A stretch of DNA of 64,000 nucleotides, from NCBI GenBank assembly GCA_030710605.1, contig CP092872.1, forward strand, positions 98,032,874 to 98,096,873, read 5' to 3'. Numbering within the stretch: position 1 is the stretch's first letter; each line of letters begins with the position of its first letter. A program made the position numbers and the translations under genes. Shown one piece after another: positions 1 through 64,000 of the stretch. The notes beneath the pieces were generated by a model that did no database searches, was not told the DNA's origin, and saw only the letters and a list, made by a program, of their open reading frames with translations. The DNA is from Cordylochernes scorpioides. Taxonomy: Eukaryota > Arthropoda > Arachnida > Pseudoscorpiones > Chernetidae.

Positions 1-459
1 GAGAGAACTCTGCAGTTTGTGATCCGAGAGAAGACATCCAGAAAATTGGAAACAACAAACCAAGACTGGTGAATATTCCCAAACATTTAGAAACCTGCAA
101 AGTTTGGTGAAAGGAATACCGAAATCTAGAGAATTCCAGGGAGTGCGAAGTTCGGCAGAAAGAATGTCGACATTGCCTTATCAAGGCAGAGCCGAGGGGC
201 AAGGCGGGGTCATGTCACCACAGATTCCTTTTTTTTTCCTCCAACACAGTATTGCCAATCTCATTAAATCCACACTCTCTCTTATTTATAGTGTTCACTA
301 TATCACTGACGTATTTGCATATTTCCATTATTTCAGACGCCTTTTACCTTTGATTTATAGATTCTTTAAGAAATATGCATCTCATGACTGTGCAGCTGAA
401 CCTTGTTGATGGCTCAAGAAAGGATATTTTGGCGGATATTCCTGGATTAAAATTACAAT
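1..459. other. gene-free stretch
   Basis: I see no supported gene or recognisable repeat. Short open frames here lack any family resemblance. Confidence 0.5.
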
Positions 460-610
460 TATTTTATTTCCAAAGCGCTATATCCCGCAAGGGATACTTG
501 CGCCAAACAAGGAGAAAAGTTTATTTACATGAGTTATTTACATTATTCAACGAATAAAAACATTAGAGATCCAGATTTTGTAGAAATTTTAGAATGTATT
601 TACAAAATGA
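460..610 (+). repeat. dispersed repeat R1, uninterrupted copy
   Basis: This copy matches, in reverse, the two halves of 52140-52490. Its most conserved part is a hairpin: GCGCTATATCCC, four bases, GGGATACTTGCGC (about 473-498). A diverged version of the hairpin recurs at 56405-56440. The copy gives the empty-site sequence for the insertion described at 52229-52402. Confidence 0.65.
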
Positions 611-1924
611 ATTGAACTTTAGATATGATTCCTGGATGAAAAGATAAAAGAGTTGTTAATATTTGTTCTGATCGATGACGGAATCCATCAGAACCATTGA
701 TTTGCATAATCAGAAGATTAAATTTTATTAATTTCACCACCTAATCTAGAGCATTTGTCCCATGTTGAAATATCAATTTAATGCTTCAAAAATTAGATTA
801 AATTCTATAATAAAATTTCTATATTAAAACACACATATATTTAAATATATATTTCTATAAACTTTCGTGATTCCCATATTTCGCCACAAATTACTCTCCC
901 GTTATATATCCCCTTCTCTATTCCATTTTTGGGTCTTGATTTAATTTGCAAGAGCGACGTCCGCTGTAGACAGGTACAGATCAAAATTAACAAATCCTAC
1001 ATGCCTTCTATATTGAAAATGTTCACATATTGCTATTAAACACAACATATCTTCTGAAGTAAATGAATAATTGACAATAGTTTAACACGCACATATATGG
1101 TACTATAGAATTCGAATCTATTTATCGTTAATAGAAGAAAAAAGTTGTTTTGTTTCAATAAAAGATGGCGCGCTAAAATAGTTTCAAATTGAAAGTATAG
1201 ATGGCGCGCATTACGTCACTATCCAGACAAGAAATAAAATGACCCCTCTTATAAAACTCAATTGCATATTGCCGAACTTATATTCTTCAAAAATTAAATG
1301 ATCCTTGTTTGCACATAACAGTATTATGGTTTCTTAGTAATTTGACTCTTATTGGACATTTGGCAAAGAGGCAATCTTTCTCACCTCCTTCTTGCAATTT
1401 GGATAATATCTTTCATCGCGTGCGCGTTCAGAAAGCCGTGTATACAGACAGTTCTTCCGACTCTTTACATATCCTGACGGTTTTATTTGCATAAGTATGG
1501 ACATTAGGCTGTCCCTCGTGTTTGTGCCGGCGGACTAGATAGTTCCACCATCGCGAGCGAGATATGATCTGCCTACACCACGATTGTTTCCCCACTCCGA
1601 TAATGAGGCAGTTTCTCAAGATCCCATTGTACTCACCTCAGGCGACGTTTTCAATTACCACATATCTCCGTTTAGAAGGAAATGCCATCATTCGGAATAC
1701 GGCTCTTATAAACTTTCTTACAATTGACTTTGTTTCCGGTTCCCGTGATCAAAATGAGAAATTTACATCATAGAAAGTCCTGGTTGAGAACTCACTTTAA
1801 AAAGAGCTATACCAGTTTTGAGAGGTTGGTTATTTTCAAAGTTTTGCTTCTCCGTTAGCCTCCAGCGCTGGCATTCCCCATACTTTGCTGTTATAAATCA
1901 ACTAACTCCCACTTTGCCGGTCCG
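611..1924. other. gene-free stretch
   Basis: AT-rich sequence with no supported gene. Two short segments near 1165 and 1200 contain 'gatggcgcgc', a motif that recurs in degraded repeats elsewhere, but no element boundaries can be drawn. Confidence 0.45.
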
Positions 1925-2260
1925 AAGTCCGGATGAAAAAGGAGGAGGGGGAGCAGTAACAAGCTTTCTAAAAAACCTGGGCTCAGCTGGCCCGGCTGAT
2001 AGTACTCTGTAAGGACTCCAGGAATACAGAATGAGTTTGTTACTCATATCAGAGGCGGCCATTTCATATAGGAGCTAAGTCAGTGGCCTGCTACTGAGTA
2101 GTGCTCCTAGACTTAATGACAAAAGCAGACGCATTCTACTTCAAACAGTCATGATGATTATCAGAACACCATCCAAAGTATCAACCTCTACAGGCTTAAT
2201 ACCCTAATATGATCGAGTGGAGATAAGAAAGAAGAAGATAAATTGATCAAACGCGACACG
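1925..2260 (+). repeat. dispersed repeat D1, copy 1
   Basis: It aligns along most of its length with 53567-53885. Both start at CCGGATGAAAAAGGAGGAGG and end at GAGATAAGAAAGAAGAAGAT. Part of the middle recurs at 50905-51062. There is no coding capacity and the class is unknown. Confidence 0.7.
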
Positions 2261-2469
2261 GTGTAAAAGTTTCAGATCGGTTTAAATCTTTCCTACCATC
2301 CAAATAATCCTTTATTCTGGTATCGTTATTTTGTACAGGCTGAGAGAATAACGCGATCTGATGTGAACGCCGTCAGAAATGACAGAAGAATTGGATGGCA
2401 CGTATATTTACAGAAATGTATCAATAAAAATAGTTTTGGAGAATAAAATAGATGTGATATGTGAGTTTA

Positions 2470-3440
2470 GGAAGAAGAATAATTGGGGTGATGAACTGGA
2501 TGGGAAGAAGTAAAGAGAAGAACTCAAGTTAGAGAAGTATAAGGTTATTGGAGACCAGAACCCGGCCAAGAGTAGATAAAATCCCAAAATAAGAATCATT
2601 CTAAAAACACTTTCAAATATGTAGAACGACTATATATATATGTATAAAAATATACAAATTGCAATGTACTTTTTTATTAAATATCCAGTAAGCTTTCGAG
2701 AGGAATAACTCTTTCTCAGATCTGAAAGATAACGGCAACAAGAATTGGACTGGTGATGATTGGATGGGAAGATATGAAGAGAATAACTCAAGATTGAGAA
2801 GTATGGCGCCACTGGAATCCAGGAGCTGCTCGACAACAGAGAAACTGAAGAATTGGACTGATGGACTGGATGGGAAGTTATGGAGATATAAAGAGAAGAA
2901 CTCAAGATAGAGAAGTATGACGTCACTGAAGACCTGGACAAGAACAGAGAAACTGAATAATTGGACTGATGGACTGGATGGGAAGTTATGAAGAAATAAA
3001 GAACTCAAGATAGAGAAGTATGACGTCACTGGAGACAAGGACAAGAACAGAGAAACTGAAGAATTGGACTGATGGACTGGATGGGAAGTTATGAAGAAAT
3101 AAAGAACTCAAGATAGAGAAGTATGACGTCACTGGAGACCTGGACAAGAACAGAGAGACTGAAGAATTGGACTGATGGACTGGATGGGAAGTTATGAAGA
3201 AATAAAGAACTCAAGATAGAGAAGTATGAGGTCACTGTAGACCTGGACAAGAACAGAGAAACTGAAGAATTGGACTGATGGGCTGGATGGGAAGTTATGA
3301 AGAAATAAAGAGAAGAAATCAAGATAGAGAAGTATGGCATGACTAGAGACCTGAACAAGAACAGAGAAACTGAAGAATTGGACTGATGGACTGAAATCAA
3401 TAGAAGAACTTAAGATAGAGAAGTATGACGTCACAATATC
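2470..3440 (+). repeat. 103-bp satellite, array 1
   Basis: Head-to-tail units are recognisable by GGACTGGATGGGAAGTTATG at about 2868, 2976, 3078, 3181 and 3284 (spacing 102-108). The left edge (2470-2740) is diverged and interrupted. Most units contain the palindrome TGACGTCA. Reverse-frame open frames of 100-143 codons are satellite translations, not genes. The same monomer forms a cleaner array at 32455-33350. Confidence 0.95.
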
Positions 3441-4914
3441 TCTTGAACTGACCTTTTGAATCTCTGATCGACGCAATGAAGGTTTTGACCCAGACCTCAG
3501 ACGATTGCCCAAGTTTGTTAGGAATTCAGACCTAGAAATCATTTAAACTAAGATTAGATGTTTACTTCTATTTGGTTGGCTAACACACACAGAGCTAATT
3601 GCAACGTGCGGCTTTTGTTTTGTAGACGGTGTTATCCAATCTTGTCATTCAGCGTCTTGCATCATTGGCTACATAGAGGAGGAACTTCCCATCTTCTGAG
3701 TCATGCCTCAGGATTATATTTCCCCTTTAATAATTCATTAATATATCTAAATATGCTAATACCTGATGTATACATCGTTCTTTTCGATGGAGAGAACATT
3801 TCTAGCTGTTGAGGATGGTATTCATGCACCAAAAGAAGTGGTAAACATCGTCGAAATTTGACAACAACGACCAGGGATCGAATACCACTTTGGGCACTTC
3901 TTTTTTAAAAGAAAAAAATACTTCAATGCGGTCCTCCCAGCTTCTCTCTCCCCTCAAGGCATGAATATAATTATGAACTAAACAGGACTTCGATCAAGCT
4001 CTCTAAGTTGAAGTTTGATTTGAAACTATTGTTTCATTTGAATGATGAATACTGTTGTCGTGTCCAACCTTCTAAATATATTAATATCAACAATAGTCGT
4101 TGTGATACTGTGATAATGAAGATATGAAATCTCTCTATTTTATCACGATCATTTTTCGACTCAAGAAAATGCAAATTACCAGTCATCACACAAATTCACA
4201 GAGTTATGGCAAACAAACTCTGACAATTATTCCAGATATAATAACTCTGAATAGTGTCAATATTTCATCCATGTTGTTGTGGAAATGTATGAAACGGAGA
4301 TTAACTTATTATCAGACATATTTGCATAATACATGTACTTGTACTTGTGGTCGAAATCATTAAAGTGACTCCTTCCAGACCTATCTTTACATAAAGTTAA
4401 AATATCGTCCGCTTTTGGCGAACATATCCTAATTCTTTTTTATTTTATAAATATGTCTTGGTGAACTTGGAGATTGTCAGGACGTCTTCCTCAAGACTTC
4501 GCTCGAAGATTCAGCCCTGTGGGTCGGGAGTCCTCTTTCTGAGAGAGATGCAGAATTTTTGACGATTAAACTACTTTGTCAGTTAGTCAAGGACACACAC
4601 AATACTAGTAAAAATGAAAACAATAGAAGCTCTGTTCATAAGAGTGACAATCCATCAATGCAGGGTCGATGAGGCTCCTCCAACTTGGAAAATTATTTAT
4701 TCATCAAATGATGGAGTCCGCGGATTGATTTTCTTCAAATACTGAGTATAGGAAAACTTGAATATTCTGGGGTTCATTGAGGCAGTGATTGTAAGTTCTT
4801 CTTTGCTCAGACTTCGTCCAAGTAACCTGCAGACCTGAAAGTCTGGTAGCAGCTGTAAGATGGATTCTCTGAGGAGAGGCCGATTCCAGTACCTGCGTGG
4901 CCGTGGTCATATCA
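3441..4914. other. gene-free stretch
   Basis: No supported gene, satellite or transposon end. Open frames of 75-84 codons have no recognisable motifs. Confidence 0.45.
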
Positions 4915-5400
4915 ACCGGGAACTGAACCAATCTTCCCCATCTGAGATGGGATAACTAGGAGAGATTACATCCGAACAATACAGCCGAGAACTGAACTAT
5001 CTTCCCCACGTGAGATGGGTCATCCGGGGTGAAATACGCCCGGACAATACAGCTGAGAAGTGAACCAATCTTTCCCGTCGAGATGGGACACTTGTTGAAC
5101 AAACTCGGACAATACGACCGAGAACTAAACCAATCTGCCCCACGTGAGATGGACCATCCGGGTGGAATATGCTCGGACAATACGGCCGAGAACTGAACCA
5201 ATCCTCCCCATCGAGATAGGGCACTCGAGAGGGAACAAACTCGGACTATACAGTCGAGAACTGAACCAATCTTCCTTATGTGAGATGGGACACTAGGAGG
5301 AAACAAACTCGGACAATACAGTCAAGAACTGAACCATGCTGCCATAGATGAGATGGGCCACCCAGGAGGGAATCCACTCGGACAATATGCCGCAGTAGGA
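4915..5400. repeat. ~67-bp tandem repeat
   Basis: About seven imperfect units carry GAGAACTGAACCAATC-like cores. 'TGAAC(C/T)' falls at 4993, 5061, 5126, 5194, 5262 and 5330, a period of 65-68. Each unit also contains a variant of CGGACAATAC and of GTGAGATGGG. The reverse open frames (75 and 116 codons) are repeat frames. Confidence 0.9.
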
Positions 5401-5815
5401 AAGCGCTGAGTGGTAATTACCCTCAGACAATAGTGTCGCGAGCGTGAAGGAGTGACACCTAGAATAACCCTCGAGATTATCCGCTCACATATTTAGCAGC
5501 TGTTCCGGAACAACGCGGGAACAATGAACGCAGAAGTCCGCACATTGCTATCTAGGTTTCTGTGCCGAGGGGATTCTCTTTGGTTCGAATTCCGGGGGTT
5601 TCTCAAGATTTGCATATTTCACGGCCCCTACCTACATACCTGTGCACTGTAGATGATGACAGAAATGACGAAACCGGTATATCAAACAGAAGCCTAGTGT
5701 TTCTGGGAGCTGAGCCACCAAAGAATCTGGCCAGATCAACAAATATGCGGGTTTACAACTTATTACAGTGTTGGATGTATGTGATGGTTCTGGTGTATAT
5801 GTAAATTAGTGTAAC
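5401..5815. other. gene-free stretch
   Basis: Nothing supported apart from a last eroded edge of the preceding repeat. Confidence 0.4.
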
Positions 5816-6036
5816 ACACAAATATATACCAATGGAAAGACAGTGACTAAGGAATTATACCTTTTACCATGTATATCAGGATTCAGACAATAATTCTGAA
5901 AGATATTACAATGACCTTTATTAAAGACACACGAGATAACCAAGTGTGAACAACCTCTGTCTCCTTCAAAAAAAAAAACAGACAACCAGCGATATTGAAG
6001 ACTTTGCACTTCCTTAAGTTTTGTACATAAGTGTAG
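5816..6036 (-). mobile_element. MITE family M, degraded copy
   Basis: The body matches the other M copies (TATATCAGGATTCAGACAAT, then GACCTTTATTAAAGACACAC, then an A-run). The right inverted terminus reads CACTTCCTTAAGTTTTGTAC; the left terminus has decayed. It is non-coding. Confidence 0.75.
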
Positions 6037-6599
6037 ATTATAAGCATTGGTCTGCCTCTATTTTGATGGGAAAGAGAGATTACATTTCTCCTTTAAGGTC
6101 AATTTCTTTTCGCCAAAATTAACAAACAAACCTTAGGGGTTGTTTCAAGTATATCAAGAGAAATAAATTAATTCCAAAAAGAAGTTAGAATCCCTCAGAC
6201 AATTCATAAATATTTCAGCCAATAAAATGGTAAAGAATAAACCCACGGACTGCTCGGTCATAAATCCCAATGCTCATCAAATCTTCTCATCATGATTCAA
6301 TCTCTCACAAAAAGATCACAGAACCAACAAAATTTGATAAAAAGGTTTTGTTGCATATATGGGTCAATGTCTTCCTGAAGACAATGGAATAAATTTACAT
6401 AAGCTGTTTTATCATCAAAATATTATCATCATCATCATCGGGTTCTTCCCTTTGTGCTGTGCTTGTTTCATCACAGTGAATCTTTTGTTCCCTTTCACCC
6501 ACCAACTTTGTACATTGTTCTGTGCATTGTTCCGCGGGAATACATGTGTTTATGATAGTACACGCATACATTGATAGGATGCATATATAGCGGGCCATC

Positions 6600-6900
6600 T
6601 GTTATTTTTTAAAAATTATTATCCATAATACACATGGTACAGGCCATGGTAATCATGGTGGATAGAAGATGGCGACTGCTTTTACTGTAAGTGCACAACA
6701 TGTCTACATATGTGAAAGCAGTTCGAATTTTGCACTTACAAATGTGCCAGAGCCCCGTTCGGTTATTTGCACTCACTGCTGGGGTTGGACTTTTGAAAGA
6801 ATCGGGGGTCATTGGAGAATTTTTTTAATTAGGAAAAAAAAAGTGCCCAATGCAGTATTCAATCCCGGGTTATCCCGGATTCGTAGCGGTCGCAAACCAA
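6600..6900 (+). repeat. dispersed repeat S1, copy 1
   Basis: It shares with 51395-51545, 52505-52645 and 61190-61345 a hairpin block (ACTGCTTTTACTGTAAGTGC ... GAAAGCAGTTCG) followed by GTGCCAGAGCCCCGTTCGGTT. Around 6868 it has tRNA-B-box-like sequence (TTCAATCCCGGG), so a SINE origin is possible. A fragment of the hairpin also lies near 8880-8970. Confidence 0.55.
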
Positions 6901-6929
6901 CGGTTTAGATCACACTTCCAATAAATTAT

Positions 6930-7060
6930 TAGAGCTCTAAAAGGTGGCCTGGTTGAATAAATTGGTGAAACCGCTGGAAGGTTTCACCAATGATGATTAA
7001 GTCCTTTCAATATTTTTCATCTCAGTAAGGACAGTAGAGGTTTGTTTCATATGTAAAAGA
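6930..7060 (+). repeat. family K copy (mutated core)
   Basis: It contains TTGGTGAAACCGCTGGAAGG, then CACCAATGATGATTAAGTCC, then TCAGTAAGGACAGTAGAGG, in the same order as the intact K copies. The CTGATGAGCC segment has mutated to ATGATGATTA. Confidence 0.65.
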
Positions 7061-7994
7061 AACATTCATGATTTATTGCCTTCATTTATTATATATATTA
7101 TAGCTTGGCATCAGAATTGAAAAATAACCATCATAAAATTATTATAGAAATAAGACGAATAAATAATTTCAGTTTCCTGGACCAATAAGGTGGAACATAC
7201 AATTTGCTTCAGCCTTCTGGTAATTAGAGGGAAAATTGTTTTATGTCCCATTATTATAAAGAATATAATTGATTAAATATCGAAGACTGTCTCTGAAAAT
7301 ATTGAAATGTCAAAGAAATTGCTTATGCAAGCATACTTATATAGTAGGTTTGGAACATTAATTTGAAGATATGCAATTAGTTCCTAAAGTACCGAAGGAG
7401 TATTAGAAATGTCTTACTACAAGGTTCCATCTCCTAGATAAGGAAAACCCCAACCTGCTACCTCCACGTGAGGGAGGGCAGAGTTACTAAGTCAGTCTCC
7501 ATCCTGATATTTACTGTCCTTGAAGTTGGATTCTATAGTTAGATGGACCTACTGTTGGGTCAACTGTGGTGTATGGATGTGGAAGGCATGGAGAGACCAA
7601 TTTTCCCACAAAAATCCTCACGGAATGAGGCAGCTGGACCAAAGAAATGTCCTACAGCCAATGACTATAGATTGATCACCTGCTAGGATCCTGAATGGAC
7701 ACCAGTGTCTTAGAACAGAAACGATTCAAATATAAATGTGTAAGTTTCCCTATTTTTGCGTAAAAATTTTGAACATCAGACACTAAATATCAATTTCAAA
7801 ACTTTATGAACATTACTAATTATAGGTTTAAATAATTCAACCTATTTATGAAGATGATTTTATTTTCATTTTTTATTGCAATAAAAGCATTCTGGCATTT
7901 ACGCCCTCCTAGTTTTAACAACTTATCATTTTAACATCTAATAAAACAGTTGTATAAAACAATGATTTGAAAATATATTATTCATTTGTGGAAA
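7061..7994. other. gene-free stretch
   Basis: AT-rich, with no supported gene or repeat edge. Confidence 0.4.
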
Positions 7995-8198
7995 TACACT
8001 CATGGACAAAACTTGAGGAATTTGTACCTTTTAGCCTGTATATCGGGATTAAGACAATAGCTCTGAAAGATATTACAGTGACCTTTATTGAAGACACACG
8101 AGATAACCAAATGTAAACAACCTCTGTCTTCTTTAAAATAACAGACGATCGGCGACATTAAAGACTTTACACTTTCTTGAGTTTTGTCCATGAGTATA
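7995..8198 (-). mobile_element. MITE family M, full-length single copy
   Basis: About 200 bp with both inverted termini: CACTCATGGACAAAACTTGA on the left and its complement TTGAGTTTTGTCCATGAGT on the right. TA dinucleotides flank both ends. TIR sequence and TA target suggest the Tc1/mariner superfamily (inference). There is no transposase. This is the best reference for an unexpanded M copy. Confidence 0.85.
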
Positions 8199-9157
8199 TA
8201 TTGGTTAATGAAATTTCACAGAATGAGAGCATGAGCGCCCTTCCAAGAAGGAGGTAGGCCGGCCAAGAGGAAAGTGTGGCACCAAGGACAGTGCGGTATG
8301 GCCGCGGGTCAAGCATTGCCTTCCATGCAGGACCGACCAATCTATTAGCCTTGAACCAGAATGCCTTGCCTCATTTTACACCCATTTAGCATTGATGGCG
8401 GTCATTGGTCAACCTGGTCGATAATTAGCCATGCTGGGCCCTCACATTTAATTTCCAATTATGATAATATAAATCTATTTTAATTTGGATATTTATAAAT
8501 GTAAATCCTCAAAGCTAATGTCATTAGCATGTCACTTTCACTCATTATAATTCAGGAGTACTTATCTCTAAAGGAAAATATTCGCGTCGAGATAAAATCA
8601 TGAAGAGTCTTAGCGACTTTAAAGAAATCTGTGAGGCGATTTGAAACTTTAAAGAAGGTGTTCTTCGCGTGCTTGTGTCGACAAGTGGAAACCAAAATTT
8701 AGAAGATGATCAAAAAAGAAGGCCTTGGTTACATTTATGTCCCATTAAATGGTTAGAATCCTATGATCACAATCAGAATCAAGTCTCCAAGGAAACAGAA
8801 GACACTTATCCTTAGATATCCTTAGAGACTTGTTGTTGATTCTGATTTATGTCCCATGGAAGTGCAAATCCATACTGTAATATCCATGTGTAGACATGTG
8901 GTAGGTATATTTTCAATAAAAGAGTCTCATTGCCCTCTTCATACCAAGATAACCATGGCCTCTACCACGTTTCAATGATCTAGGTTTAATTTGAGGTGAA
9001 TCAGTCCATAGAGAGGTTCCCAAGTATCTTCAATCAGACTCCTCCAAGATGATCAAGCCATAGTCTGGTGACTTGGTTGTCTTAGTTCTGTTGGTTCATT
9101 CACTAAGGATCCACGTGCCTTTGACATAATGGTAGCCATAAGACACAACGTACCATC
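8199..9157. other. gene-free stretch
   Basis: No gene. A piece of the S1 hairpin block (ATGTGTAGACATGTGG) sits near 8885. Confidence 0.4.
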
Positions 9158-9617
9158 TACTCATGGACACAACTTAAGGAAGTGGAAGTCTTTGATGACC
9201 GGTTGTCTGTTTTTTTTTTTTTTTTTTTTCAAGAAGATTACAGAGGCAATTTTGTTCACATTTGGTTATCTCGTGTGTATTTAATAAAGGTCACTGTAAT
9301 ATTTTTCAGAGTTATTGTCTGAATCCCGATATACATGCTGAAAGGTACAACTTCCTTAAGATTTGTCCATGAGTGTATATTGGTTATCTCGTGTGTCTTC
9401 AATAAAGGTCACTGTAATATCTTTCAGAGTTTTTGTATGAATGCCGATATACATGTCAAAAGATACAACTTCCTTATGTCTTGTCCATGAGTGTATTTTG
9501 GTTATCTCGTGTGTCTTCAATAAAGGTCACTGTAATATCTTTCAGAGTTATTGTAAGAATCCCGATACACATGTCAAAAGGTACAACTTCCTTATGTCTT
9601 GTCCATGAGTGTGTATA
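9158..9617 (+). mobile_element. family M with three tandem terminal monomers
   Basis: It begins with the M left terminus and a T-run (about 9211-9230). Three head-to-tail ~118-bp units follow, each reading GTTATCTCGTGTGT ... AATAAAGGTCACTGTAATAT ... CCGATATACATG ... TGTCCATGAGTGTAT. Non-coding. Confidence 0.85.
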
Positions 9618-9819
9618 TAAGAATTAGAAACATAACGCAACCAATGTTTAAACGTTCATTGTTTTGCTTCTTACACATAGATGGTGCATTATTGTATTGT
9701 GTTAAATGTATACCTAGCAGGCCTTGTCTTCATTGTTTTCGGAAGAGCATTCCTCAATGAGAACATTTATAAATAATTCGATTATCCTATAAGCATATAC
9801 GTTGATAGTTTTCTGAAAT

Positions 9820-12800
9820 ACAATAACTAACCTTTTGACATGTGAATCGGGATTGAGACAATAACTCTGAAAGATATTACAGTGACCTTTATTGTAGACA
9901 CACGAGATAACCAATATACGCTCATGGACAAAACTTAAGGAATTTGTACCCTTTGACATGTGTATCGGGATTCAGATAATATCAGTGTAGCGTATATTAA
10001 CAGTGTAGCGTATATTAACAGTGTAGCGTATATTAACAGTGTAGTATATATTAACAGTGTAGTATATATTAACAGTGTATTATATATTAACAGTGTAGCG
10101 TATATTAACAGTGTAGCGTATATTAACAGTGTAGTATATATTAACAGTGTAGTATATATTAACAGTGTAGCGTATATTAACAGTGTAGTATATATTAACA
10201 GTGTAGTATATATTAACAGTGTAGTATATATTAACAGTGTAGCGTATATTAACAGTGTAGTATATATTAACAGTGTAGTATATATTAACAGTGTAGTATA
10301 TATTAACAGTGTAGCGTATATTAACAGTGTAGTATATATTAACAGTGTAGTATATATTAACAGTGTAGCGTATATTAACAGTGTAGCGTATATTAACAGT
10401 GTAGTATATATTAACAGTGTAGTATATATTAACAGTGTAGCGTATATTAACAGTGTAGCGTATATTAACAGTGTAGTATATATTAGCAGTGTAGCGTATA
10501 TTAACAGTGTAGTATATATTAACAGTGTAGTATATATTAACAGTGTAGTATATATTAACAGTGTAGTATATATTAACAGTGTAGTATATATTAACAGTGT
10601 AGCATATATTAACAGTGTAGTATATATTAACAGTGTAGTATATATTAACAGTGTAGCGTATATTAACAGTGTAGTATATATTAACAGTGTAGCGTATATT
10701 AACAGTGTAGAATATATTAACAGTGTAGCGTATATTAACAGTGTAGTATATATTAACAGTGTAGTATATATTAACAGTGTAGCGTATATTAACAGTGTAG
10801 CGTATATTAACAGTGTAGTATATATTAACAGTGTAGTATATATTAACAGTGTAGCGTATATTAACAGTGTAGTATATATTAACAGTGTAGCGTATATTAA
10901 CAGTGTAGCATATATTAACAGTGTAGTATATATTAACAGTGTAGTATATATTAACAGTGTAGTATATATTAACAGTGTAGCGTATATTAACAGTGTAGTA
11001 TATATTAACAGTGTAGCGTATATTAACAGTGTAGCGTATATTAACAGTGTAGCATATATTAACAGTGTAGTATATATTAACAGTGTAGTATATATTAACA
11101 GTGTAGCATATATTAACAGTGTAGTATATATTAACAGTGTAGCATATATTAACAGTGTAGTATATATTAACAGTGTAGTATATATTAACAGTGTAGTATA
11201 TATTAACAGTGTAGTATATATTAACAGTGTAGTATATATTAACAGTGTAGCATATATTAACAGTGTAGTATATATTAACAGTGTAGTATATATTAACAGT
11301 GTAGCGTATATTAACAGTGTAGCGTATATTAACAGTGTAGTATATATTAGCAGTGTAGCGTATATTAACAGTGTAGTATATATTAACAGTGTAGTATATA
11401 TTAACAGTGTAGTATATATTAACAGTGTAGCGTATATTAACAGTGTAGTATATATTAACAGTGTAGTATATATTAACAGTGTAGCATATATTAACAGTGT
11501 AGTATATATTAACAGTGTAGTATATATTAACAGTGTAGCGTATATTAACAGTGTAGTATATATTAACAGTGTAGCGTATATTAACAGTGTAGCGTATATT
11601 AACAGTGTAGTATATATTAACAGTGTAGCGTATATTAACAGTGTAGCGTATATTAACAGTGTAGTATATATTAACAGTGTAGCGTATATTAACAGTGTAG
11701 TATATATTAACAGTGTAGTATATATTAACAGTGTAGTATATATTAACAGTGTAGTATATATTAACAGTGTAGCGTATATTAACAGTGTAGTATATATTAA
11801 CAGTGTAGCATATATTAACAGTGTAGTATATATTAGCAGTGTAGCGTATATTAACAGTGTAGTATATATTAACAGTGTAGCGTATATTAACAGTGTAGCG
11901 TATATTAACAGTGTAGTATATATTAACAGTGTAGCGTATATTAACAGTGTAGTATATATTAACAGTGTAGTATATATTAACAGTGTAGTATATATTAACA
12001 GTGTAGTATATATTAACAGTGTAGTATATATTAACAGTGTAGTATATATTAACAGTGTAGTATATATTAACAGTGTAGTATATATTAACAGTGTAGTATA
12101 TATTAACAGTGTAGCGTATATTAACAGTGTAGTATATATTAGCAGTGTAGCGTATATTAACAGTGTAGTATATATTAACAGTGTAGTATATATTAACAGT
12201 GTAGCGTATATTAACAGTGTAGTATATATTAACAGTGTAGTATATATTAACAGTGAAGCGTATATTAACAGTGTAGTATATATTAACAGTGTAGCATATA
12301 TTAACAGTGTAGTATATATTAGCAGTGTAGCGTATATTAACAGTGTAGTATATATTAACAGTGTAGTATATATTAACAGTGTAGTATATATTAACAGTGT
12401 AGTATATATTAACAGTGTAGCGTATATTAACAGTGTAGTATATATTAACAGTGTAGCGTATATTAACAGTGTAGCGTATATTAACAGTGTAGTATATATT
12501 AACAGTGTAGCGTATATTAACAGTGTAGCGTATATTAACAGTGTAGTATATATTAACAGTGTAGCATATATTAACAGTGTAGTATATATTAACAGTGTAG
12601 TATATATTAACAGTGTAGTATATATTAACAGTGTAGTATATATTAACAGTGTAGTATATATTAACAGTGTAGCATATATTAACAGTGTAGTATATATTAG
12701 CAGTGTAGCGTATATTAACAGTGTAGTATATATTAGCAGTGTAGCGTATATTAACAGTGTAGCGTATATTAACAGTGTAGTATATATTAACAGTGTAGCG

Positions 12801-13830
12801 TATATTAACAGTGTAGCGTATATTAACAGTGTAGTATATATTAACAGTGTAGCGTATATTAACAGTGTAGTATATATTAACAGTGTAGTATATATTAACA
12901 GTGTAGTATATATTAACAGTGTAGTATATATTAACAGTGTAGTATATATTAACAGTGAAGCGTATATTAACAGTGTAGTATATATTAACAGTGTAGCATA
13001 TATTAACAGTGTAGTATATATTAGCAGTGTAGCGTATATTAACAGTGTAGTATATATTAACAGTGTAGTATATATTAACAGTGTAGTATATATTAACAGT
13101 GTAGTATATATTAACAGTGTAGTATATATTAACAGTGTAGTATATATTAACAGTGTAGTATATATTAACAGTGTAGTATATATTAACAGTGTAGCATATA
13201 TTAACAGTGTAGTATATATTAACAGTGTAGTATATATTAACAGTGTAGCGTATATTAACAGTGTAGCGTATATTAACAGTGTAGTATATATTAGCAGTGT
13301 AGCGTATATTAACAGTGTAGTATATATTAACAGTGTAGCGTATATTAACAGTGTAGCGTATATTAACAGTGTAGCGTATATTAACAGTGTAGTATATATT
13401 AACAGTGTAGTATATATTAACAGTGTAGCGTATATTAACAGTGTAGCGTATATTAACAGTGTAGCGTATATTAACAGTGTAGTATATATTAGCAGTGTAG
13501 CATATATTAACGGTGTAGTATATATTAGCAGTGTAGCATATATTAGCAGTGTAGCATATATTAGCGGTGTAGCATATATTAGCAGTGTAGCATATATTAG
13601 CAGTGTAGCATATTTTAGCAGTGTAGCATATATTAGCAGTGTAGCATATTTTAGCAGTGTAGCATATTTTAGCAGTGTAGCATATATTAGCAATGTAGTA
13701 TATATTAGCAGTGTAGCATATATTAGCAGTGTAGCATATATTAGCAGTGTAGCATATTTTAGCAGTGTAGCATATATTAGCAGTGTAGCGTATAAGACTT
13801 TTCACTTCCTTTAGTTTTGCTCATGAGTGA
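9820..13830 (-). mobile_element. family M element carrying a giant minisatellite
   Basis: The left flank has M body sequence (9840-9915) and a fresh M terminus (9923-9975, GGACAAAACTTAAGG ... TATCGGGATTCAGAT). The right flank ends in the complementary terminus (CACTTCCTTTAGTTTTGCTC, about 13803-13822). The normal M interior between these points is replaced by the 18-bp array at 9983-13793. Confidence 0.8.
9983..13793. repeat. 18-bp minisatellite, ~212 copies
   Basis: The unit is CAGTGTAG(CG/TA/CA)TATATTAA, repeated without a length change for 3.8 kb. The dinucleotide varies from unit to unit. A rarer TTAGCA variant recurs at intervals, as if multi-unit blocks had been duplicated. The last ~300 bp (from 13490) hold an older subtype (GCATATATTAGCAGT, some ATTTTAG). 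Because 18 is a multiple of three, three of the six frames stay open for over 1,200 codons; these are artefacts with a 6-residue period. Confidence 0.98.
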
Positions 13831-13897
13831 TGTCGAAGAAATATTTCCTTAAACTCTTAACGAGATATTCAGAAAATAAAACCTATGGTTATAATAA

Positions 13898-14036
13898 AGA
13901 TAGAGGCTGCCTGGCCGGCATTCATAGTTCTTCAAATAAAAGACACTTCGGCCAGTAAATCTTTTTATTGTCTAGATGTTTCGACAAAAGATTTACTGGC
14001 CGAAGTGTCTTTTATTTGAAGAACTATGGTTATAAT
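13898..14036. repeat. HH-C foldback, core deleted
   Basis: Near-perfect inverted arms (about 13926-13967 and 13988-14029) contain CACTTCGGCCAGTAAATC and its complement. The ~20-bp centre keeps only GTTTCGAC, the complement of GTCGAAAC, from the HHR-like core. The lead-in GGCTGCCTGGCCGGCATTCA also precedes the HH-C copy at 59095. Confidence 0.8.
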
Positions 14037-14109
14037 TTTATAGAAAGTTCAAATAGAACTAGCAAAGACTCTGACGTCCTCGTCAAACATCCAGAGTGAT
14101 ATTAGCGTT

Positions 14110-14790
14110 ATAGTGATAGGTAATGTCCAAATATAACGCTCCAGAAATGTCCAGATAAAACGCTCCAGAAATGTCCAGATAACGAACACTCCAGGAATGT
14201 CCAGATAACAAACGCTCCAGAAATGTCCAGATAAAACGCTCCAGAAATGTCCAGAAAATGAATGCTCCAGAAATGTCCAAATAACGAACACTCCAGAAAT
14301 ATCCAGATAAAACGCTCAAGAAATGTCCAGATATCGAACGCTCCAGAAATGTCCAGAAAATGAAAACTCCAGAAATGTCCAGATAACGAACGCTCCAGAA
14401 ATGTCCGGAAAATGAATGCTCCAGAAATGTCCAGATAACGAACGCTCCAAAAGTGTTCAGATAACGAACTCTCCAGAAATGGCAAGAGATAAAAATGCTC
14501 CAGAAATGTACAGATAACGAACGCTCCAAAAGTGTCAGATAACGAACTCTCTAGGAATGTCAAGATAAAAACGCTCCAGGAATGTCCAGATAACGAGCGC
14601 TCCAGAAATGTCCAGATAACGAACGCTCCAGAAATGTCCAGATAACGAACGCTCCAGAAATGTCCAGATAACGAACGCTCCAGGAATGTCCAGATAAAGA
14701 ACGCTCCAAAAGTGTTCAGATAACGAACGCTCTAGGAATGTCAAAATAAAAACGCTCCAGCAATGTCCAGATAATATGAACACTTCATAT
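14110..14790. repeat. ~26-bp tandem repeat
   Basis: The unit is close to ACGCTCCAGAAATGTCCAGATA plus AACGA, in roughly 26 imperfect copies with several 24-27 bp length variants. Reverse open frames of 80-151 codons are repeat frames (LSGHFWSV-type periodicity). Confidence 0.95.
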
Positions 14791-14859
14791 ATAACAAATG
14801 AAAACTTCAAGACGTGAATTTTTATTTTCACAAATAGATCAAACGTCAGATATGTCGAA

Positions 14860-15745
14860 GTGACGAACGCTTCAGGAAAATGTGCTCAGATAAGGAACGC
14901 TCATGGACAATGTGCTCAGAGAACGAACTCTCTTTAGAACAAGGTGATCATTCCAGAATAATTTGACTACAGTACGAACGCTCCAAGACAATGTCTCTAC
15001 AGAACGAACTCTTTAGAACACTTGATCTACGGTACCAAAGCCCCTAGACAATGTGTCTACACAACAACGCTCCAGGACAATGTGTCTACAGAACGAGCGC
15101 TCCAGGACAATGTGTTTACAGAACGAACGCTCAAGGACAATGTGTCTACAGAACAACGCTCCAGGACAATGTGTCTACAGAACGAACGCTCCAGGACAAT
15201 ATGTCTACAGAACGAATGCTCCAGGACAATGTGTCTACAGAACAACGCTCCAGAACAATATGTCTACAGAACGAATGCTCCAGGACAATGTGTCTACAGA
15301 ACAACGCTCCAGGCCAATGTGTCTCCAGAACGAACGCTCTAGGACAATATGTCTACAGAACGAATGCTCCAGGACAATGTGTCTACAGAACGAACGCTCC
15401 AGGACAATATGTCTACAGAACGAATGCTCCAGGACAATGCGTCTACAGAACAACGCTCCAGGACAATGTGTCTCCAGAACGAACGCTCTAGGACAATATG
15501 TCTACAGAACGAATGCTCCAGGACAATGTGTCTACAGAACGAACGCCCCAGGACAATATGTCTACAGAACGAATGCTCCAGGACAATGTGTCTACAGAAC
15601 AACGCTCCAGGACAATGTGTCTCCAGAACGAACTTTTCATAACATCGGTCTACGGTGCCAAAGCTCCTAGACAATGTGTCTACAGAACTAACGCTCCAGG
15701 ACAATGTGTCTACAGAACGAACGCTCCAGGAGGACGAACGCTCCA
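14860..15745. repeat. ~27-30-bp tandem repeat
   Basis: The unit is ACGCTCCAGGACAATGTGTC plus TACAGAACGA, with shorter versions lacking CGAA. It shares the ACGCTCCAG start and AACGAACGC junction with the array on its left. Transitional units lie between 14870 and 15050, so both arrays probably derive from one ancestor. Open frames on both strands are repeat frames. Confidence 0.95.
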
Positions 15746-16594
15746 GGGCGAGGGTGGGGCAGTGACGCCGCCCAAGCTTGCGGCCCAGTTAGGTAACTGG
15801 CGACGTGTCGGCTGGAATCAACGATCATTAATCATAACCTCGTCCATTAGGTCGACAGCTCACTACAACTGTTTTATCGGCCTTCTTTGCTAGTGTTGCA
15901 CGGCACTTTAGCTAAATAATAGCTGGACTGGCGGCTTTTAGATCCGTTTTCAAAACTCAAATTAACGTTCAGACAAAAAAGACATCTCTTGATCGGGCAA
16001 CTAGAAGTTGATGATAGGTTCACCATTAATCGTACATACAATGTGTGTGTTGTGGGTGAAAACATAGTATATCAATATATAACTATTATATAATGAGAGA
16101 GATAGAATAAAACTAATAAAATAATATGGTTTTGTATAAATTCAGAGAATTATGAGGAACGCATAGCGATGTCTTTGTGAAAAGAGACCGTAGTCTAAAA
16201 CACATGGATGACTTCATTATCTAATGATGGTTGTCTTTTACCAGAGACTCTTCTATGTCAGATAAAGTCATGGGGAATCCTTTTGCCCGAACAGATTCTC
16301 TAATGAGAGACCACCTCCGGGAAAGTCCAGGTTTATCCATGTGTGTTGGGCTATATGGCTCTCACTGGACACTGTCCACTGGACATTTCATTTCTATATT
16401 GAGATCTAATAGGCGATCTTACGTCAGGACTCTGTGCATCATTCTTACAAATATGCCAGTGATGATGATGTTTATATATTTTTTCAATAGCGAACTACAA
16501 TGACTTATTTTTCAAAATTTAAATTATGTTACTTTATGTCATTGGAATTAGGATTTCGGGTAGTTAATTTTTTCCTATACACACAAACTTTTAA
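15746..16594. other. gene-free stretch
   Basis: A short GC-richer patch follows the satellite (15746-15810), then AT-rich DNA. The 90-codon frame at 16231-16503 has no recognisable motif. Confidence 0.4.
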
Positions 16595-16924
16595 TATACA
16601 CTCATGGACAAAACTTAAGGAAGTGGAAGATCTTCGACGCTGTGTCGGTTGTCTGTTTTTTTAAGGAGACAGAGGCAATTTTGTTCACACTTGGTTATCT
16701 CGTGTGTCTTCAATAAAGGTTACTGTAATATCTTTCAGAGTTATTGTCTCAATCCCGATATACATGGTAAAAGATACAACTTCCTTAAGTTTTATCAATG
16801 AGTGTATATTGGTTATCTCGTGTGTCTTCAATAAAGGTCACTGTAATATCTTTCAGAGTTATTGTCTCAATCCCGATATACATGCTAAAAGATACAACTT
16901 CCTTAAGTTTTGCCCATGAGTGTA
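16595..16924 (+). mobile_element. family M with two terminal monomers
   Basis: It starts CACTCATGGACAAAACTTAA just after TA and ends TTGCCCATGAGTGTA. Inside are two ~118-bp monomers with the AATAAAGGT(T/C)ACTGTAATAT block. Non-coding. Confidence 0.85.
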
Positions 16925-17226
16925 TTTGTGTGTTTTTAAGAATTAAATGGAATACATAATACCACTCAAATGTTGATTGATAACTCAAACCCACCTCACT
17001 ATGATAGCTTCAGATTAAAATTATCCACAAAAATATTACCTTAGATCAAATTGTGATGGCAAGAAACTGAGAGTGAAGAGGGAAAATGTAAACTTTGAAG
17101 TAGTGAACAACTATCAACACGCCTGGACGGAATTTAGTGACGGGAACATTTTCTCATCTTATAAATGTTATAAAATATATATCCACACACAATTATGAAA
17201 ATGAACATATAATATTATAAAATAAA

Positions 17227-17330
17227 TGAAGCTTCCAGGGTTAAGTTTCTTTTGCAACTTTTTATTGTTCAAGCTTTCGAACTTGTCAGTCCTTCAACAG
17301 GATTATCACTTAACAATTTAATAATAAATA
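17227..17330 (-). mobile_element. HH-B short element
   Basis: This is the reverse complement of the HH-B copy at 63706-63809. On the minus strand it reads CCTGTTGAAGGACTGACAAG then TTCGAAAGCTTGAA. The hammerhead-like hairpin is intact except for one stem base. The flanks hold similar TAAAATAAAT/TAATAATAAAT sequence, possibly an imperfect target duplication. Confidence 0.75.
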
Positions 17331-17538
17331 CATTTTTATATACATGTTATCTTATACATATTTTAAATACCTACTATATAATGAGAGAAAAATATTCTAC
17401 ATTATTTCTGTTTGAAAACCAAAATATTTTGAAAATGTACGTGCGTGGTGGATGGATGATACGTACTGGTTTGAATAATATAAACATATAATATACACCT
17501 ATATAGTTGTAGGATTAAAACTCTTAAAATCACGATCA

Positions 17539-17882
17539 TTAAAAAACAATAATAAACATTAAGATGAGCCTCTTGTGTAAATTTCTTTAATACCGCAAGC
17601 TTTCGAACAAAACGTTCTTCAACGGGCGTGGATAGTGAACCGTACTAACATATTATTAGAGGAGAAAAACTAATATATACACCAATTTATGCTGTATTCT
17701 CTTTTACGCTATTATCTCTTTAGTATGTAAATTTATTGGTGTACATATTAGTTTTTCTCCTCTAATAATATGTTAGTACGGTTTACTATCCACGCCCGTT
17801 GAAGAACGTTTTGTTCGAAAGCTTGCGGTATTAAAGAAATTTACACAAGAGGCTCCTCTTAATGTTTATTATTGTTTTTTAA
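17539..17882. repeat. 340-bp palindrome with two HH-B-like cores
   Basis: The arms 17539-17688 and 17729-17882 are almost perfectly complementary around a 40-bp centre. Each arm carries CGTTGAAGAAC GTTTT GTTC GAAAGCTTG (right arm about 17797-17825), the same layout as HH-B with a different stem II. Either two copies lie tail to tail, or this is one foldback element. Confidence 0.85.
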
Positions 17883-18049
17883 TACACCTATATAATTTAA
17901 AATATAATTATTAATATCACATGAAATTTGCATAAATATTCTTAGAAAAGTAATTAATGAACAAGTAAAGAATTCAGCTCTACCCATCTAAGATATCTCC
18001 AGCGGCAGTCAATTGACAAGAAAACAAATAGTTATAAGGCAATATAACG

Positions 18050-18200
18050 CGCCATGTAAGAAATGAAACCATTAAGGCGCAAAGGTTTCTTTTAAAATGA
18101 AAAGACTTCTACTATCCTTACTGCGGTGATTAAATATTGAGAGGGCTTGGTTCATCAGTGGTGAACTCTACCAGCCATTTCGCCAATTCAACCTACCATT
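18050..18200 (-). repeat. family K copy
   Basis: The reverse strand reads TTGGCGAAATGGCTGG, then CACCACTGATGAACCAAGCC, then CGCAGTAAGGATAGTAGAAG. The right-hand edge abuts the solo LTR. Confidence 0.65.
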
Positions 18201-18211
18201 CTGCCTATATA

Positions 18212-18605
18212 TGTTATATAAAAATATTATTTTATTTAAAAAATATATATATTTCATAGATACAAATACTCTGTTTAAATCGACCGCCAGAGGTCACGCT
18301 TCCCCTATAAAAACTCATTGTTGTTATTTCCCGATGGCCGGCTCAAACCTTTTGTACATTATGTAAATAAGTTATTCATTTTTTTTTTATTCTTACGCCT
18401 TAAGCTAGGCATTACTTTTACCAAATTATGTTTTTTATATATCTTATAAGCTCAATTAAAGCAATTTCTAATCTTTACTATTTTTATTATTTTACTTCCA
18501 AGATTTTTGCCACGACTGCATTACCAATTACCATAATTCCCTAGCATAATCCTCAAGATAATTCCAAAATACAACAGATAATCTCATTCATCTTTATTTA
18601 TAACA
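18212..18605 (+). mobile_element. solo LTR, copy 1
   Basis: The 394-bp unit begins TGTTAT and ends ATAACA (inverted) and is flanked by TATA on both sides, a 4-bp target duplication. It carries a TATA box in CCCCTATAAAAACTC (TATAAAA at 18306) and a variant poly(A) signal AATTAAA (18454). It aligns end to end with 31448-31812. No internal retroelement sequence is present. Short TG..CA termini, promoter and poly(A) signals fit an LTR; the 4-bp duplication is compatible with a Gypsy-type element (inference). Confidence 0.75.
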
Positions 18606-18689
18606 TATATGCAACACTGGAATCTTAGATATGGTATTCAAGCAAGCTATGGACATAGGTTTATAGGACAGTAAAATTACATATTTACA

Positions 18690-18910
18690 TCGAGCAATGC
18701 TCTTCCGTAAACAATAAGGACAAACCCAGTCAGGTATAAATTATGTATAAGGTAATAACACGCGCCATCTATATATAATAATGGAATTATTGAAACACGA
18801 ATATTTCTTTTCAAATGAAATAAACTTCTACTGTCCTTACTGCGATGAAAACTATTGGGAGGGCTTGGCTCATCAGTGATGAACCCTCACAATATTTTTC
18901 ATCTCTCAAA
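18690..18910 (-). repeat. family K copy, 5'-truncated
   Basis: The reverse strand carries GTGAGGGTTCATCACTGATG, then AGCCAAGCCCTCCC, then the TCGCAGTAAGGACAGTAGAAG tail. The AGCGGT and GGCGAAACC segments are missing. Confidence 0.6.
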
Positions 18911-18979
18911 GGATTGTAGATGTTTATTTTATTTAGAAAAAAAATACAACATAAAGTGAAAAAATAGTACAAAAATTTA

Positions 18980-19112
18980 TTGATTAATCAAAAATGGGTA
19001 TTTGGCCAATTCTGGAATAATTAAAAATCAACGAGAATAGTTGATATTTATTCCGATAGATGGCGCAAGCCATCAGCAACTTTCAGTTGCACGATAAGGA
19101 GATGCCTTTTTC
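18980..19112 (+). mobile_element. HH-A element, 5'-truncated tail
   Basis: It retains ATGGGTATTTGGCCAATTCT through GATAGATGGCGCAAGCCATC to CACGATAAGGAGATGCCTTT. The ribozyme at the head is absent. The same tail occurs at 47310, 50700 and, reversed, at 49138, 50395 and 63925. Confidence 0.8.
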
Positions 19113-19310
19113 ATTATACAACATAAAGTTGCGGGAAGATTATATTCAGGTACAAAAAAAAAGAACCTCTCCCTTTAAATAATCATCAAAACAAAGCATT
19201 TTGTTTGTCACCCAGTACAAAGCCATGGTATACAGGTTAGTGTCAAGTCACGCTAGGTAGATTAGATGTAGACAGGTACTAGAGTAAACATAGAGTAATA
19301 ACATGTCATC

Positions 19311-20234
19311 TACACTCATGGACAAAACTTAAGGAAGTTTCTACCTTTTACCATGTATATCGGGATTGAGACAATAACTCTGAAATATATTACAGTGACC
19401 TTTATTGAAGACACACGAGATAACCAATATACACTCATGGACAATACTTAAGGAAGTTGTACCTTTTACCATGTATATCGGGATTAAGACAATAACTCTG
19501 AAAGATATTACAGTGACCTTTATTGAAGACACACGAGATAACCAATAAACACTCATGGACAAAACTTAAGGAAGTTGTACCTTTTAGCATATATATCGGG
19601 ATTCAGACAATAACTCTGAAAGATAATACAGTGACCTTTATTGAAGACACACGAGATAACCAATAAACACTCATGGACAAAACTTAAAGAAATTGTACCT
19701 TTTAGCATGTATATCGGGATTCAGACAATAACTCTGAAAGATATTACAGTGACCTTTATTGAACACACACGAGATAACCAATATACACTCATGGACAAAA
19801 CTTAAAGAAGTTGTATCTTTCAGCATGTATATCGGGATTGAGACAATAACTCTGAAAGATATTACAGTGACCTTTATTGAAGACACACGAGATAACCAAT
19901 ATTCACTCATGGACAAAACTTAAGGAAGTTGTACCTTTTAGCATATATATCGGGATTAAGACAATAACTCCAAAAGATATTACAGTGACCTTTATTGAAG
20001 ACACACGAGATAACCAATATACACTCATGGACAAAACTTAAGGAAGTTGTACCTTTCAGCATGTATATCTGGATTCAGACAATAACTCTGAAAGATATTA
20101 CAGTGACCTTTATTAAAGACACACGAGATAACCAAGTGTGAACAACCTCTGTCTCTTAAAAAAAAAAATAATAATAAAGGACCAGCGATATTAAAGACTT
20201 TCCACTTCCTTAAATTGTGACCATGAGTGTATAA
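19311..20234 (-). mobile_element. family M array, seven terminal monomers
   Basis: Seven head-to-tail ~118-bp monomers begin at about 19311, 19428, 19547, 19665, 19784, 19903 and 20022. Each starts with CACTCATGGACAAAACTTAA or a close variant. The array closes at 20234 with a complete M right end. Open frames of 73-81 codons are repeat frames. Confidence 0.95.
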
Positions 20235-20574
20235 CTTTCAAACGCCTAAAGAGAATAAATGTATTATCAATTCTTAATTAAGAGAGAGAATTATTTAATT
20301 GTAAAATAAAAATAAAATAGTTTAAGATTTATTTTAGACCATTTTTCAATGTCATAGGAATTCACTTTTTCGCTAGTGCATTTTTGTTTGGAACAGGATG
20401 AAAATTCTCAAGACAGGTTTTACTGTAGAAGTTATGTTTTTAAAGAGAAGAACAAATTATGCATCCAATTGTCAAACATTACAGAGATGTTACTTATATT
20501 GCCATGAAGACACCGCCGGAAAACTCTTGAAGTAGCCAATAAGAGAATGCTTCAAACTTTTTATTGAATTATTT

Positions 20575-20650
20575 AGACACTAAAATGTGTAAAACTGGCG
20601 AAACTGCCTAGAAGTTTCCCTTCTGATGAGCCAGGCCCTTACATTTATTT
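20575..20650 (+). repeat. family K copy, partial
   Basis: It contains ACTGGCGAAACTGCC followed by TCTGATGAGCCAGGCCCTTA. The flanking K sequence is eroded. Confidence 0.55.
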
Positions 20651-20792
20651 TTATAATAGAAATAAAAAAGATATTAAAAGAGATATAAAAAAGATAGTAG
20701 AAAGTTGCTTAATTTATTATGAAAAAAATTGTGCTAAATATAAGTTTTTGAAGTTTCGAAAAAACTTATATGTTGTACATACACTGTTGTAT

Positions 20793-21018
20793 ATACACTC
20801 ATGAACAAAACTTAATAAAGTGGAAAGTCTTTGATGTCACCGTCCTTCTGTTTTTTTTTTTTTTTTTTTTTGAAGGAGACAGATACCCTTTTGTTCACAC
20901 TTGGTTATTTCGTATGTCTTCAATAAAGATCACTGTAATATCTTTCAGAGTTATTGTCTTAATCCCGATATACATGGTAAAAGGTACAACTTCCTTAACT
21001 TTTGTCCATGAATGTATA
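20793..21018 (+). mobile_element. family M, single copy
   Basis: The left terminus is CACTCATGAACAAAACTTAA, followed by a T-run (20852-20871), the AATAAAGATCACTGTAATAT body and the right terminus TTTTGTCCATGAATGTA. Confidence 0.85.
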
Positions 21019-21289
21019 TTGTTAATATTTACTTCCATATAACTAACAAAATTTTGTTGTCATTAAACATATATGTAAATAATCTATATATATAAAAATG
21101 GATGTTTGTTGGTCCGTCCGTCCGTCCGTCCGTCCATTTGTCAGTGATAATCTTCTACATCGCTCAACCAATCGTGATGAAACTTTGGGAAGATGTTTAG
21201 TATACTACCGGGATGGTTTATGGCTAATTACTCTTTAGAAATAACCTTTCGTTGCATTTTTATTTACAATAAAACGTAAATTCACTCGC

Positions 21290-21510
21290 AATCTGCGCCC
21301 CTCTCGCGGCAGACCGGGGATGGCGGCGCGCGACGATTGGCTGCCGGCGCAGCACGTGACCTCCCTGCCCCCCCCCGCCGAGTAAATGAGATCTCCCGGC
21401 TGACGGCCGAGCAGCGCCCTCTAGAACGCGTGACGATTTTGACGGCGCGGGGCGCTCCCGGTTGGACAGTTGCGCGGGGGCAGAGTGACCTCGCGGGTGC
21501 CCTCCGGGAA
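21290..21510 (+). promoter_or_regulatory. GC-rich putative Helitron promoter
   Basis: This is a sharply GC-rich island in AT-rich DNA, upstream of the leader modules. It has an inverted CCAAT box (GATTGG, 21335) and an E-box CACGTG (21354-21359). The 32 bp from ATTGG at 21336 recur almost exactly, inverted, inside the small Helitron at 47062-47092. No start site can be fixed, and the minus-strand frames here are compositional. Confidence 0.45.
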
Positions 21511-22115
21511 CTACGTCCATCTTCCATATGTGATATCTATTACATTAATATAAATTATATTATATTAATATTCTAAATTTAATTTCGCGTTCATTTCTCA
21601 TCTTTAAAAAAACGCTGTCGACAGGTAATATATATTCTAAATTATATTCGGGACGAAAAGAATTAATGGAAGGGGGGCAGTGTAATATGGGTAATTCTTT
21701 CCTCACTGTATGACAAGATATCAGCGAGGCAGAGGTCCCAGGGTGAAGTTGTGGAAAGGTGGATGGATTCCAGCTGCGGGAGGATGGCCCGCGTGTCTGG
21801 GGGTAGACAAACGACATTCCAATGTGGGAGGAAGCGGGGGGGGGGGGGGTGAGAGAGAAGGGCGGTGACGACAAACGCGGCAAGTTGGCTAGAGGAGGTG
21901 GGCTCCGGGACGACATTCCAATGTCTGTTGCGTTGACAATTTCTGGCGAATTATTTTAAAAATAATATTTATTGTAGTATTCTGTGTTTTAAAAATATAT
22001 AATAGATCATCATCAAAAACAATAATAATATACGATGTATAATTTAAACAACGTGTTGATGTAAAAATATAAATATAAAGTGTAATAAACCATTTTGATT
22101 AAATAATTTCATCTG

Positions 22116-23765
22116 GTGAGTAATGTTTAAATAATAACTATACAACATTTATAACAATTATTATAGCAAATTTAAAGACATATATTTAACTTACACTAGA
22201 TGTGAATAGAATAGTAATAATATGTATTTTTGTTTCGTTGTAGGTATAATAATATACGATGTATAATTTAAACAACGTGTTGATGTAAAAAATATAAATA
22301 TAAAGTGTAATAAACCATTTTAATTACATAATTTCATCTGGTGAGTAATGTTTAAATAATAACTATACAACATTTATAACAATTATTATAGCAAATTTAA
22401 AGACCTATATTTAACTTACACTAGATGTGAATAGAATAGTAATAATATGTATTTTTGTTTCGTTGTAGGTCATTGCGTTGTCATTTTGCGATGTCATTGC
22501 GATGGTCATTGCATGTTGATGTAAAAAATATAAATATAAAAAAGTGTAATAAACCATTTTAATTAAATAATTTCATCTGGTGAGTAATGTTTAAATTGGA
22601 GTTGTGTTCACCTCTTGACCTCTTTACATTAAAATACCAACTTACCAAACCGAAAATATTGTTTATCTACTCGCCCTTACACTAGATGTGAATAGAATAG
22701 TAATAATATGTATTTTTGTTTCGTTGTAGGTCATTGCTTTGTCATTTTGCGATGTCATTGCGATGGTCATTGCATGTTGATGTAAAAGATATAAATATAA
22801 AGTGTAATAAACCATTTTAATTAAATATTTTCATCTGGTGCGTAATGTTTAAATTGGAGTTGTGTTCACCTCTTGACCTCTTTACATTAAAATACCAACT
22901 TACCAAACCGAAAATATTGTTTATCTACTCGCCCTTACACTAGATGTGAATAGAATAGTAATAATATGTATTTTTGTTTCGTTGTAGGTCATTGCGTTGT
23001 CATTTTGCGATGTCATTGCGATGGTCATTGCATGTTGATGTAAAAAATATAAATATAAAAAGTGTAATAAACCATTTTAATTAAATAATTTCATCTGGTG
23101 AGTAATGTTTAAATTGGAGTTGTGTTCACCTCTTGACCTCTTTACATTAAAATACCAACTTACCAAACCGAAAATATTGTTTATCTACTCGCCCTTACAC
23201 TAGATGTGAATAGAATAGTAATAATATGTATTTTTGTTTCGTTGTAGGTCATTGCTTTGTCATTTTGCGATGTCATTGCGATGGTCATTGCATGTTGATG
23301 TAAAAGATATAAATATAAAGTGTAATAAACCATTTTAATTAAATATTTTCATCTGGTGCGTAATGTTTAAATTGGAGTTGTGTTCACCTCTTGACCTCTT
23401 TACATTAAAATACCAACTTACCAAACCGAAAATATTGTTTATCTACTCGCCCTTACACTAGATGTGAATAGAATAGTAATAATATGTATTTTTGTTTCGT
23501 TGTAGGTCATTGCGTTGTCATTTTGCGATGTCATTGCGATGGTCATTGCATGTTGATGTAAAAAATATAAATATAAAAAGTGTAATAAACCATTTTAATT
23601 AAATAATTTCATCTGGTGAGTAATGTTTAAATTGGAGTTGTGTTCACCTCTTGACCTCTTTACATTAAAATACCAACTTACCAAACCGAAAATATTGTTT
23701 ATCTACTCGCCCTTACACTAGATGTGAATAGAATAGTAATAATATGTATTTTTGTTTCGTTGTAG
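22116..23765 (+). repeat. six tandem exon-intron leader modules
   Basis: Each unit has a donor-like CTG|GT(G/C)... site, an intron-like body and the acceptor TTTTGTTTCGTTGTAG. The putative introns are 22116-22243, 22341-22468, 22580-22729, 22838-22987, 23098-23247, 23356-23505 and 23616-23765 (the last five all 150 bp). The intervening exons are 97-111 nt. From 22580 the unit is ~260 bp, and two subtypes alternate with donors GTGAGT and GTGCGT. The last acceptor lies 66 bp before the transposase ATG at 23832. The exons contain several GTCATTGC repeats and short upstream ATG frames. Confidence 0.85.
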
Positions 23766-23831
23766 GTCATTGCCTTCTATCTTCGGACGACTCATTTGTC
23801 ACCAAGCGTTCAATTGTAAGACGTTTTTGAA

Positions 23832-25826
23832 ATGCCACGAAAAAAGAACAACATTGGAAGATCAACCAGAAATGCGCGGCAAGCGGCAGCCAGTCGAGCT
23901 GCTGAAACACCCGAAGAGCGAGACACACGACGGGAAAGTGTTCGCGTCAGAGCGTCTACTTCAAGAGCTGCTGCAACACCCGAAGAGCGAGACACACGAC
24001 GGGAAATTGATCGAGTCAGAGCGTCTACTTCAAGAGCTGCTGCAACACCCGAAGAGCGAGACACACGACGGGAAATTGATCGAGTCAGAGCGTCTACTTC
24101 AAGAGCTGCTGCAACACCCGAACAGCGAGACACACGACGGGAAATTGATCGAGTCAGAGCGTCTACTTCAAGAGCTGCTGCAACACCCGAACAGCGAGAC
24201 ACACGACGGGAAATTGATCGAGTCAGAGGGTCTACTTCAAGAGCTGCTGCAACACCCGAACAGCGAGACACACGACGGGAAATTGATCGAGTCAGAGCGT
24301 CTACTTCAAGAGCTGCTGCAACACCCGAACAGCGAGACACACGACGGGCAATTGATCGAGTCAGAGGGTCTACTTCAAGAGCTGCTGCAACACCCGAACA
24401 GCGAGACACACGACGGGAAATCGAACGAATCAGAGCGTCTACTTCAAGGGCTGCTGAAACACCCGAAGAGCGAGATGCACGACATGAGGCACAACGCTCA
24501 CGCCAGGCTCGATCACGAACGAGGATCGCTCTAACAAAAGCTGCGTTCAACTACGATAAACAATACGATTACAAAATGCATCAAGATTTGGTCATTGGTC
24601 CAATGGATAAATTGTGTCTACACTGTCATGCATTGAAGTTTCAGAAGGAAACGCCCGGGATGTGTTGCTCCAATGGGAAAGTCAATTTGCCTCCGATGGT
24701 TGAGCCGCCACAGCCACTTCTAACATACGTAGCTGGAGCAACTCGGGAGTCGAAACATTTCCTTCAGCATATTCGGAAGTACAACTCATGCTTCCAAATG
24801 ACATCGTTTGGAGCGACGCATATTGAGCGTTTTGGAAATTTCGAGCCCACATTCAAAGTGCAAGGGCAAGTGTACCATCAGATTGGTTCACTTCTTCCAG
24901 TATCCAATGAAGATCCGAGGTTTTTGCAGATTTATTTCATGGACAACGTGGAGGAGGAGATTGATCGACGATGCGCATTCAGTGAAGCAACAAGGCGGGC
25001 AATCATCGCTGAATTACAAACGCTATTCCACGAGCACAACTGTTTGGTCCGAGACTTCAAATCCGCAGTAGAGAATGTGCGAGCGGATGATATGAAAGTC
25101 ATCATCAGGGCAGACAAGAGGCCGACGAATGAGCATGAACGACGCTTCAATGCTCCGATGACTCCTGAAGTAGCAGCTGTGATTGTCGGTACAGAGATCG
25201 CCCGACGAGATATTGTTATCTGCAGACGAGATGGAACCAAGCAACGTGTTGCTGAAACGCACCGATCGTACGACGCCCTTCAATATCCAATAATATTTCC
25301 GCGCGGTGAAGACGGATATCATCTCGAACTGTATCAAGTTCATCCTATCTCAGGCGCCGTGACAATGAAAAAAGTCAGCTGTATGGACTTCTATGCATAT
25401 CGCATCATGATTCGAGCCCAAGAATCCAACCACATCCTGAAGTGTCGTCAGCTTTTCCAACAATTCATCGTTGACATGTATGCCAAAGTCGAAAGCGAAC
25501 GTCTCAACTACATTCGCTTCAATCAGTCAAAGCTTCGAGCTGACCAATACATTCATTTGCGGGATGCAATCGCGAATGATGGAGCCGCTGCTGCTGCAAA
25601 CATTGGGCAAATGGTCATACTTCCAGCTTCGTACGCTGGAAGTCCGAGACATATGCATGAATATGCTCAGGATGCTATGACTTATGTTCGCACATATGGA
25701 CGTCCAGATCTTTCCTCACATTCACTTGCAATCCAGCATGGGCCGAAATCAAAAATCTACTTCTGCCTGGCCAACAGCCATCTCATCGGCATGACCTCAC
25801 AGCGAGAGTTTTCAAACAGAAATTGA
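23832..25826 (+). CDS. Helitron Rep-helicase, N-terminal part (frameshifted)
   Basis: This 664-codon frame is the first half of a Helitron transposase. Residues ~21-227 are nine 23-residue charged repeats (SRAAATPEQRDTRREIDRVR-type, 69-bp DNA period). A cysteine cluster follows (CLHCHALKFQ ... MCC, ~250-275), then the Helitron-like N-terminal domain (SFGATHIERFGNFEPTF, YPIIFPRGEDGYH, MDFYAYRIMIR). The start ATG follows the last leader acceptor by 66 bp. The frame goes wrong after ...RTYGRPDL: a T appears to be missing from the run at 25711-25713. The last ~38 residues are out of frame, and the expected sequence (TCNPAWAEIKNLLLPGQQP) continues in the frame of the next entry. I infer one original protein. 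Confidence 0.9.
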   Translation: MPRKKNNIGRSTRNARQAAASRAAETPEERDTRRESVRVRASTSRAAATPEERDTRREIDRVRASTSRAAATPEERDTRREIDRVRASTSRAAATPEQRDTRREIDRVRASTSRAAATPEQRDTRREIDRVRGSTSRAAATPEQRDTRREIDRVRASTSRAAATPEQRDTRRAIDRVRGSTSRAAATPEQRDTRREIERIRASTSRAAETPEERDARHEAQRSRQARSRTRIALTKAAFNYDKQYDYKMHQDLVIGPMDKLCLHCHALKFQKETPGMCCSNGKVNLPPMVEPPQPLLTYVAGATRESKHFLQHIRKYNSCFQMTSFGATHIERFGNFEPTFKVQGQVYHQIGSLLPVSNEDPRFLQIYFMDNVEEEIDRRCAFSEATRRAIIAELQTLFHEHNCLVRDFKSAVENVRADDMKVIIRADKRPTNEHERRFNAPMTPEVAAVIVGTEIARRDIVICRRDGTKQRVAETHRSYDALQYPIIFPRGEDGYHLELYQVHPISGAVTMKKVSCMDFYAYRIMIRAQESNHILKCRQLFQQFIVDMYAKVESERLNYIRFNQSKLRADQYIHLRDAIANDGAAAAANIGQMVILPASYAGSPRHMHEYAQDAMTYVRTYGRPDLSSHSLAIQHGPKSKIYFCLANSHLIGMTSQREFSNRN

Positions 25827-28687
25827 AATGTTTTATTGATCTCATCGTTAAGAACCATATATACGGTCCAACACGCTGCTGGATGTATTCCATCGAATGG
25901 CAAAAAAGAGGCACTCCACATGCTCACATCTTGATTTGGTTGGAGGAAAAAATTCTTCCAACTCAAATCGATAATATCATTTCTGCTGAGCTGCCTGATC
26001 CACAAGACGATCCTGAATTGTACCAGATTATCAAGAAATATATGATTCACGGACCGTGTGGAGCGCTAAACCCACATTCACCGTGCATAAAGGATGGCAA
26101 ATGCACCAAAAGGTATCCAAGAGACCTGGTGCATGACACACAAACTGGTGGCGACGGTTATCCTCTGTACAGACGACGAAAACCAGAGGATGGTGGCCAC
26201 ACAGCAACAATCAAACTCAATCACGTTGATTTTGAGGTTGATAACCGGTGGATTGTGCCTTACTCTCCTTTGCTCTCGAAAGCATTTGATGCGCATATCA
26301 ACGTGGAGTTTTGCAATTCTGTCAAATCGATCAAATACATTTGTAAATACGTGAATAAGGGCAGTGATATGGCAGTTTTTGGACTTCAAAATCCAAATGC
26401 ACCCGTCAATGAAATCGACCAGTTTCAAATGGGACGTTATATCAGCAGCAATGAAGCTGTATGGCGAATCCTTGGCTTTGACATCCACGAACGCTCTCCT
26501 GCTGTCGTCCATCTCAGTGTGCATTTGGAAAATGGTCAACGAGTATACTTCACAGAAGAGAGCGCGGCCCAGCGAGCTGAAAATCCACCCAATACAACGT
26601 TGACTGCATTTTTTCAATTGTGTGCCAGTGACACATTCGCTGCAACATTGCTGTATCATCAGGTTCCGACGTATTACACATGGAATCTGTCAACGAAGAA
26701 GTGGCAACGGAGAAAAAAAGGCTTGCTGCACTCTTCAATGGTTCAGGTATATTCCTCTGGCGCATTGGGGCGAGTGTATACTGTCCATCCGAGCAATGCT
26801 GAATGCTACTATTTGCGAATGCTGCTTCATGTAGTCAAAGGACTGAAATCGTTCGAATCTATCAAAACCGTCAACGGCCAAATCTGTCAGACATATAGAG
26901 AGGCATGCTTCAAGCTTGGTCTGCTTGAAAATGATCAGCATTGGGACAACACACTGGCAGAGGCATCTGAAACATGTCATCCTAAGCAAATACGAACTCT
27001 GTTTGCTATCATTTTGACAACCTGCTCGCCTTCAGACCCAAAAGGCCTATGGGAGAAGCATAAAGAGAGTATGAGCGAAGACATACTTCGCCGTGTACGT
27101 AGTGCTAACCCCAATGCGCAGAATTCGGATGAAATTTTCAATGAAGCGCTGATATCACTTGAGGATATATGTTTGTCGATCAACAACAAAATTCTCGATC
27201 AGCTTGGCTTGATCTCACCCGAGCGTGGCAGAAATGATGCTGTCGACAGAGATATGTTGCGAGAAATGCAATACGACGCTGATACGCTGCAAGTTTATGT
27301 TGAGACTCAGAAAAGACTCTTAACAAACGAACAAAACCTTGCGTACAACACAGTCACGGAGCATGTGCGAACCGGAAATGGTGGTCTTCTGTTCCTTGAT
27401 GCCCCAGGAGGAACTGGGAAAACATTTTTGCTCAATTTGATTCTCGCCGAAATTCGTATGAAACATGAGATTGCTCTGGCTGTGGCATCGTCGGGAATTG
27501 CGGCAACACTGCTCGATGGAGGACGTACGGCGCATTCGGCATTCAAGCTGCCATTGAATTTGAATATAGCCGACGTTCCTCTCTGCAACATCGGAAAAAC
27601 ATCAGGAATGGCCACTGTGTTGAAAACGTGCCAAATCATCATTTGGGATGAATGTACGATGGCTCACAAGAAAGCGCTTGAGGCACTTGATCGTACTCTT
27701 CGCGATTTCCGAGGCAATCAACGCCTAATGGGTGGAGCTCTGATACTGCTCGCTGGTGATTTCCGTCAAATCTTGCCTGTCATTCCAAGAGCAACACCAG
27801 CAGATGAGCTGAACGCATGCTTGAAGAATTCGGCTCTCTGGAGACATGTGAAGAAAATTACACTGTCGACCAATATGCGTGCGCATTTACATGGAGATGT
27901 TTCTGCACAAACATTTGCCAAGCAGCTTTTGAATATGGGCGACGGCAAAATTCCGGTTGATCCTGCAACACACGAGATATCGTTCCCACCGAACTTCTGT
28001 CAACTTCAGGCGTCAATTGGAGATCTTGAAAAGGTAGTTTTCCCGGATATTGCCACTAATTTCAAGAATCACGACTGGCTTTGCGAGCGAGCTATCTTAG
28101 CTCCGAAGAATGATGACGTCAATCGCATCAATCATAAGATACAATTGAAAATTCCTGGAGCGGTCACGCAATACAAATCTATTGACACAGTCACAGAAGA
28201 GGACCAAGCTGTCAATTATCCAGTCGAATTTCTCAATTCATTGGAGCCTCCTGGAATGCCACCGCATGTATTGTCGTTGAAAGTTGGCTCGCCAATATTG
28301 CTTCTTCGGAATCTCAACACACCCAAGTTGTGCAACGGAACCAGACTTTCCGTAAAAAGGTTGATGCCGAATGTGATTGAAACGACGATAATCAGTGGCA
28401 AATGTAAAGGAGAGGATGTGCTCATTCCGCGCATTCCAATGATCCCCACTGATTTGCCCTTCACATTCAAGCGACTTCAGTTTCCCGTGCGTCTCGCTTT
28501 CGCAATGACAATCAACAAATCCCAAGGACAGTCGCTGCGAGTTGACGGTTTGCATTTAGGAAATCCATGTTTTTCACATGGTCAACTCTACGTCGCTTGC
28601 TCCCGAGTTGGAACGCCAAAAAATCTATATATCTACGCACCAAACGAGAGGACCAAAAATATTGTGTATCCACTCGCGTTACGATAG
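25823..28687 (+). CDS. Helitron Rep-helicase, HUH nuclease and Pif1 helicase part
   Basis: This 954-codon frame has no stop and no natural ATG at its start (it opens at TTG), so it is the continuation of the preceding frame. The HUH nuclease motif is RGTPHAHILIWL (residues 29-40; His33, His35). The two-tyrosine catalytic motif is KYICKYVNKG (Tyr172, Tyr176). A Cys/His-rich segment (GPCGALNPHSPC) lies between them. The SF1B Pif1-like helicase has Walker A GGTGKT (529-534), Walker B IIIWDE (605-610), GDFRQILPVIP (645-655), TINKSQGQSL and GQLYVACSRVG near the C-terminus. The protein would nick, strand-transfer and unwind DNA in rolling-circle transposition. All catalytic residues look intact, so only the single upstream frameshift blocks activity. 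Confidence 0.93.
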   Translation: MKCFIDLIVKNHIYGPTRCWMYSIEWQKRGTPHAHILIWLEEKILPTQIDNIISAELPDPQDDPELYQIIKKYMIHGPCGALNPHSPCIKDGKCTKRYPRDLVHDTQTGGDGYPLYRRRKPEDGGHTATIKLNHVDFEVDNRWIVPYSPLLSKAFDAHINVEFCNSVKSIKYICKYVNKGSDMAVFGLQNPNAPVNEIDQFQMGRYISSNEAVWRILGFDIHERSPAVVHLSVHLENGQRVYFTEESAAQRAENPPNTTLTAFFQLCASDTFAATLLYHQVPTYYTWNLSTKKWQRRKKGLLHSSMVQVYSSGALGRVYTVHPSNAECYYLRMLLHVVKGLKSFESIKTVNGQICQTYREACFKLGLLENDQHWDNTLAEASETCHPKQIRTLFAIILTTCSPSDPKGLWEKHKESMSEDILRRVRSANPNAQNSDEIFNEALISLEDICLSINNKILDQLGLISPERGRNDAVDRDMLREMQYDADTLQVYVETQKRLLTNEQNLAYNTVTEHVRTGNGGLLFLDAPGGTGKTFLLNLILAEIRMKHEIALAVASSGIAATLLDGGRTAHSAFKLPLNLNIADVPLCNIGKTSGMATVLKTCQIIIWDECTMAHKKALEALDRTLRDFRGNQRLMGGALILLAGDFRQILPVIPRATPADELNACLKNSALWRHVKKITLSTNMRAHLHGDVSAQTFAKQLLNMGDGKIPVDPATHEISFPPNFCQLQASIGDLEKVVFPDIATNFKNHDWLCERAILAPKNDDVNRINHKIQLKIPGAVTQYKSIDTVTEEDQAVNYPVEFLNSLEPPGMPPHVLSLKVGSPILLLRNLNTPKLCNGTRLSVKRLMPNVIETTIISGKCKGEDVLIPRIPMIPTDLPFTFKRLQFPVRLAFAMTINKSQGQSLRVDGLHLGNPCFSHGQLYVACSRVGTPKNLYIYAPNERTKNIVYPLALR

Positions 28688-28858
28688 ATTAGTTTTCATA
28701 TGATACAATATTCATTCAAATATTGCGCTATTAATAAAATCTATATATTTTTTCATCAATTCTTTATGACTCATTTTTTATTTTTACCCAGCACATGCTA
28801 GATATTTGATTACAAACACATACAGGCATCCATTATTATATATATAGAGGTGCGTAGA

Positions 28859-28889
28859 GGCAGGGCAACGTCTGCCCGGGTTCGGCTAG
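28859..28889 (+). other. Helitron 3' terminal hairpin and CTAG end
   Basis: GGCAG (28859-28863), 8-base loop, CTGCC (28872-28876), spacer CGGGTTCGG, then CTAG. The neighbouring 190-bp Helitron has the same geometry with a different but paired stem (GCCAC/GTGGC). The next host base is A rather than the usual T. Confidence 0.8.
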
Positions 28890-28978
28890 ATCAATTTATT
28901 CAAAAATAAAAAAACAGGTTCACTGACATTTATTAATGCAGTGAATATAATCAATAATTACAATAAAGGGCTATATTA

Positions 28979-29168
28979 TCTATATATATAAAAATACCTT
29001 TCAAATTTTAACGTAACGTTCCATTCTCAATCCCGTAGGGCTTTAGATCGGCTAAAACATTTTTATCTTTATAAGTGAATTCTAACTTTACTGTACTGAA
29101 TAGTTTAGAATAAAATTAATTTAACATATTACAACTTAGCCACAGCAACGCGTGGCCGGGTTCGCTAG
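28979..29168 (+). mobile_element. 190-bp non-autonomous Helitron
   Basis: It starts TCTATATATATAAAAATACC after A, and ends in hairpin GCCAC (29139-29143), 8-base loop, GTGGC (29152-29156), CGGGTTCG, CTAG, followed by T. Its ends match those of the autonomous element 90 bp upstream, which could therefore mobilise it. Non-coding. Confidence 0.85.
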
Positions 29169-29194
29169 TATTGTATATTTATATCTCCTCATTC

Positions 29195-29290
29195 TCTCAG
29201 CTTACAGCCTGTGGAAGGATTGTAAAGATCCGAACGCTTGCAATGAAACGCATTGCTACAGTTTATATTTTTTATATTTATATTCAACAA
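29195..29290 (+). repeat. decayed HH-B-like core
   Basis: GCCTGTGGAAGGAT TGTAA AGATCC GAACGCTTGC keeps the stem II pairing (GGAT/ATCC) and the downstream GCTTG of HH-B. The CTGANGA and GAAA positions are mutated. Confidence 0.5.
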
Positions 29291-29424
29291 ATGACAATTT
29301 AGAATTCAATACTGGCTGATCCTGATGGTTGTTCCTGTACAATGGGTGGTTGGAGGAAACGAAACTTCTCTGTTGACTAGAGTTAGATGGATAACCTGCC
29401 GGTAGAATTTGATCAATAAAAGAA

Positions 29425-29690
29425 AAGATCGCCTCTCCCGTCAACTTAAACGTCAAAACTAGACGCCATTTATTGATTGTCACCGCAAACTAACGGCCTC
29501 GGGTCGGTTCCTTGTGGATCTCATGGAATAAAGTCCGCCCTAGGCTGACGAAGGGCCAGGGGGAACTTCTCAGTTTACCAAAGCTGGTGTTGTGGCTTTG
29601 TTACCAACCTGAGGCTGCTATTTTGCCGCGACGGTCAATACATGGCGTCAAATTTTGACGTTTAATTTGACAGGATTTTATAGATATAAA
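29425..29690. mobile_element. foldback MITE family T, copy 1
   Basis: The left end is CCTCTCCCGTCAACTTAAAC then GTCAAAACTAGACGCCATTT; the right end is the partial inverse (GGTCAATACATGGCGTCAAA). Related to 55445-55580 and 57768-57885. Non-coding. Confidence 0.7.
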
Positions 29691-29734
29691 TAATTAGTTG
29701 AATATATTTCCAATATCATAAATTATAATATAAT

Positions 29735-29862
29735 ATATTCCCATCCCCCCCTGGACACTTTTAATTTTCCGTTCATCATTACTCTTCACAATTCATCCTT
29801 TGATACTACATCCCTGAGGATAGAAATAGTCGTTATTTCTCCTTAAAATAAAATTACTATTT
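29735..29862 (+). repeat. SINE-like repeat tail
   Basis: It matches, in reverse, 54742-54850 (CCTGGACACTTTTAATTTTC ... CATTACTCTTCACAATTCAT). That copy continues into tRNA-like sequence, whereas this one starts just inside it. Confidence 0.6.
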
Positions 29863-30181
29863 TTCGTTCAAAAGAAAAATTTTCGATAAAACTTGTCAAG
29901 CGTCGTTTTACAATACCTTAATGGTTTGATTCTTAAAAAACCTACATAAATATTCCTATTTATTTCCTTTAGAACCTTTAGCCACATCGTGTGTATATTG
30001 TTGTTGTTGTCGTGTCCGAAGAAGAGTCTCAGATGTCTCCATGCATCTCCAACACAACAGCAGCAATATCCACTATCTTGGAAAATAGGTGCCGTTGCCA
30101 TAGTCACCTTGGAAACGAACCAGAATTTGGTCGAATATTCCAAGGGTCCAGGGAGGACCGCAGGGAGGTGCGGTCGGATTT

Positions 30182-30206
30182 CCCCCCCCCCCCCCCCCCC
30201 CCCCCC
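30182..30206 (+). repeat. poly(C) tract, 25 bp
   Basis: An uninterrupted run of 25 C. Similar tracts occur inside repeats at 47842-47862 (21 C). The length is likely unstable and may be a sequencing artefact. Confidence 0.9.
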
Positions 30207-30324
30207 ACGTCGTGTGTATATGAAATGTAAGGTATCCAATCTGAATCTGTAGGCAGGAATCAATATATTTAACGTTATCTTTCTACTCAATACCAACATC
30301 TGTATATATTTATATTCATAAAAA

Positions 30325-30458
30325 ACAGAGCCACATCAATCAATGATTTATTCAACTCCCAGTGTATCAGTGACCTGTTGACACACTCCTCAGATTGACT
30401 GAGAGTCACTCAAACATCGGTAGTTAAATAAATCATTGATTGATGGGGCTGTGTTTTT
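30325..30458. repeat. foldback element
   Basis: The inverted arms contain ATCAATCAATGATTTA (about 30334-30351) and its complement TAAATCATTGATTGAT (about 30428-30444), around an ~80-bp centre. Confidence 0.75.
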
Positions 30459-30524
30459 GTCTGAATTAACTTCCAAGCAACAAATGATTTCTTCGGAAAT
30501 ATTTTCTATCGTCCTTAAATCTTA

Positions 30525-30720
30525 TATACATATTGCCACTTGGAAAATTAGGGAAAACCAACTTCGGGATGAGACAACAATTTATTTCAGGCAAGCACAA
30601 ACTATGAATGATAAACAAAAGATAAGCAAAGAGGGAAGTTTACAGAGTATCAATGCATAAACATCAAAAGTGATACTCTGTTAAAAATAATAATAAATAC
30701 TTTGCGACAATGTTGTTTTA
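30525..30720 (+). repeat. dispersed repeat R2, copy 1
   Basis: GAAAATTAGGGAAAACCAAC ... AATAAACAAAAGATAAGCAA ... TAATAAATACTTTGCGACAA. It is shared with 34165-34375 and with 46925-47285 (interrupted). It supplies the empty-site sequence for the HH-A insertion at 47266. Confidence 0.65.
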
Positions 30721-31447
30721 TAAAAACAAGAATTAATCTAAATAGCAGACAAGATACTAATCCTTGGAAGCCGTTTTGTTCCTTAGTTATAACAATAACA
30801 GACAATATAAACAGAACAACCGATTCAATAATATTAAAAAACAACGATCTGGTCAATAAGGATTTATTGAATTGCAGTAGAAGCAGTAGGAAATTATTTT
30901 GAGATTTGAAAAAAAGTTCTCTTTTTGAAATTTTGCCAACATCTGGTACATGGAGAGACAGTAACTATGTAGAGAAGGAAGGGGAAGTAACTAAAGAACA
31001 AACAGCGTTTTATTTACAGAGATAAAGACTTGAGATCCAGTGAGCTGTCATTTACTTAATGCTTCCAGAGTTTCTGGGGTGCTTCAAGTGAGGGCGGAAA
31101 GTGTGCTACACTATGGGATGTTTAAATTGGAGCAAATATAGAGTTGCTAATTATACAAGTTTGCATGTTAGGTACAACAGATGTTCACACACATTTCTCA
31201 GTTTTATATCTTCAAAATCTATTATTATAGATAATAACGCAATATTATTGTTCTGAAAATAGAGCAATCCATTCTTGAATCATTAGATGGTAAAAATACA
31301 TAAATATTGGATTGAATAAAATGTGTCTAGATATATTAATATGTTATAATAACTTGATAAAGGTTGGCGTTCAGCCAACTGATATATTGGTAAAATAAAT
31401 TATATTTTGATCCAATATATGCCTTTTTAATTAAATAAATATATATA
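30721..31447. other. gene-free stretch
   Basis: AT-rich, with no supported gene or repeat boundary. Confidence 0.4.
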
Positions 31448-31812
31448 TGTTATATTAAAATATTATTCTATTTAAAATTATATTTAATAGATCCAAATAC
31501 TCTGTTAAAATCGACCGCCAGAGGTCATGCTTCCCCTATAAAAACTCGTTGTTGTTCTTCCCCGCTGGCCGGCTCAAAACTTTTGTACATTATGTAAATA
31601 AGTATTTCATTTTTTTTATCCATACGCCTTAAGCCAGGCAGTACTTTAATCAAATTATGTTTTTCATATATATCCCTTAGCTCAAATAAAGAAATCTCTG
31701 ATCAAAACATTATTATTTTTATTTCAAGATTTAACCACGACTGCATCACCTTTTACAATAATCCTCAACATGATCTAAATTCAAGCAAAAAATTTCATTT
31801 TTATACATAACA
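31448..31812 (+). mobile_element. solo LTR, copy 2
   Basis: 365 bp beginning TGTTAT and ending ATAACA, flanked by TATA on both sides. It contains TATAAAAA (31537-31544) in CCCCTATAAAAACTC and the poly(A) signal AATAAA (31685-31690). It aligns with 18212-18605 throughout. Confidence 0.8.
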
Positions 31813-32011
31813 TATATATATGAGAAAACAATTTTTAAAAAATGGCGCTCGGCCATCTAAAAAGCACATGTGCTTTTGGTCATGTTATGCCTTCATTATT
31901 TCTAATATATATATAATGGAAGTATTTAAGCACGAATTTTATTTTATTTCAAAATCTATTATGGAGTTGGAAGTGTCTATTTCAAAGAAAATAAGATTAG
32001 ATGCATTTAAA

Positions 32012-32200
32012 TATTTGGCAGAAAATTATCCAGGGATGTGTTTCTCAGATAGAATTATTAATATATATAGAGAGATTCCTACAGGTGTTAGTTAGTCAGG
32101 AGTATTCACTAACTCCTACAGAGGGGCGTTGAATCCCGCTAGAAGCTAGAAATAAAAAAATTGTATTTAAGAAACACATCCCTGGATAATTTTCTACCAA
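32012..32200. repeat. inverted repeat with ~36-bp arms
   Basis: GGCAGAAAATTATCCAGGGATGTG (about 32018-32041) is answered by CACATCCCTGGATAATTTTC (about 32175-32194). Between them a shorter element CTCCTACAG(GTGTTAGTTAGTCAGGAGTA) repeats. The 91-codon plus-strand frame crossing the left arm is not supported as a gene. Confidence 0.7.
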
Positions 32201-32454
32201 ATATTATAGCGTGAGAAATTATAATTTTTGAATTGTAAGCATTTGAAATATGAATCTGGAAGAATATGAGAAAAATTGGTTTGATAGGATCAGAAATATA
32301 CCACTAATATACTTGTAGAAGTCTTTAGAAGAACTGAAGATCTGCGTTGTAACGGCCGTCAGGAAGATAAAATAATTGAACGAACTTTTATATTGAGAGT
32401 AAATTGAGATATTAATGAAGATAGTTCTGGAGGGTAAGATGAACGGAAAGAGAA

Positions 32455-33350
32455 GGGTAGTAAGAATTGGACTGATGGACTGGATGGGAAGTTATGAAGA
32501 AATAAAGAACTCAAGATAGAGAAGTATGACGTCACTGGAGACCAGGACAAGAACAGAGAAACTGAAGAATTGGACTGATGGACTGGATGGGAAGTTATGA
32601 AGAAATAAAGAACTCAAGATAGATAAGTATGACGTCACTGGAGACCTGGACAAGAACAGAGAAACTGAAGAATTGGACTGATAGACTGGATGGGAAGTTA
32701 TGAAGAAATAAAGAACTCAAGATAGAGAAGTATGACGTCACTGGAGAGCAGGATAAGAACAGAGAAACTGAAGAATTGGACTGATGGACTGGATGGGAAG
32801 TTATGAAGAAATAAAGAACTCAAGATAGAGAAGTATGACGTCACTGGAGACAAGGACAAGAACAGAGAAACTGAAGAATTGGACTGATGGACTGGATGGG
32901 AAGTTATGAAGAAATAAAGAACTCAAGATAGAGAAGTATGACGTCACTGGAGACCTGGACAAGAACAGAGAAACTGAAGAATTGGACTGATGGACTGGAT
33001 GGGAAGTTATGAAGAAATAAAGAACTCAAGATAGAGAGGTATGACGTCACTGGAGACCTGGACAAGAACAGAGAAACTGAAGAATTGAACTGATGGACTG
33101 GATGGGAAGTTATGAAGAAATAAAGAACTCAAGATAGAGAAGTATGACGTCACTGGAGACCTGGACAAGAACAGAGAAACTGAAGAATTGAACTGATGGA
33201 CTGGATGGGAAGTTATGAAGAAATAAAGAACTCAAGATAGAGAAGTATGACGTCACTGGAGACCTGGACAAGAACAGAGAAACTGAAGAATTGGACTGAT
33301 GGACTGGATGGGAAGTTATGGAGAAATAAAAAGAAGAACTCAAGATATCA
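32455..33350 (+). repeat. 103-bp satellite, array 2
   Basis: Nine units with an exact 103-bp period, measured at TGGATGGG: 32481, 32584, 32687 and onward to 33305. It is the same monomer as 2470-3440 but more homogeneous. Nearly every unit carries TGACGTCA. Reverse frames (63-94 codons) are repeat frames. Confidence 0.97.
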
Positions 33351-34164
33351 CTAGTAAAAATAATAATCCGTTGAAGAGCAGATAATTTGAACACTTTGCA
33401 TTTAAAACCTTTCTCTAGCCTTCATGGAATACTTTATATAAATTTGGATGATTATTTGTGAAAATATTCTTTATTATTATTTGAACAAATTGAAGAATTC
33501 ATGAATTTGAAGAATATACACATAATCTTAATTTCAAAACTTGAGTTAAATTTATATTTCAGTGCACAGTATAAATAATTATTTTTTTTTTTTTAAATCG
33601 CAATTCTCTAAAATGTTTTCTGAGTTTGTCAATATATGTCTCTCTTATTTATCTGGTTGTCAGTTATTGTGGGATTCTTCCAACAGAAGTTTTGGTGACA
33701 TTCGATGACAGCAATATTTGACAATCATGTCGTTTGGTTTTTTGGGACAATTTCGACCCATTAAATTCTTCAGGAATCCACCATCCCTTGTATGGCGACT
33801 GGCCGTAAAAAACACGTCGTTTCATCTCAGGTGTATATATGTGATTTGAGAAGGCAGGGTATGATGCCTCTCTATTCATTAACATAGGCAAATGAAAAGG
33901 GGTAATATGTAAATAAATATATTTTCCACAAAAAGGTTTGTTGAACCTAAATATGATTAAACTCATTGAAAGAGTTTTCATACCGGAGACATAGATGTTG
34001 AATAGAAATTAGAAAATCCCTGTCATATCCACTTTTTTAACGCGTTCGTGTTTTCAAATTTAGAATATCAAGAGGTAAAATACATTGTATAATAATATAA
34101 AAGAAAGAATGTGAAAGATGGTATAAGATTGGTATAGGATGAATATTTTAGAAAGCCTTCATCT
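33351..34164. other. gene-free stretch with one odd ORF
   Basis: A 105-codon minus-strand frame (33664-33981) has a composition more protein-like than its neighbours (RRVFYGQSPYKGWWIPEEF), but I recognise no family and see no partner exon. It could be a lone exon or transposon relic. Confidence 0.3.
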
Positions 34165-34375
34165 TAATCGAAAATAATATTTCCACGTGAAAAATTAGGG
34201 AAGATCAACTTCAGGATGAGACAACAATTTATTTCAGACAAGAACAAACTATGAGTGATAAACAAAAGATAAGCAAAAGAGGGAAGTGTACAGAATATAG
34301 CAAAATATAAACATAAAAAATAATACTCTGCTAATAAAATAATAAATACTTTGTTACAATATCTCAAATGTATAA
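34165..34375 (+). repeat. dispersed repeat R2, copy 2
   Basis: Near-complete match to 30525-30720, including GATGAGACAACAATTTATTT and TAATAAATACTTTGTTACAA at its right end. Confidence 0.7.
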
Positions 34376-35944
34376 TGGTTAAATATCTAGACTTATCAAA
34401 GATATAGACAATTCAAAATATATTGATTTGTCAGGGATATACAATTCGAGCTTATAAAAAGATTAGGGTTATGACATTGATAATGAAAGACAACAATGGA
34501 AGTGAGTAGAAATGAGCGCCTACGTACCAACCTAGATGTGCTAAACCATAATAAAGCTTCAATTCACAACGTCATCGGAATTTAAATTGGTTTTTTCACT
34601 AGTAAATATTCTAGCATATTACACAGTTTAATGATTCTCATTGGGGAGAGACATTTGGCTTAAGACTCAGCGACTCTGATAATAACAATGAAATTACCTT
34701 TTTACAACATATCTAATTATTGCGCCAAGAGTGAAAGGATTTCCTGAGGACACACGCAATCGAAATGTGAAGTCCTAAGACATGTCCATTTCTGTCGGAC
34801 TGGGAATTTCTCCTCTATTTTCAAACTAAGAAGATTAGAACATTTTAAAAATCAAATATGTGTTTAGCTGTTGTTAGTGTCCATCTAATCGACCTTTGGT
34901 GACTAAATGGACAAATATCCTACACTTTAATCTGTTGATGATCATCACTCACATCTAGTGACTTTCTTGTAGTTTTCTTGACTCCTTCTAGCCAGCTCGT
35001 TGTAGGTTATCCTCTATTTCTTCAAATTTTCCCAACAACTGATACCTTTGTGATAAAAAGTATATAAAGCAAATTATCGAAACATCTTTTAAAAATCCAT
35101 CATTCGACTTATTAACAACTCTGACCAACATCTGGTTTCCAATTCTAATAAAGGAATGAGTTGGGTGAGAAGTCTGGATTAATATTGAATGGAATTAAAC
35201 AAAACCCAGAGTTCGAGAAAAGTTGTCTGAATGTGAAAAGACAAATTGTATTTTCGCCTGTGTTAGCGGTGTAACAATAGTAATCACAAAGTGTTCACAA
35301 AAAACGAGTAAATACACACACACAAAAACCTTTATTAAGACACACAGGTCTTACAGAGGATTCTCCTTGGGGTTACAAGACGGAGAAACTTATGAAAGTG
35401 GGAAATATACAAAGGGGTAAAAATGGAGAAAGATTATATACACATGGTAAATTAAACGAATAAGCATAAAAAAGAAGAAGCATAAAAAATATTATTATTT
35501 GAATGATCCTATGGAAAATAAGAATATGGATTTGGAAGAAAAAAAAATAATAATATTTTTTGGAAATAGGGATGGAAGAAGTGGAGAGCGAAAAGAGGAA
35601 AGAAAACAGGTATTTACATATGGAACATACATATAATGGAACAAGTCAATTTAAGCTCTTCTGCTCACACAGCACAGAAAAAGAGGTAAATATCAATATG
35701 ATTAATAATAAAATATTTCAGTATCTATAACTGAAGGAACAAATTCTGACATCACCCATAGAGAATAAATCATCTGCAATATTTTCAAAGGTTGATACCT
35801 AAAAATAATATCAGTTTAATTTCGAAATATAAAGGCGCATTCTTGTAAATCCACACAGATCATTCAGAAATCACACACAACCTTTCTAATTATGGCCATA
35901 GCCTATCCACCTTCCCATATAGGATTCTTATAAACATAATTTTT
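34376..35944. other. gene-free stretch
   Basis: AT-rich, no supported gene. No family resemblance was seen in the short frames. Confidence 0.4.
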
Positions 35945-36145
35945 ATTTAAAATAATACAAAAATTTCTGGAGATGAGTTTTTCATTTTTATCAATGCAAT
36001 CTCAGGTTTTCGGGCATCTCTGTTCTTCTGCGGGAATTCAAGAACGAATTATTCGTTTTTGTATTCCTGCAGAAGGGCAGAGTTGCCCGAAATCTTGAGA
36101 TTACATTAATAAAAATGATAAGATACATCTCCAAAAACCTGTTGT
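35945..36145. repeat. foldback element
   Basis: Arms of ~75 bp (about 35975-36052 and 36056-36140). GAGATGAGTTTTTCATTTTT and CGGGCATCTCTGTTCTTCTG on the left are answered by CAGAAGGGCAGAGTTGCCCG and AAAATGATAAGATACATCTC on the right. The spacer is only a few bases, so it can form an almost continuous hairpin. Confidence 0.85.
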
Positions 36146-36644
36146 ATTATTTAAACTTATATCCAGGAATTTCTCAAATCCATTACATTGATTGTTAGCA
36201 CGTTTTCTTTGAAGTTTCTTCTAGAAAGAACGAGCTGACACAATTCGATTCAATTGATTTATTTCAAACAACAAAATAGAATTACACTACGATTTAATGC
36301 GATTTAGTTGTATTTATAACACAAAGGAAAACAGAAGAAGAAAAAAAAAACAAAAAGAATGATGATAAGTAACAATAAAATTCTATGAATATGAATTATA
36401 ATTAATTAATAAAATACAATAATAATAATAATAATAAAACTAACATTGATAATGAGAAAATAGCAATTCTAGATAGTATTCAACTAATCCGTCCAGGTTC
36501 TTACATTTATTATTGCGGTTTTACGAAGTTATAAATATTCAGAGACATGAGAACCTATTATCTGTCAAACTCGATAATACATAAAGAATCGTCGAGGGTC
36601 AAGCTTAGAGAAAAAAATACTTTCCAGTTTGGAAGGCGTGCATT
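36146..36644. other. gene-free stretch with (AAT)n microsatellite
   Basis: Contains AATAATAATAATAATAAT at about 36418-36437. The A-rich segment 36230-36345 resembles repeat R1 flanks (TTGATTTATTTCAAACAACA), but this is weak. Confidence 0.4.
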
Positions 36645-37102
36645 CATATACATTCACGAACAAAACTTAAGAAAGTTTTACTTTTTATCATTATGATGCA
36701 TTAAAGCTTATGTTCATAGTTCATCTAAAATACTTATTCAAAGAGTCTAGCATCAGTATCACTATAAAAGGAAGTTCGAAAAAAATGCAATATAACAGCG
36801 GTATGGTAGATTAAACTGGCGAAACCGCTGGGAGGGTTCACCACTGATGAGCCAAGCCCTCCCATTAATTTTTCCATTGCAGTAAGGACAGTAGAAAATG
36901 TTTATTTTAAAAAGAATCATACGCTTCTATAATAGTTTCGGACCTTTTATCATGTATATATATTATTATTATTATCTATTATTTTTTTATGGGAAAACAT
37001 TCGAATTTACATGTATGGAAAACCCGCCTTTATATAAGCAAACGAGGAGTGGTTTATGTTTAAGATATGAAACTCCGTCAAGTTTTGTCCATGAGTTTAT
37101 AT
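36645..37102 (-). mobile_element. family M interrupted by a K insertion
   Basis: The M left terminus (ATTCACGAACAAAACTTAAG, 36651-36670) and right terminus (AAGTTTTGTCCATGAGT, about 37080-37096) are separated by a 250-bp K element inserted in the M body at CCTTTTATCAT. Confidence 0.75.
36692..36941 (+). mobile_element. family K element with 12-bp target duplication
   Basis: Flanked by ACTTTTTATCAT (36680-36691) and ACCTTTTATCAT (36942-36953), one mismatch; this sequence belongs to the M host. The core order is AGCGGTA (36797-36803), TGGTAG, GGC-GAA-ACCGCT (36818-36829), GGGAGGG, CACCA-CTGATGA-GCC (36839-36853), CCCTCCC. The 250-bp length defines a K unit. Target duplication and absence of coding capacity point to a non-autonomous retroposon. 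Confidence 0.75.
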
Positions 37103-37463
37103 AATAAACCAATTCGTCTTAGTTTTATATTTGCATAGTGCGCAAGTCTTTTCTCCTTATATTTAATCAGAAAAAAAAAAGGAAATTGTAATACGGAAAT
37201 TGGCATACGTATAAATGGTACCATTCTCTTGCACAAGAGCGCGCGCGCCCTGTGGAAGACGGAAATTCCCAGGTAGCTATACTAATATCCGATATAGCAT
37301 CCGTGGACAATAAAAAAAGGATTAAAATAAGAGTGTACACGTGCAGCAGGACTTCCTAGATCGCAGGGAGGGAGCGGCGGAAGAGAGGCGTCAAGAGGCC
37401 GGTCCATTGTGAAGAACCGCGGGATAATATTAGCCAAGATGCTGTGACCCACTGGCGAAGCGC

Positions 37464-37470
37464 TATATAA
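37464..37470 (+). promoter_or_regulatory. TATA box of the cuticle gene
   Basis: TATATAA in the context CGCTATATAAGCTGGCGG, 44 bp before the ATG. Transcription would be expected ~30 bp downstream, near 37491-37500, giving a very short 5' UTR. The surrounding 37330-37500 is GC-richer than the flanks. Confidence 0.75.
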
Positions 37471-37507
37471 GCTGGCGGCGGTAAGGCACGGCACCACAGC
37501 CAGCAAC

Positions 37508-40500
37508 ATGTTCAAGGTAGGGGACGGTGCTCCTGCCAGCTGCTCTCTGCTCACTGTACGTGGTCGCTCAGCTCGCCCTCGTCGCTTCCCTCGCCTCCCT
37601 CGCCCTTGCCGTGCCCTATGGCTACGGAGGGGACTACGGCGCCGCCGCCCATGACGAGGTTTACGTGAGTACGACCTTACTTCTCCCCCAGCTACATTCC
37701 TGATCTGTACATTCTCATCGGTGGAATGCATTCACCTTTCTCTTCAGAAAATCATACACTTTGGCTAGTAGCTCGTAAAGCAATATTCTCTCTCTCTTTT
37801 CTCTTCAGATAAATTTCTCTTCTTTATTATCTCCACTCAATCATATTAGGGTATCAAGTCTGTAGACTCTACAGTGTAGAGCATGAGACTTGTGATGTCT
37901 GCTGGGAATGAGTAGAGCTTATAATAGATAATGCTTCTCTTCAATAAGCCAAACTTCTCTTAAACGCTCTCTCTTCTATAGAATTGTCCACTCCAGGTAT
38001 CAATGATTTATTTTTCGAATTCCAATTGGCATTTAAGAATGAAAATACGAAGCACGCATTTGATAGCTAAATGATATTCTTTCTCGATATCTTTGAAAGA
38101 AAAGAAAAAGTTAAATGGAATACAAAGAAAAAGCAATTTTCTTATTTCTCCTTGATAAGTTTTCTGTTTGCTGTCATGAGATCGAGTCTTCTTAATCTTA
38201 GATTTTTCTCTTTTTGTGATCATCTTGCAGCAAATACCAGATCTTTCCACTCTAAGTTCGTCTGAATTGGATACATATAGCATTAGCTTATTTATAAGAA
38301 TTTTTTCTCAATAAATCAATAGCGTTTTTGTTTATTTTCTTTTCCATCTACTCTAGATATTATCTAGATATCTTTTCTCTGTTTCTTATCGTTGAATACA
38401 AATTCCGAAATACTTTTAACAGAACTTCGATAATACCTTTCTGAAGCCATCTCTGGGATTAACTGGGCGCAGGAAGAACTAACATTTTACTTCAAAAGCC
38501 CGTTTAAACCTATTCCAGCAAGATTTTGATAATACCAGGATAGTATGAGTGTGTGTAGTAACATTTTATAACTTTCAAAAATATATTTAGTATTAATCCG
38601 ACATTAGATGTTTGGTTGTTATATTCATTAAACATATTCTCTGTCTGAAATATGGACACTCATTCACTTTACATTCTGGTTTCTCATATACTTGACTTAC
38701 CGCAGATACCTTGACAGCTGTAATTTTGAGGATAAGAAAAACTATTTTAAAAATCTCTATTTGAATACTAGAACATGTGTTCTTCAATATAAATTTTAAA
38801 AAATAACAAAAATCGTTTTCTTCCAAAATTTATTTGAACTTTTTCAATTTACTAAATGCTTATTTTTTCTTTCAAATTTAAGAATTGTATGACCAATTAA
38901 ACGCTAAAGATTGATATTTTCACTCTTTTAAGAGCACATGTAATTAAAAAGCAAATATTTTATGAGAATTTTCATCAAATTAAGATAATAGTCGTTAAAT
39001 TTTCATTTTATAACCAACAACATGCGCCTCTCGGAAACCCCATGTTGAAAGTTTCCTACTTCTTCAGCCTATATAAAAACATAATTTTAATATCAGTAAA
39101 ACCAGCTACAATTTACTTTATTAGCATTTTCACATCCTGAAATATACTTAATAATAAAATATAGTTCTATAATTGAAATTTATTCGTCTTCACTAAACAC
39201 AAGGCTATTTGAAAGTTGGCAAGAAAATTGAGGTCTTCCCCTATTGACTTAGTGTTCCCATTCAGACCTGATAATCTATTTCATTAAAAGCAAAAAACCT
39301 TTCCTTTATATGCAAATATAAAGAGGGCGCTTATCTATTAACATCACAAAGTAAACAAGCTCACACACGTGCGTAACTATAATTAATCCTCTAAACTATT
39401 AAAAAGTAATTAGTATCTATCTTGTTACATAGATAATAGTTAATGATAACTTCTTGTTATTGGTTAATCGACCTGTTGACAAATCGGTCGTAGTTTGGAT
39501 TGACGTCCTCCCAGGGCATATCGTGAAAATTGTTGTTTTACCTTTTTACATACTGTGTTTACATATATTTGCATATTTACTGATAATATATGTGTTTTTG
39601 GAGAGCCTTTGGCTAGGAAAAATGCATTTGAAAACCTATCGTAAAATATCAATTAAAAAGCCATTAATATCCCTTTTTTATCTGCTAGATTTTAAATGAA
39701 AATAATTTTTATAAATTTAATATATTTTCTATTTGCTCAATATTTTTTTAAAAATCTAATACATTATGCTACAAAAATTATTTTTTCCCATATATCCGAA
39801 TATATTTTTTAAATTTAGTTTTATAGAATTATACGTAGAATTGTGCGAATATTTCAATATTTCATACTGAAATAAAAGGAGCAGATCATTTATTAACTTG
39901 AGTGTTATGCAAATATAAGCTTTCGACCTTTTAAAATCTAAGCTACATATTAGCTTTTAGATCAGTTTTCAGCCCATTTCCTTAATGCTCCGCAATTCTC
40001 TAATAGTCCATCTTTCGTAAAAGTATTCAGAACTTAATATATATAAAAGAAAACAATATATCGTTCACAATCCTCAAATATTTCTTTAGTTTTTAGGACA
40101 ATTTTTCGATATCAGCAATGATTATAAACTTTAAATTCTTAAAAGAAAATCAAGCGTAAAAGCAATGGTTGAGAGAGTGCCAATATAAAATAAATCTTAT
40201 ATATGAGTGATAAAGATTTATTTCAGCAAAATCTAATGTTCAAGTGTAAAACAACATTTTTGAACGTTTAATTCTTCAATCCATTTTGGATAACCATCTT
40301 GAATGTAAATTCAAAAAATGATTCTCAAATATCTTATATTTCAGAGAGAGATGCGATTTAGATCTGAAAATAATTCCTTCTTTTCAAAATGTAAAATCTA
40401 TCATGTCTCAACCTCAGAAATATTCCCACCATAGTCACATAGAGATATAAATATACACATACAAATAAGATCACTGAAATAACCAAAACCCATTTTTCAA

Positions 40501-43186
40501 CCTTATAGCTTTTGATCCTACCGGATATTTTGTAAATGGAGCTGATCTAGCGAGTATCATAAGCTTTCAGGAAGAAACGAAAACGTATATATTAAAAATA
40601 TATTTTTTTAATATTATAAAAAACAAATATAGCTACACAAAACTATCCAATTTTTACTGATTTATAACATTTTTTATAATTCTTATATTTTGTCATCCTT
40701 CCGACCAAATTAATTAGATGGTGTTCTTTAAGACAGTTGAGAACTTTCTTAAGTTCCTTATACAGATTGTACTTGCCCATACTATGACATGTTCATACCA
40801 ATATATTCAGTATAGATTGGGGAGTGACACCTCTTCAACTACATATTTTCTGCATTTATGAACATTATTTGGTGCTACTTTATAGATAAATGGAATAGAT
40901 TGTGTCTATTATTAAGCTTATGTCCATAGTTTTCTTGAAAACCATTTCTGAGATTCCATCTTTCTGTGCTGCGTATATAAGCAGAATCGTCCAATACAGT
41001 ATTAGAGCTCTTAGAAGCGGTCTGGTGGATTAAATAGGCGAAACCGCTGGGAGGGTTCTCCACTGATGAGCCAAGCCCTCCCAATATGTTTTTTTCATCG
41101 CAGTAAGGATAGTAGAAGTTTGTATTATGTATAAAAAGAAACATTCGTGCTTTCAAATCCTTTCATTTTATAATTATTTTATATAAGATTCAGTTTAGCA
41201 CCTGCCATCTTCTAGAAACATCTAAATAGTAGGTTTTGGATAAATTCGGTGATTAAATAAACTAAATCATCGTTTTCCTCCTCAAATCCTGACCATCCAG
41301 TGTGGCTAAGGTAGATAGTGATATGCAAATAGTCACCGCATTATTTACAATTAAAAATCTGTCATGTTTTGTCAACAAAGGAAGCAAATTTATTCTCTTT
41401 AGATGACCAAGGTTACATTTTTAGAGAGCCGATTTAGAAAACAAAATGGTGTATTCAGAAATCTGAAGGATTTATCTGCAAGATCCATTCGCCCTCAATG
41501 AGTTCCATGTCGTTACACAAATATCTTATTTAGAGCCGCAAAGTTCGTTTCGAAAAATCATAAAAGAGAATTTTATCTTCTTTCTTAAAACAAATACTAC
41601 CATTAGTGGTATACTCCTCTTTGCTCTAATTCTCCTTTTCATGTCCAACGTTAGTTATCTGTACATTTAATAAGTTCAGCCATTTCCATAAAGATAGACT
41701 TCTGTCTAACAGGTCTTTTGCTATTTAGAATTGATCCAATGACTTGAGTATTAGGGCTCTTATTTCTTTTATGACATCCTTTAAATAGTAAATTCTTAAT
41801 CGCAACTGATTTAGTTTTAAAAAATCTTCACACAAAAAATGAATATAAGCCTCATGCAAGGTAAATAATATAAATAATTGTGATATCATGAATGGTAAGC
41901 CACATAACCAAAATTAATACAACCAGCCAAGATATGAACAGAATGAAGAAAACGTTGCCATTGTCTCTACAGAATTACTTTCAACCCACTCAAAGAAAGA
42001 AGAACAATCATATATTTGCTATAAAAGATTTTTTCATGATTATTGTTATCATAAACTATATCCGTTATAAACAAAACCTAAATAATATCTTTCTGTCCTA
42101 AAAGGTAACAAGATGTTGGCATCATTTTTCTTGAATGAGTTTAAATGAGCGATTGAAATATATTTGAATTCTGTGATTTATTGCCATCCATCCAATAGGC
42201 GCTAGCATCTACCTCACGGCAGGATCTGGAGCGAGCAACAGTTGGATAAATGAGTGCAAATTAAAAACCATCTTATATACATATTGGAGCAGACGGTTTC
42301 GACAGAATTTCAAATGTGGCGGCACTGCCGGGTGGGAAAATGGGGGCGTTGAACATCCGGGTTTACACCGCTGCTGGCTGATCCAATGTGTTGTGTACAT
42401 ATTTATATTTATATTTATAATTTACAAATTGTCCCCCATTTTTGTCTGGGGTTGTTGAACTTCAAATTTCCATAATATGAATTCGTTTATAGTCTGGATT
42501 ATTCTCATCTAGTGATCTAGGAAATTCTGGATAATGATGCATTAGTGAAATCTTCTTCTTCACCTCACCGTTTCTTTTGACATCAAGCTGAGCAAGATTA
42601 TTGTTTGCCATCACTGTTCTACTGAAATCGTTTACTGATATCGATTGGGTTAAGGCATTAGTGAACCAACTCCTATTTTTAAAAGGCATCAAATTAGGAA
42701 AATGACATTATATAAGATGATGAGGGTAAATATTCCATAATTGGTTTTCAGACAGATTTTCTGAAGTTGAGATTCTGATTTCTTCTAGTCAATATTTATG
42801 TAATTTGAGGTATTCTGTGGTGACTTTTCCCACCTGTCAACCCCCGTGCGGTGCGGCAGTACCCTCCCCAGCCCTACAGCTTCGGCTACGACGTGAAGGA
42901 CGACTACGGTGGAGAGCAGTTCCGCAAGGAGGACAGCGACGGCCACCACGGCGTGCGCGGCTCCTACGGCTACCGTGATCCCTACGGCATCTACCGTGAG
43001 GTCGAGTACGTCGCTGACGAGCACGGTTTCCGCGCTAACGTGAAGACCAACGAGCCCGGCACCGCCAACCAGGACCCCGCTGCTGTCACCGTTCACTCGA
43101 ACGCCCCCGCTCACGGCTACGCTGATGCCGGCTACGGAGCTGGTCACGGTGCTGGTTACGGTGCTGGTTACGGCGGACACTACTAA
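37508..43186 (+). CDS. Rebers-Riddiford cuticle protein (three coding exons)
   Basis: Secreted structural protein of the exoskeleton; the R&R domain binds chitin. The proposed join is 37508-37516, 37572-37664 and 42860-43186 (142 residues). Exon 1 is only ATG-TTC-AAG. A 55-bp intron (GTAGGG ... GCTCAG) follows. Exon 2 gives the rest of a signal peptide (MFK|LALVASLASLALA, cleavage before VPYGYGG). Intron 2 is GTGAGT ... GCGGCAG, 5.2 kb. Exon 3 carries the chitin-binding core: PYSFGYDVKDDYG, GSYGYRDPYGIYREVEYV, ADEHGFRANVKTNEPG, then a Gly/Tyr-rich tail. All junctions are phase 0. An early intron interrupting the signal peptide is usual for arthropod cuticle genes; so short a one is not. Unspliced, the ATG frame would stop within ~49 codons. 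The KTNEPG core is arachnid-like (inference). No sister cuticle genes are in the window. Confidence 0.88.
40910..41165 (+). mobile_element. family K element, best-preserved core
   Basis: Within the intron. The core reads AGCGGTC (41016-41022), TGGTGG (41023-41028), GGC-GAA-ACCGCT (41037-41048), GGGAGGG (41049-41055), CCA-CTGATGA-GCC (41060-41072), CCCTCCC (41076-41082). The upstream part (GTATATAAGCAGAATCGTCC) matches 48155-48260 and may include a TATA-like motif. The tail reads TCGCAGTAAGGATAGTAGAA. Confidence 0.8.
42190..42385 (-). other. promoter/LTR-like segment
   Basis: On the minus strand a GC-richer block is followed by a TATA box (TGTATATAAGATGG, about 42270-42283) and, ~90 bp on, a poly(A)-signal-like GGCAATAAATCAC (about 42175-42187). 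This is the arrangement of a short LTR, but no second copy or termini were found here. Confidence 0.25.
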
Positions 43187-44865
43187 ACTGCCATCGGTAA
43201 AGACACTCCCTATACTTATGGACAGTGTATTTATGGATCTAAATTCCACTTACAAATAGTACACCTAGATCAAATGGGTTATAGTATTGAATACTACATA
43301 AATGCCATCAGTGAGGACTATTACTACTTGTAGAACAGTGTACTGATGGATATAAATACCACTTACACATAGTACACATAAATAAAGTGGGTGATAGTAT
43401 TGAATACTACTAAACCGCTATCGGTGAGGACACTCCCTACTTATAGACAGTTTACTGATGGGTCTAAATACCACTTACGCATAGAACAAACGGGTTATAG
43501 TATTGAATACTACTAAATTACCATCGGTGAGGACACTCCCTACTTATGTAACAGTGTATTGATGGATCTAAACACCACTTACACATAGAGCAAGTGGGTT
43601 GTAGTATTGAATACTACTAAGCCGCCATGGGGGAGGACACTCCCTACTTATGTAACAGTGTACTTATGGGTCTAAATACCACTTACGCATAGAACAAATG
43701 GATTATAGTATTGAATACTACTAAACTACCATCGGTGAGGACACTCCCTACTTATGTAACAGTGTATTGATGGATCTAAACACCACTTACACATAGAGCA
43801 AGTGGGTTGTAGTATTGAATACTACTAAGCCGCCATGGGGGAGGACACTCCCTACTTATGTAACAGTGTACTTATGGGTCTAAATACCACTTACGCATAG
43901 AACAAATGGATTATAGTATTGAATACTACTAAACTACCATCGGTGAGGACACTCCCTACTTATGTAACAGTGTATTGATGGATCTAAACACCACTTACAC
44001 ATAGAGCAAGTGGGTTGTAGTATTGAATACTACTAAGCCGCCATGGGGGAGGACACTCCCTACTTATGTAACAGTGTACTTATGGGTCTAAATACCACTT
44101 ACGCATAGAACAAATGGATTATAGTATTGAATACTACTAAACTACCATCGGTGAGGACACTCCCTACTTATGTAACAGTGTATTGATGGATCTAAACACC
44201 ACTTACACATAGAGCAAGTGGGTTGTAGTATTGAATACTACTAAGCCGCCATGGGGGAGGACACTCCCTACTTATGTAACAGTGTACTTATGGGTCTAAA
44301 TACCACTTACGCATAGAACAAATGGATTATAGTATTGAATACTACTAAACTACCATCGGTGAGGACACTCCCTACTTATGTAACAGTGTATTGATGGATC
44401 TAAACACCACTTACACATAGAGCAAGTGGGTTGTAGTATTGAATACTACTAAGCCGCCATGGGGGAGGACACTCCCTACTTATGTAACAGTGTACTTATG
44501 GGTCTAAATACCACTTACGCATAGAACAAATGGATTATAGTATTGAATACTACTAAACTACCATCGGTGAGGACACTCCCTACTTATGTAACAGTGTATT
44601 GATGGATCTAAACACCACTTACACATAGAGCTAGTGGGTTGTAGTATTGAATACTACTAAACTGCCATGGGGGTGGACACTCCCTACTTATGTAACAGTA
44701 TATTTATGGGTCTAAACACCACTTACACATAGAGCTAGTGGGTTGTAGTATTGAATACTACTAAACTGCCATGGGGGTGGACACTCCCTACTTATGTAAC
44801 AGTATATTTATGGGTCTAAATACCACTTACACATAGAGCAAACGGATTATAGTATTGAATAGAAA
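43187..44865 (+). repeat. tandem array derived from the cuticle 3' UTR
   Basis: About 16 units of ~104 bp. Each unit begins TACTAA(A/G)C(T/C)GCCAT, the same bases as the stop codon and first UTR bases of the cuticle gene (43181-43195). It then reads GGACACTCCCTACTTATG ... CACTTAC(A/G)CATAG ... GTAGTATTGAATACTAC. From 43621 two subtypes alternate to make an exact 208-bp higher-order unit (starts 43621, 43829, 44037, 44245, 44453). The gene-proximal copies are the most diverged. Confidence 0.95.
43381..43386 (+). terminator. candidate poly(A) signal, cuticle gene
   Basis: AATAAA 195 bp after the stop codon, in the second, diverged 3' UTR-like unit. Another AATAAA (44864-44869) lies just beyond the whole array, so the 3' UTR could be ~0.2 kb or ~1.7 kb. 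Confidence 0.45.
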
Positions 44866-45799
44866 TAAATTTGAAAATAAGAGTAACTAGGCTAATGTTT
44901 GAGATTCTCATTTCAAACTCAAAGAGTGTTTTCCAAGCTAAGTTAATTATTGACAATGTTTCGTGGTGGTACGCTTTATATATCTTGTTTCTTGCGTAAC
45001 CCTGCATCCAGGTCAGTATAAGCAATTACTTGCATATTTGCATATAAACATATATACATATTGTACATATATAGACAAATCTAACGCAATGTGTGTTCCA
45101 GATCTTATCTTCTTCAAGGCCATCTGTTGTTATTATATGTTTATTGTTAATAAATTATTATTTATTTAGTTGTACTCAGGTTTGCCAACGAACTTGGGAT
45201 GTGGTTCGTTATTTCTTGTACGTCTCAGTACGGAAAATAAAATCTATTTTTGTATTACTTGCTCCCTTTGTCTTATCCCACACTCTCACATGTCGAATGG
45301 GTGAAATACTGCACAATGCCTTCAGAACACCAAATATTGACCTTCTAGGAAATTACCTAAATCCCGCTATATATCCTCGGCCCATTGTTTCACTAAATGC
45401 TTTTTCCTTCTCTTTGATCAGGCCATTGTTAGCTTGTGGAATCTGAGAACATGTCGAGAAAATTTAGAATTTCTTCAGGTTTTCATGGAAAGTTGTATCG
45501 ATAATAGAACCTTAGTCATATCAACCTAACTAGGTAAATATTTGGTGAGGGATTCATCCCTGTCTAACTAAACTTTTTCATTGATAAAATCGTGGAGTTC
45601 TTGATTCAATGCATTGATAACCTATCATATTTTATAACAAACATTCTGGAAGTTCCTCCGTGCTACTATAGGATCTACCAATATAAATAGATCACGTCTA
45701 CATGGGTAATAATGTCCTGTAGACACACTTATGATAGATTATTGGAATATTGACCTTTTCGAACATTGCCTGTCCTGACAGCAATTAAGCATGAATTGT
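44866..45799. other. gene-free stretch
   Basis: No supported gene. The plus-strand frames at 44963-45169 and 45093-45446 overlap in different frames and lack motifs. Confidence 0.4.
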
Positions 45800-45863
45800 T
45801 TCCTTATTGCGAGAAAAAAATATTGGGAGGGTTTGGCTTATTAGTGGTGAACTCTCCCAACAG
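45800..45863 (-). repeat. family K fragment ending the Copia gag
   Basis: The reverse strand reads TTGGGAGAGTTCACCACTAA then TAAGCCAAACCCTCCCAATA. It joins gag sequence directly at about 45861, so this K copy either inserted there or marks a deletion breakpoint. Confidence 0.65.
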
Positions 45864-46298
45864 GATGGAAAGGAAGTCTTCTGGGACTTGTGCATCCATT
45901 TCACTCAACTTGTCAGCCAAACTACTAAATTTGTTGAGATAATCCTGCATCCTTTCATTTGGTTTCATTTTCAATAATATTAACTGTTTCGTAAGAAACA
46001 CCTTCGTTGCAGGTCCTTTTGGCTGATGCACTTCATTTAAAAGCTTCCATGCCTCTGCAGAAGTTTTACATCGCTTCACGTGTATTATTTCCGAAGGACT
46101 TAAACTTAAGACTATAGTTGCTAGCGCCTTCTGGTCATTCTTCTCCCATTCAGCCGATTCTACTTCGGTTTCAGGTTTGATCCTTATGCTATTTGCATAA
46201 TCCCAAAGTTCGGAATGGATAAGAATCATTTTCATTTGCATCTTCCATGTCTCGTAATTTTCAGAATTTAATTTTTCTATTTGATAAAGGCTTGACAT
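45861..46298 (-). pseudogene. gag: Copia-type gag, N-terminal fragment
   Basis: The minus-strand frame starts MSSLYQIEKLNSENYETWKM and continues with WEKNDQKALATIVLSLSP, AEAWKLLNEVHQPKG and ERMQDYLNKFSSLADKLSE. This is the Ty1/Copia gag layout (DUF4219/UBN2-like). About 146 residues remain, then the frame runs into K repeat sequence. No nucleocapsid knuckle, protease, integrase or reverse transcriptase follows. The position is consistent with the LTR and primer-binding site just upstream. Confidence 0.85.
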
Positions 46299-46340
46299 TT
46301 TGAATACTTTCTTGATGCTACAATTTCTTTAAAGTAATCC

Positions 46341-46547
46341 TGGGCCCATAACCTGTTGAAAAAGGAGGAAGATATGAGAGGGCACTGAACACCGGAGGAT
46401 TTTATTGAACCGATCACGGTAAGATAACACAACTAACTAACTAACAACGATATTCCATCCATATATACACCGCAACACACCACAGAGTAACAGGTCACTG
46501 GTCAAAACAATTATATCATGAAATCCGAGAGAATTGCCATTTTAACA
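46341..46547 (-). mobile_element. Copia 5' LTR and primer-binding site
   Basis: On the minus strand the LTR runs from TGTTAAAATGGC (46547) to TTTTTCAACA (46354), a 194-bp unit with TGTT...AACA ends. It is followed by GGTTATGGGCCCAGG, the Copia-type primer-binding site (initiator-Met tRNA internal half in Drosophila copia). No 3' LTR is in the window. The LTR's outer edge lies inside an M element. Confidence 0.75.
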
Positions 46548-46612
46548 GTCTCTTTCAAAGACGACCAACAATACCAAAGACTTTTACACTTCATTAAGTT
46601 TTATCCATGAGA
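46548..46612 (-). mobile_element. family M fragment hosting the Copia LTR
   Basis: GTCTCTTTCAAAGACGACCA ... AAGACTTTTACACTTCATTA ... TATCCATGAG corresponds to the M right end. The LTR abuts it at the point equal to M's 'CTGTCTCCTTCAAA'. Confidence 0.7.
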
Positions 46613-47004
46613 TCATTGTACCAGTGATAAACCAAAATGCAATTTAAGGACCACAAACTGCCTTATTATTCAGAAATACGCATTGTGTACTTGTTGATAT
46701 AAGAAACTGGCTCAACATTTGGAAAATGAAATCAAAGCCGATCAAGAGCTTTGTTTTATAGATTGAAAACGAAATGTAAACTAATGAAAACGCTTATGTG
46801 GTTGACTTTTCTTGATTTATCAAGGTTGACTAAATATCACGGAACAATTTAAATCAATTTTTAGATAATTTTTGTTCCACTAATTGGCGCTCTGCCTTCT
46901 AAAACGATCCTGCACGTGGTGAAGATATGCCTTTTTGTTTTTAATATTGCAACGTGGAAAAATAGGAAAGACCAACCTCAATTACAACACTCAACTTCGG
47001 TAAT
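46613..47004. other. gene-free stretch with R2 remnant
   Basis: From ~46925, TGGAAAAATAGGAAAGACCA resembles repeat R2. It resumes at 47213 (AAAATATAAATACCAAAATT) after the small Helitron. No gene. Confidence 0.45.
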
Positions 47005-47211
47005 TAATATATATAGTCACGACCGTCTTTCCTCATCGGCCTCTGTCACGGATGCGCGTGCACAGGGAGGTCACGTGCTCGCCGGCAGCCAATTAAAAAA
47101 AAATTAAAAAAAAAACTCCCTCGAGCCGGATTTGGACCAGCGACCTAAGGATCACCGTTGTAACCTCTACAGTCGGGTAAAACACGGGCGTTGCCCGGGT
47201 CATTCGACTAG
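47005..47211 (+). mobile_element. non-autonomous Helitron with tRNA and promoter pieces
   Basis: The 3' end is hairpin CGGGC-GTT-GCCCG (47185-47197), spacer, CTAG (47208-47211), then T. The 5' end is less sure; by alignment of AGTCACGACCGTC with the element at 47725 it falls near 47005. The interior holds an inverted 31-bp match to the autonomous Helitron's GC-rich promoter (47062-47092) and a tRNA-Tyr relic (47117-47175). It sits inside an R2 copy. Confidence 0.7.
47117..47175 (-). pseudogene. tRNA-Tyr (GTA) 3' portion with intron, relic
   Basis: On the minus strand: anticodon loop CTGTAGA (anticodon GTA at 47168-47170), a 13-base intron-like insert at the usual 37/38 position, then ATCCTTAGGTCGCTGG, a T arm with GGTCCAAATCC, and CCGGCTCGAGGGA. 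This is the Tyr tRNA 3' half. The D arm and 5' acceptor strand are missing and the T loop is mutated, so it is not functional. Confidence 0.75.
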
Positions 47212-47265
47212 TAAAATATAAATACCAAAATTGATACTCTATTAATAAAATAATAAATACTTTGT

Positions 47266-47394
47266 GAAAAAACCACGCGTCCGTGGTTAGATTTTCTTGA
47301 TTAATCAAGAATGGGTATTTGGCCAATTCTGGAATAATTAAAACATCAGCGAGAATAGTTGCATGATTTCAGTTTCACGACAAGGAGATTTTTT
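47266..47394 (+). mobile_element. HH-A element with 16-bp target duplication
   Basis: 129 bp flanked by ATAATAAATACTTTGT (47250-47265) and ATAATAAATACTCTGT (47395-47410). The uninterrupted target is visible in R2 copies at 30690 and 34340. The ribozyme head has an internal deletion: CCACG (47273-47277) joins CGTC (47278-47281) and CGTGG (47282-47286), removing CTGACGA through GAAACG. Confidence 0.8.
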
Positions 47395-47724
47395 ATAATA
47401 AATACTCTGTTACAATATCAACACCTGTGACTTTTTCTTATTTTTTTATTTTTTTATTTTCTCACATAAATTAATAATAATTTATTTTTCTTGTGTGGAT
47501 AATTCTGAAGATATATTTAGGAAAGGCAACATCGTCAGCTAGCAATTCTTCTTCTTCTGACCAGACGGATCGAAGACTCCAGGATTCTACTATCTCTCTT
47601 GTAAGTGAGTGGAGCAGGATAGTGCAGGATGGAATGTACCAGGTCAGTGATGGACACTACAGACCTACATTACAGGATTAATAATGAAATACAATGCAAT
47701 AACGTGCCATCTACATATAAGATT

Positions 47725-48038
47725 TCTATATACAGTTACGAGCGTCATGCGTTCTTAATAATTCTTCATCTCTGTCACCGTTTGCTTTTTTTTTTTGGAA
47801 TGGCGCTCTCCTATTGGTTGGCTACGATCACGCCACCTTTGCCCCCCCCCCCCCCCCCCCCCACTCGCTTTTTGGTCTTTGTAACTATTGTGTTGGAGCG
47901 GGTCGCTCCTTAAATAATCTATTGTTAACAATACCTCATGATAGGTCCGCAAATATCGAAAGTATAGGTATGTAGCTTTTGTACGGGTAGATATGCACAC
48001 GGGTCAATCCCGGGGCGAAGCCCGGGTCACCCGTCTAG
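47725..48038 (+). mobile_element. non-autonomous Helitron, 314 bp
   Basis: Starts TCTATATACAGTTACGAGCG; ends with hairpin GGGGC-GAA-GCCC (48013-48024), GGGTCACCCGT and CTAG (48035-48038), then T. The interior includes a 21-C tract (47842-47862) and an inverted CCAAT (CTATTGGTTGG). Same 5' family as 47005-47211. Confidence 0.75.
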
Positions 48039-48154
48039 TTTCATATATATATGGAGCGTTATTACCTTATAATTCATTTATACCTAACCGACTTTGTCTC
48101 CTTATTGTTTGCGGAAGAGCATTGATCAATCTGACAATATTTATATCTAATTCA

Positions 48155-48425
48155 TCTGTCCTATATGCTTATTCCCATAGTTTTCTTAAATACCATTTAT
48201 AAGGTTCCACCCTTCAGTGTAGCATATATAAGCAGAATGATCCAATACAGTATTAGAGCTCTAAGAAGCGGTCTGGGGGATTAAATTGGTGAAACCGTTG
48301 AGAGAGTTAACCACTGATGAACCAAGCTCTCCTAATGTATATATATATTTCTTCTCGCAATAAGGACAGTACAAGTTTGTTTTATGTATGAAAAATAAAC
48401 ATTCGTGTATCTCAATTCTTTCACT
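48155..48425 (+). mobile_element. family K element with compensatory changes
   Basis: The core is AGCGGTC-TGGGGG, GGT-GAA-ACCGTT, GAGAGAG, AACCA-CTGATGA-ACC, CTCTCC. Relative to other copies, GGC/GCC has become GGT/ACC, and one GGGAGGG/CCCTCCC pair has changed G-C to A-T: two paired substitutions. Confidence 0.8.
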
Positions 48426-48604
48426 ACGGGCATTGTCCGCGAGAAGGACAATATTCCAGTAGGTGCGTCTACAGGACCTTATTCCCCGTGTAGATCTATT
48501 TATATTGGTAGATTCTATAGTAGCACGGAGGAACTTCCGCCACTGGTATTGTTTTACGACTTCGGTGCTTCCGTCCAAGATCTCGCCCATGGATATTTTT
48601 ACCT

Positions 48605-48690
48605 TAGCCTGACCAAACCGCTGGAAGGGTTCACCACTGATGAGCTAGGTCCAACCAATAATTTTTCCATCATAGAAAAAGGATTTAGTT
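48605..48690 (+). repeat. family K fragment
   Basis: GACCAAACCGCTGGAAGGGT then TCACCACTGATGAGCTAGGT. The first core segment is missing. Confidence 0.6.
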
Positions 48691-49137
48691 TCTATTTGGT
48701 TTTATTTTGTTAAAAAATATATATTGCTCTAAATAGTTTCAAAATTTCATATTTGGATGGTGTGTTATTTCTTTGTATATTTGAGATAGTTTTGGTATTT
48801 ATATATTGCATAGATATGTGTGTGTTGTATAAGATTGTTCATATAGCAATGCTGAAAGTCTCCGCGTGGGTTTGACAATTCCAATTGATGACAATGGAGA
48901 TGCTCAGAAAGACAATATTAAGAATCAAAAAGGATTTTTTTCACACAAATTTAAAAAATGATAACTAATTTTATTGGAATTCATCGGGCATTCCGAACTG
49001 TATATGAAAATATCAAAAATTATTCTTCTTTTCTTCAATTCTGTCTATCCACAGAATCCTTTTGTCTGCGATATTATATGATTTGGTTTTAGCACTTTTA
49101 AGATACCATCAATCATTTCGTTGACATTTCACACTTT
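48691..49137. other. gene-free stretch
   Basis: AT-rich; nothing supported. Confidence 0.4.
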
Positions 49138-49400
49138 AAGAAAAAGGCATCTCCTGGTAGTGCTAATATCAGTCTTACGCCATGTGTCGGGATAAATACC
49201 AACTAATCGTTTATTATTAATTATACCAGAATTGGCCAAATACCCTTTCTTGATTATCGAAGAAAAGTTAACCACGTTAGTCTTTCGGGCTGTTGGCCCT
49301 CATCAGCGCGATGCAAGCTGTACCTCAACGACCGAAAAGGTTAGTGTTTGGGGCATCCTGAAAATTCATGAAACAGGTATTCAGGCCGTGAGAACGCCAA
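49138..49400 (-). mobile_element. HH-A element with mutated hammerhead
   Basis: The minus strand contains CTGATGA (49300-49306), stem II GGGC-CAACA-GCCC (49287-49299), GAAA (49283-49286) and CGTGG (49272-49276). The U before the cleavage site has become A (...GACTAA|CGTGG). The tail (GGCCAATTCTGGTATAATTA, TCTCCT-complement) is HH-A. Confidence 0.75.
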
Positions 49401-50394
49401 ACTAAGTAAAAATGTTACAAAAGTGAAATTGTACTAGGATTTTACACTTTAATGACATTTTACAGTTTATTTCAGCATTTATTTCCTAATAACGACACAT
49501 TGTAATATAACTATTTTCTTTGCACTCTAAAGAAAACTATTTAAAAAATCAAACGATTTAAAAATTTTATTTGAATTTTTTATCAATTAGACTGAAATAC
49601 GTTTTAAGTTTTTTTTTAAATAGAAATACACATTTTGGCCATACCTATAATACTGGAGGTGTCTTGCGCTACAGAGGAAATCCTGGAGATTAATATTTGT
49701 TAGAGACACATATGCATAATTTGCATAGGTATAATTGCATATATAATCAAAATGTATATTATCTTTAAAATATATATCAATTATAAATATTATTTAAAGA
49801 TCATATTAGTAAAACAGTACAAATATACAAATATATTCACAAATATTTTTAAAGTTCATCATTAGTTTTAGCATAAAAACAAGTTTTTTTATGCGTGTAA
49901 AAAGTTGAATGTAGATATTAAAAACCCGATTCTACAAAATTATTTTCTGTGGATTGTTAATGAACCCCTACAGTGACATCCTCCCAGACTTACACGATTT
50001 AATTATTCATTTTAATTATAAATATTTACATCGAACAATGTGTTTCCTCTAACAATAAGGACAAAGCCAGTTAGGTATAAATTAATTATGAAGCAATGAC
50101 ACACCATATATACAAAATGGACATTCATTCTTTATGTCTTAGGTACATAAGATGGAGTCTTATTACCTAATGTTTGAAATCGGAGTAAAGAATCTGGGTT
50201 CAGTTGGCCAAGCCACTCTGTGAAATAATTTATTGCGAAATATTTATATCTATTTTTTGTATTCCTATATTTATCATTATATAATCCTATTTATTCATAT
50301 TTATTCTGTATTTAACCTTATATAATCTTATATGGACTTTGTAATAAATCAGTTTCGATATCTTTATGAAATAATTGTGTGAGATTGTACTGGG
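49401..50394. other. gene-free stretch
   Basis: AT-rich. Short similarity of 50036-50110 to 18690-18775 (CAATAAGGACAAA(G/C)CCAGT) marks an unclassified repeat. No gene. Confidence 0.4.
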
Positions 50395-50850
50395 ATAAGG
50401 TGCAAAAGTTATCAAAAAGGACATCTCCTTATCGTGCAACTGAGAGTTGCTGATGGCTTGAACCATCTATCGGAATAAATATTAACTATTCTTTTTTCTA
50501 ATTATTACAGAAGTTGGTTAAATACCCATTCTTCATTAATCAAGAAAAGCTAACCACGGACGCGTTTCGGGCTGTTGTCCCTCGTCAGCGTGGTGCAAGC
50601 TGTACTTAAACGACCAAAAAACTTGGTCATTAAGGCATCCTGAAAAATCATGAAACGGGTAGTTAAGGTCATATTTTTGCTTGAGTACGTGAAACAATAT
50701 GAAAAATAGTACAAATGTGAAAAATGGGTATTTGAACAATTCTGGAATAATTACAAAAATCAAGGAATAGTTGATATTTATTCCGATAGATGGCGCAAGC
50801 AATCAGCAACTCTTAGTTGCACGATAAGGAGATGCCCCCCCCCCTCCCCA
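50395..50850. mobile_element. paired HH-A elements in inverted orientation
   Basis: 50395-50625 is a full HH-A on the minus strand. 50700-50850 repeats its tail on the plus strand (ATGGGTATTTGAACAATTCT ... GATAGATGGCGCAAGCAATC). A non-matching ~75-bp spacer includes ATCATGAAACGGGTAG. Such inverted pairs recur at 51611-51762. Confidence 0.8.
50554..50593 (-). ncRNA. hammerhead ribozyme, textbook type I core
   Basis: Read on the minus strand: stem I CCACG (50593-50589), CTGACGA (50588-50582), stem II GGG-ACAACAG-CCC (50581-50569), GAA plus A15.1 (50568-50565), CGCG, U16.1 (50560), C17 (50559), then CGTGG (50558-50554), which pairs perfectly with CCACG. The expected cleavage is after C17 of GUC. 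Stem III is the self-complementary ACGCGU with no loop, the minimal arrangement that favours dimeric ribozymes in Penelope-like elements. All conserved core bases are present with correct spacing. Confidence 0.85.
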
Positions 50851-50904
50851 TTATTTCCCACATATTGAGCTCTGTAAGGGAGTTCAATGAAAACAAAATG
50901 AGCA

Positions 50905-51062
50905 GTTGTCTGTACTCCAAGTTAGAAGCGGCTGTACATGGCGTCTTTTCTTCATGTCAGAGGCGGTCATTCAATATTGGAGCTAAGTCAGTGGTCTGCT
51001 ACTGAGTAGTGCTCCCAGTCTTAACTACTGAAACAGATAAATTTTACTTTCTCTCTCAATCA
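50905..51062 (+). repeat. dispersed repeat D1, partial copy
   Basis: GCGGCTGTACATGGCGTCTT ... GGAGCTAAGTCAGTGGTCTG ... CTACTGAGTAGTGCTCCCAG, matching the middle of the other two D1 copies. Confidence 0.65.
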
Positions 51063-51114
51063 TTAAACTCAAGTTTTAAAAAAATTGACTTGATAAGGCA
51101 AAATTTGGATTATA

Positions 51115-51235
51115 GATTATAAACACAAGGTAATAAGACCAAATCCAAATAATAACAACGCTGTTACCGAAACGTCACACACTATTTATTTATTTGGATT
51201 TGGTCTTATTACCTTGTGTTTAAAAAATTGACTTA
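51115..51235 (+). repeat. HH-D foldback
   Basis: The inverted arms are AAACACAAGGTAATAAGACC/AAATCC and GGATTT/GGTCTTATTACCTTGTGTTT. The centre has GTTACC-GAAAC-GTC-ACACAC, matching the GAAA-cleavage-site side of HH-D (58925-59032). The CTGAAGA segment is lost. Confidence 0.75.
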
Positions 51236-51394
51236 TTTTGGTTATAAGTGATAAGAGGTGATAAGAAAAATTACTTTATATAGACTCATTTTTTGCTTTG
51301 ATTTCTTTGTCTCCATTCATTTTGGTGGATGCTTCCATGGGATGAATCGACGAGGTAGTTTTCCTCGTAGTTATCTGTTCATAGTTGTCCCTTT

Positions 51395-51545
51395 ACAATC
51401 ACAGGTGGGCCAGAGCCCTGTTTGGTTATTTTCTCTCGCTGTTGGAGATTTACAATAATGGGGCGCCATTGGGCCAATTTTGTCATTAGAAAAAAAGTTT
51501 CCTAAGGCGGGATTTGATCCCAGGTTGTGGCTGTCGATAATTGTA
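51395..51545 (+). repeat. dispersed repeat S1, copy 2
   Basis: CAGAGCCCTGTTTGGTTATT ... GGGGCGCCATTGGGCCAATT ... GCGGGATTTGATCCCAGG. The last block again resembles a tRNA B box. Confidence 0.55.
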
Positions 51546-51610
51546 TAATATGTAAATATGTTAAAAATCGCACAAAAGTGAATTTTCACTTGGATCAGGT
51601 GGTTAAATTA

Positions 51611-51762
51611 AGAAAAAGAGAATTTCCTGATCGTGAAGCTAAAAGTTGCTGATGACTTGCGCCATCTATCGGAATAAATATCAACTAATTTAGTTCCGAT
51701 AGATGGCGCAAGTCATCAGAAACTTCTATTTGCATGATCAGGAAATGCTCTTTTTCTTAATG
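51611..51762. repeat. HH-A tail palindrome
   Basis: Arms of ~70 bp (GACTTGCGCCATCTATCGGA / TCCGATAGATGGCGCAAGTC) are separated by ~15 bp. Each arm is the distal part of HH-A; no ribozyme core is present. Confidence 0.8.
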
Positions 51763-52139
51763 TAAATATGTATAAATTTGTATATTTATAAAATTCAGTG
51801 TTTGGGAATACAGTGGACTATTGAATTGGAGTTTCGCGATTGAAAGCTGGCGTTTGAATAATAAAAGAAGAGACATTTTACAAATCGCCTTTCTATTTTA
51901 CTGTTATATAATAAGGGGGTAATAAACTTTGTAGAATTTATCCAGGACGGAAGGCAACGAGACACTTCGCTCTAACGACATAACAAGGGTTGCGTCACAA
52001 ACCCAATTAGTTACCACTTATGTGAAACTTATGTAAACAATGTCACACAGCCCAGATATACTATTGGTGTTTTAATTACAACCAGTAACGTGCGCCATTT
52101 ATGTACAAGGTGTTTTGTCATTAAATAATTTATTATTTT
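51763..52139. other. gene-free stretch
   Basis: Nothing supported. Confidence 0.4.
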
Positions 52140-52490
52140 GTACATTTTGTAAATACATTCTAAACTTTCTACAAAATCTGGATCTCTAATGTTTTCATGC
52201 GTTTAATAATGTAAATAACTTATGTAAAATAAGGTGAAGAAGGTTATTATTTGCCCATTCTTCTAGCAGCTCACCATTGGTGTTGGTTGTAGTGTATCCC
52301 CAAGAATTATGGTGCGAGTTGAAGTCTCCACAATATAATGAGGGGTGAGAAGTGTTTGGGAGGACTTGCTGGTTCCAATCTTGTGAGGGAGGCTTGTATA
52401 TAAACTTATGTAAATAAAATTTTCTCCTTGTTTGGCGCAAGTATCCCTTGCGGGATATAGCGCTTTGGAAATAAAATAATTGGTAATTGG
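52140..52490 (-). repeat. dispersed repeat R1 split by an insertion
   Basis: 52140-52228 and 52403-52490 together reconstruct the R1 copy at 460-610. The interruption (52229-52402) is flanked by AACTTATGTAAA on both sides. Confidence 0.75.
52229..52402 (-). pseudogene. non-LTR retrotransposon endonuclease fragment
   Basis: The minus-strand translation includes YKPPSQDWNQQVLPNTSH, then YCGDFNSHHNSWGY and TNGELLEEWANNNLL. GDFNSHH is a hallmark of the apurinic-type endonuclease of Jockey/RTE-class LINEs. Only ~55 residues are present, with no reverse transcriptase and no poly(A). The piece is cleanly bounded by 12-bp direct repeats (52217-52228, 52403-52414). Confidence 0.8.
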
Positions 52491-52504
52491 TGATAACTTT
52501 TTAT

Positions 52505-52645
52505 AATTTTGTAAGTGCAAAGTCGAACTGCTTTTCACATGTGTAGACATGTGGTACACATACAGTAAAAGCAGTTGTCAACCTCTACCCACCATGGTTA
52601 TCATGAACTGTACCACGTGTACTAGGGATAAGCAGAAAAAAAAAA
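52505..52645 (-). repeat. dispersed repeat S1, copy 3
   Basis: GAACTGCTTTTCACATGTGT ... ACATGTGG ... GTAAAAGCAGTTG, then ACCATGGTTATCATG. The conserved hairpin of S1 is intact. Confidence 0.65.
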
Positions 52646-52742
52646 CGTTTTTATATTGACAAAGTATAAAACTGACACTCTGTATATAAGAATTCCTCAC
52701 AGTCCTCTATATGTTAGAATCATTCAATACCTTCCTTCTTTA

Positions 52743-53008
52743 CACATCCAGCGTTGTTGACAACTTGCACTTTGATAAAACACCTTATCCAACTCTCTGA
52801 ACTACCTTCTAACAGCCTGGAGTAAAATTGCAGCACTTTTAATTGTTTTACCAAATAACATACTCTTTAATCTCCCAAACAAGTAGAAGCCTGAGGGAGC
52901 TAGGTCAGGACTGTACGCAGGATGAGACGTCAAAGTCCACCCATACTCTGCAATCTTCGCCAAGTCAGGTGTGTCGCAATGTGAGGTCTCGCATTATCCT
53001 GATTAAGT
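52743..53008 (-). pseudogene. mariner transposase C-terminal fragment
   Basis: The minus strand gives QDNARPHIATHLTWRRLQSM, then after a frameshift SHPAYSPDLAPSGFYLFGRL and later FREL(D)KVFYQ. QDNARPH and YSPDLAP carry the second and third catalytic aspartates of mariner (D,D34D). At least one frameshift and one internal stop make it inactive. The N-terminal DNA-binding part is absent. Confidence 0.85.
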
Positions 53009-53179
53009 TTGATTTGGGTATATTTCGTATTATCGATTTGTATTACGCGTAAAGAAAAAAGTTTACATAGGATTAATTATAATATTTATAAAATTGTTGA
53101 TTGATATTAATTTCAAATTTAAAAAATCAACAACAAAATACAAGTTTATTTACTTTTTTTAATTCTCTATCTTTAGGAT

Positions 53180-53252
53180 TAGCATGCCTCCTCCTTCAAC
53201 AGGAGAAGTAGAAGTATGACTTCCAGCTCTCCTGTTAAAGGACGGCATGTTA
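53180..53252. repeat. small inverted repeat
   Basis: GCATGCC ... AACAGGAGA on the left is answered by CTCTCCTGTT ... GGCATGT on the right. ~72 bp in all. Confidence 0.5.
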
Positions 53253-53566
53253 TACCGAGAGATAGAGAAATGGAAATAGTAAATAAATATAGCTCTGTGT
53301 ATTGTTTGTTGGTTTTATTGAAATGTAGAGTCAGGGATGTAGACACGTATATTATAAATAACAAAGTTTAGATGTTTATTTATCATTTATTCTCCCACAA
53401 TATTTGACCTAATCCAATAAAACTGTTACATAGAGTTAGGTCTGAAAGGAGCGCCTTTGTCATAGTGGTAACCGTATAATATGCAAATAAGTGCGGTAAC
53501 AGGATAAATAGCACATTCGAGTTGTTTATATTCCAGGACAACTCCGTCTTTGTGCCGGTCCCAGCC
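53253..53566. other. gene-free stretch
   Basis: Nothing supported. Confidence 0.4.
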
Positions 53567-53885
53567 CGGATGAAAAAGGAGGAGGGGGAGCAGAAACAAG
53601 CTCTCTAAAAAACTTGGGTTCAGCTGGCCCGGCTGATAATTCCCTGTGAGGGCTCCTGATCCAGGGATATAGGATGTACTCCATGTTAGGAGCGGCTGCA
53701 CATGGCGTCTGTTCCTCATGTCAGAGGCGGCCATTTCTTTTGGAGCTAAGTCGGCCTGTCACTGAGTAGTACTCCCAGTCTTAATGACAAAGGCAGACGC
53801 ATTCTACTTCACCCAGATATGATGGTTGTCGCTTGATACCCTGATATGATTGAGTAGAGATAAGAAAGAAGAAGATAATTCAGGG
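53567..53885 (+). repeat. dispersed repeat D1, copy 2
   Basis: Aligned end to end with 1925-2260, differing by scattered substitutions and small indels. Confidence 0.7.
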
Positions 53886-54741
53886 CGAATCCAGGCCTAG
53901 AAGAAAATAAACAAAGAAGATTCATTGAATAAATTATACAAAACAAGGAGCGTATCTTATTAATGTATATATTTTTGACCAATTACAAAGTTTTTCCATG
54001 TATTCTACAAGAATTTGTAAATTACCTTCAAGTTTATTGTGCAATAAATTGATAAAGAGGGATCAAACCTTTGTAATATTCTGTGATAATTTGTTTTCTT
54101 TACAGATTCAGAAGTGCGTCCCTTTTAATATAAAGAGAAATTGGTGTTTCCTCACACGAAACAATTTGATGTAAAAGTCGCTGAAGTGGCATCAGATAAG
54201 TTACAATAGGTTAGGTTAGGTTGAATGAGCTCCTATTACTGACGGCGAGAAAGAAGCAATGAATGTTTTCCAAAGTTGAGAAACTGCCGACCATTGGAGA
54301 AAAACAAAGGAATTCCGCCAGTTTATGGATTTTGTTGTTTGTTAGGATCATTGTTTACACCAACAATGGGCGGTGCTGCGAACAACAATGCGCTATTACA
54401 TAACACTGTAGGTCACCCAAGTGTCTTAATAAGACTCCGCACAATATTGTGAAATGTAAACTTTCTCTAACGATTCATTGGAGACCTTTTAATATTTCTT
54501 TACCATGTGTGCAAATAGGTATTGTGTACCACAGCTGCCCGTGGATTGAACACGGTGGAAACTATGACAGCGACTTCTCTCACACCTAACACTGTATCAC
54601 GGGAAGTTTCATCCGGATGATTCAAATATTGTGGAAACCTATGCAAATAATACAATATAACGCGGCTGATGATTGTAAAACGAAAATTGCAATTATACCG
54701 CGAATGTTTCTTTTAAACAAAAATCGAAATCTATTTTAAAG
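53886..54741. other. gene-free stretch
   Basis: No supported gene. A short GGTTAGGTTAGGTT run (54209-54222) is a telomere-like (TTAGG)-type trimer, too short to interpret. Confidence 0.4.
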
Positions 54742-54878
54742 AGAAATAACGATTATTTCTAACTTTAAGGATGAAGTATGATAGGATGAATTGTGAAGAG
54801 TAATGACAAACGGAAAAATAAAAGTGTCCAGGGGCGGGAATCGAACCCACAACCTTCTGCTTACCTTATGAAACCATT
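54742..54878 (-). repeat. tRNA-derived SINE fragment
   Basis: The minus strand reads GTAAGCAGAAGGTTGTGGGT then TCGATTCCCGCCCCTGG, a tRNA-like anticodon-to-T-arm region with a good B box (GGTTCGATTCC-type). A unique tail shared with 29735-29862 follows. The 5' end is cut by a K fragment. Confidence 0.65.
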
Positions 54879-54985
54879 AAGGCATGAATGTTTATTTTCA
54901 AATAAAACTAACTTTAGCTCTCCTTAGTGCGATGTTGGGAGGACTTGGTTTATTAGTGGTCAACTCTCCTAGAGGTTAAACCTCT
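54879..54985 (-). repeat. family K fragment
   Basis: The reverse strand contains GGAGAGTTGACCACTAATAA then ACCAAGTCCTCCCAACATCG. CTGATGAG is mutated to CTAATAAA. Confidence 0.55.
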
Positions 54986-55444
54986 AAACAAACCTTTCTT
55001 TAATAAAAAAATGTAAACTATTTTTATACACGTATGATTTTTTTGATATATAAAAATATCTACTGCCCCTTACTGCATAAAGAAATATTGTGTTACAAGT
55101 GTATGCACAATATTGGACTTATTTAAATAAAACATTGCAGCAATAGAGTCATAGTTTCGACCCCGTATAATGCAAATATCATAATAAGAGATTATAATTT
55201 GCACTTTCCACTTGTTCCGATAACATTCCTACAATATTTGATCTATCCGGATGAAAGGTTCTAATGTTGAAGGGTTGAAAGAGGTCGCTGCCAGACCTCA
55301 GCATGTTCTGTTTAGTATGATAACGAGTTAATTTGCACATTACTAGATAGGATAACGAATAGTTTTATTAATGAATTTTCAACTTCCTAAATACTACTTC
55401 CAAGAATCTACGACGACTACTACTTATTTTTATTTGTAAAATCA
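54986..55444. other. gene-free stretch
   Basis: AT-rich; nothing supported. Confidence 0.4.
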
Positions 55445-55580
55445 AAAGTCGCCTCTCCCGTCAAAATAAACGTCAAAACTAGACGCCATCTATTGACGGT
55501 CGCCGTAAACGTTTGCAGCAACGGTCAATAGGTGGCGTCTCTCTCTAGTTTTGACGGGAGAGGTGTCCTTTGATTCTATA
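55445..55580. mobile_element. foldback MITE family T, compact copy
   Basis: The arms CGCCTCTCCCGTCAAAATAA / TCTAGTTTTGACGGGAGAGG and GACGCCATCTATTGACGGTC / GCAACGGTCAATAGGTGGCG surround a short centre. It can fold over almost its full length. Confidence 0.85.
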
Positions 55581-56084
55581 GATCAATTTCCTCCCGGAAA
55601 AATTTCCATCTATTAATTATTTTGTTGAAACAATATTTGGTTGTGCAAATATTCCCTCATATAGAACCTAGGGGCGAGTCCAGACCATTTCTCTATTCTC
55701 TCTAAGTATATATTGTCGCGGAGATAAATAAAGCAAGGGCAAAATTGGGGATAATTAATTTATTGTAAAGGGTATTTACCTTTTAGTTCTTCAATAAAAA
55801 TTATTTACAAGAGGTATTTAAGGGAGAGAGGGTGAGATGAAAAAAAAAACAACTTATCCCCAGGTAAAGATAATAATAATGAGCGGCGCCAGCCACTAAG
55901 GGGTCCCGTTTTCCTTGTTTGCAGATCAGCTTCCGAGAACCCCTCACACCTGTGGTCCCCCCCGAGTTCCAGGTTCCAGGGATGATTGACAGGTGTCCCA
56001 ACTGGATGGAGCTTCTTGACAATATATTGGAAACTATTTTAAATACAAAACCTACTGCTCTAAAACCCATGTACCTAGTTTTCT
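55581..56084. other. gene-free stretch
   Basis: Nothing supported. The overlapping frames at 55801-56070 and 55919-56140 lie on opposite strands and lack motifs. Confidence 0.4.
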
Positions 56085-56290
56085 ATACACCACACACTCA
56101 CATATCTAAGATTCCTTCTTTCAGCATCGCTATATTATGAGCAGTATTTATCGCCCAATACAGGTCGTGTGAATCAAATGGTTGAAACCGGTGAAAGGGG
56201 TTCACCACTGATGAGCCAGGCAATTGCAGTAAGGGCAGTGGAAAGTTTGCATTATTTGGAAAATAAAAAAAAAATCTGCTGAGCATTTTT
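56085..56290 (+). repeat. family K copy
   Basis: The core is GGTC-GTGTG, GGTT-GAA-ACCGGTG, GTTCACCA-CTGATGA-GCC, then a GCAGTAAGGGCAGTGGAAAG tail. All three strands are present in the K order, but the flanking stem is diverged. Confidence 0.65.
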
Positions 56291-56389
56291 ATTTCTTAAC
56301 AAATCTAATACCTACCACTTATATATTTGTTAACAGAAAGGAAAACGTAGAAGTGGAAAAATTGGAAGTTTAATGAGTATGATATGATT

Positions 56390-56460
56390 TATTTATTTAT
56401 TTCAATTCAAAACGCTATGTCCCCCTAGGGACACTTGCGCTAAATGTACATACAAATATA
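56390..56460 (+). repeat. R1-like hairpin remnant
   Basis: CGCTATGTCCC-CCTA-GGGACACTTGCGC parallels the R1 hairpin with compensated stem bases. Confidence 0.5.
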
Positions 56461-57339
56461 ACAAAGAAAATATTCAGCATGGAAAGATACACAGAAAGTA
56501 ACTTAGAAAGATTCATAAATATTATTTACATATATAGAGATATTCTTTGAATTTTATTTACAGTTACATCATTAAATTTAAAATATATGCATATATACAC
56601 ACATATACACGCATACACCTATATATTGTTTACAACCATATGATATGATTTGAATAGTTTCACTTTCCTCCCAGCGGAGTCACGTGCGAGGCAAGGTGAA
56701 AGCCACGATTCCAGGCCAAGAACACGCTGGGAACATTTATCTTCGCACCGTCTCAGACAATCTGCCGGGTCATCAGCTGGGTGGGCTATCAGATGGGATT
56801 ACAGGGGTCGGTGGACCTGACAAAAGTTACTTTTACGGGTTATCACACAAATATCAATAATCTAGGGCCTACCGTGAGAGTAACTTAATGCACAAAAAAA
56901 AACGTACACACAAGAGTACAACACCAACAACAAAAAGGAGATAAATTAAAAAAAATCACGATTTGTTAACTAAAATAAGAAAGTACTTATCTTTTATTTG
57001 CAGCGTTGATAAGGAGCGGACCGGGGTCACACAGGGATGCGAAGAGAATCCTCAGATAAGGAAAAACCACGTAGAAAAACACTTTAAGCGTCTCCACACC
57101 AATTCTCCACGCTCTGGGCCCCCTCGCATTCCCTTAGTCCCCTCTTATATACAGACATGGCCACATTCGTCCAATGACGTGAGAGATTGGTTCACTAACA
57201 AACAAAGACAACATTCTTCCCGATAAACTGATCAGAAAAAAACTGAAAATGTTTGTCAATATAATTTGACAGACCAATATCCTCATATTTACATATATCC
57301 TATACTACATATATATATCATTTAGTTTAAAATATATAA
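56461..57339. other. gene-free stretch
   Basis: GC-richer around 56650-56870 and 57000-57190, with a TATA-like TATATAAGAGGGG on the minus strand near 57150. This is possible LTR or promoter debris, but no termini or second copy were found. Confidence 0.35.
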
Positions 57340-57725
57340 ACATTTGTGTTAGCTAATTTAAAACATAAGATGTTTGTTTTTGATATATATTTAATAAATA
57401 AATAGATAAAATAGAATAGAGAAAAACTCCAGCGTAGCTTCGGCCATTACGCGTCATATGCTGGGTAAAAAAGAAATAAGCGAAAAGATAGGTTTGCAAA
57501 AAGAGCAAAGAAAGAATTATATATGAATGAAAATATCAACACGGTTCTTTCTTTGCTCTTTTTGCAAACCTATCTCTTCGCTTATTCCTTTTTTTCCCAG
57601 TATATGACGCGCAATGGCCGAAGCTCCGCTGGAGTTTTTTTCTATTCTCTTTTTTATCTATTTATTTACTAAAATATATTGAAAACAAACATATTATGTT
57701 TTAAATTAGCTAACATAAATATTGA
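57340..57725. repeat. 380-bp palindrome
   Basis: Arms of ~180 bp (about 57348-57528 and 57545-57722) are inverted copies of each other. They include CTCCAGCGTAGCTTCGGCCA, AAGATAGGTTTGCAAAAAGA and TTAGCTAATTTAAAACATAA. The centre is only ~20-30 bp. Confidence 0.85.
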
Positions 57726-57767
57726 TCTATTTTAAACTTATCTTAATGATCTTATATAGGGCGCCTA

Positions 57768-57885
57768 TCCTGTAAAAATAAACGTCAAAGCTAGAAGCCA
57801 TCTATTGACCGTCGCAAACTAGCGGAGTCAGGTCGTTGACAGAGCGACAACACCAGCTTTGACAAACTGAGAAGATCCAGGTTGA
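57768..57885. mobile_element. foldback MITE family T, partial
   Basis: AAACGTCAAAGCTAGAAGCC / ATCTATTGACCGTCGCAAAC, then ACCAGCTTTGACAAACTGAG, matching parts of 29425-29690 but lacking one end. Confidence 0.6.
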
Positions 57886-58714
57886 TGCTTGGAGGGAAGT
57901 GTGGAAAGAAGCCCAGGAAGGCGGAGAAGTTAGTTCGTGGACAATTACAGAGAGAAGGCACTATGATATCATCACAATACCTGCCCTGGACAATTGACAC
58001 AATTCTATTGACATCTTGTCAATACATGCGTATGTGCGCAGTCCGTACTATTTAAGTAATAATTAGTAATTTACAGAATGCAGATTAAAGATTACAGAAT
58101 TACAGAGTGTAAAAAATATTACAGAGTGTAAAGTCGTGATAACACTTTGTGCTGTCCTTTCGAGTGATATTGTAAAACTGGGATGGTTTCACGTTTTAGT
58201 AAAATTTTAAAATAATTTATCCACCGATAGTAAAAAATACATATTTGAAATTAATAAGAGCGAATATTTAACTTGAATTATGAAACTACTTGTCTTAATA
58301 TTTATTCCACGTATTAGGTCTATCAGTTGAAGAGTTTAATCACATTCTGGAAGCTGTGTTTTGGTGTATTAGACCATCATAGTGTGAACGACTTGCAAAT
58401 TCTTCCAGCAGTGACAGTTCTGGCTCCTTCATCTGTTAATTTGCAGGTGTGGTATTGTACGTCTTGTATTTCTCTTCAGGTTTGGTTTAAACATGGAGAT
58501 AAGCACCACAACCACCATATTTCTCTATTTGTGGAGAAATACCCTTTAACATACCAATAAACTTACAGGTTTTGTATAATATTTCGATTCGTAAAAAGTA
58601 CATTTGGCATCATACAGTACCTTGTGAGTGTGAACCACTTATCTGTTTGTTTGTTTTTTAAAGTACATTTTAATATCTTCTAGATAAAAGTTATCTCTGG
58701 TTGGCATTCCCATA
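57886..58714. other. gene-free stretch
   Basis: Nothing supported. Confidence 0.4.
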
Positions 58715-58920
58715 TTACATAGAAGAAGAGACATTTCGGTCAGAAAAAAGTTTATTTTTTCTATGTTCCGACAATATATTTTGTCCTCGTTAGAAAAAAT
58801 GAAGCATTTGGCAAGGCGTTGTTTTTACTGACGAGGACAAAAGATTTTTGTCGAAATATCGAGAAAATGAACTTTTTCTGGCCGAGGTCTTTCTTATTTT
58901 AAGAATTAATATCCTCCAGT
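58715..58920 (+). repeat. HH-C foldback with hammerhead-like core
   Basis: Inverted halves. The right half has CTGACGA (58828-58834), one extra G, stem II GACAAAA/TTTTGTC, GAAA (58853-58856), TAT and C17 (58860). The left half is its decayed complement (TGTTCCGACAATATATTTTG). Confidence 0.7.
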
Positions 58921-58924
58921 AATT

Positions 58925-59032
58925 CACAAGGTAATAAACCAAATACAAATAAATAAATTGTGTGTGACCTTTCGATAACAACGTTTTTACCATCTTCAGA
59001 CAAAAGTACTGAATGAGAAATTAAACCACAGC
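58925..59032 (-). repeat. HH-D element with hammerhead-like core
   Basis: On the minus strand: CTGAAGA (58999-58993), stem II GGTAA/TTATC around AAACGTTG, GAAA (58973-58970), GGTC, then ACACACAATTTATTTATTTG. There is one extra base before stem II, and stem I is weak. Related to the foldback at 51115. Confidence 0.65.
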
Positions 59033-59094
59033 ATGTTTTAAATAGTTACTGTTATCAGGTGTGTAAACAAATTGTACTTTATCATCTTCCAGTA

Positions 59095-59280
59095 CCGCAA
59101 AGATAGGGGCTGCCTGGCCGGCATTCATATTTATATGAAAAATAGAGACTTCGGCCAGTTAGAGTTTATTATTATTTGCTTTATTTTTATTTACTTCTCC
59201 TGAGGAAGACAAAAGATTTTTGTCGAAACGTTGAGAAAATAAAAAACTCTAACTGGCCGAAGTGTCTATTTTTCATCTTC
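59095..59280 (+). repeat. HH-C foldback, intact
   Basis: The arms 59136-59177 and 59238-59276 (GAGACTTCGGCCAGTTAGAG / CTCTAACTGGCCGAAGTGTC) extend stem I of the hammerhead-like core between them, so the whole element is one long rod capped by the core. Confidence 0.8.
59195..59238 (+). ncRNA. hammerhead-like motif (HH-C)
   Basis: Stem I TTCTC/GAGAA, CTGAGGA (59200-59206), one extra A (59207), stem II GACAAAA-GAT-TTTTGTC (59208-59224), GAAA (59225-59228), CGU and U17 (59232). The extra base before stem II departs from the active consensus, so activity is uncertain. Confidence 0.5.
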
Positions 59281-59284
59281 CAGT

Positions 59285-61189
59285 TGTTGTATGAGCGCCC
59301 TGTTTCTGTATCAGATAGACATAATCCGGAGACTTGTCCATCTGGCCTCTTGTTGCATCAGTCGCTTCCAATATGTAAAACGGGTTTGTCAGAAGTCTGA
59401 GAGAACTGGGTTAAATCAAGATTTTGAAAGTCATCCGCAGAGATTATGTCAAATCCACTTGTCACCTTGATTGAGCCAGTGTTGACACGGTAGAGATTAG
59501 CAGTGAGGTAATTTCATCCAAATGTCAATTTTAAAAATCCACTTTTTTTATCTTGTGCTCAGTAAATTGTTCCCTCCCACGTGCGATCGGTTCAAGAGGA
59601 TAAAAGGATTTGAGGGGCCGACCGCCCGAGAGGCGGAAGTGGCTGTCACAAGGGGAAACCTAATTAAGATATTGAACGCTAATATCCGTCAGTTGCTTCC
59701 GACTTACTCCCTGGAGGGCTCCTCCCTTCCTGACTGCTGACATCCTTTTTTCCTTCGTTTTATCTTGGGCGGGAAGTCCAGACTGTCCAATGATGTCTAA
59801 TCAACATGGGCTTCAGGCTCTTCGGACAAGGGATGAATGATTGCTCCATTCTGGCATCAACACAGGCAGCATCCATGCTATGCTATCTAAGAGGTTAATT
59901 GACTTAAACGAAATGGCTTTGTAGCCCGCTCGAAACCAAGCAAACTAACCGCAACTCCAAAGGCACAAGTTATCCAGGAAGCAGAAAGCCATCGAGGGAG
60001 GAGCCTGTGAAGGGATAACCAGAGGCAGCGTCTATCTACAAGTTTTTCCTGAGCTTTAAGATGAGGGGAGATCATGAAGCTCCCCGATCATATGGGGAAG
60101 GACTCTTCGGTGTTAGGAAATCCTTCCCGAATGTATATATTTGTAAATAGTCGGCTTAACATATATCTCTTAACTTTATGCGTATGATTCACCATTAACA
60201 ATGTCAATAAAATATTATTAAAATCTAAACTCTCTGTGTAATCTCACCCAAGAGATGAAGCAAACAACTGACTTGTGAAGTACATCCGATATAAATATAT
60301 TCTCTGTAGATTCTGCTCGAATTATATGTAGACGGAAGAAACTGGATGATAAAATTGAGGGAACCCGGGAAGATGTGATGGACTAAGGGGAGTCCAGGGA
60401 TCTCTGGTCAATAGGACAGCATGGCGTTCTAACTACAAGACTCCTGATACCTCCTGTACAGCCGCTGTACTCTACTGTCTCCTGCCTGTTGCCTACCTAC
60501 CTACTGACTTGGGCTCAGAGAACGACAATTATTCCGCCTTCTACATGCTATGTGGGGAAGCATTTTAAGACATAAATTGGGCTCAGAGAAACCCAGATGA
60601 TATACTGATGGTGACGTCAGACTGTGTTGTCCAATCAAGGACTGTTATATATTTACATCACCCCTGCTTGGACAATGTCAACGACCTGTTATACGAACTT
60701 TCTGAGTGTCGCCCTTCTTTGCCGTTTGTACATTTTATTTGACGGCATTTTAAAGTTACATCATGTGTTGATTCTATGTACAATATCGCATATACAACAT
60801 ATACGATGTGTATATTTGAACTTTGTTTTTGTTCACAGCACGACATACCTTGTGGAATATGGGCTGATGTATTTGTTAAATAAATAAATCAGTGATGACT
60901 TTTTATTTTTCAAATTCACACTCGCGGTCTCAAAGTGGTTAGAATTGGTGATAATATGTACCATTGCTAAGTCACATTGTGTGCAGAGAATGTTATGCAA
61001 AGGTGAGAGAGATATCTGATTAATTTTATTAACCTCTAGTATCAACAGCAAGTCAGAGAGAGAGATAATAAAACTAAATAGAATTATATATAGAAAAAAA
61101 CAGTTTATACATTTAGAATATATTTTTAAAAATACAAACAAAGAATACTCCAATTGCCCCCGATTCTAACAAAAGTCCAACTCCACCAG
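59285..61189. other. gene-free stretch
   Basis: GC content varies, with a GC-richer block at 59580-60110, but no coding frame over 90 codons and no family motif was seen. Confidence 0.4.
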
Positions 61190-61345
61190 CGAGTGCAAGT
61201 AACCAAACGGGGCTTTGGAACATTTGTAAGAAGTGCAGAATTCGAACTGCTTTTCACATGTGTAGATATGTAGTGCACTTACAGTAAAAAGAAGTCGCTT
61301 ACTACCCACTACAATGATTATCATGGCCTGTGCCACCTGTACTGG
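61190..61345 (-). repeat. dispersed repeat S1, copy 4
   Basis: CCAAACGGGGCTTTGGAACA ... CGAACTGCTTTTCACATGTG ... CAGTAAAAAGAAGTCGC ... CATGGCCTGTGCCACCTG, the reverse of copy 1. Confidence 0.65.
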
Positions 61346-61989
61346 GGATAATAAAGAATATATATGTCATAATATATACTCTTCCAGGAATAATAAATCA
61401 AACATACAGTAAACCCAGAGAGAGAGACGGGAGGGTAAAGTCCGGTCACTTTAGACATCAGCGACATTCCAAGGGGCGACCACTGGGGCCCGTTACTTGG
61501 AACCTCAGGACTATTAAGACAGTTGGTGATTGTGTGCGACACGAACGGACGCCCGGCTTTGCCGGGCCCATCTCTCTCTCTGGTTGCCTGGGTTCCTCTT
61601 CCAACTTGTGGTGTCCTTATTTCTTTCCCCACTTTATTATTATATTGCCACACATATATGTATCAGACGAGTTCTCAATTTAAGGATTGTCTGAAAATCT
61701 CGCAGTTGCAAATCATCCTAAAGGTGGTGATATTTAAAAAATAAAAGGCGTATATCTAGATATGTGAAAGCGAAAAACATTTTTTTCTCAAAATATTTGT
61801 GCATTGTACAATAAATTGATACAGAAGGAGAAATCCCTTGAAATATTTTGAGAAAATTTTGTTAATTTATTCTTTTTCAGATCTAGGTACGTCCTTTATA
61901 TATAAATATAAAAATAATATTCAAAAAAATAATAATAAAACAAACAACCTCACACCATGAGCACACACTAAAGGTATTTTCAATATATT
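61346..61989. other. gene-free stretch
   Basis: A strong hairpin GCCCGGC-TTT-GCCGGGC (about 61552-61568) resembles a Helitron 3' hairpin, but no CTAG end follows. A (GA)n-rich GAGAGAGAGACGGGAG lies near 61415. Confidence 0.4.
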
Positions 61990-62110
61990 TTCTTCAATGA
62001 ATAGAATAGTTTCTATTTACATCGATAGATGGCGCCATTTGGTATTTCTTAGAGATTTCACAGTACTCACGACGCCATCTATTGACACTTTTATAAACTA
62101 TTTTAAAATT
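61990..62110. repeat. foldback MITE-like element
   Basis: AATAGTTTCTATTTACATCG/ATAGATGGCG is answered by CGCCATCTAT/TGACACTTTTATAAACTATT around an ~40-bp centre. Confidence 0.7.
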
Positions 62111-62301
62111 TCGTTCTTTTTTGGTGTTTTCCTCTTTACATACTAGCCTAGGATATAATTCATAAATAAATGATGGAACATACAATTAATAAAATAGGGG
62201 ATGAAGATAAGCTAACGCTTGAAAGCTTGCCATTTTGATTTAATAAAGAAACTGGTTACAATGATCCTGATTAAAATATTATGTTTATATTTTTGCAATT
62301 A

Positions 62302-62464
62302 CAGTAGAACCTCCCTGTAAAGGACAACATCTAATTGCAGAGCCAAATTGTCCTTTAGGGAGAAGTGTCCTCTTACCGGAGAGTTGCTAAATTGTAAAAA
62401 TGGTAATTTTGTAAATGAAAACTGTCCTTTGTGGGGAGGTGTCCGCTAAAGGGAGGTTCTACTT
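62302..62464 (+). mobile_element. pogo/Tigger-like MITE
   Basis: 163 bp with inverted termini CAGTAGAACCTCCCTGTAAA and AAAGGGAGGTTCTACT, flanked by TA (62300-62301 and 62465-62466). CAGTAGAACCTC is characteristic of the pogo/Tigger group. Internal GTCCTTT(A/G)GGGAG blocks repeat. No transposase. Confidence 0.85.
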
Positions 62465-63019
62465 TATTTAAGAATCTTGAGTCAAAATTAAGTAATTGTT
62501 ATAACTATTATTAACTTGATAAAATCGTGATGTCAGAAGGGGCTGTTCTGTAGGTCTAAGAAAATTTATCTTTTCCCAACACCTGTTGAATTATTCCCGT
62601 TTAATTTACTCTTCTTATCTAATCCACACCTGTCTCTCTCTCATCTACCTGGCCTGGGGAATCTAACCTTTTTGGAACAACCTTGGTGTGTGGCGTGGAG
62701 CACCTTGGTACTTTACTACAGTGGTTTGTCTGCTTGCTACATTCATTTTTGGGCTCAAATACCATACACTTTGGTTAGTTGTTTGTGAAACCATATTCTC
62801 TTTTTCTGTGGGTCGCCTGAATGTCCTCACTGCCCATCCTTCTACAGCATCAAGTCTTGGGATCTTTCCATCTCACAGATGGCCTCCAATAAAGATGTAA
62901 TGCCCAGATGCATGGTTCGTAGTCAGCCCGTAACTTTACAGCCCATTACATTGGCAATGGCCATTCAGATGGATCTAGGGATGGGAACAAGGAATCTTGC
63001 AGATGACAGCAGAACATCT
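62465..63019. other. gene-free stretch
   Basis: Nothing supported. Confidence 0.4.
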
Positions 63020-63120
63020 TATTACTATAGGCCCTCCCTTTAATTTTTCCATTGCAGTAAAGGCAGTAGAAATTGTTTAATTTCAAAAAGAATCTTACGC
63101 TTTTAAAATAGTTTCGAAAT
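63020..63120 (+). repeat. family K 3' tail fragment
   Basis: GGCCCTCCCTTTAATTTTTC then CATTGCAGTAAAGGCAGTAG then AATAGTTTCG, matching the tail of the K element at 36860-36941. Confidence 0.65.
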
Positions 63121-63693
63121 TTGAGAACATCTTATGTATCTAGGTTTCTGGATCATATACAGATATCTTCTGAATTCTTTCTTATTCTATATGAGAACAT
63201 TTTGATAGAGAGATAACAAAAATATAAATAAAAAATTCATATAAACATATAAATTATAAATGTAAACTATACAACTTGTGATTATAAAAAGATGTAGAGA
63301 GAAATATAATTATAGGTATTATACCAAATTAGTTCTTAAATGTGATCACAGATGGCGCTGAGTGTTATTGTTTGCTATTAGAAAAAGAGAGAATCTTTAG
63401 AATGACAAAAATTGTTTATAACTCGGAAATTGTTTCGAAGAATATTTAATTATTATATAAATGTATATTTTTATCTGTTATTGTATTAAAATATTTGTTA
63501 AAAATAAATATCGCATCAAAATGCTGTTATAATTCCTAAGTAGTTCATAAAATTGTTTGTAGATGGCACTGCAAGCAGGGGTCTGGCTCCAGTTTATGCT
63601 GACTTTAGAAGAGGAGTGGAAAGTTTGAACAAATCATACAAATAGATACAATTCGAGAAAGAAGTTTCATGAATCATTATTCATCATAAACAT
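63121..63693. other. gene-free stretch
   Basis: AT-rich; nothing supported. Confidence 0.4.
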
Positions 63694-63705
63694 ACCACTC
63701 ATATA

Positions 63706-63809
63706 ATTGTTAACGTGATAATCCTGTTGAAGGACTGACAAGTCCGAAAGCTTGAAAATAAAAAGTTGCACAAGAAACTTAACCCTGGAAGCTTTATTTA
63801 TTTTATAAA
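63706..63809 (+). mobile_element. HH-B element with 12-bp target duplication
   Basis: 104 bp flanked by perfect ACCACTCATATA repeats (63694-63705 and 63810-63821). The core is CTGTTGA (63724-63730), extra A, stem II GGACT-GACA-AGTCC (63732-63745), GAAA (63746-63749), GCTT, then GAAAATAAAAAG. A6 of the HHR core is U, which should abolish cleavage. The inverted copy at 17227 retains the same sequence. Confidence 0.8.
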
Positions 63810-63924
63810 ACCACTCATATACCGTTATATAAAACATCACCAGGTTAGAAACAGGAATGTTTGTATAGTAACATTTCTTATTATAAAAAAAATACGAATA
63901 AGACAGAAATATAAATGGTAAATA

Positions 63925-64000
63925 AAGAAAAAGGCATCTCCTTATTGTGCAACTGAAAGTTTCTGATGGCTTGCGCCATCTATCGGAATAAATACCAACT
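63925..64000 (-). mobile_element. HH-A tail, cut by window end
   Basis: AAAAAGGCATCTCCTTATTG ... GCTTGCGCCATCTATCGGAA is the reverse of the HH-A distal end. The element runs off the window, so its ribozyme head, if present, lies just beyond. Confidence 0.75.

What the first reader, a model, noticed from the sequence alone, without database searches (positions are those of the whole stretch)
50554..50593. Canonical hammerhead ribozyme in a short dispersed repeat (HH-A)
Seen: every conserved HHR base is present with correct spacing on the minus strand (CTGACGA, stem II GGG/CCC, GAAA, GUC cleavage triplet, stem I CCACG/CGTGG). Known: minimal type I HHRs with a loopless self-complementary stem III occur in Penelope-like elements and retrozymes and cleave as dimers. 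Stem III here is ACGCGU. The head is intact in only this copy of six or seven; others are mutated or deleted at the core.
Basis: partly seen in the sequence, partly recalled or inferred. Interest (0 to 1): 0.8.

Follow-up and report, generated by a model that had tools for sequence, protein, structure and literature searches.

The report
Ribozyme-bearing jumping repeat in animal genome
The window holds one copy of a short non-coding jumping repeat that carries a predicted RNA-cutting hammerhead ribozyme and whose genomic copies are often built like insertions of a known but poorly understood class of retroelement, the Penelope-like elements.

Summary
In detail: a complete minimal type I hammerhead lies at 50553-50594, minus strand (Rfam Hammerhead_1 21.1 bits, below its cut-off of 34). 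Its stem III (ACGCGU) is loopless and self-complementary, so it can close only between two ribozymes. The window's 2.62-Gb genome holds 13,165 exact matches to core, stem III and cut site (control 0). The host repeat is a 339-nt non-coding unit. Of 78 mapped insertions 33 have two arms, all joined head to head with tails outward; 45 show one arm. Of 29 two-armed ones with classifiable ends, 26 end at U~155 on one side and U~203 on the other. Flanks are AT-rich and share 9-21-nt words in 24 of 30. This is published Penelope-like anatomy (inverted pLTR, tail on one end). Penelope-like open frames in the same architecture occur in this genome but share no sequence with the unit, so the helper is inferred. 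Best reading: a non-autonomous retrozyme moved by Penelope-type machinery. Of 35 partner arms, 17 read through the cut site, and ends there are not clearly enriched. Ribozyme activity is untested.

The parts
50553..50594 (-). Minimal type I hammerhead ribozyme. Stem I 50589-50594 with 50553-50558; CUGACGA 50582-50588; stem II 50579-50581 with 50569-50571; GAA 50566-50568; stem III ACGCGU 50560-50565; C17 at 50559; predicted cut between 50559 and 50558
   Evidence: sequence, structural pattern, Rfam RF00163 21.1 bits, 13,165 exact matches to core, stem III and cut site in own genome vs 0 control
50368..50716 (-). Long (antisense) arm of foldback element A: about one full 339-nt unit including the ribozyme; outer end at RT site 2 (U~203) near 50368, read by eye
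   Evidence: unit mapping U183>177, 90% identity over 50384-50716; outer end extended by eye
50720..50836 (+). Short (sense) arm of foldback element A, 5'-truncated at U26, outer end at U~142 near RT site 1, followed by a C-run
   Evidence: unit mapping U26>142, 92% identity; inverted repeat
49136..49440 (-). Copy B, older (77%), spans the ribozyme region but stem III and cleavage triplet are lost; flanks share ACACTTTAA
47275..47389 (+). Copy C, 5'-truncated at U333 (7 nt upstream of the cut site), internally deleted; imperfect TSD ATAATAAATACTYTGT by eye
   Evidence: mapping; sequence
46788..46936 (+). Copy D, old, begins inside the ribozyme 3' part
18949..19112 (+). Copy E, two-armed (short antisense arm 18949-18976 to U208, sense arm 18976-19112 to U148); TSD ATACAACATAAAGT by eye; no ribozyme
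51558..51764 (.). Copy G, two-armed (51558-51695 minus ending at U203; 51688-51764 plus ending at U156), shared flank word ATGTAAATATGT; no ribozyme
63919..64000 (-). Copy F, cut by the window end
649..746 (+). Copy H, old fragment (71%)

Best explanation
The feature is the ribozyme of a non-autonomous, non-coding retroelement: a 339-nt unit (numbered U1 from the ribozyme cut site) that behaves as a metazoan non-LTR retrozyme moved by Penelope-type machinery. Proposed cycle: (1) copies, some of them tandem, are transcribed (inferred). (2) Two ribozymes pair through the self-complementary stem III and cut, giving monomers that may be re-ligated into circles (inferred from the motif and from published retrozymes). 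(3) A GIY-YIG/RT protein binds the region around U129-U203, cuts AT-rich, often (TA)n, target DNA on both strands and primes reverse transcription from both target ends in many insertions, as a rule one at U~155 and the other at U~203 (shown as an insertion pattern; the enzyme is inferred). (4) The two cDNAs run 5'-ward, often through the ribozyme and sometimes for several units, stop at variable points and are joined head to head; the staggered cut leaves the target duplication (shown as structure). Insertions with one arm only would arise when the second priming fails or stays very short (inferred).
For: 13,165 exact ribozyme matches vs 0 in the reversed-pattern control. In 60 loci (L009-L068, 78 distinct insertions) all 33 two-armed ones (32 '-+', of which L057 is cut by its locus end, and L053 '---+') have tails outward, none the other way. 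Ends: of the 32 not cut, 26 have one U~155 and one U~203 end, 2 are both 155, 1 both 203, 3 unclassified; 26 of 29 classifiable, P 1.5e-5; 25 of 28, P 2.7e-5, after dropping L053, which shares flanks with L052. Flank words of >=9 nt are shared in 24 of 30, permuted mean 8.7, maximum 13; (TA)>=5 near an end in 15 of 30 vs 7 of 236 background stretches. Arms of one insertion are more alike (98.5%) than arms of different ones (97.2%), 0 of 2000 permutations, 17 insertions. Tandem units with period 339 (L010/L013) and one 1.9-kb array (L062-L066). GIY-YIG matches abound (146 matches, 150 of 17,015 candidates scored). Of five canonical C-terminal-endonuclease stretches fetched, L072, L078, L079 and L080 are head-to-head foldbacks and L071 shows no repeat in its 3.5 kb. 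By eye L079 and L080 carry a minimal hammerhead with stem III ACGU, and of the three whose ends I read, L079 and L080 have an extra ~30-35 nt on one arm only, L078 on both. This matches published Penelope anatomy (PMC3846280 passages; PMC11167929 main text).
Against: 45 of 78 mapped insertions show one arm only; many are old fragments, but some are young (for example L022), so two-ended insertion is common, not universal. No Penelope-like protein (five query proteins) matches within 1.5 kb of the units in L009-L068 or in the window, and the unit shares no sequence with the autonomous stretches fetched, so the helper is not identified. A stem enclosing RT site 1 is predicted but covariation does not beat shuffles (134 of 500). 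Counts of exact 5' ends at the cut site are only modestly above two other positions and below a third (97, or 78 cleaned, vs 62, 36 and 122), so ribozyme cutting leaves no clear footprint in insertions. The isolated monomer is predicted to fold into an inactive pairing. No RNA data.
Confidence: 0.8

Rival explanations
1. A SINE moved by a LINE: a 3'-anchored, 5'-truncated element with a long target duplication; the inverted arms are separate insertions that happened to land side by side. The hammerhead is a chance head segment.
For: 5' truncation is common, shared flank words of 9-21 nt occur, and 45 of 78 insertions show one arm, all usual for LINE-driven SINEs.
Against: All 33 two-armed insertions have one order; arms of a pair share variants; target duplications flank the pair; units run head to tail for up to about 1.9 kb; two alternative ends, one per side in 26 of 29. 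ARAGORN finds no tRNA gene in the window; no search for other SINE heads was made.
Confidence: 0.06
2. A foldback or MITE-type DNA transposon with terminal inverted repeats, moved by a transposase.
For: Inverted arms and target duplications.
Against: Arms differ in length within one element and have no fixed inner end (one search list; 69-906 nt for arms ending at U203, 77-797 nt for arms ending at U155), outer ends are of two kinds, shared flank words vary in length, units can be tandem. Fixed termini of a DNA transposon are absent.
Confidence: 0.04
3. Same Penelope-type element, but the ribozyme plays no part in mobility: uncut transcripts are the template and the hammerhead is a passenger or serves another RNA-processing role.
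For: 17 of 35 partner arms extend past the cut site and 1 ends within 3 nt of it; 5' ends at the cut site are not clearly enriched; in the Anolis element ribozyme mutants did not change insertion in vitro (PMC11167929).
Against: Core and stem positions vary less than loop II in L010-L038 (18 of 1857 vs 11 of 265), relatives only ~70% alike keep a complete motif with changed stem II (L027, L043), and other hammerhead families in the genome have other self-complementary stem IIIs. Read-through is also what a re-ligated circle would give.
Confidence: 0.3

Closest known systems
Metazoan non-LTR retrozymes with type I hammerheads (Cervera and de la Pena 2020, PMC7229834, abstract and passages; review PMC7761336, two sections)
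   Same: Non-coding, ~170-400-nt tandem-capable units, low G+C, type I hammerhead, TSDs longer than 4 bp, up to thousands of copies; such repeats are also reported for insects (passage)
   Different: Here 33 of 78 mapped insertions are head-to-head foldbacks, with two defined RT start sites, and long tandems are few; stem III is the minimal kind that the review assigns to Penelope-like elements. No circular RNA shown here.
Penelope-like elements, Penelope/Poseidon type (Arkhipova 2013 PMC3846280, passages; Frangieh 2024 PMC11167929, main text)
   Same: Head-to-head inverted pLTR, optional tail on one end, target duplications, AT-rich target, two RT start sites, minimal hammerhead, tandem pLTRs
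   Different: No ORF, no RT or GIY-YIG domain; tail ~48 nt instead of 31-35; no sequence similarity to the autonomous stretches fetched
Naiad-type Penelope-like elements (recalled; Craig et al. 2021 is not held)
   Same: Insertion bias for microsatellites and complex inverted insertions (recalled); a Naiad-looking foldback occurs in this genome (L069)
   Different: Recalled as lacking canonical hammerheads; encode proteins
Hammerhead satellites of newts and Dolichopoda cave crickets (PMC6155905, PMC2837043, passages)
   Same: Hammerhead in repeats, cutting proposed to work through a double hammerhead
   Different: Satellite arrays; foldback insertions with tails are not described in the passages seen

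Membership tests
Hammerhead ribozyme, type I | Conserved core CUGANGA...GAA, NUH cleavage triplet, stems I-III in the type I order | tested here: met
   Rfam RF00163 21.1 bits, E 0.0021 on 66 bases
Hammerhead ribozyme, type I | Rfam gathering score (34 bits) | tested here: not met
   21.1 bits; no hit at gathering in the window
Hammerhead ribozyme, type I | Self-cleavage | not testable with these tools
   needs in vitro transcription
Metazoan non-LTR retrozyme | Non-coding unit of ~150-450 nt with one hammerhead per unit, found in tandem | tested here: met
   339-nt unit; tandem copies with period 337-342 in some loci, up to ~1.9 kb; no match to the Penelope-like query proteins within 1.5 kb
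Metazoan non-LTR retrozyme | Expression as linear and circular RNA | not testable with these tools
   no RNA data
Penelope-like element (insertion anatomy) | Head-to-head inverted terminal copies | tested here: met
   33 of 33 two-armed insertions; 45 of 78 insertions show one arm only
Penelope-like element (insertion anatomy) | Tail extension on one of the two ends | tested here: met
   26 of 29 classifiable; 25 of 28 after removing a duplicate
Penelope-like element (insertion anatomy) | Target duplication and AT-rich target | tested here: met
   24 of 30 share a flank word of >=9 nt; flanks 76-81% AT vs 66%
Penelope-like element (autonomous) | ORF with telomerase-like RT and GIY-YIG endonuclease | tested here: not met
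   none found in the unit or sampled flanks; hence filed only as a non-autonomous element that works like one
Penelope-like element (autonomous) | Sequence shared with an autonomous element of the same genome | tested here: not met
   no similarity to L069-L074, L078-L080 (one 43-nt 70% match in L074 at E 0.007 is taken as chance); most autonomous copies were not examined

The most novel reading that the evidence does not exclude
Metazoan retrozymes are mobilised by Penelope-type reverse transcriptases that commonly start from both ends of a cut target, one end at each of two RNA start sites (a one-tail rule), with self-complementary stem III kept so that the ribozyme works only as a dimer of neighbouring units. 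The insertion structure would then be the missing feature that links retrozymes to their helper.
Probability: 0.4. Interest if true: 0.7.

Novelty: new variant of a known kind. Interest (0 to 1): 0.5.

Why it matters
The retrozyme review states that metazoan retrozymes show no conserved motif from which their helper could be deduced (PMC7761336, its section 7), though it names Penelope-like elements as likely candidates (its section 6). Here a ribozyme repeat with more than thirteen thousand matches shows, in the copies examined, the diagnostic structure of Penelope-like insertions. If general, this names the helper class, and it gives natural statistics on how Penelope-type enzymes start DNA synthesis, studied in vitro for one lizard element (PMC11167929). 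The one-tail rule differs from that in vitro result, where no difference in start site between strands was seen.

Tried and rejected
Rfam scans of the whole window and of 451 bases gave no hammerhead; a 66-base scan did. Searches for the unit in phage records and for two patterns in viral contigs found nothing, as expected for an animal repeat. I first read the inverted arms as two SINE insertions; one search overturned that. The SINE and MITE readings were set aside. My pattern script listed no complete hammerhead in the autonomous stretches (one one-mismatch hit in L079); the motifs in L079 and L080 were read by eye, where the print of L078 begins inside stem II.

A footprint of ribozyme cutting was sought three ways. 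(a) Genome counts of three patterns of equal size along the unit: 22,619 just 3' of the cut site, 13,165 for the ribozyme, 9,229 upstream. The drop across the ribozyme is steeper per base, but much of it is sequence variation: of the first 100 3'-side hits, 43 have the exact ribozyme, 25 a full-length variant one, 32 (30 plus 2 duplicates) are truncated. (b) Among the 30 truncations, 3 end exactly at the cut site (0.45 expected, P 0.011) and 7 at 27-29 nt upstream (1.36 expected, P 0.0005); both post hoc. (c) Genome counts of exact junctions: cut site 97 (78 after removing prefixes CGT and ACG, which look like small deletions inside the ribozyme), 27 nt upstream 122, 10 nt upstream 36, 5 nt downstream 62. 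The excluded letters differ between these patterns, so ratios are rough. I do not claim a footprint at the cut site. Covariation in the proposed stem around RT site 1 is not significant. Arm lengths of the two end types do not differ (P 0.16).

Samples are not random: L009-L038 are the best matches to a window query that includes the ribozyme, L039-L068 the first 30 ribozyme places on contig C1. Dropped: L053 as duplicate of L052, L042 for lack of flank, three insertions cut by locus ends (L057, L062, L066); hits under 93% identity and L009, L039-L041; insertions with an arm under 93% or too short. The partner-arm count keeps L053 and three arms of the window's own copies. For one search I gave 15 of the 117 segments (40 of them printed), leaving out rows that stop at RT site 1, plus window copy A and L012.

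Full report
Observation. On the minus strand of the window at 50553-50594 every hammerhead core base is present with correct spacing. A pattern requiring the core, three stems and an NUH triplet hits the window once and 100 Markov windows never. Rfam's Hammerhead_1 model matches the same bases with 21.1 bits against a gathering score of 34; a low score is to be expected because stem III has no loop and stem II is short. Stem III, ACGCGU, is self-complementary, so a single molecule cannot close it as a hairpin; the monomer's predicted minimum-energy fold pairs part of the core with the cut site.

The repeat in this genome. The window lies in a 2.62-Gb, 24-contig assembly. Searching it with the window copy returned 52 matches from 40 of 5773 candidates scored, most about 90% identical over nearly the full length, some at a spacing of 339 nt. 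In the 30 loci fetched the ribozyme is nearly invariant: CCACG-CUGAUGA-GGGC-CAACA-GCCC-GAA-ACGCGU-C^CGUGG. An exact pattern for the core plus ACGCGUC counts 6557 + 6608 = 13,165 places; the reversed control counts 0. A 34-base tail pattern counts 16,463 (control 0). Thus the window copy is one member of a large family, and it differs from the common form at position 7 and in stem II.

Anatomy. I numbered the 339-nt unit from the cut site (U1). Mapping 60 loci gave 78 distinct insertions, counting related older families. Thirty-three have two arms, and in every one the tails point outward (head to head); none has the other order. Forty-five show one arm only; a few of these have a second arm too short to be mapped (L012, by eye), others, such as L022, appear truly one-armed. 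Outer ends cluster at U150-158 and U198-206. Of 32 two-armed insertions not cut by a locus end, 14 + 12 have one end of each kind, 2 have two U155 ends, 1 two U203 ends and 3 could not be classed. The 26 of 29 excess has P 1.5e-5; without L053, which shares flanks with L052, 25 of 28, P 2.7e-5. Shared flank words of at least 9 nt are found in 24 of 30 insertions against a permuted mean of 8.7 and maximum of 13; because many targets are (TA)n, part of the sharing is compositional, and the permutation control includes that. Flanks are 76-81% A+T against 66% nearby, and (TA)>=5 lies near an end in 15 of 30 against 7 of 236 background stretches. The two arms of one insertion are more alike than arms of different insertions (98.5% vs 97.2%; 0 of 2000 permutations; 17 insertions), so they come from the same or sister templates. 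Some arms run for several units (up to about 1.9 kb).

The window element. Element A occupies about 50368-50836: an antisense arm of a full unit with the ribozyme (50384-50716 by mapping, extended by eye to about 50368) and a sense arm 50720-50836. It is an old copy (about 90%), and no target duplication was recognised. Copies E and G in the window show the same two-armed plan.

Which machinery. Published Penelope elements have an inverted pLTR joined head to head, a 31-bp tail optionally present on one of the inverted pLTRs, and 8-10-bp target duplications (PMC3846280, passages). For an Anolis Penelope-like element both target strands are cut and extended, synthesis starts at two adjacent internal RNA sites that define the tail, and targets are AT-rich (PMC11167929, main text). 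The unit's insertions show each of these as a pattern. A GIY-YIG search in the genome scored 146 matches from 150 of 17,015 candidates; by eye at least ten lie in close pairs, the ones I noticed all '- then +'. L069 looks like a Naiad-type element with N-terminal endonuclease (recalled type) and is a 98% foldback. L071, L072, L078, L079 and L080 match a canonical protein with C-terminal endonuclease; L072, L078, L079 and L080 are head-to-head foldbacks, L071 shows no repeat in the 3.5 kb fetched. By eye, the ends of L079 and L080 carry CUGACGA-stem II-GAA-ACGU followed by C or U, a minimal hammerhead with a 4-nt self-complementary stem III; the two arms differ by about 30-35 nt at their ends in L079 and L080 but not in L078. 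None shares sequence with the unit, and no match to these proteins lies beside the units sampled, so the helper is inferred from structure alone.

The ribozyme's role. Evidence for upkeep: in L010-L038, chosen by overall similarity to the window copy, core plus stem positions differ from the majority in 18 of 1857 cells and loop II in 11 of 265, but the segment just downstream is as conserved (16 of 3139) and loop II differences are partly one subfamily. Relatives about 70% alike (L027, L043) keep a complete motif with changed but paired stem II and a GUU triplet, while others have lost it (L029, L048, L051, copy B). Self-complementary stem III recurs with different letters: ACGCGU; ACCAUGGU in a second family (55 + 62 = 117 places, control 0); ACGU in autonomous elements; and ACAUGU in a variant copy, L083. 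Evidence about use: of 35 partner arms not at the centre of their locus, 17 extend past the cut site and 1 ends within 3 nt of it. Exact junction counts are 97 at the cut site (78 cleaned), 122 at 27 nt upstream, 36 at 10 nt upstream and 62 at 5 nt downstream. So at least about half of these templates were uncut at that site or had been re-ligated; the data do not separate these. In the Anolis system ribozyme mutants did not change insertion in vitro and cutting needed the protein (PMC11167929).

RNA structure near the start sites. Folding predicts a stem GAUAAGG/CCUUAUC that puts RT site 1 in its loop and a hairpin before RT site 2 (L012, z -2.2), and a like stem in copy G (z -2.6); a more distant relative (L058) is weaker (z -1.0). 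Copy G has GAUCAGG/CCUGAUC. Across 17 aligned segments 86% of cells pair against 38-44% for slid versions, but changes on both sides do not exceed shuffles. I treat this stem as likely, not shown.

Literature. Searches of the held library gave no listing, as far as titles and abstract starts show, of head-to-head, tail-bearing insertions of a non-coding hammerhead unit; most subscription papers are not in that library, and two key papers could not be read. Insects are named among the animals with retrozyme-like hammerhead repeats (PMC7229834, passage).

Verdict. It is best filed as a new variant: a metazoan retrozyme with Penelope-type insertion anatomy. Shown: motif, copy number, foldback order in the two-armed insertions, tail pairing, target preference. 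Inferred: transcription, dimer cutting, circles, helper identity.

Noticed in passing
L081-L137 and genome-wide: Recurrent 5' ends at AUGAGGG inside the ribozyme core, 27 nt upstream of the cut site: 4 of 30 truncations exactly there, 122 exact junctions genome-wide against 36, 62 and 97 at three other positions. Cause unknown (RT stop at stem II, alternative RNA 5' end, or microhomology).
   Followed up: partly
L075, L076 (C1:30816741, C1:179544992) and 117 genome places: A second hammerhead family with stem III ACCAUGGU and an 11-nt stem-loop II; in L075 and L076 it also lies inside inverted repeats.
   Followed up: partly
L079, L080 (and L078): Canonical Penelope-like elements with long open frames; L079 and L080 show a minimal hammerhead (stem III ACGU) by eye, and an end extension of about 30-35 nt, with an ATG at its start in L080, on one arm (both arms in L078).
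   Followed up: partly
L069 (C1:8986800-8992300): Naiad-looking element (GIY-YIG before the RT part) present as two 98% identical 2.5-kb inverted arms.
   Followed up: partly
L053-L056 (C1:4128700-4129267): Inside one arm a segment of about 114 nt carrying the ribozyme is repeated in tandem; locus L052 with the same flanks lacks this.
   Followed up: no
window 9262-9616, 16691-16979, 19311-20135: Three separate short tandem arrays of one 118-bp repeat; by eye similar letters also flank L015 and L028.
   Followed up: no
window 23752-28687: Long overlapping open frames that by eye look like a Helitron Rep-helicase protein, with an N-terminal 69-bp repeat array (not searched against families).
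   Followed up: no
window 9983-13788: 3.8-kb array of an 18-bp satellite (CAGTGTAGTATATATTAA) with three long open frames.
   Followed up: no
window 45804-46298: Open frame on the minus strand that by eye looks like a copia-type gag (not searched against families).
   Followed up: no
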